DNA from: an uncultured Verrucomicrobiota bacterium
GTDB lineage: Bacteria > Verrucomicrobiota > Kiritimatiellia > Kiritimatiellales > Pontiellaceae
Direction: 5' to 3'
Length of the DNA: 50,227 nucleotides
NCBI GenBank assembly: GCA_913065005.1
Contig: CAJYAJ010000006.1
Span: forward strand, 1 to 50,227
Position 1 is the first letter of the stretch. Each line of letters opens with the position of its first letter. The position numbers and the translations under genes are program-made. Shown here in pieces: positions 1-50,227 of this stretch. Under the pieces are notes generated by a model, which saw only the letters and a program-made list of their open reading frames with translations, was not told the origin of the DNA and did not search any database.

Positions 1-764
1 CCTTTCGACAGCAAGCCCCATGTCGACTTCGGATGTCCTCCACCTGACGTACGGCCCTCACCACCACCCATTGGGTGATCTACTGGGTTCATCGCAACAC
101 CCCGCACAGTCGGACGAATCCCCAACCAACGTTTACGGCCCGCTTTACCCATAACAATATTGCTATGCTCAACATTCCCCACACGACCAATCGTCGCCAT
201 GCACTCCGTTCGAATCAAACGAATCTCACCTGAAGGCATCTTCACATTGGCAAACTCTTCCGTCTGCGACATCAACACCGCCGACGCGCCCGCTGAACGA
301 ACCAACTGACCTCCACGACCCGCAATCAACTCAATGTTATGAACCGCCATTCCGATCGGGATTTTATTCAACGGTAACGCATTACCCAACGACGGCTCCG
401 CATCTGGACCCGACATCAACGTCGCACCCACCTGCAAATTCACCGGCGCAATAATATAGCGCTTCTCTCCATCCGCATAATGCAATAAAGCAATGCGAGC
501 AGAACGGTTGGGATCATATTCAATCGCAGCCACTTTCGCCGGAACACCAAACTTATCCCGCTTGAAATCAATCACCCGATACCGACGCTTATGTCCGCCA
601 CCCCGGTGACGCACCGAAATACGACCCGCACTATTACGACCCGCTTTACTCTTCTTCCCCTTCAACAACGAACGCTCCGGCGATGTTTTCGTGATTTCAG
701 AAAAATCTGAAAGCACCATGTGCCGGCGACTCGGTGTTGTAGGTTTATGACTCTTTAAAGGCAT
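1..764 (-). CDS. rplB: 50S ribosomal protein L2, 3' end cut by window edge
   Basis: L2 is a primary 23S rRNA-binding protein of the large subunit, needed for subunit association and the peptidyl transferase centre. The reading frame starts at ATG 762-764 ([15 protein letters not shown]) and stays open to the window edge, giving about 254 of the usual 270-280 residues, so only the last 20 or so are missing. The RNA-binding core is clear: [19 protein letters not shown] near residue 60, and the diagnostic C-terminal block [20 protein letters not shown] close to the edge. It follows rplW by 13 nt in the usual S10-operon order. The family assignment is certain. Confidence 0.97.
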
Positions 765-777
765 CTTTCCACTCCCC

Positions 778-1062
778 TTAGATCAAGTTGATGCTGTCAT
801 CAGCATGCAACGTGACAACAGCACGCTTCCATGCCGCTGTCGTTCCATAATTCGCTGTACGTTCGCGCTTCTTCTTGCCTTTTCGGCGCATCGTATTGAC
901 GGCCATAACACGGACACTGAAGAGCTCTTCCACAGCACGCTTAATCTCAATTTTATTGGCGGTCATAGAAACCCGGAACAGATACTTATTCTCTTCCTCT
1001 GAAAGTCGAGTTCCCTTCTCCGTTAACAAAACCGCTTTAATCAAATCCGATGAATTCTTCAT
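778..1062 (-). CDS. rplW: 50S ribosomal protein L23
   Basis: L23 binds 23S rRNA at the exit of the nascent-peptide tunnel and docks trigger factor and SRP. The 94-residue product has normal length and family features: N-terminal [14 protein letters not shown], the [23 protein letters not shown] strand-helix, and the basic loop [14 protein letters not shown] that enters rRNA. Its ATG overlaps the end of rplD by 4 nt (ATGA arrangement), implying translational coupling, and rplB follows. Position between rplD and rplB is the standard S10-operon order. Confidence 0.96.
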
Positions 1063-1700
1063 CCCTCACCGCCTTCCTCGCCGAGACGGGCTGATAGCAC
1101 CTTCATCCCCGCTTCGGTAATGACCACCTGCTTATGGCGCAACATCTGATAGGTATTCACCAAATCAGCCCTCACCACTTCCACACGCTCCAGATTACGC
1201 GCAGCTAAATTCACATTTTCCTGCAGCGTATCCACAATAAACAAACCACCCCGATCCAGCCCGAGGTTCGATAACACCGCCGCAAACGCCTTTGTTTTTG
1301 GTGCCTCTAACTGCACCGCATCAATCACCAGCACTTCGCCCTGCGCCACCTTCGCGCTAAACGCCCGACGGAATGCCAAACGCGCTACCTTCTTAGAAAC
1401 TTTTTTCTTATATTTCCGAGGCTGTGGACCATGCGCCACCGCCCCCCCCCGCCAAACAGGAGATTGTTTATAACCCGCACGTGCCCGACCGGAACCCTTC
1501 TGAGCCCACGGCTTCTTACCGCTACCCGCCACTTCCGATTTACTCTTCGTTGATGCCGTTCCAGCGCGCTGATGGGCTAAATACGCCACCACCGCTTCGT
1601 GCACCGCCTGCGCACCCTTATCTTGCAACAACAAACCATCTGCAACCTCGTAGTCACCCACGCTGTCGCCCTTCACATTCTTTAGAGGTACTTTACTCAT
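1059..1700 (-). CDS. rplD: 50S ribosomal protein L4
   Basis: L4 is an early-assembly 23S rRNA protein whose extended loop lines the peptide exit tunnel; in Escherichia coli it also represses its own S10 operon. The 213-residue product has the loop motif QKGSGRARAGYKQSPVWRGG, followed by AHGPQPRKYKKKVSKKVARLAFR. The codons for WRGGA include a run of nine C on the plus strand, but the frame is intact across it. It lies 11 nt after rplC and overlaps rplW by 4 nt. I see no obvious S10-type leader within the cluster. Confidence 0.96.
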   Translation of the reverse strand: MSKVPLKNVKGDSVGDYEVADGLLLQDKGAQAVHEAVVAYLAHQRAGTASTKSKSEVAGSGKKPWAQKGSGRARAGYKQSPVWRGGAVAHGPQPRKYKKKVSKKVARLAFRRAFSAKVAQGEVLVIDAVQLEAPKTKAFAAVLSNLGLDRGGLFIVDTLQENVNLAARNLERVEVVRADLVNTYQMLRHKQVVITEAGMKVLSARLGEEGGEG

Positions 1701-1711
1701 CGCTCAACCAC

Positions 1712-2341
1712 CTACTTCTTTTTCAGGGCTTCTTTAACCGTCACAATGCCCCCGTTTGCACCCGGAATAGATCCCTTAATCAGAATCAAATTCTCCTCTG
1801 CACGCACCTGCATCACTTTCAAATTCTGCGTCGTCACACGCTTGCTTCCCATGTGTCCCGGCATTTTCTTGCCTTTAAACACGCGTCCCGGAAACTCACA
1901 CATACCGATCGAACCCGTCCGACGTAACCAACCGCCACCATGAGAAGCACGACCGCCGCCAAAATCATAGCGTTTCACAACGCCCTGGAAACCACGCCCT
2001 TTACCCGTAGCAACCACATCCACGAAATTCACCTCTTCGAATGCACTCACATCCACCACATCGCCAATCGCAACATCGGTATCCGCCGTCACCCGAAACT
2101 CACGTAAAACCCGCTTCGCTTCCACGCCCGCTTTTTTATAATGCCCCAACTTCGGCTTATTCAAACGCTGCTCTTTCTGTTCAGCATAACCTAACTGAAC
2201 CGCACTGTAGCCATCACGCGCTTGATCTTTGCGCTGTACAACCACACACGGACCCACTTCTAAAACCGTTACAGGCACCGCCGCACCGTTATCATCATAG
2301 ATGGAAGTCATGCCCAGTTTTTTTCCAATTAAACCCTTCAT
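1712..2341 (-). CDS. rplC: 50S ribosomal protein L3
   Basis: L3 is one of two proteins that initiate 50S assembly, and its loop reaches toward the peptidyl transferase centre. The 209-residue product begins MKGLIGKKLGMTSIYDDNG and contains the central-loop signature GRGFQGVVKRYDFGGGRASHG, then GSIGMCEFPGRVFKGKKMPGHMG. The Q in GRGFQG is the residue methylated by PrmB in E. coli. It ends with TAG, which shows that this organism uses TAG as an ordinary stop, a point that matters for the rpsG anomaly. It is 9 nt after rpsJ. Confidence 0.97.
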   Translation of the reverse strand: MKGLIGKKLGMTSIYDDNGAAVPVTVLEVGPCVVVQRKDQARDGYSAVQLGYAEQKEQRLNKPKLGHYKKAGVEAKRVLREFRVTADTDVAIGDVVDVSAFEEVNFVDVVATGKGRGFQGVVKRYDFGGGRASHGGGWLRRTGSIGMCEFPGRVFKGKKMPGHMGSKRVTTQNLKVMQVRAEENLILIKGSIPGANGGIVTVKEALKKK

Positions 2342-2350
2342 GATAATCTC

Positions 2351-2659
2351 CTAAATCTTGATCGTGATGTCGACACCTGCAGGCAGGTTCAACTTCTTCA
2401 ACTCATCCACCGTCTTAATCGTCGGATCAATAATATCCAATAACCGCTTGTGGGTCCGAATTTCGAACTGTTCCATCGATTTCTTGTTCACGTGCGGACT
2501 CCGGTTAACCGTAAACCGCTCAATACGAGTCGGCAACGGAATGGGCCCTGCCACACGGGCACCCGTCCGACGAGCCGTCTCAACAATTTCCGTTGAAGAC
2601 ACATCCAACACGCGATGGTCGAACGACTTCAAACGAATTCTAATACGCTGATTTGTCAT
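2351..2659 (-). CDS. rpsJ: 30S ribosomal protein S10
   Basis: S10 is a head-domain protein of the small subunit and, as NusE, a partner of NusB and NusG in antitermination and transcription-translation coupling. The 102-residue product is typical: [15 protein letters not shown] at the start, [20 protein letters not shown] in the middle, and [11 protein letters not shown] at the end. It sits 15 nt after fusA, so the str-type block (rpsL-rpsG-fusA) runs straight into the S10-type block without tuf between them; tuf is near rpmG instead. Confidence 0.97.
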
Positions 2660-2674
2660 TTTATTTTCTCTCTT

Positions 2675-4807
2675 CTATCGGTTGAGGATCGTATCCGTCA
2701 TATGCGCGGGAACCGGTTCAAATGCTTGCGGTTCCATCGTATAGCTTGCACGACCCTTTGTTAAGGAACGCAACGAAGTTGCGTACCCGAAAACCTCTGC
2801 CAGCGGAACATCCGCGTGCACCATCTGTAAATCATTCGACGCCTGGATTTCACGAACCCGTCCGCGCCGGCTATTCAAATCTCCCATCACATCCCCCAAA
2901 TGCTCTTCAGGGCTTGAAATTTCTACCGCCATAATCGGCTCAAGCAAGATCGGGCTACTCGCATTCACCACCGCCCGCACCGCCATCACAGCCGCCGACC
3001 GGAACGCCATCTCCGAACTCTCATTTTCACGCGCTTCACCACCAATCACGCGAATCTTCGTATCGATAATCGCAAAATTACCCAATACTCCCGTCATCAG
3101 CGCATCAGAAACGCCCTCTTCAACCGCTTTCCGGAACGGCACCGGAATTTGATCCGCCGATACATCAAAAACAATTTCATTGCCCGCACCCGCCGTTGCT
3201 GGTTCCGCCTGTAAGACTACATTTGCAAATTGAGGCTCCCCCCCAATTTCGCGATCAAATGTGAAAGAACCCTCTCCTTTTGAAGCGATACTCTCCCGAT
3301 ACGCCACCATCGGCTTACCTGCATTAGCCTGCACTTTGTACTCACGTAAAATTCGATCTTTAATGATCTCCAGATGCAACTCACCCATTCCCTGAATGAT
3401 CGTCTGCCCTGTCTCCTCATTAATCGACGTATGAAACGTAGGATCTTCTTCCACTAAATCCTGCAACGCCGCCACCATCGTATCTTTATCTGCCGTCGTC
3501 TTAGGCTCGATAGCCATAGAAATGACCGGCTCGGGAAATTCAATATTCTCTAATAGGATCGGATCGGCTTCGGCACAAATGGTATCACCGGTCGTGAACA
3601 TTTTTTGGCCCACCATGCCGCCAATCTCCCCCGCATACAACACATCCACCTCTTCACGATGATTTGCATGCAACCGCAACAAGCGCCCAATCCGCTCCCG
3701 CTTCTTCGTCCGCGGATTAAAAATATTTTGTCCCTTTTTCAGCTGCCCAGCATACACGCGAACAAACGCCAACTTACCAATAAATTTATCGGTCGCCATC
3801 TTGAAGACCAGCCCCGTCAACGCCTCAAAATCCGATGCCTCGCGCTCTACTTCCGCCTCCGTCTTCGGGACCATCCCCATAACCGCCCGAATATCCAATG
3901 GCGAAGGCAGATAATCCGTTACCGCATCCAACAACGGCTGAACCCCTTTGTTCTTCAACGACGACCCCGCCAAAACGGGTATCAACTGATTGGCAATCGT
4001 TGCACGACGAATCGCCTCTTTAATCAAATCTTCTGAAACATCGCTATTTTCCATGTAGGCTTCCAGCAACATCTCATCGACATCCGCTACCGTCTCAATC
4101 AACTGCGCCCGAGCCTCTTCCGCTTTCGCCGCCAGCTCCACCGGAATCTCCACCCGTTCAACCTGCGATCCCATATCATCCTCTGAAAAGCGATACGCAC
4201 ACATCTTCACTAAATCAATCACACCGCTAAACGTTTCAGCCGCACCGATAGGCAACTGAACCGCCACCGCCGGTGCCTTCAACTTACTCTTCAGCTCGGC
4301 TAGGACCTGCTCGAAATTAGCGCCCATGCGGTCCATCTTATTCACGAACGCCACACGCGGCACTTGATATTTATTCGCCTGCCGCCAAACCGTTTCTGAT
4401 TGAGGTTGCACACCACCCACCGAACAAAAAACGCCCACTGCGCCATCTAAAACCCGCAAGGAGCGTTCCACTTCCACCGTGAAATCAACATGACCCGGTG
4501 TATCGATAATATTGACTTGATGCCCATTCCAAAAACAGGTCGTCGCCGCACTCGTAATTGTAATGCCACGCTCTTGTTCCTGAACCATCCAATCCATCGT
4601 CGCCGTGCCATCGTGGACTTCACCAATCTTATGCACTTTGCCGCTGTAATATAAAATTCGTTCGCTCGTCGTCGTCTTGCCCGCATCAATGTGCGCGATA
4701 ATTCCGATATTGCGAGTCAGCGATAAGGCAACATCACGAGTATCAGCTTCCCGAGGGGAAACTGAGCTCTTGGCTCCGCTCTGCTTATCTTGACTCATTA
4801 TTTTCAT
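2675..4807 (-). CDS. fusA: Elongation factor G
   Basis: EF-G is the translational GTPase that drives translocation and, with RRF, ribosome recycling. The frame also allows a TTG at 4840, but ATG at 4807 ([11 protein letters not shown]) is preceded by a GAAGAGA stretch and is preferred; ATG at 4798 is a second possibility. This gives 710 residues. P-loop AHIDAGKTT is at about residues 38-46, followed by switch I with [21 protein letters not shown] (G3) and NKMDRMG (G4), then domains II-V. The N-terminus before the G domain is some 20 residues longer than usual and rich in Ser, Lys and Asp. It follows rpsG with a 102-nt gap that holds a hairpin. Confidence 0.96.
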
Positions 4808-4832
4808 CGTTTCTCTTCTGGCGACAGCGAAA

Positions 4833-4852
4833 GGCTCCAATCTCTTGGAACC
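4833..4852 (-). promoter_or_regulatory. Stem-loop with GAGA tetraloop upstream of fusA
   Basis: On the minus strand GGTTCCAA, loop GAGA, TTGGAGCC form an 8-bp stem (one G-U pair) capped by a GNRA-type tetraloop, 25 nt upstream of the fusA ATG. It is not followed by a U-tract, so it is not a terminator. In E. coli, S7 represses its operon by binding the rpsL-rpsG spacer; here that spacer is only 13 nt, so an element between rpsG and fusA could take that role. That function is inference. Confidence 0.3.
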
Positions 4853-4909
4853 TTCCGACCATCGGCGACCCCCATTCAGGAGGTTTCCTATGTAACCCGC
4901 TCTCCGTCC

Positions 4910-5383
4910 TTACCAGCGGTAGTGTGCAAATGCCTTATTAGCTTGTGCCATCTTGTGCGTGTCATCGCGCTTCTTGATCGCCGCGCCTTGGCCGCGGTAT
5001 GCATCAACAACTTCGTTCGCCAATGCACGACGCATCGGCACACCCTTGCGATTACTCGCAAACTGAATCAACCAACGGGTAGCCAGTGCGATCTGCCGCT
5101 TCGGCTTCACTTCCACCGGCACCTGCTAGCTTGCCCCCCCCCCCCGGCGAGATTTTACTTCCAACCGTGGAGATACATTTTCAATAGCCGTTGTGAATAC
5201 ATGAACAGGATCTTCATCCTTCAACTGACCTTGAATATCCTCAATCGCGCCATATACAATCTTCGCTGCCACTGATTTCTTACCCCGCTCCATCACGCAG
5301 TTAATCATATATGCAACCATGTCGTTGTTATAACGAGGGTCGGGAATCAATTCACGTTTTTCTGCTCTACGCCGTCTAGCCAT
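4910..5383 (-). CDS. rpsG: 30S ribosomal protein S7, interrupted by an in-frame amber codon
   Basis: S7 initiates assembly of the 30S head and lines the E and P sites. The frame runs from ATG 5381-5383 ([18 protein letters not shown]) to the stop at 4910, 157 codons, matching the usual 156 or so. Codon 86, at 5126-5128, is TAG. The family reads KSRRVGGAxYQVPVEV here, so TAG replaces Tyr, and downstream translation ([19 protein letters not shown] to [15 protein letters not shown]) continues in the same frame. A normally Val codon is also GGG, inside a run of 12 G (minus strand; C at 5134-5145). Both changes lie within 25 nt, so a base-calling or assembly error is the simplest cause. Amber suppression, or restart at the GTG two codons later, are alternatives. 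Since TAG ends rplC, rplL and rpmG, global reassignment is unlikely. Confidence 0.9.
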
Positions 5384-5396
5384 TTTTTAAAATCCT

Positions 5397-5768
5397 TTAC
5401 TTAGGTCGTTTTGCCCCATACTTCGAGCGTCCGCGTTTACGTCCATCCACACCCAAACAATCCAATGCACCCCGCACGATATGATAGCGCACACCCGGCA
5501 AGTCCTTCACCCGGCCCCCACGCACCAACACCATGCTGTGCTCCTGCAAGTTATGTCCTTCACCGCCAATATACGCATTTACTTCGCGACCATTGGTCAA
5601 CCGCACCCGTGCCACTTTACGCAACGCAGAGTTTGGTTTTTTCGGCGTCTGAGTTTTCACCAATAGACACACGCCCCGCCGCTGTGGGCAGGTCGATAGC
5701 GCAGGTGATTTACTCTTCTTCTTCGCCACCGAACGCGGTTTACGAACTAACTGATTAATTGTCGGCAT
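5397..5768 (-). CDS. rpsL: 30S ribosomal protein S12
   Basis: S12 sits at the decoding centre and controls translational accuracy. The 123-residue product starts [12 protein letters not shown] and contains [20 protein letters not shown] with Lys43 and Lys44, and [17 protein letters not shown], so the classical streptomycin-resistance positions look wild type. It is the first gene of the str-type block and precedes rpsG by 13 nt. The 196 nt upstream (5769-5964) hold no gene and are AT-rich toward 5964. I see a TTGACT box at 5882-5887 (minus) but no convincing -10 at normal spacing. That leader separates rpsL from the divergent truncated protease gene. Confidence 0.97.
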
Positions 5769-5964
5769 AAAATCTTTCTCCTACTAAAGACGAGCGGCAG
5801 AATCTATACATCCACCGCCCCCCACGCAAGCGAAACATTCAACTTTCTTTAGTTTATTTAAGCCATGTACATGAGCGAATTAGTCAAAAGAATTTGCAAC
5901 TTATTAAATAAATATGATAAAAATGTCATCTTTATTATACACTTCTATATTTAGGTGATATTTC

Positions 5965-6450
5965 ATGAATGGTTTCAAATGGATTTGTTTGCATATTTTA
6001 ATCTGCTCCCTAGCCCAAAATGGGTATGCAGAAAAAACAAATGAACTCGTCCAAACCAATGCCACCAATCAAACTAGCACCACCAACGAAACCATCATAG
6101 CAGCGCCCACGATTGCACGGGGAGTCTTTCTGGTTGAGCATGAAAATGGAAGCGGCTCGGGCTTTATCATGCAAGATCAAGAAACATCCTATTTTGTGAG
6201 TAATATCCACGTCATGTCGGGCGGAGAAGAATTCTCTATACGTAACGTATATGGAGAGACCATCACCATTCCAGAAAACGTCGAAGTCGCCCAAGATCGC
6301 GATCTCGTCCGCTTTCCAACCGATTCATTCGAGATCGGATTCCCCTACTCTTCCGAATTTGATTTTGGCGACCCCGTCTTCGCTTTTGGGAATAGTGGAG
6401 GCGGCGGGGTCATTACCAAGTTAGAAGGTGAAATTCTCGCCATCGGCCCC
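5965..6450 (+). pseudogene. Trypsin-like (HtrA-like) serine protease, 3' truncated at rpoC
   Basis: The ATG at 5965 has a plausible AGGTGAT ribosome-binding site. The start encodes a signal peptide ending near NGYA, a Thr/Asn-rich linker, then a trypsin-like N-terminal half: GSGSGF, SNIHVMSG with the catalytic His, QDRDLVRF with the Asp, and FGNSGGGGVITKLEGEILAIGP. In HtrA-type proteases the last block precedes the catalytic GNSG-Ser loop by about 10-20 residues. Here similarity stops at about 6450 and the frame, open to 6903, simply reads the antisense of rpoC. The catalytic Ser half is therefore missing. It is the only plus-strand gene in the first 23 kb and sits where rpoC and rpsL are usually adjacent. 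A rearrangement remnant or an assembly join are both possible. Confidence 0.7.
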
Positions 6451-6476
6451 GTTCTCCTACTCCACATCTTGCTCGC

Positions 6477-9400
6477 TTACAGCTCGATCTTTGGCTCTTC
6501 GCTCGCTTCTAGCGGATTGGTTTCAAACAGATCCTCCACCGTAATTTCATCACCATGTTTAATCGGCTTGATATCTCGATACATGGGGAAGCCTGTTCCA
6601 GCAGGAATCAACCGACCCATAATCACGTTTTCTTTGAAACCGCGCAAGGTATCAACCATCCCCAACGTAGCCGCTTTCGTAAGAACGCGTGTTGTATCTT
6701 GGAACGAAGCCGCTGAAATAAACGATTCGGTTTCCAATGCCGCTTTCGTGATGCCCAACAACACCGGTGAAGCTTCTGCCGGACGACGCCCTTCAGCAAC
6801 CGCCTTCTGGTTCACTTCTTGGAAGGTTTGTTTCTCAACCTGTTCACCCCACAAGAATTCCGTATCACCTGGATCGGTAATCTTCACTTTGCGTAGCATC
6901 TGACGCACAATCACTTCGATGTGCTTGTCGTTGATCTCTACTCCTTGCAAACGATAAACCGCCTGAACCTCATTCACCAAATACTCTTGCAAGTCCTGCG
7001 GACCACACACTTCCAACAGTTCCTGCGGAACAATCGGTCCTTCAGTCAGCTGCTGTCCTTTATGAACAAAGTCACCCGGGAACACGATCACGTGCTTATT
7101 CATCGGAATTAAATGCTCTTCCTCGCCGCCAGTAACCGTATCACGAACGACCACTTTACGCTTCCCTTTCGCGATGCCGCCCAACTCAACAATTCCTTCG
7201 ATCTTCGCGATCTCAGCCGCATCCTTCGGCGTACGCGCTTCAACAAGTTCTGCCACACGTGGCAGACCCCCGGTAATGTCTTTTGTCCGAACTGTTTTCC
7301 GAGGAGTACGTGCCAAGGTGAATCCAGCTGACACCTTCTCTTTGGCTTTAATCATCACCTGGGCGCCCGCCGGAATGGAATAAAATCCCACTTTATCTTT
7401 ATCTTTCGTATCGCGAATCACGATCTGCGGATGGAGATCTTCTTTATGCTCCATGACAACCAACGTCTCAACACCTGTCGACTCATCAACTCCCTTTTGA
7501 ACCGTCACGCCTTCAATGAAGTCATGGAACTCCACTTTACCGTTATGCTCAGAAAGAATCGGAACGGAGTAGGGATCCCACTCAACAAACGTTTCGCCCG
7601 CTTTCACTTCGCTTCCATCATCCACAGAAACCTGTGCCCCAATCATCATGGCATACCGCTCTAACTCACGACCTTCTTCATCAACAATGACCAAGTTACC
7701 GTTTTTGTTCAGGATAATATTACTATCCTCTACTTTCACGGATCGAATATTTTCATATTTCACGGTACCTGCAGACTTCGCATTAATACGAGGCTGTTTA
7801 AAGACCGAACTCGCCGTACCACCAATATGGAACGTCCGCATCGTCAACTGCGTTCCGGGCTCACCAATCGACTGGGCAGCAATAATGCCCACTGGCTGAC
7901 CCAACTCGGCCATACGACCCGTTGCAAGGTTCTTCCCATAACACTTCGCACACACGCCTCGACGCGACTCACACGTCAACACACTTCGAATGATCACCTG
8001 CTCCACACCCGCGCTCTCAACGTTGCGCGCCGTGTATTTATCAATCAACTCACCCGCCGCCACAATCACACGATCAGGCTCATGCGGATCACAAATATCT
8101 TCAGCCGCTGTACGACCCAAAATACGCGTCGCAAGTGAAACCAACTCTTCGTCGCCTTCCACAATCGCACCCACTTCAATACCGTTCAGGGTATTACAAT
8201 CAGGCTCTGTGATAATAATATCATGCGACACATCAACCAGCTTCCGCGTTAAGTACCCCGAATCCGCCGTTTTCAAAGCCGTATCCGCCAGACCCTTACG
8301 AGCCCCGTGCGTTGAAATAAAGTATTCCAAAACCGAAAGACCTTCACGGAAGTTCGAAAGAATCGGCCGCTCAATAATCTCTCCCGATGGTTTTGCCATC
8401 AAGCCACGCATCCCTGCCAACTGACGAATCTGCTGACGTGAACCACGAGCCCCCGAATCGACCATCACATACACAGGATTCAACTCCTCACGTGAACGTT
8501 CGTTCCGCGGATCATCATTCTCCTCTAGCACATCAAAGAGTTTGTTGGTCAACTTATCATTCGTATCTGTCCAGATATCGATGATCATGTTGTATCGCTC
8601 CCCTTCCGTAATCAGACCCTTGCGGTGCTTATCTTCCACCTCTTCGATCTCGGAGCGGGCCGCAGCGATCATATCCGCTTTCCCCTCTGGAATGATCATA
8701 TCACATAGACCGATCGACATCCCTGACCGCGTCGCATGCTCATATCCAAGATTTTTCAATTCATCTAAAACCTTCACAGTTTCAGCGTGACCCGCAATTT
8801 CGTAGCACTGCTCAATCAACGTTCCGACCACTTTCTTCGTAGCCGTCTTATTCGCAAATCCCATGCCGTCAGGCCAAATCTGATTAAAGAAGACCCGACC
8901 GACCGTGGTATTAATCACCGGACGCTCCATATCTCCATTTCGCGTTTCACGCTGATAATCTGGATTACGATACCGAATACGATCATGTAGCTTCATAAAG
9001 CCTTCATCATACGCCGTCTGCACCTCTTCAAGATTATCCATCAAACGCAAATGCTCTTCGCGTTTCTTTCGAATCCCCTTCCGTTCCATCTGGAACTGCT
9101 GCGATTCTGAAGTAACAAAATAACAACCCAAGGCAATATCCTGTGTTGGCGTAGTAATCGGCTTTCCACTCGATGGAGAGAAAATATTATTCGTCGCCAA
9201 CATCAACGCCTTCGACTCAACCTGAGCTTCCACAGAGAGAGGCACGTGTACCGCCATCTGGTCACCATCAAAGTCCGCGTTATAAGCCGTACAAACCAAC
9301 GGATGCAGCTGAATCGCCTGTCCCTCAATCAAAATCGGTTCAAACGATTGAATCGACAAACGGTGCAACGTAGGCGCCCGGTTTAACATCACCGTATGAC

Positions 9401-10664
9401 CCCGTGTCACTTCATCCAGAATATCCCAAACTTCATCAACCTCGCGCTCAATCATCTTCTTCGCACTACGCACCGTGTGCACCACGCCACGCTCTTTCAG
9501 GCGACGAATAATAAAAGGTTCAAACAACACCAACGCCATTTTCTTCGGCAAACCGCACTGATTTAATTTCAGCGTAGGCCCCACAACGATCACAGAACGG
9601 CCCGAATAGTCCACCCGTTTACCGAGTAGATTCTGACGAAAGCGTCCCTGCTTCCCCTTCAACATATCTGAAAGCGATTTCAACGGACGATTTCCCGGCC
9701 CCGTTACCGCCCGGCCATGACGACCATTATCAAACAGCGCATCCACCGACTGCTGCAACATCCGCTTCTCGTTTCGAATAATAACTTCCGGTGTTTTCAG
9801 CGCCAATAGCGTCCGCAACCGATTGTTCCGGTTAATGACCCGACGATATAAATCATTCAAATCAGACGTTGCAAAACGTCCCCCCTCAAGCGGCACCAAC
9901 GGGCGCAAATTTGGCGGAATCACGGGCAACACTTCCAAAATCATCCACTCCGGACGCGACCCATTTTTAATGAACCCTTCCATCACTTTCATCTGATTCA
10001 CAAGCTTCTTACGCGTCTGTTTCGAACGCGTATTCATCATCGCCTCTTCAAGCTGTTGAAGCATCTCAACTGGGTTGATTTTGCTCAACAGTTCACGAAC
10101 CCCTTCTGCACCAATTTTTGCCGTAAAAGATTCAATCCCAAAATTGGCAATCGCTTCCCGATACTCCTCTTCCGAAAGAAGCTGCTTGCGCTGCAACGGC
10201 GTGCTTCCTTCATCTACCACAATATAGTTATCATAATAGAGCACCCGCTCGAGATCGCGCATAGTCATATCTAAAATCAATCCCATCCGACTCGGCGTGG
10301 CTTTAAAAAACCAAATATGCGAAACCGGAACCGCCAACTCAATATGCGCCATCCGCTCACGACGAACCCGCGAAAGCGTTACTTCCACACCGCAGCGATC
10401 ACAAATAACCCCTTTGTGCTTAATACGCTTATACTTTCCGCATGAACACTCCCAGTCCTTTGTTGGACCAAAAATACGCTCACAAAATAACCCCCCCTTT
10501 TCAGGTTTAAAGGTTCGATAGTTAATCGTCTCAGGATTACGAACCTCTCCCATACTCCAGGAACGAATCGCCTCAGGCGATGCCAAGGTAATGTTTGCGA
10601 AGTCCGTCTGTTCTTGTTGTTTGAGTCCGAAAATATCTACAATGCTATTGGCACTATTTTCCAT
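6477..10664 (-). CDS. rpoC: DNA-directed RNA polymerase subunit beta'
   Basis: This is the largest catalytic subunit of RNA polymerase. The 1395-residue product is full length for the family. The N-terminal zinc site is C73, C75, C88 and C91 ([19 protein letters not shown]); the Mg-binding active-site motif [12 protein letters not shown] lies near residue 470; the second zinc site [11 protein letters not shown] is near 910; the trigger-loop region includes [16 protein letters not shown]. It follows rpoB by 28 nt. Its 3' end faces the truncated protease gene at 5965-6450, whose open frame overlaps the last 430 nt of rpoC antisense. The C-terminus ([13 protein letters not shown]) looks natural, so the coding region itself seems undamaged. 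Confidence 0.98.
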
Positions 10665-10692
10665 TGTGTCTCCTTAAAGTTCTATCCCGCAA

Positions 10693-13600
10693 CTAAGCCG
10701 AGAGGATTGAATCGCCGTCTTCGTTTTTCACCTGGAAATTTAATCCCAGACCCTGCAACTCTTTGATCAAAACATTGAAAGATTCCGGACGCCCCGAATC
10801 CAATACATTTTCACCCTTCACGATGGCTTCATACATCCGAGTTCGACCGGCAATATCATCCGATTTAACCGTTAGAATTTCCTGCAACGCATGCGCCGCA
10901 CCATAGGCTTCCAACGCCCACACTTCCATCTCACCAAAGCGCTGACCACCATACTGAGCTTTCCCGCCCAACGGTTGCTGTGTAACCAACGAATACGGAC
11001 CCACCGCACGAGCATGAATCTTCTCACTCACCAAGTGATGGAGCTTCAGCATATACATGACCCCTACCGCAACACGCTGCTCAAACAGCTCGCCCGTACG
11101 ACCATCATACAATTCTGTTTTACCATCCTCAGACAAGTTCGCTTTCCGCGACATATCCCAAATTTGATCTTCTGAAATACCGTCAAAAATCGGTGTAGCC
11201 GCATGCATACCCAAATGCTTACAAGCCCAACCAAGGTGAAGTTCTAATACCTGCCCCACATTCATACGAGACGGTACACCCAACGGATTCAACACCACAT
11301 CTACAGGCGTTCCATCCGGCAAGAATGGCATATCCTCTTCCGCAACGATCCGAGAGATCACTCCCTTATTACCATGACGACCCGCCATTTTATCACCCAC
11401 CGAAAGTTTCTTCTTCGTGGCAATATACACTTTAACAGATTTCACGATACCCGCATCCAACTCTTCGCCACTACCCGCCCGGTCTAACGAACGAGCTTTA
11501 TCTTGGCGTGCTTCAACGAACTTGTTGCGGTATTCATCAATAATTCCCATGATTTTAATCCGAATCGGACTTGGATCAATTTCCACATGTTCATAATTGG
11601 CCGCTAATTTACGCAACAATGTTTTTGTGATCTTTCGATTCGCAGGAATCAAAATATCACCACTTTCACCATTCACGACATCCAACGGAATCTTTTCACC
11701 CAACAAGATATTAGAAAGTGCTTCCGTTAAATCCTCCGTCAACTGAGCCACCACATCATCGTGACGATCTTTAATCTCACTCTGACGCTTCTTCAAATCT
11801 TCCGGTGTTTCCTTCGAATCCCCATCGTTTCCTTTTGAGGAGACTTTCACATCCATCACAATCCCATTCGTCCCCGAAGGAGCCTTCAAAGACGTATCCC
11901 GAACATCGGCCGCTTTCTCACCAAAAATTGCACGCAGTAATCGCTCTTCCGGTGCCAACTCCGTTTCACTCTTGGGTGTGATTTTGCCCACGAGAATATC
12001 GCCCGGCTTTACTTCCGCCCCGACCTGAACAATTCCATCATGCGAAAGGTTCTTCAAGGCTTCTTCACCCACGTTGGGAATATCTCGCGTAATTTCTTCG
12101 GGTCCAAGCTTGGTATCCCGTGCGCCACACTCAAACTCTTCGATATGAATCGAGGTATACACATCTTCTCGCACGATTCGCTGGTTGATCAAGATCGCAT
12201 CCTCGAAGTTATATCCACTCCAAGGCATAAACGCGACAACCACGTTTTTACCAAGTGCCAATTCACCCTCATCCGTGCCCGATCCATCCGCGATCACATC
12301 GCCTGCCGCCAACTTCTGCCCAACCGTAACCAATGGACGCTGGTTCAAGCAAGTACCCGCATTCGAGCGCATAAATTTACGTAAATTATACGTTTGCACC
12401 GCAGGATCATTTTTCTTTGTCGACATCTTTCCATCGGCCGTAACAATTACTTGATCCGCAGAAACATAGGCCACCTTGCCCGCTTCGCTCGCCGTTACCA
12501 ACACACGCGAATCACGAGCCAATCGTCCTTCAATCCCCGTTCCAACGAACGGACGCTCCGACTTCATCAACGGAACCGCCTGACGTTGCATGTTTGAACC
12601 CATTAACGCCCGGTTCGCATCATCATGCTCCAAGAATGGAATTAAGCCCGCCGCAATCGATACTACCTGCTTCGGAGATACATCCATATACTCAACACGA
12701 TCCGGCGTCAGCTCGAGGAAATCACCTCGCATCCGAACCATCACGCGGTCATTAACAAAACAACTATTATCGTCTAAAGGTGCGTTCGCCTGAGCAATTA
12801 CATATCGCTCTTCTTCATCAGCGGTTAACCAATCAATCTGCTTGCTGACTTTCCCTTTAGATACCTTCAAATAAGGTGTCACAATAAAGCCAAACTCATT
12901 CACTTTCGCAAACGTCGACAACGACGAAATCAACCCAATGTTCGGCCCTTCCGGCGTTTCAATCGGACAAATTCGCCCATAATGCGAACTATGAACGTCA
13001 CGCACTTCAAACCCAGCCCGATCCCGATTCAATCCACCCGGACCCAGTGCAGAAAGCCGACGCTTATGCGTCAATTCAGACAAAGGATTGGTCTGATCCA
13101 TAAATTGAGACAATTGGCTACGTCCAAAGAAGTCCTTGATCACGGCCGACAACGCCTTTGGATTGATCAACTTCTGTGAAGAAATACGGTCAACCGTTGT
13201 ATCAAAGATTGTCATCCGCTCTTTAACCAAACGTTGAATACGAGCAAGCCCGACCCGACACTGCCCTTCCAATAATTCGCCTACGGTACGAATACGACGA
13301 CTCCCCAAATGATCGATATCATCGAGTGTGCCTTCACCATTGCGAATCAAAATCATATAACGCAGCGCTTCCACTACATCATCCACCTCAAGCGTCAAAG
13401 AAGAACTCTTCACATTCAGCTTCTGCTGAATCTTATACCGGCCCACCCGACTCAAGCTAAACCGAGCTTCATCAAAAAACAGACGCTTAATCATCTGCCG
13501 CGCCGATGCCGTTGTCGGCGGATCGCCAGGACGCAATTTCTGATAGAGGTCCTTCAGAGCCTCATCCACCGTACGTGTCGTATCTTCCTTCACGCTCTTC

Positions 13601-14451
13601 AAGAAAAGACCTTGGTCCCACTCCACGTTTACGACACCCAATTTTTTGTAACCGGCCAGCTTTGCACGACCAATCATATCCACCGTTAATGCATCATAGC
13701 ACCGACCAATAACCGATTCTGAATCCGCATCAATAATATCCTCACTCAACACCAAATTTTCGAGCTCCTCTTCTTTGAAAACCCGTTTAGCTAGCGAGAA
13801 CGTTTCGAACTTATAGTATAGACCTAAAATCTCTTCATCAGTCGCATACCCCAAAGCTCGCAAGAAAGTCGAAGCCAAGAATTTACGACGCCGACGCTTC
13901 CGATCCAAATAAATGTAGATCAAATCACTCGTATCAAACTGAGCTTCAATCCAAGAACCATGATCCGGAATAATTCGGAATGAATGCAAGATAGAACCAT
14001 TCGCATGCTGTGATTGCTCAAAACAAATCCCGGGAGAACGATGCAACTGACTCACAATCACGCGTTCTGCGCCATTGATCACAAAACTACCGCTATCCGT
14101 CATCAACGGAATCTCACCCATGAAAAGGGTATCTTCCCGCAGATCTTCGCCTTCGCGCAATTTGAACGTAACATACAGAGGCGCAGAAAAAGTTTCCCCT
14201 TCCCGCAACGATTCGAGCATGTTCAGCTTCGGCTTCTTGATTTCATAGGAAACAAAATCAAGAGCAATCTGCCCATCATAACTCTCAATCGGGAATGCTT
14301 CGCTTAATACCGCCTGCAAACCCATCTTCTTCCGCTTCGAGGGTGCCACATCTAATTGCAGAAACTCCTTGTAGGAGTTCAACTGGATCTCAATTAAATC
14401 AGGCGCTTCAAGCGCATCTGTCAACTTACCAAAGTTCTTTCTTTCAGCCAT
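10693..14451 (-). CDS. rpoB: DNA-directed RNA polymerase subunit beta
   Basis: This second large catalytic subunit of RNA polymerase is 1252 residues long. The rifampicin-binding region [20 protein letters not shown] lies at about 449-468, with Asp452, His462 and Ser467 equivalent to the E. coli positions 516, 526 and 531, all wild type. Further family blocks are [39 protein letters not shown] and [15 protein letters not shown]. It follows rplL after a 110-nt spacer with tandem hairpins, a place where E. coli also has attenuation and RNase III processing, and runs into rpoC. Confidence 0.98.
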
Positions 14452-14536
14452 GCCAAAACCTTCCGGTTACCGGTGAACAATTCGGCTCGCACCACTTTAT
14501 CAGTGCCACGAGCTACTATGCACTACACACGTAGCG

Positions 14537-14562
14537 CCTGTAGAACAGGAGACCTTCGTCTC
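14537..14562 (-). promoter_or_regulatory. Tandem hairpins in the rplL-rpoB spacer
   Basis: Directly after the rplL stop codon the minus strand reads GAGAC-GAAG-GTCTC and then CCTGT-TCT-ACAGG: two perfect 5-bp stems back to back, sharing one base. No U-tract follows. The location matches the E. coli rplL-rpoB attenuator and RNase III site, so adjustment of rpoBC expression relative to ribosomal proteins is a reasonable guess, but the function is inferred. Confidence 0.35.
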
Positions 14563-14981
14563 TATTTTAGTTCTACGCTTGCTCCAGCACCTTCTAGTTT
14601 TTCTTTGATCACTTCAGCATCTTCTTTGGATAACCCACTCTTGATACTTGAAGGTGCACCGTCAACTAGCTCTTTTGCCTCTTTCAAGCCAAGACCTGTG
14701 ATGCCACGCAACTCCTTGATCACTTGGATCTTAGAACCGCCTGCAGCTGTCAACACAACTTCAAACTCGCTCTGCTCGGCAGCACCGCCACCTTCATCGC
14801 CACCGCCGGCACCCGGAGCTGCAACGGCTACTGCGGCAGGTGCCGCGGCTGTTACGCCCAGACGATCTTCCAATGCGGAAACCAATTGTGAGAGTTCCAA
14901 TACAGAAATCGTTTCAACCCAATCCACGAACTCTGCCATTTTACCTTCGAGCACTACTTCTTCTTTTACTTCTTCGGACAT
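14562..14981 (-). CDS. rplL: 50S ribosomal protein L7/L12
   Basis: L7/L12 is the multicopy stalk protein that recruits and stimulates translational GTPases. The product is 139 residues, longer than the usual 120-130: a 14-residue acidic N-terminal extension ([14 protein letters not shown]) precedes the dimerisation domain ([20 protein letters not shown]). An Ala/Gly-rich hinge occupies about residues 44-69, and the C-terminal domain [20 protein letters not shown] to [17 protein letters not shown] is standard. It ends with TAG. It follows rplJ by 37 nt. Confidence 0.96.
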
Positions 14982-15018
14982 GTCATACCTCCATTAAAAA
15001 ACTGTCTATTCGACAACG

Positions 15019-15549
15019 TTAACCTTCTTGCTCTTTTTTACTACGCACCGCATCTAGCACATAAACCAAACTGGACACTTTATTATTCATCACGCCTACC
15101 AACTGAGCCTTCGGTGCTTGCAATGTGCCAAGCAACATTGCCTGCAACACCTCTTTCGCTGGCAACTTCGCCAACTGGTTCACTTCATTAGCTGAAATAC
15201 TCTTTCCTTCAACCACCCCGCCACGAATCATCGGCTTCTCGTTCTTTTTCGTGAACGAACGAATCACCTTCGCAACTTCTACCACATCGCCATTGCCATA
15301 AATCATGGCAGACTGACCCTGAAGCAGCTCTTGTAAATCACTTTCGACGACTCGAGATAGCATCCGGTTCTTAACCACACTAAACTCAGCTCCGTTTTCC
15401 CGTAATGAATCTTTAAACGCCGTCGTGGTCGGCATATCCATTCCCGTGTAGTCCGCAATGATCATATAGAGCGCGTTTCCAACCCGCTCACTAATCTCCA
15501 CCGCCATCGCGGCTTTTTCTGGACGAACTCCTTTTTCTTCCGGTTTCAT
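15019..15549 (-). CDS. rplJ: 50S ribosomal protein L10
   Basis: L10 anchors the L7/L12 dimers to the ribosome stalk. The 176-residue product has the N-terminal rRNA-binding domain (NALYMIIADYTGMDMPTTTAF, then FSVVKNRMLSRV) and the C-terminal helix that carries L7/L12. In many bacteria a long leader before rplJ mediates autoregulation by L10; here only 20 nt separate it from rplA, so such a leader is absent at that site. The next gene is rplL. Confidence 0.95.
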   Translation of the reverse strand: MKPEEKGVRPEKAAMAVEISERVGNALYMIIADYTGMDMPTTTAFKDSLRENGAEFSVVKNRMLSRVVESDLQELLQGQSAMIYGNGDVVEVAKVIRSFTKKNEKPMIRGGVVEGKSISANEVNQLAKLPAKEVLQAMLLGTLQAPKAQLVGVMNNKVSSLVYVLDAVRSKKEQEG

Positions 15550-15569
15550 CAGATTCTTCCCTTCTTCAC

Positions 15570-16262
15570 TTACGCAGAAACTTCTTTAAGCGCTACCCGC
15601 AACCCCGGCCCCATCGTACTCGAGACCGTGCAACGTTTTATATATGTACCCTTCGCACTCGCCGGACGAGCCCCATTCAACGCATCCACAACCGCTTGTG
15701 CGTTTTCCAACAAAGCCGTTTCCTCAAAAGAACGCTTCCCAAAAGGAACCGCAATATTCCCATTCCGATCCATCCGAAACTCCACCCGACCCGCTTTTAA
15801 CTGCGTCACTGCAGAAGCGGTATCTTCTGAAACCGTACCTGTTTTCGGATTCGGCATTAAGCCACGCGGCCCAAGAACACGTGCCACTTTTCGCACCTCT
15901 TTCATCGCGTCCGGAGTAGCAACCGCTGCATCAAAATTGGTCCATCCATCTTGAACCTTCTTGATCAGCTCTTCAAAACCCACTTCAACCGCACCCGCGT
16001 CACGAGCCGCATCCGCTGCGTCACCCGTCGCAAACACAATCACGCGAACATCTTTACCCGTTCCATGAGGCAACGCCACCGTTGAACGAATCGCTTGATC
16101 AGACTTACTCGGATCCACACCCATTCGAAAAGCAAACTCAATGGTCTCATCAAAGTTAGCCGTTGCATTCTCTTTCAAAAAAGAGATCGCTGAGTGCAAT
16201 TCATAATTAGTTTCACGATCAACCTTCTCGCTTATCGCTGCATATTTCTTTCCACGTCCCAT
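15570..16262 (-). CDS. rplA: 50S ribosomal protein L1
   Basis: L1 forms the mobile L1 stalk that helps release deacylated tRNA from the E site, and in E. coli represses the rplKA unit. The 230-residue product has the family core FDETIEFAFRMGVDPSKSDQ, the signature VLGPRGLMPNPKTGTV, and KAGRVEFRMDRNGNIAVPFG. It begins 2 nt after rplK ends, indicating tight coupling of the pair. Confidence 0.96.
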   Translation of the reverse strand: MGRGKKYAAISEKVDRETNYELHSAISFLKENATANFDETIEFAFRMGVDPSKSDQAIRSTVALPHGTGKDVRVIVFATGDAADAARDAGAVEVGFEELIKKVQDGWTNFDAAVATPDAMKEVRKVARVLGPRGLMPNPKTGTVSEDTASAVTQLKAGRVEFRMDRNGNIAVPFGKRSFEETALLENAQAVVDALNGARPASAKGTYIKRCTVSSTMGPGLRVALKEVSA

Positions 16263-16264
16263 GA

Positions 16265-16687
16265 TTACTCTACCTCAATTCCCATACTGCGCGCCGTGCC
16301 CGCAATCATTCGTACGGCTGCATCCATGTCATTCGCGTTTAAATCATTTTTCTTTGCTTCCACAATCTCTTCGAGTTGTGCACGCGTAACTTTTCCAACT
16401 TTATCGCGATTAGGCACGCCAGATCCTTTCGCCAACCCCGCTGCCTTCTTCAACAGCACAGCCGCTGGCGGACTCTTCGTCTCAAATGAAAAACTACGAT
16501 CTTCATAAACCGTAATCACCACTGGAATCACCATACCCGCTTGATCCTGTGTCGCGGCATTATATGCCTTACAAAACTCCATGATGTTCACACCATGCTG
16601 ACCCAATGCAGGACCCACTGGTGGGGCGGGATTAGCCTGCCCGGCCGGAATCTGCAACTTAATATATCCTGAAACTGCTTTTGCCAT
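16265..16687 (-). CDS. rplK: 50S ribosomal protein L11
   Basis: L11 binds the GTPase-associated region of 23S rRNA and is the target site of thiostrepton. The 140-residue product contains [20 protein letters not shown], the Pro-rich hinge of the N-terminal domain, and the C-terminal rRNA-binding part [20 protein letters not shown]. Order nusG-rplK-rplA is standard; the spacer to nusG is 19 nt. Confidence 0.96.
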
Positions 16688-16706
16688 ACTTTACCTCAAA
16701 TCCTAC

Positions 16707-17261
16707 TTATTCCACTACGCGCTCTACTTGCCAATACTCCAGCTCTACAGGCGCTGTACGCCCAAAGATAGAGACCGATATTTTCAGCTTTCCGCGCTCC
16801 GGATCCACTTCTTCGATCGTACCACTGAAATTCATGAAAGGACCATCTGTCACCTTAATGGTTTCATTAGGCTCAAACGTGATCTTCGGCGCGACCACCT
16901 CTTTCTTCTCTTCAATTTGATTAACGATGCTATTCACTTCTTCATCGCTCAAAGGTGCCGGCCGCTCTCCACCCAAAAATCCAATAACACCCGGTGTATT
17001 TTGAACAAATGACCATGATTCAGGGATCACGTGCCCCTCTTCAGAAAATAAATTGATATGAATAAGAACATACCCCGGAAAAAATTTACGCGTAACCGTA
17101 CTTTTCTTCCCTTGCTTCACTTCAGAAACTTTTTCAGCCGGAATCAATACATCTCCAATATATTCACTCATCTCTTCCTGCTGAACACGACTGGCAATAT
17201 TCTTCTGTACTTTCAGTTCGTGCCCTGAAAGTGCGTGTAGAATGAACCATTGTTTTGCCAT
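16707..17261 (-). CDS. nusG: Transcription termination/antitermination protein NusG
   Basis: NusG clamps RNA polymerase as a processivity factor and links it to Rho or to S10 on the ribosome. The 184-residue product has the NGN domain (QWFILHALSGHELKVQKNI, then FFPGYVLIHI and TPGVIGFLGG) and a C-terminal KOW domain (IKVTDGPFMNFSGTIEEVDP). It is transcribed with secE, 16 nt upstream, and rplK, in the usual order. Confidence 0.96.
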   Translation of the reverse strand: MAKQWFILHALSGHELKVQKNIASRVQQEEMSEYIGDVLIPAEKVSEVKQGKKSTVTRKFFPGYVLIHINLFSEEGHVIPESWSFVQNTPGVIGFLGGERPAPLSDEEVNSIVNQIEEKKEVVAPKITFEPNETIKVTDGPFMNFSGTIEEVDPERGKLKISVSIFGRTAPVELEYWQVERVVE

Positions 17262-17277
17262 CTTAACGTACCGTTCC

Positions 17278-17481
17278 TTATCGAATAATCAAACTAAGCA
17301 GATTGACGTTCACCACATCACACAGCCCGACAAAAGCGCCGAGAATAATCACTGCAACAATCACAACGACTGACTGACCCAACAACTCTTTACGGGTTGG
17401 CCAAGCGCATTTAACCAACTCCACCTTCACCTCTGAGATGAATGTTTTTAGTGAACTAATTCCCTGGTTGATTTTGCCCAT
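17278..17481 (-). CDS. secE: Preprotein translocase subunit SecE
   Basis: SecE is the clamp subunit of the SecYEG channel in the inner membrane. The ATG at 17481 gives 67 residues, and AGGAAATAAG immediately upstream serves as ribosome-binding site; a longer frame exists but would begin inside the tRNA-Trp gene. The product has an amphipathic helix (LKTFISEVKVELVKCAWPTR) with the conserved WPTRKELLGQ, followed by one transmembrane segment (SVVVIVAVIILGAFVGLCD). This is the short single-span form common outside gammaproteobacteria. The tRNA-Trp gene lies 20 nt upstream. Confidence 0.94.
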   Translation of the reverse strand: MGKINQGISSLKTFISEVKVELVKCAWPTRKELLGQSVVVIVAVIILGAFVGLCDVVNVNLLSLIIR

Positions 17482-17501
17482 CTTATTTCCTTTTTTGAAA
17501 T

Positions 17502-17577
17502 TGGCAGGTGAGAAGGGAGTCGAACCCCTAACCCCCGGTTTTGGAGACCGGTGCTCTGCCAATTGAGCTACTCACCT
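17502..17577 (-). tRNA. tRNA-Trp (anticodon CCA)
   Basis: The minus strand folds into a full cloverleaf: acceptor stem AGGTGAG/CTCACCT, D-arm AGCTCAATTGGCAGAGC, anticodon stem CCGGT/ACCGG with loop CTCCAAA giving anticodon CCA, T-arm with GGTTCGACTC, discriminator G, and an encoded CCA end at 17502-17504. It lies between rpmG and secE, a linkage common in bacteria. Confidence 0.97.
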
Positions 17578-17596
17578 GTCTGCAAAAAAACCGATC

Positions 17597-17749
17597 CTAC
17601 TTCGTTTCGCGGTGTAGGGTGTGCTTCTTGAGTCGAGGGCAATATTTCTTCACCTCTCGCCGCTCGGTTTCCAGCTTCTTATTTCTGGTCCCCGTATAAT
17701 TGCGGTCTCCGCACTCCGTACAAGCAAGCGTAATAATTTCTCTTGGCAT
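17597..17749 (-). CDS. rpmG: 50S ribosomal protein L33
   Basis: L33 is a small protein near the E site of the large subunit. The 50-residue product begins [18 protein letters not shown] and ends KHTLHRETK, an excellent family match. The zinc-ribbon form normally has two CxxC pairs. Here the first (Cys10, Cys13) is intact but the second reads CPRL, keeping Cys37 and replacing the fourth ligand by Leu, so zinc binding may be lost. It ends with TAG. Gene order tuf-rpmG-tRNA-Trp-secE is conventional. Confidence 0.95.
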
Positions 17750-17819
17750 CGCGATTCGCCTCTCTCTTATTTAAGTGCAGTCAGATCCAACCGATCTGAC
17801 TCACTTAAACCTGCAATCA

Positions 17820-19019
17820 TTAAGCAACAATTTCGGTCACACGACCCGCACCAACCGTACGGCCGCCTTCACGAATCGCAAAACGCATGTGTTGCTCCAT
17901 CGCAATTGGAGTGATCAACTCTACATCCATCGTAATGTTATCGCCAGGCATAACCATCTCAACGCCATCTGGCAATGTGATGTCACCCGTCACATCCGTT
18001 GTACGGAAGTAGAACTGCGGACGATATCCCTTGAAGAACGGGGTATGACGTCCGCCCTCATCTTTAGAGAGAACATAGACTTCACCTTTAAACTTCGTAT
18101 GAGGATTGATTGATCCTGGCTTCGCCAAAACCTGTCCACGCTGCACTTCTTCTTTCTTCGTACCACGCAAAAGAATCCCTACGTTGTCACCAGCCTGACC
18201 CTCATCGAGAATCTTACGGAACATTTCAACACCCGTGCAGGTTGTTTTCTGTGTATCCTTGATGCCGATGATTTCGATTTCATCACCGGTGTGAATGATC
18301 CCACGCTCAACACGACCCGTTACAACAGTTCCACGACCTTCAATCGAGAAAATATCCTCAATCGGTAGCAGGAAGTCTTGGTCAGTAATACGCTCGGGCT
18401 CTGGAATCCAGCTATCCAACGCATCCATTAAGTGCTGAATACATTCCGCTTCAGCTCCATCTGGATTCTGGATCGCGGGTAACGCAGCACCCCGAATGAT
18501 CGGGCTGTCTTCTTCAAATTCATATTTAGCCAATAGCTCTTGAATTTCCATCTCAACCAACTCAATCAACTCTTCATCGTCAACCAAGTCACACTTGTTT
18601 AGGAAAACAACAATCTTCGGAACTCCAACCTGACGAGCCAACAGAATGTGCTCACGCGTCTGCGGCATTGGGCCTGAAGGAGCTTCCACCACGAGGATCG
18701 CACCATCCATCTGCGCAGCACCTGTGATCATGTTTTTCACATAATCCGCGTGTCCGGGGCAATCTACGTGAGCATAATGACGATTGTCTGACTCGTACTC
18801 TACATGCGACGTAGCGATCGTTAAAATCTTTGATGAATCACGACGACCCTGAGACTCCGATGCTTTCGCAACTGAATCGTATGGGATATACTCCGCCAAA
18901 CCCTTGTGTCCTTGAACACACGTAATTGCCGCAGTGGTTGTCGTTTTACCATGGTCTACGTGACCGATTGTTCCCACATTCACGTGGGGCTTTGTCCGTT
19001 CGAACTTATCCTTAGCCAT
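17820..19019 (-). CDS. tuf: Elongation factor Tu, divergent switch I
   Basis: EF-Tu delivers aminoacyl-tRNA to the ribosomal A site. It has 399 residues and a strong AGGAGG ribosome-binding site. The G domain has GHVDHGKT (19-26), [20 protein letters not shown] and NKCDLVDD, followed by complete domains II and III ([17 protein letters not shown]). Switch I (about 50-70) is unusual: where most bacteria have ARGITINTSHVEYE, this protein has [14 protein letters not shown], preceded by [12 protein letters not shown]. The Mg-coordinating Thr seems kept, but the Arg-Gly is lost. The usual [13 protein letters not shown] is [13 protein letters not shown]. From memory, divergent switch I sequences occur in Verrucomicrobiota-type EF-Tu. 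It is the first protein gene of the supercluster. Confidence 0.96.
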
Positions 19020-19076
19020 CTTCTTTTACCTCCTGATATATCTCAGTTAAACAATTTTTAAATTTCTCTCAGTTCA

Positions 19077-19152
<76 letters not shown>

Positions 19153-19279
19153 CTGTTTAAAACTAAAAACAGACAAACAAGCATAAGGCACACCGGTAAA
19201 GCGTGTACACATCATGCTTGTTCCACTACTCTATTTTTCCTATCCCAACCCTACTATCTGATAAGGACAAGAGCGGAAA

Positions 19280-19307
19280 AATGTATAGGATTCGTTTCCG
19301 GTGTCAA
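19280..19307 (-). promoter_or_regulatory. Candidate sigma70-type promoter for tRNA-Thr/tuf cluster
   Basis: On the minus strand a perfect TTGACA (19302-19307) is followed after 16 nt by TACATT (19280-19285), itself inside TATACATT; taking TATACA as -10 would leave only 14 nt. It is about 130 nt upstream of the tRNA and downstream of the VWA gene, the right place for the promoter of the whole supercluster. A weak stem CCTA-AAAA-TAGG followed by nine T lies between the VWA stop codon and this promoter and may end the preceding transcript. Confidence 0.5.
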
Positions 19308-19343
19308 CCCCATAGCAAAAAAAAGATGACTCCTATTTTTAGG

Positions 19344-20543
19344 CTAAAAAACGCCGTCAAGCTCTTCCAGCTCTTCCAGCTCTTCACGAGTCATGTGATC
19401 CCGAATATCGGCAATCATCTCTACCTTTCCTCTAAACGCATTCGCAATCGGAAGAAATTTGTTTACCGTATTATCAGCTGCCTGGATATTGCCTGACCGA
19501 GTCAGTACGACTGTATTAATGGTTGGAAACTTTCTGCTATCCTTTCCATAAATATCTTTGCAGATATTGGTCAACATTTGAATCATCGGCTGCTCATCCT
19601 CGCCAATGTAGTTGGTCGTCAGAATAAAAATCGTATCCGGTTTTTGCTCCAACGCAAAACAAGCCGCCCGATTCCAGTGTAAAAACGTCCGCTCATCGCG
19701 CGTACCTGGAATAAAATGCTTTAAAATATGAGAGCCAGGACTATACCGATATACCCATTTTGGATAAATCGGCGGCACATTATTGGTCATCACATCCCCG
19801 GCATACCAATCCAATTGCTCAAATCGCTCCCAAAACCCCTCATATATCATTTCCGGTCCATATGTTAGCTCCAGATGCAACGGGTTCACTGTAGATCCCC
19901 AATCCAACATCATCTGCTTATTAGATTCTGTAGCCAGCAACATCTTTGTTGAAAAAGGCGTTGTCATATCCATCTGATAAAATGCCACATTAAATAAGGC
20001 ATACTCCGGTAACGCCATAACCATTTCATTGAGACGGTTTCTCAACGTATGGAAACACATGCGAGATTTTGGACTTGAATAGTCATCCGACCCCTTGGTC
20101 GACGCCCCACCAGCCAACACAATAAAAACCACTTTCTCACTCCGCTTCTTCACCCCAAAGAAATTGATCTCAGGCATCGTGAAGCCAACCTCAGCTCCAA
20201 GGCCTTCGCCGCCTTTCATAGCACCCAAGCCACCCAAAACTCCTGTTATTTCAGGCATTTGGATATCCGTAGCCGTTAACTTTGGCTTCTTCGCCACCAC
20301 GCGTTTGCGCAGTTTGGCAGATGTTTTTCGTCGTTTCTCGATCTTAATCGGCACCTGCAACTTCTTCAGCTTCATGCGCGGGCGTTTATTCTCTTTCGCG
20401 ATAAAGACCTTTTCTTCTTTTTTTATCACCTTATAAGCAACAAAAGAGGCTGCCACGAGAATGATCAATGCATGCACGATCAAGGTCACCATAAAAGCAC
20501 TCGACTTGGCATGTTTTGCAAAAAAAGAAGGCTTTTTACTCAT
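19344..20543 (-). CDS. Membrane-anchored von Willebrand factor A-like protein
   Basis: The 399-residue product has one N-terminal transmembrane segment (about 17-37), a strongly basic, Lys/Arg-rich linker (41-90), a Gly-rich stretch (GVLGGLGAMKGGEGLGAEVG, 101-120), and a domain starting SEKVVFIVLAGGAS (from about 135) that resembles a VWA fold. A functional VWA has DxSxS as its metal site (MIDAS); here the Asp is absent (VLAGGAS), so metal binding is doubtful. Later blocks (DTIFILTTNYIGED, INTVVLTRSGN) fit the core strands. The C-terminus is acidic, EELEELEELDGVF, encoded by three imperfect 9-bp repeats. The ATG overlaps the stop of the preceding secreted protein by 4 nt, so the two are probably coupled. 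Basic linker plus single anchor recalls TonB/TolA-like architecture, but function is unknown. Confidence 0.75.
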   Translation of the reverse strand: MSKKPSFFAKHAKSSAFMVTLIVHALIILVAASFVAYKVIKKEEKVFIAKENKRPRMKLKKLQVPIKIEKRRKTSAKLRKRVVAKKPKLTATDIQMPEITGVLGGLGAMKGGEGLGAEVGFTMPEINFFGVKKRSEKVVFIVLAGGASTKGSDDYSSPKSRMCFHTLRNRLNEMVMALPEYALFNVAFYQMDMTTPFSTKMLLATESNKQMMLDWGSTVNPLHLELTYGPEMIYEGFWERFEQLDWYAGDVMTNNVPPIYPKWVYRYSPGSHILKHFIPGTRDERTFLHWNRAACFALEQKPDTIFILTTNYIGEDEQPMIQMLTNICKDIYGKDSRKFPTINTVVLTRSGNIQAADNTVNKFLPIANAFRGKVEMIADIRDHMTREELEELEELDGVF

Positions 20544-21424
20544 TCGTCTTCATTCTCTTCTGTGCCACCCATCTCTTCAAAACGGGTCGGCGGCTTAGCG
20601 ATGTCTGTTTTCTCATCCAAGCGATCATCAGCCCAATCTATATTTTCAGCCGTCGGCTCCACCCAAACATACGTATTGCTCAACTCATCCGGATATCTCA
20701 TCTCCCGAATAACGACTTCTCCATCCGCACCGATCATTTCAATTCGCAAGATCATCCCAATAAAATTAGCTGGAAAGAACCTTCCCTCATCTTGTTTACA
20801 TTTGAGCAACATCCATCCATCGTTTCGATACATATGCTCTTTATTTCTGAGCACGATGGTTTTTAAACTCATTTTTTCGGTAACCTCATTCGGCAAGATG
20901 GCAAACTCTTCAACACAAGGCCGAGTTATCACATCAACCGCCCGCTCTTCCTGATACCAATCAAATCTCGCTTGATCATAAAACAAACAATATTTGATCC
21001 GCACATTTTCTAAGTCAAAACCCGTCTGGTTGTCATATTTTAGATCGTAGCCAATCCGCTCCAGCTTTGTTTCATACGTTAAAATGGGCTCTACTTTACC
21101 TGGAGGTCGGCGCCACATCCGCTTAATCCAACTCTTCACACTATTTGGACCATACACATAAATCCGAAACTTCGCGGGATCCTTGAAGGCCTGTGCTGCC
21201 GCCCATGATCGCACATATTTGAACGATTCATCATCCAGCTGGGCCCCTTTAAAACGAGCCTGCTTTCCCTCGTTCGAACGAAACGTCAACACATCGGAAC
21301 GAGTTTGATAATCGACAATCACACCTTGAAGCGGTTCTCCATTCATCAACGTCAATGAATGCTCTCCCCAGCAAGAGAACCCCATAATTAGCAAAGCACA
21401 AAATAGGAATTTAGATAACCACAT
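20540..21424 (-). CDS. Secreted protein, SHD1-like N-terminus, function unknown
   Basis: The 294-residue product has a signal peptide (about 1-20, LFCALLIMGFSCWGEH). Residues from about 22 to 75 (LTLMNGEPLQGVIVDYQTRS, then VLTFRSNEGKQARFKGAQLD and FKYVRSW) resemble the SHD1-like beta domains common in secreted PVC proteins, where the amino acid pattern pairs a text like G-x-x-x-x-G with a buried Phe. The remainder (VKSWIKRMWRRPPGKVEPIL onward) is beta-rich with many aromatic residues and no motif I can name. The gene ends in a 4-nt overlap with the VWA-like gene, indicating joint function in the envelope or periplasm. Domain call is by eye and tentative. Confidence 0.6.
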   Translation of the reverse strand: MWLSKFLFCALLIMGFSCWGEHSLTLMNGEPLQGVIVDYQTRSDVLTFRSNEGKQARFKGAQLDDESFKYVRSWAAAQAFKDPAKFRIYVYGPNSVKSWIKRMWRRPPGKVEPILTYETKLERIGYDLKYDNQTGFDLENVRIKYCLFYDQARFDWYQEERAVDVITRPCVEEFAILPNEVTEKMSLKTIVLRNKEHMYRNDGWMLLKCKQDEGRFFPANFIGMILRIEMIGADGEVVIREMRYPDELSNTYVWVEPTAENIDWADDRLDEKTDIAKPPTRFEEMGGTEENEDE

Positions 21425-21500
21425 GAAGTCATAAATTAATCGAAGTAAACGATCTATTCAAAACGTAATTGTGTCTTTCTCACACCAAAACACAATCTAG

Positions 21501-23039
21501 CTAAAAGCCTAGTTGTTTTTTATCGATTCGTTTTTTTCCTACTCCTTTACCCGGCGCTTCCTGCTCGATAATCGCTCGTAACTCTTTCACCCGCTCCGGA
21601 TACCGTTTAGCCAAATCAATCTGCTCCTGCGGATCTTCCATTAAATGAAACAATAGACCCGGCTCCTCCACGTTGGTTTGCTTCCACCCATTTAAACCCA
21701 ATCGCTCTCGCACCGATCCCGGCGGAATATATTTCCAATTTCCTTTTCGTACCGCCAATTGCTTTAACGCTTCCTGAATGATATAGCTCCGTCCCGTATC
21801 ACTCTCGCCCAGCAATGCCGGAAGAACATTCCGTCCATCCTGACCAGCATGTTCAGGCATTGGCTTGCCTAATAATGCGGCAATCGATGCATAGAGATCA
21901 ACCTGACTCACCATCGCATCCGATATACTCGGCTGCACACGACCCGGCCAGCTCACAATAAACGGCACCCGCGTTCCGCCTTCCCACCGGCTATATTTTC
22001 CCCCGCGCCATGGACCCGACGCATCATGAGACCCCTGCTGCTCAATAGCGCCATCCCAATATCCATCGAAAAGAACCGGCCCATTATCCGAAGAAATCAC
22101 GATGAGCGTGTTTTTCAACTCACCAGCCTCCTCCAGCGCCTCCACTAATTCCCCCACACACCAATCAAATACAGCAACCGCATCACCCCGCGGGCCCAGA
22201 CTCGTCGACCCCTGGAATCGTGGATGCACCACCCGCGGCACATGATTCTCATTCGGAGCAAAAAAGAGGAAAAAAGGTTCATCACGTTCTGCCAAAATAA
22301 ATTGTTTCGCTTCTCTAAGATACGTATCCGCCATATCTTCATCTCGAAACCGTGCCGCATGCCCCCCCGTCATATAACCAATCCGACTAATTCCATTAAT
22401 AATCGTCTTCGCATGCTGCTCATCTGCCTGCACCCGCAACAAATGCGGATGTGACAACCCAGTAGGTTCATTTCCAACAGGCTCCTTATAATTCACCTCA
22501 ATCGGATCAGCCGGATCCAGATGTACCACGCGCCCATTGCGAATATAAACCGAAGGAACCCGATCCGCCGTCGCCGCCATATGAAAAGACTCCTCAAAGC
22601 CCACCTCTTTTGGTCCCGGCCTAATCACCTCATTCCAATTCAGCGACCCATCTGCTGGACCCAATCCTAAATGCCATTTACCCGAAAGCATCGTTGCATA
22701 CCCCTGCTGTTTCAAAAACGCCGCAATCGTTGGACGCGAAGGATCAATAATCAAAGGCGCATTCCCCGGCAAAATCTGAGCCGACTGATTTCGAAACGCA
22801 TACTCCCCCGTTAACAACGAATAACGCGAAGGTGTACACGTCGCCGACGAGCAATATCCACTCGTAAAACGAACCCCCTGATGAGCCAGCTGATCAATAT
22901 GATACGTATCAACCTCACCGCCATAGCAGCTAAAATCTCCATACCCAATATCATCGCCGTAAATAAATAAAATATTAGGCCGATCTGCCGCAAACGCTAC
23001 CGAAACAGTCCCGATCAAAAAAACTGCAATCCATCTCAT
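21501..23039 (-). CDS. Secreted sulfatase (arylsulfatase family S1)
   Basis: This hydrolyses sulfate esters, probably on sulfated polysaccharides. ATG at 23039 gives 512 residues and is preferred over a start 16 codons upstream because a GGAG ribosome-binding site precedes it and the product then begins with a clean signal peptide (MRWIAVFLIGTVSVAFA). RPNILFIYGDD supplies the metal-binding Asp29 and Asp30, and C68-TPSR is the sulfatase signature whose Cys is converted to formylglycine. GKWHLG, SSDNGP and GGTRVPFIVSWPGR are further family motifs. A formylglycine-generating enzyme must act elsewhere. No carbohydrate-degrading partner lies beside it; substrate is unknown. Confidence 0.93.
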   Translation of the reverse strand: MRWIAVFLIGTVSVAFAADRPNILFIYGDDIGYGDFSCYGGEVDTYHIDQLAHQGVRFTSGYCSSATCTPSRYSLLTGEYAFRNQSAQILPGNAPLIIDPSRPTIAAFLKQQGYATMLSGKWHLGLGPADGSLNWNEVIRPGPKEVGFEESFHMAATADRVPSVYIRNGRVVHLDPADPIEVNYKEPVGNEPTGLSHPHLLRVQADEQHAKTIINGISRIGYMTGGHAARFRDEDMADTYLREAKQFILAERDEPFFLFFAPNENHVPRVVHPRFQGSTSLGPRGDAVAVFDWCVGELVEALEEAGELKNTLIVISSDNGPVLFDGYWDGAIEQQGSHDASGPWRGGKYSRWEGGTRVPFIVSWPGRVQPSISDAMVSQVDLYASIAALLGKPMPEHAGQDGRNVLPALLGESDTGRSYIIQEALKQLAVRKGNWKYIPPGSVRERLGLNGWKQTNVEEPGLLFHLMEDPQEQIDLAKRYPERVKELRAIIEQEAPGKGVGKKRIDKKQLGF

Positions 23040-23190
23040 AATCCCATCTCCAAAAACAGATGTAAACCAAGCCTCATGCAATTGCAATCCTCAACCAGAT
23101 GAGAGGTATTTTTTATACGATTAGCATACGGATAAAGAGCCCACATAACCCCATGAAAGAGATACATCAAAAAAGGACATAAGAGAAAAT

Positions 23191-23265
23191 TGGAGCCAGT
23201 GGAGGGAGTCGAACCCCCGACCAATTGATTACAAATCAATTGCTCTGCCACTGAGCTACACTGGC
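23191..23265 (-). tRNA. tRNA-Thr (anticodon TGT)
   Basis: The minus strand gives acceptor GCCAGTG/CACTGGC, D-arm AGCTCAGTGGCAGAGC, anticodon stem ATTGA/TCAAT with loop TTTGTAA (anticodon TGT), T-arm with GGTTCGACTCC, discriminator T and an encoded CCA at 23191-23193. With the GGT isoacceptor near tuf, this covers ACA/ACG and ACC/ACU Thr codons. It lies about 150 nt upstream of the sulfatase. Confidence 0.97.
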
Positions 23266-23360
23266 CCAAAGGAAGTGGGATTATGCGAATTTATCCTCCC
23301 GAGTCAATATCTCGAATGTTATTATTTAACCCAATCTCAAAGCATGGTATTTCACACTCT

Positions 23361-23921
23361 ATGAAAAAAATGAACCTCATCCTTGCCAGTGCCTCACCCC
23401 GAAGAAGCGAACTCCTCTCCCTCATTCAGCCTGACTTTGAGATTCAGGTCTCCGGTATTGATGAAACGATTCACTCAAACGAAACACCAATCGCATATGC
23501 CGAACGACTAGCCGAAGAAAAGGCCGCCTCCATTAAAGACGCACACCACAACCTTATTTTAGCGGCCGACACCATCGTAGCGCTACATCAACACATCCTT
23601 GGAAAACCGAAAGACCCCTCCGACGCCATTCACATGCTCACACAGCTCTCACACACATCCCACCACGTCATCACCGGCGTCTCACTACGCACCCATAAAA
23701 AAATAGAAACCTTTTCCGTTATCACTGAAGTCACGTTTCGAAATCTTCATCCCGCTGAAATAGAAGCCTATGTCGCCACCGGTTGCCCCATGGACAAAGC
23801 CGGCGCCTACGCTATTCAAGGTGGAGCCGCTCCCTTTGTACGCTCCATTAACGGCTCCTATACCAACGTCGTCGGGCTCCCTCTGTGCGAAGTCAGTGAA
23901 GCCCTATCTCGCTACCAATAG
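23361..23921 (+). CDS. maf: Maf family nucleoside triphosphate pyrophosphatase
   Basis: Maf proteins hydrolyse non-canonical or pyrimidine nucleoside triphosphates to monophosphates, as house-cleaning enzymes. ATG 23361 gives 186 residues beginning MKKMNLILASASPRRSELL, which carries the signature SASPRR; ATG 23370 is an alternative and neither has a strong ribosome-binding site. Further motifs are LAADTIVAL, GKPKDPSDAI and the conserved MDKAGAYAIQGGAAPFV. The length is typical of the family. The gene is the first on the plus strand after the tRNA and ends 37 nt before the oxidoreductase gene. Whether it prefers dTTP/UTP or other substrates cannot be settled by eye. Confidence 0.93.
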   Translation: MKKMNLILASASPRRSELLSLIQPDFEIQVSGIDETIHSNETPIAYAERLAEEKAASIKDAHHNLILAADTIVALHQHILGKPKDPSDAIHMLTQLSHTSHHVITGVSLRTHKKIETFSVITEVTFRNLHPAEIEAYVATGCPMDKAGAYAIQGGAAPFVRSINGSYTNVVGLPLCEVSEALSRYQ

Positions 23922-23958
23922 GGCTCGCAATTATTCCCCTCACTCGTATCATAAAAGA

Positions 23959-25689
23959 ATGGATCTAACCGGACAGCTTGCTAAACTTTTTAAACCAGCC
24001 GAACGCCCTCATCCGCTGGAAGCGGAACTATCGATTCAAGAAGGCCTCGGACGCACACAAAAAGATTTCGACTGGATCGAACGAAACATCCCCTGCCAAA
24101 AAGCCTGCCCTGCCGGCACCGATATTCCTGCCTACCTAACCGCCATCGCAGAAGATCGATTTGACGATGCCTACCGTATCAACCTCCGCGATAACATCTT
24201 TCCCGGCATTCTCGGACGCGTCTGCTCCCGCCCCTGTGAATCCGCCTGCCGCCACGGCTACGAAGGGCTTGGCGACTCGGTTGCCATTTGTGCTTCCAAA
24301 CGAAGTGCCTCCGACCAAAAGCAACCCGATCCCATGCTCCTTGACCCTCTCTTTCCCTCCACCGGAAAAACCATTGGGATCATTGGCTCTGGCGTTGCGG
24401 GGCTGGCCGCCGCCCGCAACCTTATCCGGCTCGGTCATGCCGTAACCATCTACGAAAAACACACCGAACCCGGCGGCATGCTCAATCAAGGCATCCCCGA
24501 ATTTCGACTCCCCCGCGATCTAATCCAACAAGAGATTGAACAAATAACCGCCCTAGGAGTTGATATTCTGTGCAACACTGAAATAGGAAAAACCATCCCG
24601 CTCGAGCACCTATTCAACAAACACGACGCCCTCATCGCCGCCGCAGGCACCCTCAAGCCCAATCTACCCGATCTCCCCAACGCACAACTTACCGGCATCC
24701 GACATGGGCTCGACTTTTTGCTCGAAGCACACACCACCGGAACCACTGTCGGCGAACACGTCATCATTATCGGCGGCGGCTACACCGCCATGGACTGCGC
24801 CCGCACCGCACGCCGACTCGGCGGCACTCTTATCGAATCCAACAACGGCAAACTCACCATTTACTACCGCCGAAAAAAAGAGAACATCCGCGTGATTCCC
24901 GACGAGCTTAATGAATTAGAACACGAATTCATTCCCCTAGAATGCGACGCCACCCCCCTTGCATATCTCGAGACCAACGGCACCCTCACCGGCATTCGCT
25001 TCCAACGCACCGGAACCACAGAAACCTTCGAAATACCCGCCGACACCATCCTACTCGCAACCGGACAAACCCCCGATACCGAATGGCAACAAGCCATCAC
25101 CGACCCTCGGCTCTTTCTTGCCGGAGATTATGCCACAGGCGCCACCGACCTTATATCCGCTATCGGACACGCCAAAAAAATCGCAAAAGACGTCGACATC
25201 TTCCTGATGGGAAAACCTCGAACAGAAACCGCTATTCAAGTCGAAACCACCAATCCTATTGGCCGCACAGAAGCCATGGACATCGTGCCACGCCAATTCA
25301 TGCCCACACTCAAATTGCAAGAACGCACCCTCACCACTGAAGTCGAAACGGGCTATCCCACCGCCACCGCAACATCCGAAGCCGAACGCTGCTATCGCTG
25401 CAACTATAAATTCGAAATCGAACAAGACAAATGCATCAAATGCGACTGGTGCCTCAAAGCAAAGCCGCACGAAAATTGCATCCTCATGCTCAAAGAGATC
25501 ACCTACAACGAAGAAGGAAAAGCCCTTGAATGGGAAGCCACCGAACGCGTCCGGGAAATGAACCTCATCTGGATAGATAGCGACGCCTGCACCCGCTGTG
25601 GTGCCTGTGTAAACGCCTGCCCGGTCGACGCCATCAGCCTTCAAAAGATTACCCTAACTGAACAACCCATCATCGAGGAAACCCCATGA
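23959..25689 (+). CDS. GltD-like FAD/NAD(P) oxidoreductase with C-terminal ferredoxin domain
   Basis: ATG 23959 (MDLTGQLAKLFK) is chosen over upstream in-frame starts because these lie inside maf and encode nothing family-like; the product is 576 residues. The N-terminal Fe-S domain of glutamate-synthase small subunits is present (CQKACPAGTDIPAYL at 46-60, CSRPCESAC at 89-97). An FAD-binding GIIGSGVAGLAAARNL follows at about 140, then an NAD(P)-binding IIIGGGYTAMDCA and ILLATGQTPD. The C-terminus has a canonical 4Fe-4S motif CTRCGACVNACP (544-555), and before it CIKCDWC-x8-C, an irregular cluster motif. A true gltD accompanies gltB elsewhere in the window, so this paralogue likely shuttles electrons between NAD(P)H and a ferredoxin or partner enzyme. 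The next gene overlaps by 4 nt. Confidence 0.85.
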   Translation: MDLTGQLAKLFKPAERPHPLEAELSIQEGLGRTQKDFDWIERNIPCQKACPAGTDIPAYLTAIAEDRFDDAYRINLRDNIFPGILGRVCSRPCESACRHGYEGLGDSVAICASKRSASDQKQPDPMLLDPLFPSTGKTIGIIGSGVAGLAAARNLIRLGHAVTIYEKHTEPGGMLNQGIPEFRLPRDLIQQEIEQITALGVDILCNTEIGKTIPLEHLFNKHDALIAAAGTLKPNLPDLPNAQLTGIRHGLDFLLEAHTTGTTVGEHVIIIGGGYTAMDCARTARRLGGTLIESNNGKLTIYYRRKKENIRVIPDELNELEHEFIPLECDATPLAYLETNGTLTGIRFQRTGTTETFEIPADTILLATGQTPDTEWQQAITDPRLFLAGDYATGATDLISAIGHAKKIAKDVDIFLMGKPRTETAIQVETTNPIGRTEAMDIVPRQFMPTLKLQERTLTTEVETGYPTATATSEAERCYRCNYKFEIEQDKCIKCDWCLKAKPHENCILMLKEITYNEEGKALEWEATERVREMNLIWIDSDACTRCGACVNACPVDAISLQKITLTEQPIIEETP

Positions 25690-26855
25690 CACGCCCCCCC
25701 GTTGTTTTTATTGCCGGCGAACGACAACACGCCGGAAAAACCACTACCAGCTTAGGCGTAATCTCCGCCCTATGCCAACACATGGACCCCTCCGACATCG
25801 GCTACTTCAAACCCGTAGGGCAAGAGATGGTCACCCTGCCAAGCGGCGAACGGATTGATAAAGATGTGCTCGTCGTCCAACAATTTACCGATCTCGATAT
25901 TCCCGAACCCGGCATGCTTTCCTCCGTCCGCGTCGTCTCCGGTGTCACACGCAACTATATCCAATCCGAAGACCGACATCTAATCACCGAACGATTTGAA
26001 GCCTCTATCAAACGCTCCCTCGACTCGCTCTCCGATAAAAAACTGATCATTGCCGAAGGCACCGGTCACCCCGGTGTTGGCTCAGTCGTTGGGCTATCAA
26101 ACGCCCGCGTTGCAAACTTACTCGATGCGCGTATTCTCTACCTCGTCGGCGGCGGTATTGGTCGAACACTTGATGAACTGGAAGTAGATCTCTCTTATTT
26201 TGCCCACCACCGCAGTCGGGTAGGCGGGATTCTTTTTAATAAAGTGCTTCCCTCTAAACTCGATCAAATGGCATCGGTCCTCACCGAACCCGCTCTCCGT
26301 CGCACCTTTTCCGCTTGGGAACCCCCGCTCCACGTTTTTGGCTATATGCCGCAAGTCGCCTATCTCAACAACCCCTCCATGGAACTCATCTCAGCCAGTT
26401 TCCCAACCATGAAACCCCTCAATTCTGCCCTGATAGATGATTCGGGTAAACGCCCCTGCCGCAAAGTAAAAATTATCTCCCAAGACTACGAAGAATTTAA
26501 TCCAGACATTCGGTTAAAAGCACGCGATATCGCCGTCATCGCCGCCGGTACCCACCGCCGACTTCAACGCATTCTCGACTATAGCGATTCGCTCGAAAAC
26601 GACTCCATTGGGGGCATCATTCTCACCTGCGCCTCCGAAGACTACCCCGACGCACGCACCCTCGAAATTCTTGCTCAAACGAATGTCCCCGCCATCGCCG
26701 TTGAAAAAGATACCGCAGACACCGACCAAGTCCTCTATCAATGCTTCCGCAACACCAAGCTACAACTCTACGATCGGCATAAACACCAAATGATCGTCGA
26801 CCTCTTCACCCAACACTTCGACGCCGAACGTTTCATGCACACCTATCTGAAATAA
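25686..26855 (+). CDS. BioD-like ATPase with DRTGG domain (Pta N-terminal-like)
   Basis: The 389-residue product begins with a dethiobiotin-synthetase-like P-loop, FIAGERQHAGKTTTSLGVIS (about 8-27), and continues GYFKPVGQ and IIAEGTGHPGVGSVVGLSNA, the pattern of the AAA_26 domain. The C-terminal third (from about 290, IAVIAAGTHRRLQRILDYSD) resembles the DRTGG domain. This pair of domains forms the N-terminal regulatory half of long phosphotransacetylases; here it stands alone, without the Pta catalytic part. Its ATG overlaps the stop of the oxidoreductase (ATGA), so the two are coupled. The biochemical role is unknown; nucleotide- or CoA-linked regulation of the neighbouring redox enzyme is a guess. 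Confidence 0.75.
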   Translation: MTRPPVVFIAGERQHAGKTTTSLGVISALCQHMDPSDIGYFKPVGQEMVTLPSGERIDKDVLVVQQFTDLDIPEPGMLSSVRVVSGVTRNYIQSEDRHLITERFEASIKRSLDSLSDKKLIIAEGTGHPGVGSVVGLSNARVANLLDARILYLVGGGIGRTLDELEVDLSYFAHHRSRVGGILFNKVLPSKLDQMASVLTEPALRRTFSAWEPPLHVFGYMPQVAYLNNPSMELISASFPTMKPLNSALIDDSGKRPCRKVKIISQDYEEFNPDIRLKARDIAVIAAGTHRRLQRILDYSDSLENDSIGGIILTCASEDYPDARTLEILAQTNVPAIAVEKDTADTDQVLYQCFRNTKLQLYDRHKHQMIVDLFTQHFDAERFMHTYLK

Positions 26856-26862
26856 TGAGTGC

Positions 26863-27939
26863 CTATTCCGCTCGAAACCGAGTGCACAACCTCCACCCAT
26901 CAAAATCAACCCGAGCCAACTCCTCACCCATTCGCGGCAACATGCCGTACAACTCCTCTATAAATGCTTCCTGTGACACTATATTTTCGCCTGTATTCAA
27001 CCTGTTAAAATAGCTGCGAACAATCCCTTCAAAACCCTGCTTTTCATTCTGCTCTACAAAACTTTTTATCTTCGCTATCCCCGCTTTATCTGCCGAAAAA
27101 ACCAATGTCTCTTCCACATTCTGATCGAGTAAAATAAACGACTCATCGGACATCCTATAAATAAAAACGATATGAGATACAACCCCTTCCCGGCGTGTGG
27201 ATCCTGGAGTTGTTTCAAAAATAAAATCCCCACTATAACCTAATCCACCATGCTCCCCTATATGCATACGACTGAATTGCTCCAACAATAGTTCACTCTG
27301 CTGTCCCGAAAAATAGGTTGTAACTTCATCCGACCCAAATAGCATACCCATCGTTTTCGTGATCTCCTCCGGTCTCGACCCTTGCACCCATTTCATCCCT
27401 CCTCGGTTGAATATTTTTCTCCAGCTTGGTTCAGGTAACTTGAGTCCATTATTATATATATGATACGTTGGTCTCTCAAAATTTTCAGCATCTTCCGCTA
27501 TCCATGTTAGAATCGGATCTTCAAAAACCCTTGTATACGGAGAGTTTCTTACCGCAAGCGGATACGTAGACTCTGCCTTCTTTAGCGCACGGTTTGCAGA
27601 CATCCCATTTTCTGTCATATCCGATAGAGCTAGAACTGAATCCGTGCACGCTCCAGAAAACATGCGTTGTACACGATTAGCCCGCGATACTAATTGTAAG
27701 TTTGCTTTAAACTCTTTTAACATTCGCCGGCACGCTTCAATGTGAAATTCTTCTAAAACAGCTTTTTCTGAAGCAGAGAGCTCTTCACCCATTCGAATTT
27801 TTTGAGCCAGCGCTATCTCCTCCCCGCTGCCATTCTCCAATTCAAACAAGGCTCTTCTAAAGGGTGCTGTATCCAAACACGCCTCAGAAAACCCTATGGC
27901 AAAAAGACTAAGCATCATCACTACTCTTATAATATCCAT
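26863..27939 (-). CDS. Secreted protein of unknown function, possible papain-like fold
   Basis: I do not recognise a family. The 358-residue product has a signal peptide (MDIIRVVMMLSLFAIGFSEA), a helical N-terminal part with many charged residues, and a beta-rich C-terminal part. The order of Cys98 (FSGACTDSVLAL, at the start of a predicted helix), His256 (GVVSHIVFIYR) and Asp272 (ILLDQN) follows the Cys-His-Asp pattern of papain-like cysteine peptidases such as YopT-like or C39-type folds, and the strand contexts fit. This is speculative. The ATG at 27939 has no good ribosome-binding site, and the gene looks more AT-rich than its neighbours, possibly foreign. It converges with the ATPase gene, 7 nt apart. 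Confidence 0.6.
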   Translation of the reverse strand: MDIIRVVMMLSLFAIGFSEACLDTAPFRRALFELENGSGEEIALAQKIRMGEELSASEKAVLEEFHIEACRRMLKEFKANLQLVSRANRVQRMFSGACTDSVLALSDMTENGMSANRALKKAESTYPLAVRNSPYTRVFEDPILTWIAEDAENFERPTYHIYNNGLKLPEPSWRKIFNRGGMKWVQGSRPEEITKTMGMLFGSDEVTTYFSGQQSELLLEQFSRMHIGEHGGLGYSGDFIFETTPGSTRREGVVSHIVFIYRMSDESFILLDQNVEETLVFSADKAGIAKIKSFVEQNEKQGFEGIVRSYFNRLNTGENIVSQEAFIEELYGMLPRMGEELARVDFDGWRLCTRFRAE

Positions 27940-27998
27940 AATTTAATTAATATATGTAATACTAAAGTAGATTAAAAGTATAAATATCGCCTGAACAT

Positions 27999-28024
27999 AA
28001 AAAAGAGCCGCCAAAAAACGACTC
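27999..28024 (-). terminator. Rho-independent terminator after gltD
   Basis: On the minus strand GAGTCG, an 8-nt loop TTTTTTGG, CGGCTC and then six T form a terminator about 28 nt after the gltD stop. A second stem (CACCG-GAAA-CGGTG) lies between the stop codon and this one. Together they end the gltB-gltD operon. Confidence 0.75.
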
Positions 28025-28051
28025 TCTTGCGACACCGTTTCCGGTGAGAAT

Positions 28052-29539
28052 TTATGGCAGAACCGTATCGCCCATCAAATGCAGATCGACCTGCCGAGCG
28101 GCACCGCGACCCTCATTGATCGCCCAGACAATCAGCGACTGACCGCGCCGCGCATCCCCACATGCAAATACATTGTCCACGCTAGTTGTGTAAACTTCAT
28201 GTTCAGCTTTGTAGTTAGAACTTCCATCCCGCTCAAGTCCGAACTGTTCGCCCAATACATCTTCGGGTCCCAAAAAGCCCATCGCAAGCAATACTATATC
28301 TGCTTCCACGCGCTTCGCACTTCCCGGAACTTCTTCCATCTGCATCCGTCCATTCTCATCTTGTTTCCATGCAATCTGTACGGTATGCATCGCCACGAGA
28401 TTTCCATCTTCGTCGCCCTCAAACTTCTTGGTCATCACCATGAAATTACGCGGATCTTTTCCCTGCAAAGCAATCGCTTCAGCCTGACCATAATCCACCT
28501 TCAAATTAGCAGGCCACTGCGGCCACGGATTCGATACCCGATTCCGATCTGCATCTGGTTTGGGCATAATTTCTAACTGTGTTACCTTCTCGCATCCATG
28601 GCGCAACGCAGTGCCAACACAGTCCGTGCCCGTATCACCGCCACCAATGACTACCACTTTTTTATCTTTTGCCGAAATATAGTTTCCATCGGCCAACTCA
28701 CTATCGAGCAAGCTCTTTGTGTTTGCATGCAAGAACTCCATCGCAAAATGAACGCCCTTCAAGTCACGCCCTTCCACTGGCAAATCACGCGGTTTGGTTG
28801 AACCCGTTGCCAACACCACCGCGTCGAACTGTTTCTGCAACTCTTGCGCTGAAATATCTGTTCCCACTTCAACACCCGCTTTAAAGACGATGCCCTCAGC
28901 CTCGAGTAAATCTACTCGACGTTGCACGACATCTTTATCCAGCTTCATATTGGGAATACCATACATCAGCAATCCACCAATCCGATCATCGCGCTCATAA
29001 ACCGTAACGTTATGACCCGCCTGATTTAGCTGCGCTGCACACGCAAGCCCCGCGGGTCCTGATCCAATCACTGCCACCGTTTTATCCGTGCGGTTTTCCG
29101 GAGGCTCAGCCACCACCCAGCCCATCTCAAACCCTTTATCAATGATCGCACGCTCATTATCATGAATCGTCACCGCTGGCTCATTAATCGACAATACGCA
29201 GCCCGCTTCACAAGGCGCCGGACAGACCCGACCCGTAAACTCTGGAAAATTGTTCGTATGGTGCAACCGATCCAACGCCTCACGCCAACGCCCACGATAG
29301 ATTAAATCATTCCACTCTGGGATTAAATTATTGATCGGGCACCCACTGGCTCCCCCCTCCATCAATTCACCCCGATGGCAAAACGGAACTCCACAATCCA
29401 TACAACGTGCCCCCTGCGTTTCGCAGGTTTTCTCTTCGCGAAGCACATAGACTTCATTCCAATCTTTCACTCGCTCCATCTCTGGGCGCATTGGATTGGT
29501 CTCCCGAACATACTCAATAAAACCGGTTAATTTTCCCAT
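28052..29539 (-). CDS. gltD: Glutamate synthase (NADPH) small subunit
   Basis: The beta subunit of glutamate synthase passes electrons from NADPH through FAD and Fe-S clusters to the large subunit. The 495-residue product has the N-terminal Cys-rich region (CMDCGVPFC at about 46-54, [22 protein letters not shown]), FAD-binding [25 protein letters not shown]-binding [18 protein letters not shown] and [20 protein letters not shown]. The length is near the family norm. It follows gltB by 16 nt and is followed by two hairpins ending in a U-tract. Confidence 0.97.
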
Positions 29540-29555
29540 GATTACCGCTCCTAAA

Positions 29556-32500
29556 TTACTTCGCCAAATTAGCTAAATGCATATCAAACGCCGCATCAAC
29601 AATCTCTTCTTCCGATCCATACTGCTGCGTCTCTCTCGCCTGCTCAATATAGCCGAGCATTCGTTTATAATCTGTTGGAATCACCTTAACGAAGCGGTTC
29701 ACGCTCTCATTCCATGAAGCTAATATTTCAGAGGCTCGATTCGAGCCTGTCCGCTGATAATGCTCCTCGACAACCGTCTTTAGCGCCGCTTGTTCCGATT
29801 CATCACGCAACCCCTCAAGCTCAATCATTTCCATATTACACTTGGTTGTAAAATCGCCATCAATATCAAATACATAAGCAACTCCACCCGACATGCCCGC
29901 ACCGAAGTTAATTCCCGTGCGACCCAAAACCGTTACCGTGCCACCCGTCATATATTCGCAGCCATGATCCCCGATGCCTTCCACCACCGCAGCCACTCCC
30001 GAATTTCGCACACAGAATCGCTCGCCAGCAACACCACGAATAAAGGCTTTACCCCCCGTTGCACCGTAGAAACAGACATTGCCCACTAATATGTTCTCTT
30101 CCGCCACAAAGGGTGCCTGTTTGTTTGGATAAATCGTCAACTCACCACCCGATAAACCCTTACCCACATAATCATTTGCATCCCCTTCTAGCTCGAGATG
30201 AATTCCCTTGCACATAAACGCACCAAACGACTGTCCGGAAGAACCATTCAGTTTGATATGCACCGTGCCATCTGGCAGACCATCGCCCTTATACACTTTC
30301 GTTACTTCATGCGAAAGAACCGTACCGATACTTCGATCCGTATTCACGATCTCAAATTCAGCATGCACTTTTTCAGCATTCTCTAAGGCTGGCTTGGCGG
30401 CATCAATCAACTTCCAATCAATGATTTTTTCCAGCATGTGGTTCTGATCTTTCGAATGGAATGTCCCCTCTTCAGCTCCCATCTTCTCACTGAATAAAAT
30501 CGGATCCAAATTCAGGTTCTTATATTTCCAATGATCCAACTCATCGCGGAATTTTAAACACTGCGACTGACCGACCATTTCATTGATCGTACGGAATCCA
30601 AGCTCTGCCATAATCTCTCGCAGACCCGATACCAGAAACTCGAAGAACGTCACCACATGGTCGGGATCACCCGTATACTTATCTCGTAATTCCGGACGCT
30701 GCGTCGCCACACCAACCGGACACGTATTCGTATGACACTTCCGCATCAAAATACACCCTTCAACCACCAACGCAGCCGTTGCAACACCCCACTCTTCCGC
30801 ACCCAATAAGGTCGCAATAGCTAAATCACGAGAGGTTTTCATCTGACCATCCGTCTGCACCACAATTCGATTTCGCAACCGATTCCGAACCAACGTCTGA
30901 TGTGTCTCAGAAAGGCCGATCTCCCATGGCAAGCCCGCATGCTTGATCGAACTCAGCGGCGATGCACCTGTTCCACCATCATACCCAGCAATTAAAACCG
31001 CATCCGCCTTCGCTTTGCACACCCCCGTAGCAATGGTGCCTACTCCACTCTCAGAAACCAGCTTCACATTCACCCGCGCATCACGATTGCTGTTCTTCAA
31101 ATCATAGATCAACTGCGCTAAATCCTCGATCGAATAGATGTCATGGTGAGGTGGAGGAGATATTAAACCCACCCCCGGTGTCGAACCGCGCACGCGGCCA
31201 ATCCAACCGTTAACTTTATGCCCCGGTAGATGACCTCCCTCACCCGGTTTTGCCCCCTGAGCCATCTTAATCTGCAACTCACGCGCCTGACTCAAATAGT
31301 AGCTATTCACGCCAAAACGACCGGATGCCACCTGTTTCGTTGCCGAACACATATTGTCGCCATTCGGTAATTTCTCATACCGAACTTCATCTTCACCGCC
31401 CTCACCCGAATTCGATTTAGAACCAATCCGATTCATCGCAATCGCCAACGTTGTATGCGCTTCCCACGAAATCGACCCAAACGACATCGCACCCGTTGCA
31501 AATCGCTTCAGAATATTTTCAGCCGGCTCCACTTCCTCCAACGGAATCGAAGGCCGATCTGATGCAAACTGCATTAAACCCCGCAATGTATAAGCCGACT
31601 GACTCTGATCATCCACCTTGTCACAATACGTCTTATACAAATCATAATCCGCATTACGAGTGCTCTCCTGAAGCAGTCGAATCGTCTCTGGATTAAACAA
31701 GTGCCGCTCGCCATCTCTGCGCCACGAATAATCTCCGCCCGGATCCAATACTTTTGCCGCACCTCCCCGCGTAGGGTAGCCTTTACGATGTTTCAATAAA
31801 GCTTCATGTGCAATGTCATCTAGGCTCAATCCCTCAATCCGACTAATCGTCCCAGTAAAATAGGTGTCCACCACCGGCGAACTGATTCCCAAAATTTCAA
31901 AAATCTGCGCCCCTTGATACGACGCCAACGTCGAAATCCCCATCTTCGAAAAAATCTTTAACAAGCCACTATCCACCGCTTGGATATATTTCTGAATGGC
32001 TGCATCCGCCGTTAAACCATCTAATAAAGCATCCTCTTCCATCTGCTGAATCGTATCGAGTGCCACATAGGGATACACCGCCGATGCACCATAGCCCAAT
32101 ACCGTCGCAAAATGATGCACTTCACGCACATCACCCGCCTCAACAATTACATCTGCATGACCTCGCTTGCCCGCCCGAATCAAATAATGATGCACTGCCG
32201 AAGCCGCCAACAACGAAGGAATCGGGGCATGCGAACGATCCGCTGCCCGATCGCTTAAAATCAACACAGAGCACCCCGCATCAATCGCCGCTTCCGCTTC
32301 AGAAAAAACACGCTCAAGAGCGTTTTCAAGCGCACCCGCCGCTCCCCTCACATCGAACACCGTATCAATTTTCTGCGAACGAAACCCCGCTTCATCCAAC
32401 GCCGCCAACTTCGCATAAGAAGCATGCGTCAACACCGGCTGCTGAATCGCAATCCGACGGCAATGCTCCGAAGATTCCGTCAGGATATTTTTAAACCCAC

Positions 32501-34169
32501 CCACATAGGTACGCAAATCCATCACCACACGCTCCCGAATCGGATCGATCGGTGGATTGGTCACCTGAGCAAACAATTGTTTAAAATAGTGCGAAAGTTG
32601 CTGAGGCCGATCCGATAAAACCGCCAACGGATTGTCGGCTCCCATCGAACCCAAAGGCTCTTTACCCCCCGTTGCCATCGGCTTCAAAATCTCAATGATA
32701 TCCTCATACGAATACCCAAACATCTGCTGCTGTCGGAAAAGCGCTTTCGGTTCAGGAATCACGCGCGACGCCGCCACTTCAGGCAACTCATTCAAGTGCA
32801 ACATCGACTCATCCACCCAAGCTTGATACGGCTGTCGAGTACACAGATCCGCCTTCAACTCATCATCTGAAATAATGCGCCCCTGCTCTAAATCAGCAAC
32901 AAACATTTTACCCGGCTGCAAACGGCCTCGCAATACCACCTTACTATGATCCACATTAATGACCCCGCTTTCCGATGCCATAATCAGCGTATCATCATCC
33001 GTTAAACAGTAACGTGACGGACGCAATCCATTGCGATCCAATGTAGCACCCACCAACACACCATCCGTAAAGCACACCGATGCAGGGCCATCCCACGGCT
33101 CCGATATAGCTGAATAGAATTCATAAAACGCCCGCTTCTCTGGACTCATTTTCGTATCGTTCTGCCACGCTTCGGGAATCAACATCATTAACACATGAGG
33201 TAATGATCGACCGCTCAAAACCAACATCTCAATCGCCATATCCAGATTAGCGCTATCCGATGCAGCCAAATCACAAACCGGGAAAATCATATCCAGCTCA
33301 TCACGACTAAACGCTGAACACTCCAACAACACCTCACGAGCACGCATCCAATTGATATTGCCCTTATTCGTATTGATTTCACCATTGTGCGCTATATACC
33401 GGAAAGGCTGCGCCAACTTCCACGAAGGGAATGTATTCGTTGAAAACCGAGAATGCACCAATGCAATCGCACTCGTCGTAATTTCGTTTTGTAGATCCAG
33501 AAAATACGTCGGTACCTGCTCCGTAATTAACTGCCCTTTGTAATTAATCGTTTTGTAAGAGCATGAAATAATATTCAGCCCCTCAGGACCGATTCCATCC
33601 ACTTCTTCCGAAGCGATACGCTCCGTATATTTCCGGAACACGAATAACTTACGGTCAAACTCATCCGCATTCATATTCGCGGGCTTCCCGATAAATATCT
33701 GCTGAATACTGGGCTCCGTCTCCGCCGAATCACGACCCAAATCACTATTATCCACAGGCACAAATCGATACCCCAACAAAGGTAACCCAAATTTTTCTAA
33801 ATGACGCTCGATGATCTCCTTGCATGCCAGCTGCTGCTGCTCATCCCGCGGGAAAAAAGTCATTCCCACGCCATATTCACCTGCTGCCGGCAGCTCAATT
33901 CCAATCGCAGGGCATGCATCCGCAAACAAGGCATGAGGAATCTGCAATAAAATCCCAGCTCCATCACCACTTTTCACATCGAAGCCCGTACCCCCCCGGT
34001 GCTCCATGCAAGCCAACATGCCCAGCGCATCCGAAATCACAGCGTGTTTTTTACGCCCCTTTAGGTTTGCAATAAAACCAATACCGCAACTGCTATGTTC
34101 AAAATCAGCTCGATACAGCCCCTCACCTTCAAGGTGCCCAAATTCGTTTTCTGTTATCACTTTTTTCAT
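29556..34169 (-). CDS. gltB: Glutamate synthase large subunit
   Basis: The alpha subunit makes two glutamates from glutamine and 2-oxoglutarate. ATG 34169 ([13 protein letters not shown]) is chosen over an upstream TTG, giving 1537 residues. The mature N-terminus is Cys28 ([15 protein letters not shown]), the glutaminase nucleophile, after a 27-residue propeptide that must be removed, as is known for the family. The central and FMN domains follow ([15 protein letters not shown], then [19 protein letters not shown]), and the 3Fe-4S cluster motif [15 protein letters not shown] is present. The C-terminal GxxGxGG-type beta-helix domain is near the end. The ribosome-binding site is weak, and a terminator-like hairpin lies 35 nt upstream of the start. 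Confidence 0.97.
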
Positions 34170-34203
34170 TATAAACCGTTTTTTTTCGTTTGAGAAAAGG
34201 CGC

Positions 34204-34251
34204 AAAAAGATCAACGTTGCAGTCTCGCCTCCAAAGACTAAACGTTGATCT
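34204..34251 (-). promoter_or_regulatory. Terminator-like hairpin upstream of gltB
   Basis: On the minus strand AGATCAACGTT and AACGTTGATCT form a perfect 11-bp outer stem, with an inner AGTCT/AGACT stem, followed by TTTTT. It starts about 75 nt after the thioesterase stop codon and ends 35 nt before the gltB ATG. It can be the terminator of the rsgA operon, an attenuator in the gltB leader, or both. A TATAAA box upstream has no good -35, so I cannot place the gltB promoter relative to it. Confidence 0.65.
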
Positions 34252-34325
34252 CAACCCAACCTTACTTTTATAATCGGTGATTATTGATCGATATATAATT
34301 CCCGAATGACTGCATCCTAGAAATT

Positions 34326-34724
34326 TTAGCCCGAGGAGGCAACTATTTTTTCGAAAGGATCAGGTGCCACAGGACGGCCATTTTTTGTAAAAACCCCAGT
34401 AATTTCACCCTCAAGCAATACACAATGATCCGCCAACCGAATTAATTTTTGCTCAAAAATAAATCGAAGTCGACCCGATCGTCGCAACGTAACGGTAGAC
34501 CGAAAACGCTCACGCGGTCGGAGCGAAGCTCGATATTGGATATCTGCGCGGATCACCACCGGCTCCCAACCAGCCAGCCGCAACTGATTAAAATCGCACC
34601 CCATCGCATGCAAAAACTCATGCCGCGTGTGCTCTAAATAATTTTGATAAACCGCATTGTTCACAATCCCTTGGATATCACACTCATAATCTCGCACCTG
34701 CATCTCCAATTCAAATGATTTCAT
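34326..34724 (-). CDS. Acyl-CoA thioesterase, YbgC/4HBT hotdog family
   Basis: The 132-residue product is a single hotdog-fold domain of the YbgC type. MQVRDYECDIQGIVNNAVYQ contains the catalytic Asp (Asp16) and the family's V-N-N-A-V-Y stretch, followed by NYLEHTRHEFL; VIRADIQYRASLRPRERFRS is the second conserved block. It hydrolyses acyl-CoA thioesters; the exact acyl chain is unknown. Its ATG overlaps the stop of rsgA by 4 nt, so it is the last gene of that operon. Confidence 0.9.
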   Translation of the reverse strand: MKSFELEMQVRDYECDIQGIVNNAVYQNYLEHTRHEFLHAMGCDFNQLRLAGWEPVVIRADIQYRASLRPRERFRSTVTLRRSGRLRFIFEQKLIRLADHCVLLEGEITGVFTKNGRPVAPDPFEKIVASSG

Positions 34725-35809
34725 CCCTCATCCTCCGGTTTTGCACGCCCCTCTTGCAACGTTCTCCTAAATCGAGCTAACCGACGATCCTGCTCCCGCT
34801 TCTCAATCGTACCCGCTGAAAACCGCGCCGCCTCACTCATAAGGCGCACATAATGATCATAGCGCTCTTGAGGCAACTCACCCGCCTCCACCGCAGCGAT
34901 CACCGCACACCCCTCCGTCTGAACATGAGCACAATCACCAAACCGACACCCCGACGCCCAAGCTTGAATATCCTCAAACGTCTCACTAATACCGCTTTCA
35001 GCCTCCATATTGCCCAATTCACGCATGCCCGGTGTATCAATTACATGACCCCCATTCTCCAACGTAATCAACTCCCGCCAGGTCGTCGTATGGACCCCTT
35101 TTCCATCCGACTCCCGCACCGGCAAGGTAAACAATCGATCTTCCCCCAAAACTCGATTCAGCAACGTTGATTTCCCCGCACCAGAAACCCCGATCACGCA
35201 ACAGGTTAATCTTGCTTCAAACAGATCCGCCGTCTCTGCAAGCCCCTCACCCGTCTCATTACTCATCAATAAAACCTTCACCCCCGGCAGATGGTTCTTC
35301 ACCAATGCCTCCACCTCTAAACACGCATCTACCTCCAACAAATCCTGCTTGGTTAAAATAATAACCGGCTCAATACCACTCTCGTTCACCATCACCAAAT
35401 AGCGCTCAATGCGCTTTAAACTAAATCCTGCACCCACACCCTGGACAATAAATGCTCGATCAAGATTAGCCGCAATCAACTGTTCACGAGACGTGCGTCC
35501 CGCACTTTTCCGACGTAAAACCGAACGCCTCTCCAATATACGCTCAACCCGTCCAAACTCACCCACCAAAAAATCCTTCACCAAAACCCAATCACCCACA
35601 GTTGGATAATCCGCACGGGATTGCGCACGATGCCGCAATCGTCCCGTCATCTTCGCCGGACGAACCGTCTCCCCATTGGATACATCACAAGCTCCTTTAT
35701 GAATCGCTACCACCCGAGCTGGCTGCAATTTCTGATCCCGATCCGTTACCACCTGCGCCGCATATTGCTCATCCCAACCTAGATCCACTAAACTCAATAG
35801 TCCCACCAC
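34721..35809 (-). CDS. rsgA: Ribosome small-subunit-dependent GTPase A
   Basis: RsgA is a late 30S assembly factor. The 362-residue product uses a GTG start at 35807-35809, since no ATG fits. The GTPase is circularly permuted as expected: G4 TKQD (153-156) comes before G1 GVSGAGKS (207-214) and G3 DTPG (258-261). An OB domain lies at the N-terminus (about 30-100), and the C-terminal zinc finger is Cys288, Cys293, His295 and Cys301. The start overlaps the upstream secreted-protein gene by 16 nt. Confidence 0.96.
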   Translation of the reverse strand: MVGLLSLVDLGWDEQYAAQVVTDRDQKLQPARVVAIHKGACDVSNGETVRPAKMTGRLRHRAQSRADYPTVGDWVLVKDFLVGEFGRVERILERRSVLRRKSAGRTSREQLIAANLDRAFIVQGVGAGFSLKRIERYLVMVNESGIEPVIILTKQDLLEVDACLEVEALVKNHLPGVKVLLMSNETGEGLAETADLFEARLTCCVIGVSGAGKSTLLNRVLGEDRLFTLPVRESDGKGVHTTTWRELITLENGGHVIDTPGMRELGNMEAESGISETFEDIQAWASGCRFGDCAHVQTEGCAVIAAVEAGELPQERYDHYVRLMSEAARFSAGTIEKREQDRRLARFRRTLQEGRAKPEDEG

Positions 35810-36453
35810 AAATTCAACGTATACACCGGCAATAAAATTGACTCCCCCACATCCTTCTCATATGACTTCGACTCCCCCTTCATTAACCAGCAATAACAGG
35901 CCAAGAGATCGCCCTCCCCATATCCATTCACCATACCTCCCCGCAAAAACAACATACGCCCCTCGATATCCTGTACCACAAACTCATTCTCAACGATCGC
36001 AATCACGCGCCCTTGAAAAACCTCTCTGCCCAAAACATGATCAGCACGCTCAACAAACGCCCCATACGCCCGCTCCCAAGCCTTCTCCAACGAAAGATCT
36101 TCCTCAAGGCCTTCATCCAATTTATATTGCAAATAACGCAACGCCACATTATCAACTGCTTTTAACCGCCCCTCACACGCATCACAATCGGGTTCCACTT
36201 CAACCGCACAATCCGCACACGGAATCGTAAAATCCCCAAGGCTAAGAGACTCCCCCCATTTCGAAGATGATTTTTGCAATTGCTCAAGATATGCACGCGC
36301 CTTTGAATAATCCCCCTGCATCAACTGATAGATCACCCCATGCAACTGATCCTTCGGCTCCCCCAATATCGAAATACCAAAAAAATCATTTGCTAACGCA
36401 CCCAGCACCAGTAGCAAACTCAATAAAATAGATTTAATCATAACCGAAAACAT
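35794..36453 (-). CDS. Secreted protein with two CxxC motifs, function unknown
   Basis: The 219-residue product has a signal peptide (start MFSVMIKSILLSLLLVLGALA; MIKSILL is an alternative start). At residues 79-93 two CxxC pairs (CADC-x7-CDAC) form a likely zinc ribbon or redox pair, similar to the CxxCxG modules frequent in PVC secreted proteins. An acidic helix segment follows, then a beta-rich C-terminus (VFQGRVIAIVENEFVVQDIE). I cannot name a family. Its 3' end overlaps the GTG of rsgA by 16 nt, so the two are cotranscribed despite acting in different compartments. Confidence 0.65.
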   Translation of the reverse strand: MFSVMIKSILLSLLLVLGALANDFFGISILGEPKDQLHGVIYQLMQGDYSKARAYLEQLQKSSSKWGESLSLGDFTIPCADCAVEVEPDCDACEGRLKAVDNVALRYLQYKLDEGLEEDLSLEKAWERAYGAFVERADHVLGREVFQGRVIAIVENEFVVQDIEGRMLFLRGGMVNGYGEGDLLACYCWLMKGESKSYEKDVGESILLPVYTLNLWWDY

Positions 36454-36519
36454 AGCACACTTAGCTTAGGTTGGCAATGAAGCCGCAAAACACCCCTATC
36501 CATAAAATGAAAGGAAATA

Positions 36520-37041
36520 ATGAATTCACTCAAACAAGCCCTGCGAACCATTCCTGACTTCCCAAAACCCGGCATCCAATTTCAAGATATCGCCCCTCTT
36601 CTTCAAGATCCCATCCATTTCAGCAACACCATTCAAGCGTTAAAAAACCATCACCGAAACGACTCTATCGATTTAATTGCCGGCATCGAATCACGCGGCT
36701 TTATCTTTGGCTCTGCCCTCGCCTACGCCCTCGGTTGCGGAACCGTTTTGGTTCGCAAGCCCGGCAAACTTCCCGGTCCCATTCATCAGCAATCTTATGA
36801 CCTTGAATATGGAACCGATGCACTCGAAATCCAAACCGATGCCATTCAACCGCATCAGCGCGTTCTCCTCATCGATGATGTTCTCGCTACTGGCGGAACC
36901 GTCTCCGCAGCGCACCAACTCATCCAGTCTCACTTCGACGTTCAAATGGTCGGAGCCACTTTCCTTCTTGAGATCTCCCCACTAAACGGGAGAAAACGCC
37001 TCACCGATCTCCCCCTTCACAGTCTCATCCAAATTCCATAA
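36520..37041 (+). CDS. apt: Adenine phosphoribosyltransferase
   Basis: Apt converts adenine and PRPP to AMP in purine salvage. The 173-residue product has the expected N-terminus (IPDFPKPGIQFQDIAPLL), IAGIESRGFIFG, the adenine-pocket region VRKPGKLPGP, and the PRPP-binding VLLIDDVLATGGT (115-127). The length matches the family. GAAAGGAAATA is the ribosome-binding site. Its stop codon lies in the U-tract of the terminator of the convergent lipoprotein gene. Confidence 0.96.
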   Translation: MNSLKQALRTIPDFPKPGIQFQDIAPLLQDPIHFSNTIQALKNHHRNDSIDLIAGIESRGFIFGSALAYALGCGTVLVRKPGKLPGPIHQQSYDLEYGTDALEIQTDAIQPHQRVLLIDDVLATGGTVSAAHQLIQSHFDVQMVGATFLLEISPLNGRKRLTDLPLHSLIQIP

Positions 37042-37070
37042 AAAACCCGCCCAACTACCGTTGGACAGGC
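37040..37070 (-). terminator. Rho-independent terminator of the lipoprotein gene
   Basis: The minus strand has GCCTGTCCAAC, loop GGTA, GTTGGGCGGGT, an 11-bp stem with three G-U pairs, then six T. It serves the coiled-coil lipoprotein gene and overlaps the last two bases of the apt stop codon. On the plus strand no T-tract follows the stem. Confidence 0.8.
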
Positions 37071-37096
37071 CCACATTGCATCAACTGTAGCACCGA

Positions 37097-37696
37097 CTAC
37101 TTTGCTTTCATACGTTCTAATAAAACGCGCGCTTTCTCGCTAGCCGGTAAAAATTCTAAGTCAGCATTATCTCCACTTACAATCATCGCCTCCGCTCCCG
37201 CATCCATCATATCCGATGCCCCCGGCTCAGGCAACGAACCGGAATTCGCTAGTCCGCTCATGTTATTCACAAGCATATCCAATCGACGCTGTAACCCATC
37301 GCGCTCGCTCTCCGTAGTTGTCAACTGCTCTTGCACTGCTGATAATTGATCTTTCACCCGATCTGCTGCTGACTCTGCCCGACTCACATCTCGCTCCAAC
37401 GAAGTCACTTGCGCCTTCACTTTCGCCGCATCTTTTGCTGCCGAAATAGCCTTCTTCTGCGACTCCCTCAATTTGCGTTCCGCACTCTCAAGCTGCAACC
37501 GTATCGATTTCCCCTTCGCCTTCTCCGACTTCACTATACTTTCCAAATCAGCAATTTTCCCACTTAGCATCGACTCTACTTCTGCCCGATCCGCCTGCAA
37601 CTGAGCAACCGCCGCATCATGCTCCTCCTGAGGAACTCCACAACCTGTAATAACCAAAACCACCGCTAACATGAACCCGTTTATATATTTCATCAT
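37097..37696 (-). CDS. Coiled-coil lipoprotein
   Basis: ATG at 37696 (or the next codon) gives 199 residues. It is preferred over longer frames because GGAGA precedes it at 8 nt and a sigma70-type promoter lies 30-60 nt upstream, inside the alternative longer frame. A lipobox (VITGC, Cys19) predicts a lipid anchor. Residues from about 25 to 145 are a long Ala/Lys/Glu-rich heptad coiled coil (AQLQADRAEVESMLSGKIAD, then RKLRESQKKAISAAKDAAKV). The tail is Gly/Ser-rich followed by a short C-terminal helix. The architecture resembles periplasmic structural lipoproteins such as Lpp or TolC-region proteins, but no family is identifiable. Confidence 0.75.
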   Translation of the reverse strand: MMKYINGFMLAVVLVITGCGVPQEEHDAAVAQLQADRAEVESMLSGKIADLESIVKSEKAKGKSIRLQLESAERKLRESQKKAISAAKDAAKVKAQVTSLERDVSRAESAADRVKDQLSAVQEQLTTTESERDGLQRRLDMLVNNMSGLANSGSLPEPGASDMMDAGAEAMIVSGDNADLEFLPASEKARVLLERMKAK

Positions 37697-37727
37697 CCAA
37701 TTGTCTCCTACATTTAATAACTCTATA

Positions 37728-37756
37728 TCTATAAATAAATTTCCATCTCTTTTCAA
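37728..37756 (-). promoter_or_regulatory. Sigma70-type promoter of the lipoprotein gene
   Basis: On the minus strand TTGAAA (37751-37756) and TATAGA (37728-37733) are separated by exactly 17 nt. The expected start is near 37720, leaving a leader of about 25 nt with a good ribosome-binding site before the ATG. Confidence 0.65.
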
Positions 37757-38013
37757 GGTACAAAGCCATCTAAGATAATTCACCTGAAAAAACGCGCTCC
37801 ATTTATGAAGTAAAAAGTGCATAATTTAAAGAAAGGAAACTGCAAGGTAAATTGTTAATATAACTAAAATTTTAATTATTATTTTTTTTATCTTTTTTCT
37901 TGTGAATTTTTTTAATTGTGAGAAAAAAGAAATCACTTGAACGAAATGAACTAAGAAAAGTGTGAAGAATGACCAAGCAAATAAAGCAGAACCAGAGAAA
38001 GGAGGCCGACTCT
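37757..38013. other. AT-rich non-coding stretch upstream of the small membrane protein
   Basis: No gene is supported here. From about 37850 to 37935 the DNA is almost pure A and T, with T-tracts of 8, 6 and 7 nt and an A-tract of 6 nt spaced about 10-15 nt apart, which suggests intrinsic bend or a nucleoid-protein site. TTGTTA at 37852 with an ATTATT 17 nt further is a weak promoter candidate for the plus-strand gene. An in-frame ATG at 37969 could extend that gene by 15 residues. Confidence 0.4.
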
Positions 38014-38172
38014 ATGAAGTTAATTCTTAAAAGAAACTCATTAGTAAAGTCTCCACTCCATCAATTATGGGCATGGTGCTTGTGTGCGCTGGTTATCGTT
38101 CTTCTTCCCGTGTCTTCCATGCTAGACACATCAACAAATCCTTTTTGCTCGTGTGAGCAATATAGTAAATAA
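38014..38172 (+). CDS. Small membrane protein, 52 residues, unknown
   Basis: The ATG at 38014 follows GAAAGGAGG with 8 nt spacing, a near-perfect ribosome-binding site. The 52-residue product has a basic N-terminus (MKLILKRNSLVKSP), one hydrophobic helix (LWAWCLCALVIVLLPVSSML), and a short polar tail with FCSCEQYSK. It is followed 31 nt later by a strong terminator, making a compact transcription unit between two minus-strand genes. The composition fits a small integral membrane protein; a type I toxin-like peptide is possible but unsupported by any visible antisense RNA. An in-frame ATG at 37969 is a less likely start. Confidence 0.55.
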   Translation: MKLILKRNSLVKSPLHQLWAWCLCALVIVLLPVSSMLDTSTNPFCSCEQYSK

Positions 38173-38203
38173 AAATAGTACTAACCACATATCAACTGCA
38201 TCT

Positions 38204-38233
38204 AACCTCCCCGCTTGCGGGGAGGTTTTTTTT
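38204..38233 (+). terminator. Strong Rho-independent terminator
   Basis: AACCTCCCCG, loop CTTG, CGGGGAGGTT form a perfect 10-bp stem whose last two T begin a run of eight T. It ends the unit containing the 52-residue membrane protein. On the minus strand no T-run follows, so it does not serve the redoxin operon ending at 38256. Confidence 0.9.
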
Positions 38234-38255
38234 ATCTCAAGAAATGCACGGCTCT

Positions 38256-38834
38256 CTAAACGAGATCGCAGGCATCGGAAGGCATCCAATGCTTCTCTTG
38301 GCCATCCCACTTCACATTACAACCAATCGGATTGGTCAACGGGTTCTCAATTACATTACCCGCAAGATGTTGCTCTAGCGCATCAATAAGATCCGTCTTT
38401 GTGTGATCTGGCCAATGACGAGGCGTATCGATAGAACGCCCCGTATAAATTAGTTCCCGTTCTTTATTAAACACATAAAAATGAGGAGTACGCAGCGCCC
38501 CATATGCCACTGCCACCGCTTGTGATTCATCATAAAGATAAATCCACGGGAATTGATGCTTCTCCAGTCGCGTAACCATTCCGTTAAAATCATCTTCTGA
38601 ATAGGTATTTTTACTATTCGAATTAATCCCCACAAAACGAACTCCCTGCGAAGCAAATCGATCTGCGATCATCCGCGTATGTTCATCTGAACCCGTCACA
38701 TATGGACAATGGTTACAGGTAAAAAAGAGAACCAACGTCTCTTCCTTAAAATCACTTAATCCATACGAGCTTCCATCTGTTGCCGGAAGCATAAACTCCG
38801 GTGCGCTCTCCCCTAACTGTAATGTAAATGCCAT
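38256..38834 (-). CDS. Thioredoxin-like/redoxin protein
   Basis: The 192-residue product is a cytoplasmic AhpC/TSA-type thioredoxin fold without signal peptide: [20 protein letters not shown] at the start, [10 protein letters not shown] with Cys40 and Cys43 (CNHC in place of CGPC), [15 protein letters not shown], and the cis-Pro region [20 protein letters not shown]. This subgroup is widespread as peroxiredoxin-like or thiol-disulfide proteins of unknown substrate. It is 10 nt after alaS and is the last gene of cvpA-dnaG-alaS. Confidence 0.9.
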
Positions 38835-38844
38835 CGTTCACTCC

Positions 38845-41439
38845 TTATTTCAATGTGCTCTCTAAATAAACCGAAGCTTCCTCTAATGCCGAGTCGATTT
38901 TAGATGCATCTTTGCCCCCTGCCTGCGCTTTTTCTGGTTTGCCACCCCCCCCGCCATCCGCAACGGCCGCCACCTGGCCAACTAATTTTCCAGCATGCAC
39001 ACCCTTCTCAACCCATTCCGAAGAAACACTCGCGGCAAAACACGCCTTCCCTTCGTTTGCACTCGCAACCACTAAAACACCCGATGCAATTTTTTGACGC
39101 AACTGATCTAGCACCTGACGCAAAGCATCCATCGGCAATTCACCCACATGCACCGCCAATAGAGGCACCTGCTGAACTTTTATAACCTGATCGAGATAAG
39201 AATCCACCTGCGATGTCGCCGCCTGCGATTGCAACAGTTTAACCTGCTTCTCAGTCTCACGAAGTTGATTGCTCAATAGATGAACCCGCTCCGGTAATTC
39301 ATCCGGTTTCACACTCAAGCGCTGACTCAAACCCATGAGCAACTCATGCTCTTCCGCCGTCCAATCCACCGCTTCCATACCCGTGACTGCTTCAATTCGA
39401 CGAACACCCGCTGCCACGGAACTTTCCGATACAATACGGAAAGAGCCAATATCTCCGGTCAATTGGACATGCGTTCCACCACACAATTCTTGAGAAAAAT
39501 CGCCAATGCCCACCACCCGAACGCGCTCACCATACTTATCATCAAAGACCGCTTGAATCCGCCGATCCTGCTGCACTTCTGCCAACGCCATTTCACGCGT
39601 CTCTACAGCTGTATTACGCATAATTTCATGATTCACAACCTGCTCAATCCGCTGTAGTTGCTCAATCGGAATGGCCTCAAAATAATTAAAATCAAACCGC
39701 AATCGCTCCCCACTAACCAAAGAGCCCGCCTGCTTAATCGACGCATCTACCACATCTCGCAACGCCCCATTTAACAAATGCGTTGCCGTATGATTCCGAC
39801 GCATCTGTCCCCGCCGATAGCGATCAATCCCCGCCATCACTTTCATCCCCACTTGGGGGGCTCCATACAAAACCCGACCCATATGAAGAATAATTCCATC
39901 CGCCGGTTTCTGGGTATCGTGAACTTCAAAGCCAAATCCGGCACCTTTCAATTCACCCCAATCTCCCTGCTGTCCCCCACCCTCGGGATAAAACGGAGTC
40001 TCTTTAAGCACCAATGCCCCCGAATCAAGCACCGCCACAATCTCGGTATCACAGAACGTTTTCGTGTAGCCTATAAATTCGGACTGCACACCCTGCGCCA
40101 CCAAATCAGCAATCAAATCCATTTGAGCGTTCTGAGCCCCCGTTGAGCGAGATGCCCGTGCCCGCTCGCGCTGCACCTCCATCAATGCTTTGAACGCATC
40201 CTCATCCACACCCAACCCTTTTTCAGATGCCATCAGGGCGGTTAAATCAAAAGGAAATCCATAGGTATCATATAAACTAAACGCCTCATCCCCAGGGAAT
40301 ACGCCATCTGCAGGAAGCACCTCCGCAACAGCCTCAAACCGAGCAATCCCTCTATCCAACGTTTTTGAAAACGCCTCTTCCTCACTACGTAATGCCCGCA
40401 AAATCGTCTCACGCTGATTGACCAGTTCTGGAAAAATATCTCCCAATTGCGCCTCAAGCGTCGGAAAGAGTTTACACAAAAAAGGCTCTTCAAAGCCCAA
40501 GGTTCGTCCATACCGAACCGCCCGCCTGAGCAACCGCCGCAACACATAACCCCGCCCGTCGTTTGACGGAAGCACACCATCCGAAATCGCGATCGATAGC
40601 GTTCGTATATGATCCGATATCACACGCATCGCAATCGCATTATCACCCTCATACACCTGAGCAGATAACTCCGCCAAGCGCTCAATCAACGGCATAAACA
40701 CATCGGTATCATAATTCGATGTTTTTCCCTGCAAAACCGCACAAAGCCGCTCAAACCCCATGCCCGTATCAACATGTTTCGACGCCAACTCCTCCAGCGA
40801 ACCATCCGATCGACGGTTATACTGAATGAACACCAGATTCCAGATCTCAATCACTTCCGGTAAATCCGCATTCACCATCTCACCCGTCGCCATTCCTTCC
40901 GGCGTCAAATCATAATGAATCTCCGAACACGGCCCACACGGTCCCGTTTCACCCATCTCCCAAAAATTATCTTTCTCATCAAACCGCAAGATATGCGCAG
41001 GATTGATATCCGTTACCTCTTTCCATAACGCCAGTGCCTCATCATCGGTTCGATAAACCGTCGCCCAAATTCGATCCTTATCGAGGTTCCACACATCCGT
41101 CATTAACTCCCAAGCATAGGCAATCGCTTCCCGCTTGTAATAATCGCCAAACGACCAATTGCCCAACATCTCAAAAAAGGTGTGATGATAGGTATCATGC
41201 CCCACCTCTTCCAAATCATTATGCTTCCCCGAAACCCGAATACATTTTTGCGTATTCGCCACCCGCTTCTCCCCTGCTTCGCGCGCGCCCAAGAAGATCT
41301 CTTTAAACTGATTCATTCCCGCATTCGTGAAAAGCAACGTGGGATCCGCAGGCAATACCACCGGAGAACTCGGCACCACCGCATGCTGCTTCGATGCAAA
41401 AAATTTAAAAAATGACTGCCTTATTTCGTCTGCCTTCAT
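38845..41439 (-). CDS. alaS: Alanyl-tRNA synthetase
   Basis: AlaS charges tRNA-Ala and edits mischarged Ser or Gly. ATG 41439 (MKADEIRQSFFKFFASKQH) has GTAGGA upstream and is preferred over an upstream start; the product is 864 residues. The class II catalytic core shows TNAGMNQFKEIFLG, NDLEEVGHDTYHHTFFEMLG and GMGFERL. The editing domain has HTATHLLNGALRDV and CGGTHV zinc ligands, and a Gly-rich stretch (ADGGGGGKPEKAQAGG) with a C-Ala domain ends the protein. It is 81 nt after dnaG. Confidence 0.97.
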   Translation of the reverse strand: MKADEIRQSFFKFFASKQHAVVPSSPVVLPADPTLLFTNAGMNQFKEIFLGAREAGEKRVANTQKCIRVSGKHNDLEEVGHDTYHHTFFEMLGNWSFGDYYKREAIAYAWELMTDVWNLDKDRIWATVYRTDDEALALWKEVTDINPAHILRFDEKDNFWEMGETGPCGPCSEIHYDLTPEGMATGEMVNADLPEVIEIWNLVFIQYNRRSDGSLEELASKHVDTGMGFERLCAVLQGKTSNYDTDVFMPLIERLAELSAQVYEGDNAIAMRVISDHIRTLSIAISDGVLPSNDGRGYVLRRLLRRAVRYGRTLGFEEPFLCKLFPTLEAQLGDIFPELVNQRETILRALRSEEEAFSKTLDRGIARFEAVAEVLPADGVFPGDEAFSLYDTYGFPFDLTALMASEKGLGVDEDAFKALMEVQRERARASRSTGAQNAQMDLIADLVAQGVQSEFIGYTKTFCDTEIVAVLDSGALVLKETPFYPEGGGQQGDWGELKGAGFGFEVHDTQKPADGIILHMGRVLYGAPQVGMKVMAGIDRYRRGQMRRNHTATHLLNGALRDVVDASIKQAGSLVSGERLRFDFNYFEAIPIEQLQRIEQVVNHEIMRNTAVETREMALAEVQQDRRIQAVFDDKYGERVRVVGIGDFSQELCGGTHVQLTGDIGSFRIVSESSVAAGVRRIEAVTGMEAVDWTAEEHELLMGLSQRLSVKPDELPERVHLLSNQLRETEKQVKLLQSQAATSQVDSYLDQVIKVQQVPLLAVHVGELPMDALRQVLDQLRQKIASGVLVVASANEGKACFAASVSSEWVEKGVHAGKLVGQVAAVADGGGGGKPEKAQAGGKDASKIDSALEEASVYLESTLK

Positions 41440-41520
41440 ACCATTCCTACCCAAATATACGTATTGATGAGCGCCCTTTATACGTAGAAGCCGACTTCGA
41501 TGCAACGGTGGAATCCCTTC

Positions 41521-43353
41521 TCACACCGTTCCATCAGATAAAGGCTGCAATCGACTCTCTATCATAAGTACCGCCTTATCCCATCCCGCCTTCAGCAATC
41601 CCAAATCCTGTTTAAGGCGCGTTTGATGAATGTATCGCTCGGCACTCGAAAGAGCCTGCGTCGCCTCCCGCCCGCTTAATTCCCGCTCCAACTCCCGTTG
41701 CCAAAACAACAGAATATATTTCTGTGCCAGTGCATCCTCGCTAATTTCCGAATCAAACGTCTTCGACAAACCGATCTGCACCCGCGTTAAGCACTGCCGC
41801 AACTCTTCCTCAAACTCATTCAAATGCTGCGCCAAAAAGTCCGGCTCTTGCTCCATTAAAGATTCAACCAACGTCCGACACGCCGGATCTTGAAAAAATC
41901 GACTCGGCAAATACTGCTTAATCCATGGCTGAACCACGCTGTGATGATGCACCAACAACTCCAACAACTCCGTCTCCTCTTTCGGAAAAACCACGGCCTT
42001 CGCCGGCGACGCAGGCGTCTCAGATTCCACCGGCTTCCGCATCACAGGCTTGGTATTTTGCTTCAAGTCCTGATAAAGAGCAGACACCGAAAGATTCAAT
42101 CGATCCGAGGCCTCTTGCAACAACGTATCCCGTCGAGTAGCAGAACGAACCGGACGAATGAATGCCAACACCGCCTTCACCACCCGCAACCGACCTGCTT
42201 CCGTCGTTTGATCCTCTGCAGCCTGTTGCTGCTCAATCAGATAAGCCAACGCCCCCGGGGCCTCATTCAGCAACACGTCAAGCGCCTCAACTCCATGATC
42301 ACGAATGAGCGAATCCGGATCCTCTTTTTCCGGCAGTGTAGCCACCCGTACACTCAACTCTTCTGTCGTAAAAAGCAATGAGGTTGCCAACGCCGCTTTC
42401 ACCCCCGCCGCATCCGCATCAAAAACCAAAACCACTTCATCCGCATACCGTTTAATCAACCGGGCATGCTGCTCGGTCAATGCCGTTCCTTGAGAAGCAG
42501 CCACATGCGTTAACCCCGCTTGATGACAGCGAATCGCGTCAATCTGCCCCTCAACAATAATCGCCTGCCGCCGCTCCACAATCGCCTTGCGAGCCTGATC
42601 AAAAGCAAAAAGCACCTGCGACTTTTTAAAAATGAGCGTCTCCGGACTATTCACATATTTTGCGCCCCGATCCGCCCGATTCATAATGCGACCCGAAAAA
42701 CCAATCACGCGCCCCATCGGATCACATATTGGAAACATCACCCGCCCCCGGAATCGATCATAATGACTCTGCTTGCCACCTCGCTCCGAAGGCACCGCCA
42801 ACCCCGCCTTTTCAAGATCTGCGGCTTCATACCCCTTCTTTAGCGCACGCGATAAAAGCCCTTCCCACTCATCCGGAGCAAAGCCAATCTGAAACGCCTT
42901 CATCATCTCCACCGGTAGATCTCGCTCCTGTAAATATCTGCGAGCCGCCTCCCCCTCTTTACCCTGCATCAGAATACGATGATAATACGCGGCCGCTTCC
43001 GCCTGTAATTTAAGCAGGACCTCTTTACCACCTTGATCCTCGCGACGCCCCCCTTCGAAAACAACTTCAACCCCCACCCGATCGGCCAACAACTGAACCG
43101 CCCCAACAAAATCAACCTTTTCATACTCCATCACAAACCGGAAGACATCGCCCCCAGCCCCGCACCCAAAACAGTGATAGATCTGACGCTCATCATTGAC
43201 CGTAAACGAAGGTGTTTTCTCTTTATGAAAAGGACAACAACATTTATGCGTGCCTCCCCGTCGACGCAACTCAGGCACATACGCCGTAATCACATCTATA
43301 ATGTTTGAACGTGATCGAATCTCCTCGATCGTCTCTTTAGGAATCAAAGCCAT
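41521..43353 (-). CDS. dnaG: DNA primase
   Basis: DnaG makes RNA primers at the replication fork. ATG 43353 (MALIPKETIEEIRSRSNII) gives 610 residues, though a clear ribosome-binding site is lacking. The CHC2 zinc finger is Cys40, His43, Cys61 and Cys64. RNA polymerase domain motifs include GFSGRIMNRADRGAKYVNSPE, the TOPRIM block AIIVEGQIDAIRCHQAG and LVFDADAAGVKAA. The C-terminal helicase-binding part is less conserved. It lies between cvpA and alaS. The macromolecular-synthesis partners rpsU and rpoD are not in the window. Confidence 0.96.
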   Translation of the reverse strand: MALIPKETIEEIRSRSNIIDVITAYVPELRRRGGTHKCCCPFHKEKTPSFTVNDERQIYHCFGCGAGGDVFRFVMEYEKVDFVGAVQLLADRVGVEVVFEGGRREDQGGKEVLLKLQAEAAAYYHRILMQGKEGEAARRYLQERDLPVEMMKAFQIGFAPDEWEGLLSRALKKGYEAADLEKAGLAVPSERGGKQSHYDRFRGRVMFPICDPMGRVIGFSGRIMNRADRGAKYVNSPETLIFKKSQVLFAFDQARKAIVERRQAIIVEGQIDAIRCHQAGLTHVAASQGTALTEQHARLIKRYADEVVLVFDADAAGVKAALATSLLFTTEELSVRVATLPEKEDPDSLIRDHGVEALDVLLNEAPGALAYLIEQQQAAEDQTTEAGRLRVVKAVLAFIRPVRSATRRDTLLQEASDRLNLSVSALYQDLKQNTKPVMRKPVESETPASPAKAVVFPKEETELLELLVHHHSVVQPWIKQYLPSRFFQDPACRTLVESLMEQEPDFLAQHLNEFEEELRQCLTRVQIGLSKTFDSEISEDALAQKYILLFWQRELERELSGREATQALSSAERYIHQTRLKQDLGLLKAGWDKAVLMIESRLQPLSDGTV

Positions 43354-43400
43354 AAAAATAATTAAGCGGATTGCCCTAAGCCGCACAATCTCCAAGCACG

Positions 43401-43958
43401 CTATTCAATCACTTCCGCCGGAGTCGGCAACTCAACACGATCCCGTAATGCATCCATCTGCTCCTCTAATCGCTGCCGATTTACATACTCCGATGCCATC
43501 GGTGCAATTTGATCACATACCCAGCGCCCCACCAACGAACGGTCCCGCAACTCGGAACGAATCGACTCACTCCCCAATTGAGCCACCAAACTTAATAACA
43601 AAATGGCCAAAACCGCGCCGCGCAAAAATCCAAACAAAAAGCCGAGCCCCTTATCCGTTCCATCCGAAAGATTCGTTAACATCGCACTCGCCAGCAATTG
43701 CTTTACCAAAACGAAAAGACCAATCGAAAGTAATGCCAACACCAATAATCCCAACGCCGTAACCTTCAAAAGGCTCCAATCTGGAAAATGATTCGCCACA
43801 TATTCCAACAAAACCGGATATGCCACATACAAAGCCACCATCGTTAATACAAACGTAATCAATGTAGCAAGCTGGCGCGCAAAACCTTCACGCAACCCAA
43901 ACACACCAAAAAACAGCGCCAAAACGCTCACTCCAATATCTAATCCGCTCCACTCCAT
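43401..43958 (-). CDS. CvpA family membrane protein
   Basis: The 185-residue product has about four predicted transmembrane segments (near 8-22, 29-46, 65-85, 105-125) and the family's REGFARQLATL, LSDGTDKGLGFLFGFLRGAV pattern. CvpA proteins are inner-membrane proteins named from colicin V production and of poorly known function, linked to envelope integrity. The C-terminal 50 residues are soluble and charged. A strong AGGAGG lies 5 nt upstream of the ATG. It is the first gene of cvpA-dnaG-alaS-redoxin. Confidence 0.85.
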   Translation of the reverse strand: MEWSGLDIGVSVLALFFGVFGLREGFARQLATLITFVLTMVALYVAYPVLLEYVANHFPDWSLLKVTALGLLVLALLSIGLFVLVKQLLASAMLTNLSDGTDKGLGFLFGFLRGAVLAILLLSLVAQLGSESIRSELRDRSLVGRWVCDQIAPMASEYVNRQRLEEQMDALRDRVELPTPAEVIE

Positions 43959-43979
43959 AAATACCTCCTGAATAATCCA

Positions 43980-44009
43980 TTCTTATCACGTCACGTGAAA
44001 GCAGGTCAA
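43980..44009 (-). promoter_or_regulatory. Weak promoter candidate for the cvpA operon
   Basis: On the minus strand TTGACC (44004-44009) is followed after 18 nt by TAAGAA (43980-43985), 22 nt before the cvpA ATG. The -35 matches in five of six positions but the -10 is poor. No clear promoter is seen for the divergent pyk. Confidence 0.28.
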
Positions 44010-44088
44010 TCATACGCCTGTATCTCTCCAAGATGAAGATTTACCACCTCCATCGGATCAGCTAGGGTACAAACAAGGAATTAATATT

Positions 44089-45504
44089 ATGTATACAAAA
44101 CAAACCAAAATTGTTTGCACAATTGCCCATAATCGTTGCGAACCTGACTTTATCAAAGATCTATTTGATGCCGGCATGAATGTCGCCCGGCTCAACACCG
44201 CACACATTGAAGTCGAAGATGCCGTCGTGATTGTAAAAAACCTCCGCTCCGTCTCTGATCGAATTGGCATCTTAATTGACACCAAAGGACCCGAAGTTCG
44301 TATTCGTGACCTAGACACTCCCCTTGAAGTTACGGCCGGTCAAACGCTGCATGTTTCTGCAGATGCACAACCCGAACATGGATTTTGCGTAAATTACGAT
44401 GCCTTCGTAAACGAAGTCCCCATCGGCAGTGATTTACTCATCGACGACGGAGAAATTCATCTCACCGTCGACGGGAAAGAGGGCGATCATCTGATTTGCC
44501 GTGTCACCAACAGCGGTGAAATTAAAAACCGCAAAAGCGTGAACGTCCCCGGCGTCAACATGAAGATGCCCTCCCTTACCGATAAAGACGCCCGCTTCAT
44601 CGAATGGGCAACCGAAAATGAAATCGAATTTATCGCACACTCCTTCGTTCGTAATCGCGATGATGTAATGGCCATTCAAAGCATCCTCGACCGCCGCAAA
44701 TCCCCCATCAAAATCATCGCCAAAATCGAGAACCGCGAAGGCATTGATAATCTAGAAGCCATCCTCGACTGCGCTCATGGCGTCATGGTCGCCCGCGGTG
44801 ACCTCGGCATTGAAGTGCCCGCCGAAGAAGTCCCCAACATTCAAAAACGCATGATCTCCACCTCCATCAAAAAAGTGAAGCCCGTTATCACCGCCACCCA
44901 AATGCTCCACTCCATGATCGATAATCCCCGCCCAACCCGCGCGGAAGTTTCCGATGTGGCCAATGCAATTTATGACGGCACCGATGCCCTCATGCTCAGC
45001 GGCGAAACCGCCTATGGAAAATATGCCGTAGAAGCCGTACAAACCATGACCAATATCGCCAAAAAAGTGGAAGCCGAAAAAGAAGCCTCCAGCGTCATGC
45101 TTCCCGTGATTCAGCAGAGTCCAGACCTCATGCCTCGAAACTTCATCTCGAAATCAGCCGTTGAAATCTCCGCCCGGATTGGAGCCAAGGTCATCATCAC
45201 CAGCACACGCTCAGGAGACACCGCCCAGATATGTGCCTCGTATCGATGCCGCACCCCAATCGTTGCCTACTCCGCCACACCTCGAACCGTGCGTGAGCTT
45301 TCTCTTACCTACGGCGTCTATGCCCAGTGCATCGCGGTCCCGCCAGAATGTGCCGACTTAATAAATAAAACCGTCAATCTGCTCATCGACGAAGGCGTAC
45401 TAACGCCTCAAGATATTGTCTGTTATATTGGCGGCGGGCAGATTAAAGCAAAACACACCAATTTACTGCAAATCGACACAGCAGCCATGTTAATTAAATC
45501 GTAG
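44089..45504 (+). CDS. pyk: Pyruvate kinase
   Basis: This enzyme converts phosphoenolpyruvate and ADP to pyruvate and ATP at the end of glycolysis. The 471-residue product has TKIVCTIAHNRC, GILIDTKGPEVRIR, KIIAKIENREGIDNLEAIL with the catalytic Lys, GVMVARGDLGIEVPAEEVP and DALMLSGETAYGKYAVEAV. The usual NFSHG near the N-terminus is LNTAHIE, a variant of the phosphate-binding segment seen in some bacterial enzymes. AAGGAATT is the ribosome-binding site. It converges on ppnP with 2 nt between stops. Confidence 0.96.
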   Translation: MYTKQTKIVCTIAHNRCEPDFIKDLFDAGMNVARLNTAHIEVEDAVVIVKNLRSVSDRIGILIDTKGPEVRIRDLDTPLEVTAGQTLHVSADAQPEHGFCVNYDAFVNEVPIGSDLLIDDGEIHLTVDGKEGDHLICRVTNSGEIKNRKSVNVPGVNMKMPSLTDKDARFIEWATENEIEFIAHSFVRNRDDVMAIQSILDRRKSPIKIIAKIENREGIDNLEAILDCAHGVMVARGDLGIEVPAEEVPNIQKRMISTSIKKVKPVITATQMLHSMIDNPRPTRAEVSDVANAIYDGTDALMLSGETAYGKYAVEAVQTMTNIAKKVEAEKEASSVMLPVIQQSPDLMPRNFISKSAVEISARIGAKVIITSTRSGDTAQICASYRCRTPIVAYSATPRTVRELSLTYGVYAQCIAVPPECADLINKTVNLLIDEGVLTPQDIVCYIGGGQIKAKHTNLLQIDTAAMLIKS

Positions 45505-45506
45505 CT

Positions 45507-45824
45507 CTACGCATCCAGATACGAACAGCAATAATCCATAAACGTATCTACTTTTAATGCGAACGTTGCCTCAGCAGGCACTTCAAACCTCATACCCGCT
45601 TCGTAGACCGTCCATGCATCTGATCCCGGCAACTGAACCATAGCCGAGCCCCCCAACACTTCCATTACTTCCGCCACACCGGTATCAAAAGAATAGGTAC
45701 CCACCTGCATAAACCCGAGTGTCTTACGCGATCCATCGGCAAACTCAATGGTACGACTTGAAACCCGCCCATCGAAATACACATTCGCCTCACGCGTCAC
45801 CGTTACATTTTCAAATAGCGACAC
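45507..45824 (-). CDS. ppnP: Pyrimidine/purine nucleoside phosphorylase
   Basis: PpnP (formerly YaiE/DUF1255) is a small cupin that splits nucleosides into base and pentose-1-phosphate. The 105-residue product has the usual length and motifs: VTVTREANVYFDGRVSSRTI at the start, GSRKTLGFMQVGTY, and a cupin core ending ALKVDTFMDYCCSYLDA. It is 2 nt after acnA, so it is the last gene of that operon, and convergent with pyk. Confidence 0.94.
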   Translation of the reverse strand: MSLFENVTVTREANVYFDGRVSSRTIEFADGSRKTLGFMQVGTYSFDTGVAEVMEVLGGSAMVQLPGSDAWTVYEAGMRFEVPAEATFALKVDTFMDYCCSYLDA

Positions 45825-45826
45825 GC

Positions 45827-48445
45827 TTACGCCTCCGCAATGAAATTACGGAGAACATAATTCAACACCCCGCCATTCTTGAGATATTCAATCTCAAGCG
45901 GCGTATCGACCCGCGCCTTCACTTCGAACGTTTTACTGCCCGCCTGTACCTGCAAAATTTTACCCGGCACAAAATCTTCTGCAATGCCTCGGATTGTAAA
46001 CGACTCCCCGCCATCCAAGCCCAAACTTTCAGCCGTTTGACCGTCGACAAACTCACAAGGCACTACGCCCATCCCCACTAAGTTGGAACGATGTATCCGC
46101 TCAAAACTTTCAGCGATAACCGCCTTCACACCTTGCAGCTTCGTTCCCTTCGCCGCCCAATCACGCGACGAGCCCGCACCATACATCTTACCCGCCAAAA
46201 TCACCAACGGAGTTCCCTCCTCTTGATACGCCATCGCTGCGCTATAGAAAGGAAGCTGCTCGCCATCTTTTACCGTGAAGCCTCCCGTCCGATCGACTAA
46301 TTTATTATCAATGCGAATATTGCCGAAGGTCCCCCGCATCATAACCTCATGATTTCCACGCCGAGATCCAAAACTATTAAAGTCCCGTTTCGAAACCCCC
46401 CGCTCCGTTAAATATCCGGTCGTGGGATTCTCCTCCGGAATCACGCCCGCAGGTGAAATATGATCGGTGGTAATAAAATCACCAAAGTACCCCAATACCG
46501 CTGCATTCTGAATATCACACAAAGCGCTCGCCGGTTGCTCACACCCTTCAAAGAAGGAAGGCTCTCGGATATAGGTTGAATCGGCATCCCAAGCGAAGGT
46601 TTCACCCGTAGCCGCATCCAGGGCATTCCATTGATCGTTTGCCGTGAAAACATCGGCATAGACTTCCCGATAATAATCACTGTTCGCTGAAACCTTCACC
46701 GCATCAACTAACTCTTCACCCGTAAACCAAATATCCTTCAGGTAGACGGCCTCGCCATCGGCATCCTCTCCAATAGGATCGTTCTGTAAATCGATATCAA
46801 CCGTACCTGCCAACGCATAGGCAACGACCAAAGGCGGAGAAGCCAGATAGTTTGCCTTTGTCAAAGGATGCACCCGCCCTTCAAAATTTCGATTGCCAGA
46901 TAAGACCGCCGCCGCCGTCAAATCCGCCTCGCGAATCGCCGCATCAATCGGCTCATCCAACGGACCGCTATTTCCAATACAGGTCGCACATCCATACGCC
47001 GCCACATTAAAACCCAACGTTTCCAGTGAACTCAACAAACCCGACTCTTTCAGATATTCCGTCGCCACCTGCGATCCCGGTGCCAGCGAGGTCTTCACAT
47101 AGTCCGGAACACTCAGTCCCTTCTCGACCGCTTTCTTCGCCACAATACCAGCTCCCATTACCAAACTTGGATTCGATGTGTTGGTACAACTGGTAATCGA
47201 GGCAATCACAACCGCACCCTCCGGCAGAGTTCCCACGCCCACGGCATCCGCGGTTTTTCCACTTGGCATAAAGTCTTCCTGAAACTCCTGCTTCACCCCG
47301 CTCAGGGGTAACCGTTGATGCGGCTTATTCGGTCCCGCCATCACCGCTTCGACACTCGTTAAATCCAATTCCAACGTTGCATTATAATCCGCTTCATCGG
47401 CAAAACCCCAAAGCCCCTGCACTTTGCAATACGCCTCCACCAGATCGCACTGCTCATCCGTGCGACCCGTTTCTTTGAGATATTCAATGGTCTTCTCATC
47501 AATCGCAAAGAAACCCATCGTGGCTCCATACTCCGGCCCCATGTTCGCCACCGGGCACCGATCTGCCAATGATAGATTCGCCGCACCCTCGCCATAAAAC
47601 TCAACAAACTTGCCAACCACGCCCAACTCACGCAACATCTTCGTTACAGTTAAAGCTAAATCGGTAGCCGTCACCCCCGGACGCAACGCACCGGTTAACT
47701 TAAAGCCCACCACTTCCGGGGTCAAAATCGGAATAGGTTGCCCCAACATAGCCGCTTCCGCCTCAATGCCACCGACACCCCATCCAAGCACACCCATGCA
47801 GTTGATCGTCGTCGTATGCGAATCTGTACCCACGAGCGTATCAGGATAAACAACGCCATCCTCACTTCGCATCACACAATCCGCCAAATACTCCATATTG
47901 ATCTGGTGGCAAATACCCAAACCGGGTGGCAGCACCCGTAATTTTTCAAACGCCTGCTGGCCCCACTTCAAAAACTTATAGCGCTCCTCGTTCCGCTCAA
48001 ACTCCCGATCCACGTTCAACTGAAACGAAGCCGCATTACCGGCATCATCCAACTGCACCGAGTGATCAATTACCAAATCCACCGGAATCAACGGTTCAAT
48101 ACGCCCCGCAGGTTTACCCGCTTTACCCATGGCCGAACGCAAAGCCGCTAAATCAACCACACAAGGAACGCCAGTGAAATCCTGCAACAACACCCGTGCT
48201 GGCATATAAGGAAGCTCTTGCTTTTCCACGCTTGGCTTCCAGTTTGCCAACGCCTCCACCTGCTCAGCGGTATAGGCTGGATGGCCCTGCATGCGCACCA
48301 ATGATTCTAATAAAATCTTTACCGATTTTGGAATCCGCGACAACGAACCCACACCCGCCTCTTCCAATGCAGACAAACTATAATAATCAACCTTATCGCC
48401 ACCGGAAAGGGGTAGGCTTTTTCGCGCAAAATCAAACTTCGACAT
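45827..48445 (-). CDS. acnA: Aconitate hydratase A
   Basis: Aconitase interconverts citrate and isocitrate with a 4Fe-4S cluster. ATG 48445 (MSKFDFARKSLPL) is chosen over a GTG three codons earlier because the AGAGAGG ribosome-binding site has proper spacing only to it; this gives 872 residues. Motifs include VGTDSHTTTINCMGVLGWGV, SITSCTNTSNPSLVMGAG and GCATCIGNSGP for cluster cysteines, and the swivel-domain GAGSSRDWAAKGT. The length fits the bacterial AcnA class. Upstream is a good promoter candidate. Confidence 0.97.
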   Translation of the reverse strand: MSKFDFARKSLPLSGGDKVDYYSLSALEEAGVGSLSRIPKSVKILLESLVRMQGHPAYTAEQVEALANWKPSVEKQELPYMPARVLLQDFTGVPCVVDLAALRSAMGKAGKPAGRIEPLIPVDLVIDHSVQLDDAGNAASFQLNVDREFERNEERYKFLKWGQQAFEKLRVLPPGLGICHQINMEYLADCVMRSEDGVVYPDTLVGTDSHTTTINCMGVLGWGVGGIEAEAAMLGQPIPILTPEVVGFKLTGALRPGVTATDLALTVTKMLRELGVVGKFVEFYGEGAANLSLADRCPVANMGPEYGATMGFFAIDEKTIEYLKETGRTDEQCDLVEAYCKVQGLWGFADEADYNATLELDLTSVEAVMAGPNKPHQRLPLSGVKQEFQEDFMPSGKTADAVGVGTLPEGAVVIASITSCTNTSNPSLVMGAGIVAKKAVEKGLSVPDYVKTSLAPGSQVATEYLKESGLLSSLETLGFNVAAYGCATCIGNSGPLDEPIDAAIREADLTAAAVLSGNRNFEGRVHPLTKANYLASPPLVVAYALAGTVDIDLQNDPIGEDADGEAVYLKDIWFTGEELVDAVKVSANSDYYREVYADVFTANDQWNALDAATGETFAWDADSTYIREPSFFEGCEQPASALCDIQNAAVLGYFGDFITTDHISPAGVIPEENPTTGYLTERGVSKRDFNSFGSRRGNHEVMMRGTFGNIRIDNKLVDRTGGFTVKDGEQLPFYSAAMAYQEEGTPLVILAGKMYGAGSSRDWAAKGTKLQGVKAVIAESFERIHRSNLVGMGVVPCEFVDGQTAESLGLDGGESFTIRGIAEDFVPGKILQVQAGSKTFEVKARVDTPLEIEYLKNGGVLNYVLRNFIAEA

Positions 48446-48479
48446 CTCAGACACCTCTCTAAAAAATTGTGAAGAAGCA

Positions 48480-48508
48480 AACCTACTTACTCATGCTCAG
48501 CCTGTCAA
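48480..48508 (-). promoter_or_regulatory. Candidate sigma70 promoter for acnA
   Basis: On the minus strand a perfect TTGACA (48503-48508) and TAGGTT (48480-48485) are 17 nt apart, in the 83-nt spacer between the NAT gene and acnA. It would give acnA-ppnP their own promoter within the def-NAT-acnA-ppnP run. Confidence 0.45.
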
Positions 48509-48528
48509 CGCCGTTGGCTCAACCGCCA

Positions 48529-48981
48529 TCAAGAAATAAAATCTCTCGGGCGCATTCGAGCATAGGCCACAACATCCCCCGTATCCTCGCTCGCCAACCC
48601 ATGCCAAAATACCGACCATTGATCATCTCGCTCACAACCGTCCGAACGGCGCATGTACCAAGCTGAAAATGGATTACCCGCACGCGCCCGCCAAAAAAAA
48701 GAGGCGTGTGTATCGCAGAGCGTTTCCCACATCAACTTCGCCACGCCATCACCTCGCACCATAGGCATCACCGCAAACTTAGAGAGATAATTCTGATTCA
48801 CCTGTCGCTCAACCAACGCGGCTCCGCACAAACCCACCTCATCATGCTCCACCCAAATCACCGACACAACCGATCGCAAAAAAGTGACCGACGACATTTT
48901 GCAACCAAAGCTTTCCTCAAAAAGAGAGAGCAAAGCCACCTCCTCCTCTGAAGTCAGTTCCTCTTTAATTAGCACCTTCAT
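48529..48981 (-). CDS. Stand-alone NAT domain of N-acetylglutamate synthase type
   Basis: The 150-residue product matches the GNAT domain that in vertebrate and some bacterial NAGS/NAGK enzymes is fused to an acetylglutamate kinase domain. The diagnostic order is NYLSKFAV (64-71), RGDGVAKLMWETL (76-88), FFWRAR (95-100), NPFSAWYMRRSDG (103-115) and W-x-V-F-W-x-G-L (from 122). These include the acetyl-CoA loop and the glutamate-binding FFWR-x-R and NP-x-x-x-WY segments. No amino acid kinase domain is attached and none is nearby. The gene overlaps def by 4 nt and precedes acnA. N-acetylation of glutamate for arginine synthesis is the likely role, but another amino acid or peptide substrate is possible. 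Confidence 0.75.
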   Translation of the reverse strand: MKVLIKEELTSEEEVALLSLFEESFGCKMSSVTFLRSVVSVIWVEHDEVGLCGAALVERQVNQNYLSKFAVMPMVRGDGVAKLMWETLCDTHASFFWRARAGNPFSAWYMRRSDGCERDDQWSVFWHGLASEDTGDVVAYARMRPRDFIS

Positions 48982-49532
48982 AATCGGTTCCGTTTCGTAT
49001 CGCGAGCCAAACGCTTCAAGCGTCCCTCTAACAACGCTTTTTTCACCGGAGACATACGATCAATAAACAACACCCCATTCAAATGATCTAACTCATGCTG
49101 AATCGCTCGTGCCAATAAACCCTTTGCATGAAGCGCATGAGAAACTCCCGTTTCATCACAAAACGCTACATCCACCTCACTCCACCGCTCAATCTCCCCC
49201 GACATGCCCGGAAAACTTAAACAACCCTCAGCACCTCGCTCCATCTCTACCGAATGCGCTTCAATCACAGGATTAATGAACACCAATGGCATATTCACCT
49301 CCGGATGCAATCGATTTCCTTTCGCATCCACATCGCTCTCTGGCGGAATATCAATCACAAACACCCGTTCGGTCCGCCCCACCTGTTCGGCAGCCAATCC
49401 AATCCCGTGCGAGGCATACATCACATCAAACATCTCTTTGACAAGATCCGCTAATGCCTCCGTAAACTCACTAACTTCCAGCGCTCTTTCACGAAGAATC
49501 GCCTCGCCATACATTTTTAATTTCAAACTCAT
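48978..49532 (-). CDS. def: Peptide deformylase
   Basis: Def removes the formyl group from nascent N-terminal fMet. ATG 49532 (MSLKLKMYGEAILRE) gives 184 residues; an upstream ATT frame extension is rejected. The three motifs are complete: GIGLAAEQVG (43-52), EGCLSFPG with metal-binding Cys104, and QHELDHLNG with His146, Glu147 and His150. It overlaps the NAT gene by 4 nt. The ribosome-binding site is weak. Confidence 0.95.
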   Translation of the reverse strand: MSLKLKMYGEAILRERALEVSEFTEALADLVKEMFDVMYASHGIGLAAEQVGRTERVFVIDIPPESDVDAKGNRLHPEVNMPLVFINPVIEAHSVEMERGAEGCLSFPGMSGEIERWSEVDVAFCDETGVSHALHAKGLLARAIQHELDHLNGVLFIDRMSPVKKALLEGRLKRLARDTKRNRL

Positions 49533-49664
49533 AAAAGTAGCTTTGCCTTTAGGAAGGAATTCGGTCAATGGAAAAGGAAGTAGCCTCTTTATTAATTATT
49601 CACATTAAAGTATTTATTTTTTCTTATAATTAATCTTATTTATACATTTAATCGGAGATTTCAA

Positions 49665-50227
49665 ATGAAACAAATAGTTCAATTTATAACTCTTACCTTT
49701 ATGCTAGCGAGCGTCGGCTGTCAAACTGCACAAAACAGCTGTATTTATGGCGGCAAACAAAGAATCGCAAAAAAAACCACCATGCAATCCAACAAACCCA
49801 TGATGGAATCAAACACCATGAAAGGCGATAGAGTCTCCGGAATACGCTACTATCCATCAGGACATGCCAACTCATCGGTATTGATGGTAGAAAAACTAAC
49901 GCCCAAAGAAGTCGCTCTTAATTCGGAAGTTGAATACATAATCCGAGTTAAAAACCTCACACCGGACCCCATGATGGTTCGCATTGAAGAAAACCTAGAT
50001 ACTTCCTTTTCAATCAACCGCTCCATGCCCATACATACCCTTTCCTCCGACCGTACGAAAGCGATGTGGAATTTAGGGAAACTTAATGGCAAAGAGACCC
50101 GTGAAATTAAAATCATGGGAAAAGCAACCAAACCTGGATCCTTCAAAAATTGTGCACTACCTCAATATGATCGATATCTTTGTCAGTCCATCAATGTGGT
50201 CCATCCACAAATTGCAATTACCCAAGA
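49665..50227 (+). CDS. OmcB/DUF11-like lipoprotein, cut by window edge
   Basis: The frame starts at ATG 49665 after GGAGA (7 nt) and is open to the edge, about 187 residues. A signal peptide with Cys19 (FMLASVGC) could be a lipobox, though the -3 residue Ser is atypical. After a Met/Asn/Lys-rich linker, about residues 68-187 resemble the repeat domain of DUF11 and chlamydial OmcB-type proteins: LTPKEVALNSEVEYIIRVKN, then a W-x-L-G-K-L and R-E-I-K-I pattern, NCA, and VVHPQIAI. Such proteins are surface or outer-membrane structural components in PVC bacteria. The rest lies outside the window. Confidence 0.7.
   Translation, partial: MKQIVQFITLTFMLASVGCQTAQNSCIYGGKQRIAKKTTMQSNKPMMESNTMKGDRVSGIRYYPSGHANSSVLMVEKLTPKEVALNSEVEYIIRVKNLTPDPMMVRIEENLDTSFSINRSMPIHTLSSDRTKAMWNLGKLNGKETREIKIMGKATKPGSFKNCALPQYDRYLCQSINVVHPQIAITQ

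Follow-up and report, generated by a model that had tools for sequence, protein, structure and literature searches.

Type I toxin mRNAs, such as those of the Hok, TisB, and Fst/TxpA types, carry a short open reading frame (ORF) with one helix on a structured transcript. The small RNA SgrS acts together with Hfq in Gammaproteobacteria. One published account (PMC8672173) describes the pairing part of SgrS/SgrT as highly conserved and its ORF as present in only a subset of species. The same account (PMC8672173) presents VcdRP of Vibrio as a dual-function RNA of more than 300 nt, in which a 29-codon ORF lies upstream of a conserved pairing site and a terminator, and it places this RNA in the Gammaproteobacteria, where it acts with Hfq.

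The locus examined here resembles VcdRP and SgrS/SgrT in its predicted stand-alone transcript of about 300 nt or more, which would combine a short ORF led by a Shine-Dalgarno (SD) sequence, a conserved candidate pairing region, and a Rho-independent terminator. As described for SgrS/SgrT, conservation is stronger in the putative pairing part than in the ORF, a likeness that does not amount to membership. The locus differs in that Hfq serves those RNAs, whereas a search of 28 genus genomes turned up neither Hfq nor ProQ, and it has no sequence relation to either system. A short one-helix ORF and a structured predicted transcript are also shared with the Hok, TisB, and Fst/TxpA types, but the locus has no antisense RNA signal, repeat copies, or conserved helix. 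The best below-threshold match in Rfam was sau-6072 (RF02398), which covers 38189-38232, mainly the terminator hairpin, but it scores 25.8 bits where gathering requires 50, which leaves the locus outside that family. Searches of open-licence papers yielded no small RNA of Kiritimatiellota/Kiritimatiellae, and nothing on Verrucomicrobia together with type I toxin-antitoxin systems and small RNAs. We consider it somewhat probable that the locus is a small transcription unit standing on its own and that selection has acted chiefly on its RNA. The best reading is a candidate trans-acting small RNA, independent of Hfq and ProQ and possibly dual-function.

The window, meaning the whole stretch of DNA analysed (contig C6, 50,227 bases), belongs to a small marine genome of Kiritimatiellaceae/Pontiellaceae-like type, which comprises about 1.2 Mb in 44 contigs and is 79% complete. 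Its minus strand runs from alaS through a redoxin gene and a gap to a coiled-coil lipoprotein gene, and the unit occupies this gap on the plus strand, just as the sequence-only reading had placed it between minus-strand genes. The gap spans 433 nt if counted to the distal end of the lipoprotein open frame and 559 nt if counted to the likely ATG at 37696. Matches to the redoxin were found in Verrucomicrobia bacterium UBA8747 (87%), Kiritimatiellaceae bacterium MED670 (81%), and Kiritimatiellaceae SAT197 (74%), and also in Pontiella; the MED670 genome is referred to below as G019. The features of the locus are as follows.

37097-37696, minus strand: coiled-coil lipoprotein gene, one flank, with its likely ATG at 37696
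37823-37996, no strand assigned: AT-rich stretch with T-tracts, a probable divergent promoter region, not conserved in G019
37997-38005, plus strand: near-perfect SD site GAAAGGAGG, with an 8-nt spacer to the ATG
38014-38172 including the stop, plus strand: 52-codon ORF with one hydrophobic helix, as read from its sequence
38144-38233, plus strand: conserved 90-nt core, 93% identical to G019
38145-38160, plus strand: perfect hairpin UUGCUC-GUGU-GAGCAA within the ORF end, identical in G019
38161-38203, plus strand: linker of about 43 nt, mostly single-stranded, a candidate pairing (seed) region
38204-38233, plus strand: intrinsic terminator with stem AACCTCCCCGC/GCGGGGAGGTT and T8
38256-38834, minus strand: redoxin gene (PF08534), the other flank

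The terminator is as strong as had been proposed: its stem of 10 bp includes 7 GC pairs, closes on a 4-nt loop, and is followed by T8. In G019, a U is added to one stem arm and an A to the other, so that pairing is kept. A folding energy of -34.8 kcal/mol was computed for the 3′ 126 nt (z = -4.9), and 0 of 200 shuffles folded as well. Fold z-scores of -4.9 and -4.1, identity of 93% over 90 nt, and the paired stem change together describe a conserved, structured, non-coding sequence; because there are two sequences only, the comparison gives no true covariation statistics.

A DNA search of the 28 genus genomes matched the 3′ part in G019 alone (90 nt, 93%, E 6e-32), where the core sits at the same gene junction as in the window. 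The remaining matches listed spanned 16-31 nt and included a minus-strand self-match that arises from the symmetry of the stem. The hairpin TTTGCTCGTGTGAGCAAT is identical in G019 at 18 of 18 positions, and the linker and terminator also align. An exact match of 34 nt (38172-38205), the fifth longest such run between the window and that G019 contig, is non-coding and lies 3′ of the stop codon in all but its first base. By comparison, the redoxin genes of the window and G019 show 75% identity overall and 54% at third codon positions, nearby protein-coding DNA is about 75-78% identical, and three other intergenic gaps stand at 64%, 65%, and 77%. Across an 11.3-kb block collinear with G019, identity over 90 nt averages 77.5%, and 38145-38233, at 93.3%, ties for the top value with a segment inside the alaS ORF. 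Across 96 nt of the core, the G019 record is free of ambiguous bases, whereas the next 323 nt contain 12. Conservation 3′ of the stop codon can only act at the level of RNA or DNA, and the sequences suggest that what has been conserved is mainly RNA and not the membrane helix.

The module is narrowly distributed. A covariance model (R1), built from two sequences with 14 pairs, detected it at E <= 0.01 in 2 of the 28 genus genomes and, under stricter filters, in 2 of 345 genomes across the class; two further matches in the genus (E 0.25 and 0.58) were taken as chance. When up to 3 mismatches were allowed, a 23-nt pattern from the linker occurred in 3 of the 345 genomes, the third of which (G187, 3 mismatches) was no better than the single match of the reversed control. 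Terminator matches in G041 and G005 appear to be the terminators of other genes, and the only other hairpin-like match, with two mismatches, lies in an unrelated context. A multi-copy or repeat element was set aside since a search of the genome's own contigs found the unit once. Nothing in Rfam 15 reached the gathering score for the unit, and three tRNAs are the sole members of Rfam 15 families at threshold in the window. Three exact patterns gave 0 matches in viral contigs, so a viral origin was discarded; phage and plasmid collections likewise gave no DNA match for the unit.

The nearest relative, G022 (63% complete), lacks the module, and so do all other searched genomes of the class except G019. 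Over alaS-redoxin, G022 is about 87% identical to the window at the DNA level versus 78% for G019, and because the closer genome is the one without the unit, it may have been lost in G022 or moved horizontally. Recent horizontal transfer was considered as the cause of the high identity and is not preferred, because the upstream half has diverged while the genome position is the same.

Spacing between the flanking genes was surveyed at 23 loci including that of the window; at 9 the redoxin end was not detected by its motif and at 3 no lipobox was detected, leaving 11 measured. The redoxin stop and the lipobox are 607 nt apart in the window, 475 nt in G019, and 130-200 nt at the other 9 of the 11, and the spacing is 176-190 nt at L017, L026, and L028 when measured from the match end. 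This short spacing leaves no room for the unit at any of the 12 remaining loci that have both genes. Thus, among loci where both genes were located, the insertion is carried by the window and G019 only. As an aside on the neighborhood, the redoxin and an uncharacterised coiled-coil lipoprotein (lipobox, GCGVPQEEH-like start) form a conserved adjacent pair in the group, which was seen at L011, L013-L016, L020, L024, L025, and L029 and is split only in the window and G019.

The unit shows how a small ORF can divert attention from an adjoining conserved RNA. Its ORF opens with an ATG at 38014, ends with TAA at 38170-38172, and encodes the 52-residue peptide MKLILKRNSLVKSPLHQLWAWCLCALVIVLLPVSSMLDTSTNPFCSCEQYSK, whose single hydrophobic stretch gives a best 19-residue Kyte-Doolittle mean of 2.19, for the segment from residue 19. 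The single-helix peptide and the near-perfect SD site (8 nt before the ATG) are therefore both as the sequence-only reading described them. That reading had also named three possible products, namely a small peptide for stress or the envelope, a protein resembling type I toxins, and an mRNA with regulatory RNA function; of these three, only the last gains support, because the conserved part is the 3′ non-coding module. If a small membrane peptide were the functional product, with a 3′ UTR conserved by coincidence, the well-spaced SD and the clear helix would be accounted for. AGGAGG placed 4-12 nt before an ATG with 50 or more open codons arose in only 2 of 5000 Markov shuffles of the gap (37697-38255), which argues for a real peptide too, and the whole window has 3 such arrangements, of which the other two lead ORFs of 185 and 399 codons. 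G019 also has an ATG-led ORF, of 35 codons, with its own SD-like AAAGGA site and with the same tail in the same frame. Its peptide, MLRVLMDXERSERSMPIRVPSLPVTNLCSCEQCVK (X marks an ambiguous base), shares with that of the window only the C-terminal LPV..TN..CSCEQ..K, however, and because its best 19-residue hydropathy is only 0.53, it has no membrane helix. Leader and ORF body align poorly between the two genomes. Of 272 gene segments, 96% have a higher codon score than the window ORF, whose score does not exceed that of its own shuffles, and 89% rank above it by synonymous choice alone; the codon usage of the ORF looks non-coding or atypical. With the helix missing from the sole homologue found, codon usage that is not gene-like, and the best conservation in the non-coding 3′ part, an envelope peptide as the product is unlikely, though it retains appreciable weight.

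Wider searches add little for the peptide. Apart from the window itself, a small-protein search of 40 relatives found only weak matches (best E 0.029); E <= 1 was reached in 18 of the 40 genomes, the source genome included, and 12 of the 23 other matches contain a stop codon. Phages and plasmids gave no match for the peptide at the protein or the DNA level, and it has no Pfam, NCBIfam, or PADLOC family, with one PHROGs match at E 0.18. Codon conservation in close relatives, the lack of which had been named as refuting, is thus largely missing for the peptide even though the locus is kept in G019. Selection could instead have acted on the cysteine-containing tail, CSCEQ..K, for example as a short metal- or redox-sensing peptide beside the redoxin. 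That neighbor, and the retention of CSCEQ and the stop in frame in both genomes despite a divergent remainder, are in keeping with this idea, but the 18 nt of the tail are also a perfect RNA hairpin without synonymous change, so that selection on peptide and on RNA is inseparable at these codons, and conservation is equally strong past the stop codon. We regard selection on the tail as improbable. A conserved stretch that works on the minus strand, as a 3′ UTR or 3′ stabiliser of the alaS-redoxin transcript, would fit its start 22 nt past the redoxin stop codon and the symmetry of its hairpins. Against this, the T8 tract follows the stem on the plus strand only, in both genomes, and other genomes with the same redoxin gene do not have the stretch, which makes such a role very improbable. 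A type I toxin-antitoxin locus, with a toxic membrane peptide restrained by an antisense RNA, would match the size, single helix, and structured 3′ end of the unit. The proposal finds no support and is extremely improbable: a consensus scan across the ORF and 3′ end (37997-38255) detected nothing promoter-like on the minus strand, the helix is absent in G019, no toxin family is matched, and the unit is single-copy in its own genome.

For the favored reading, a small RNA with a conserved 3′ module, transcription would start in the AT-rich divergent region, pass the short ORF, and end at the terminator near 38233. The AT-rich leader with spaced T-tracts that had been reported is real in composition, with T-tracts at 37883-37917, and its promoter role is conjectural since the plus-strand promoter match is weak (9/12 at 37855-37882, by consensus scan). 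Promoter-like sites numbered 6 in 37000-39000 against 3.3 +/- 2.0 expected. On the minus strand, a promoter-like site at 37906-37878 (10/12) is directed at the lipoprotein gene, which is why the stretch may be a divergent promoter region. As a discrete transcript, then, the unit has a clear terminator and a weak promoter match.

In the proposed mechanism, the 3′ 90 nt would form a small-RNA module composed of the hairpin, the open linker, and the terminator hairpin. The two hairpins would protect and delimit the RNA, and the linker, a natural candidate for a pairing site, would most likely bind mRNAs, one or several, by base-pairing. Some translation of the SD-led ORF is probable, and the RNA may therefore have a dual function; on the peptide side, a strong SD in the window and AAAGGA in G019 accompany an unconserved body and atypical codon usage, and conservation does not lie in the membrane helix. 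In the 28 genus genomes (G000-G024 and G040-G042; half are less than 90% complete), Hfq (PF17209) and ProQ (PF04352) were each found in 0 of 28, with control genomes positive, and because neither Pfam family was found there the small RNA probably works without both proteins. A bolder version holds that this is a lineage-restricted, Hfq/ProQ-free dual-function RNA, inserted on the opposite strand between redoxin and lipoprotein, in which a fast-changing peptide and a frozen 3′ module cooperate and the hairpin doubles as the codons of the cysteine tail. We advance it tentatively and consider it unlikely.

A candidate RNA with an exactly conserved linker would offer a concrete probe of RNA regulation in streamlined marine genomes. 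Targets were sought in the unit's own genome (79% complete) as complements of two 18-nt linker pieces with up to 3 mismatches. No near-complementary site coincided with a clear ribosome-binding site, and no convincing target emerged in this genome. The second piece had no near-complementary site there (control 1), and the other had 5 besides the unit itself, of which two showed 2 mismatches, against 1 for its reversed control. Three of these five sites lie within long open frames in the sense orientation, and two are antisense to such frames.

Elsewhere in the window, a 219-residue ORF on the minus strand (35794-36453) has no Pfam match, and a similar protein was seen by eye near the equivalent place in G022 and SAT197.
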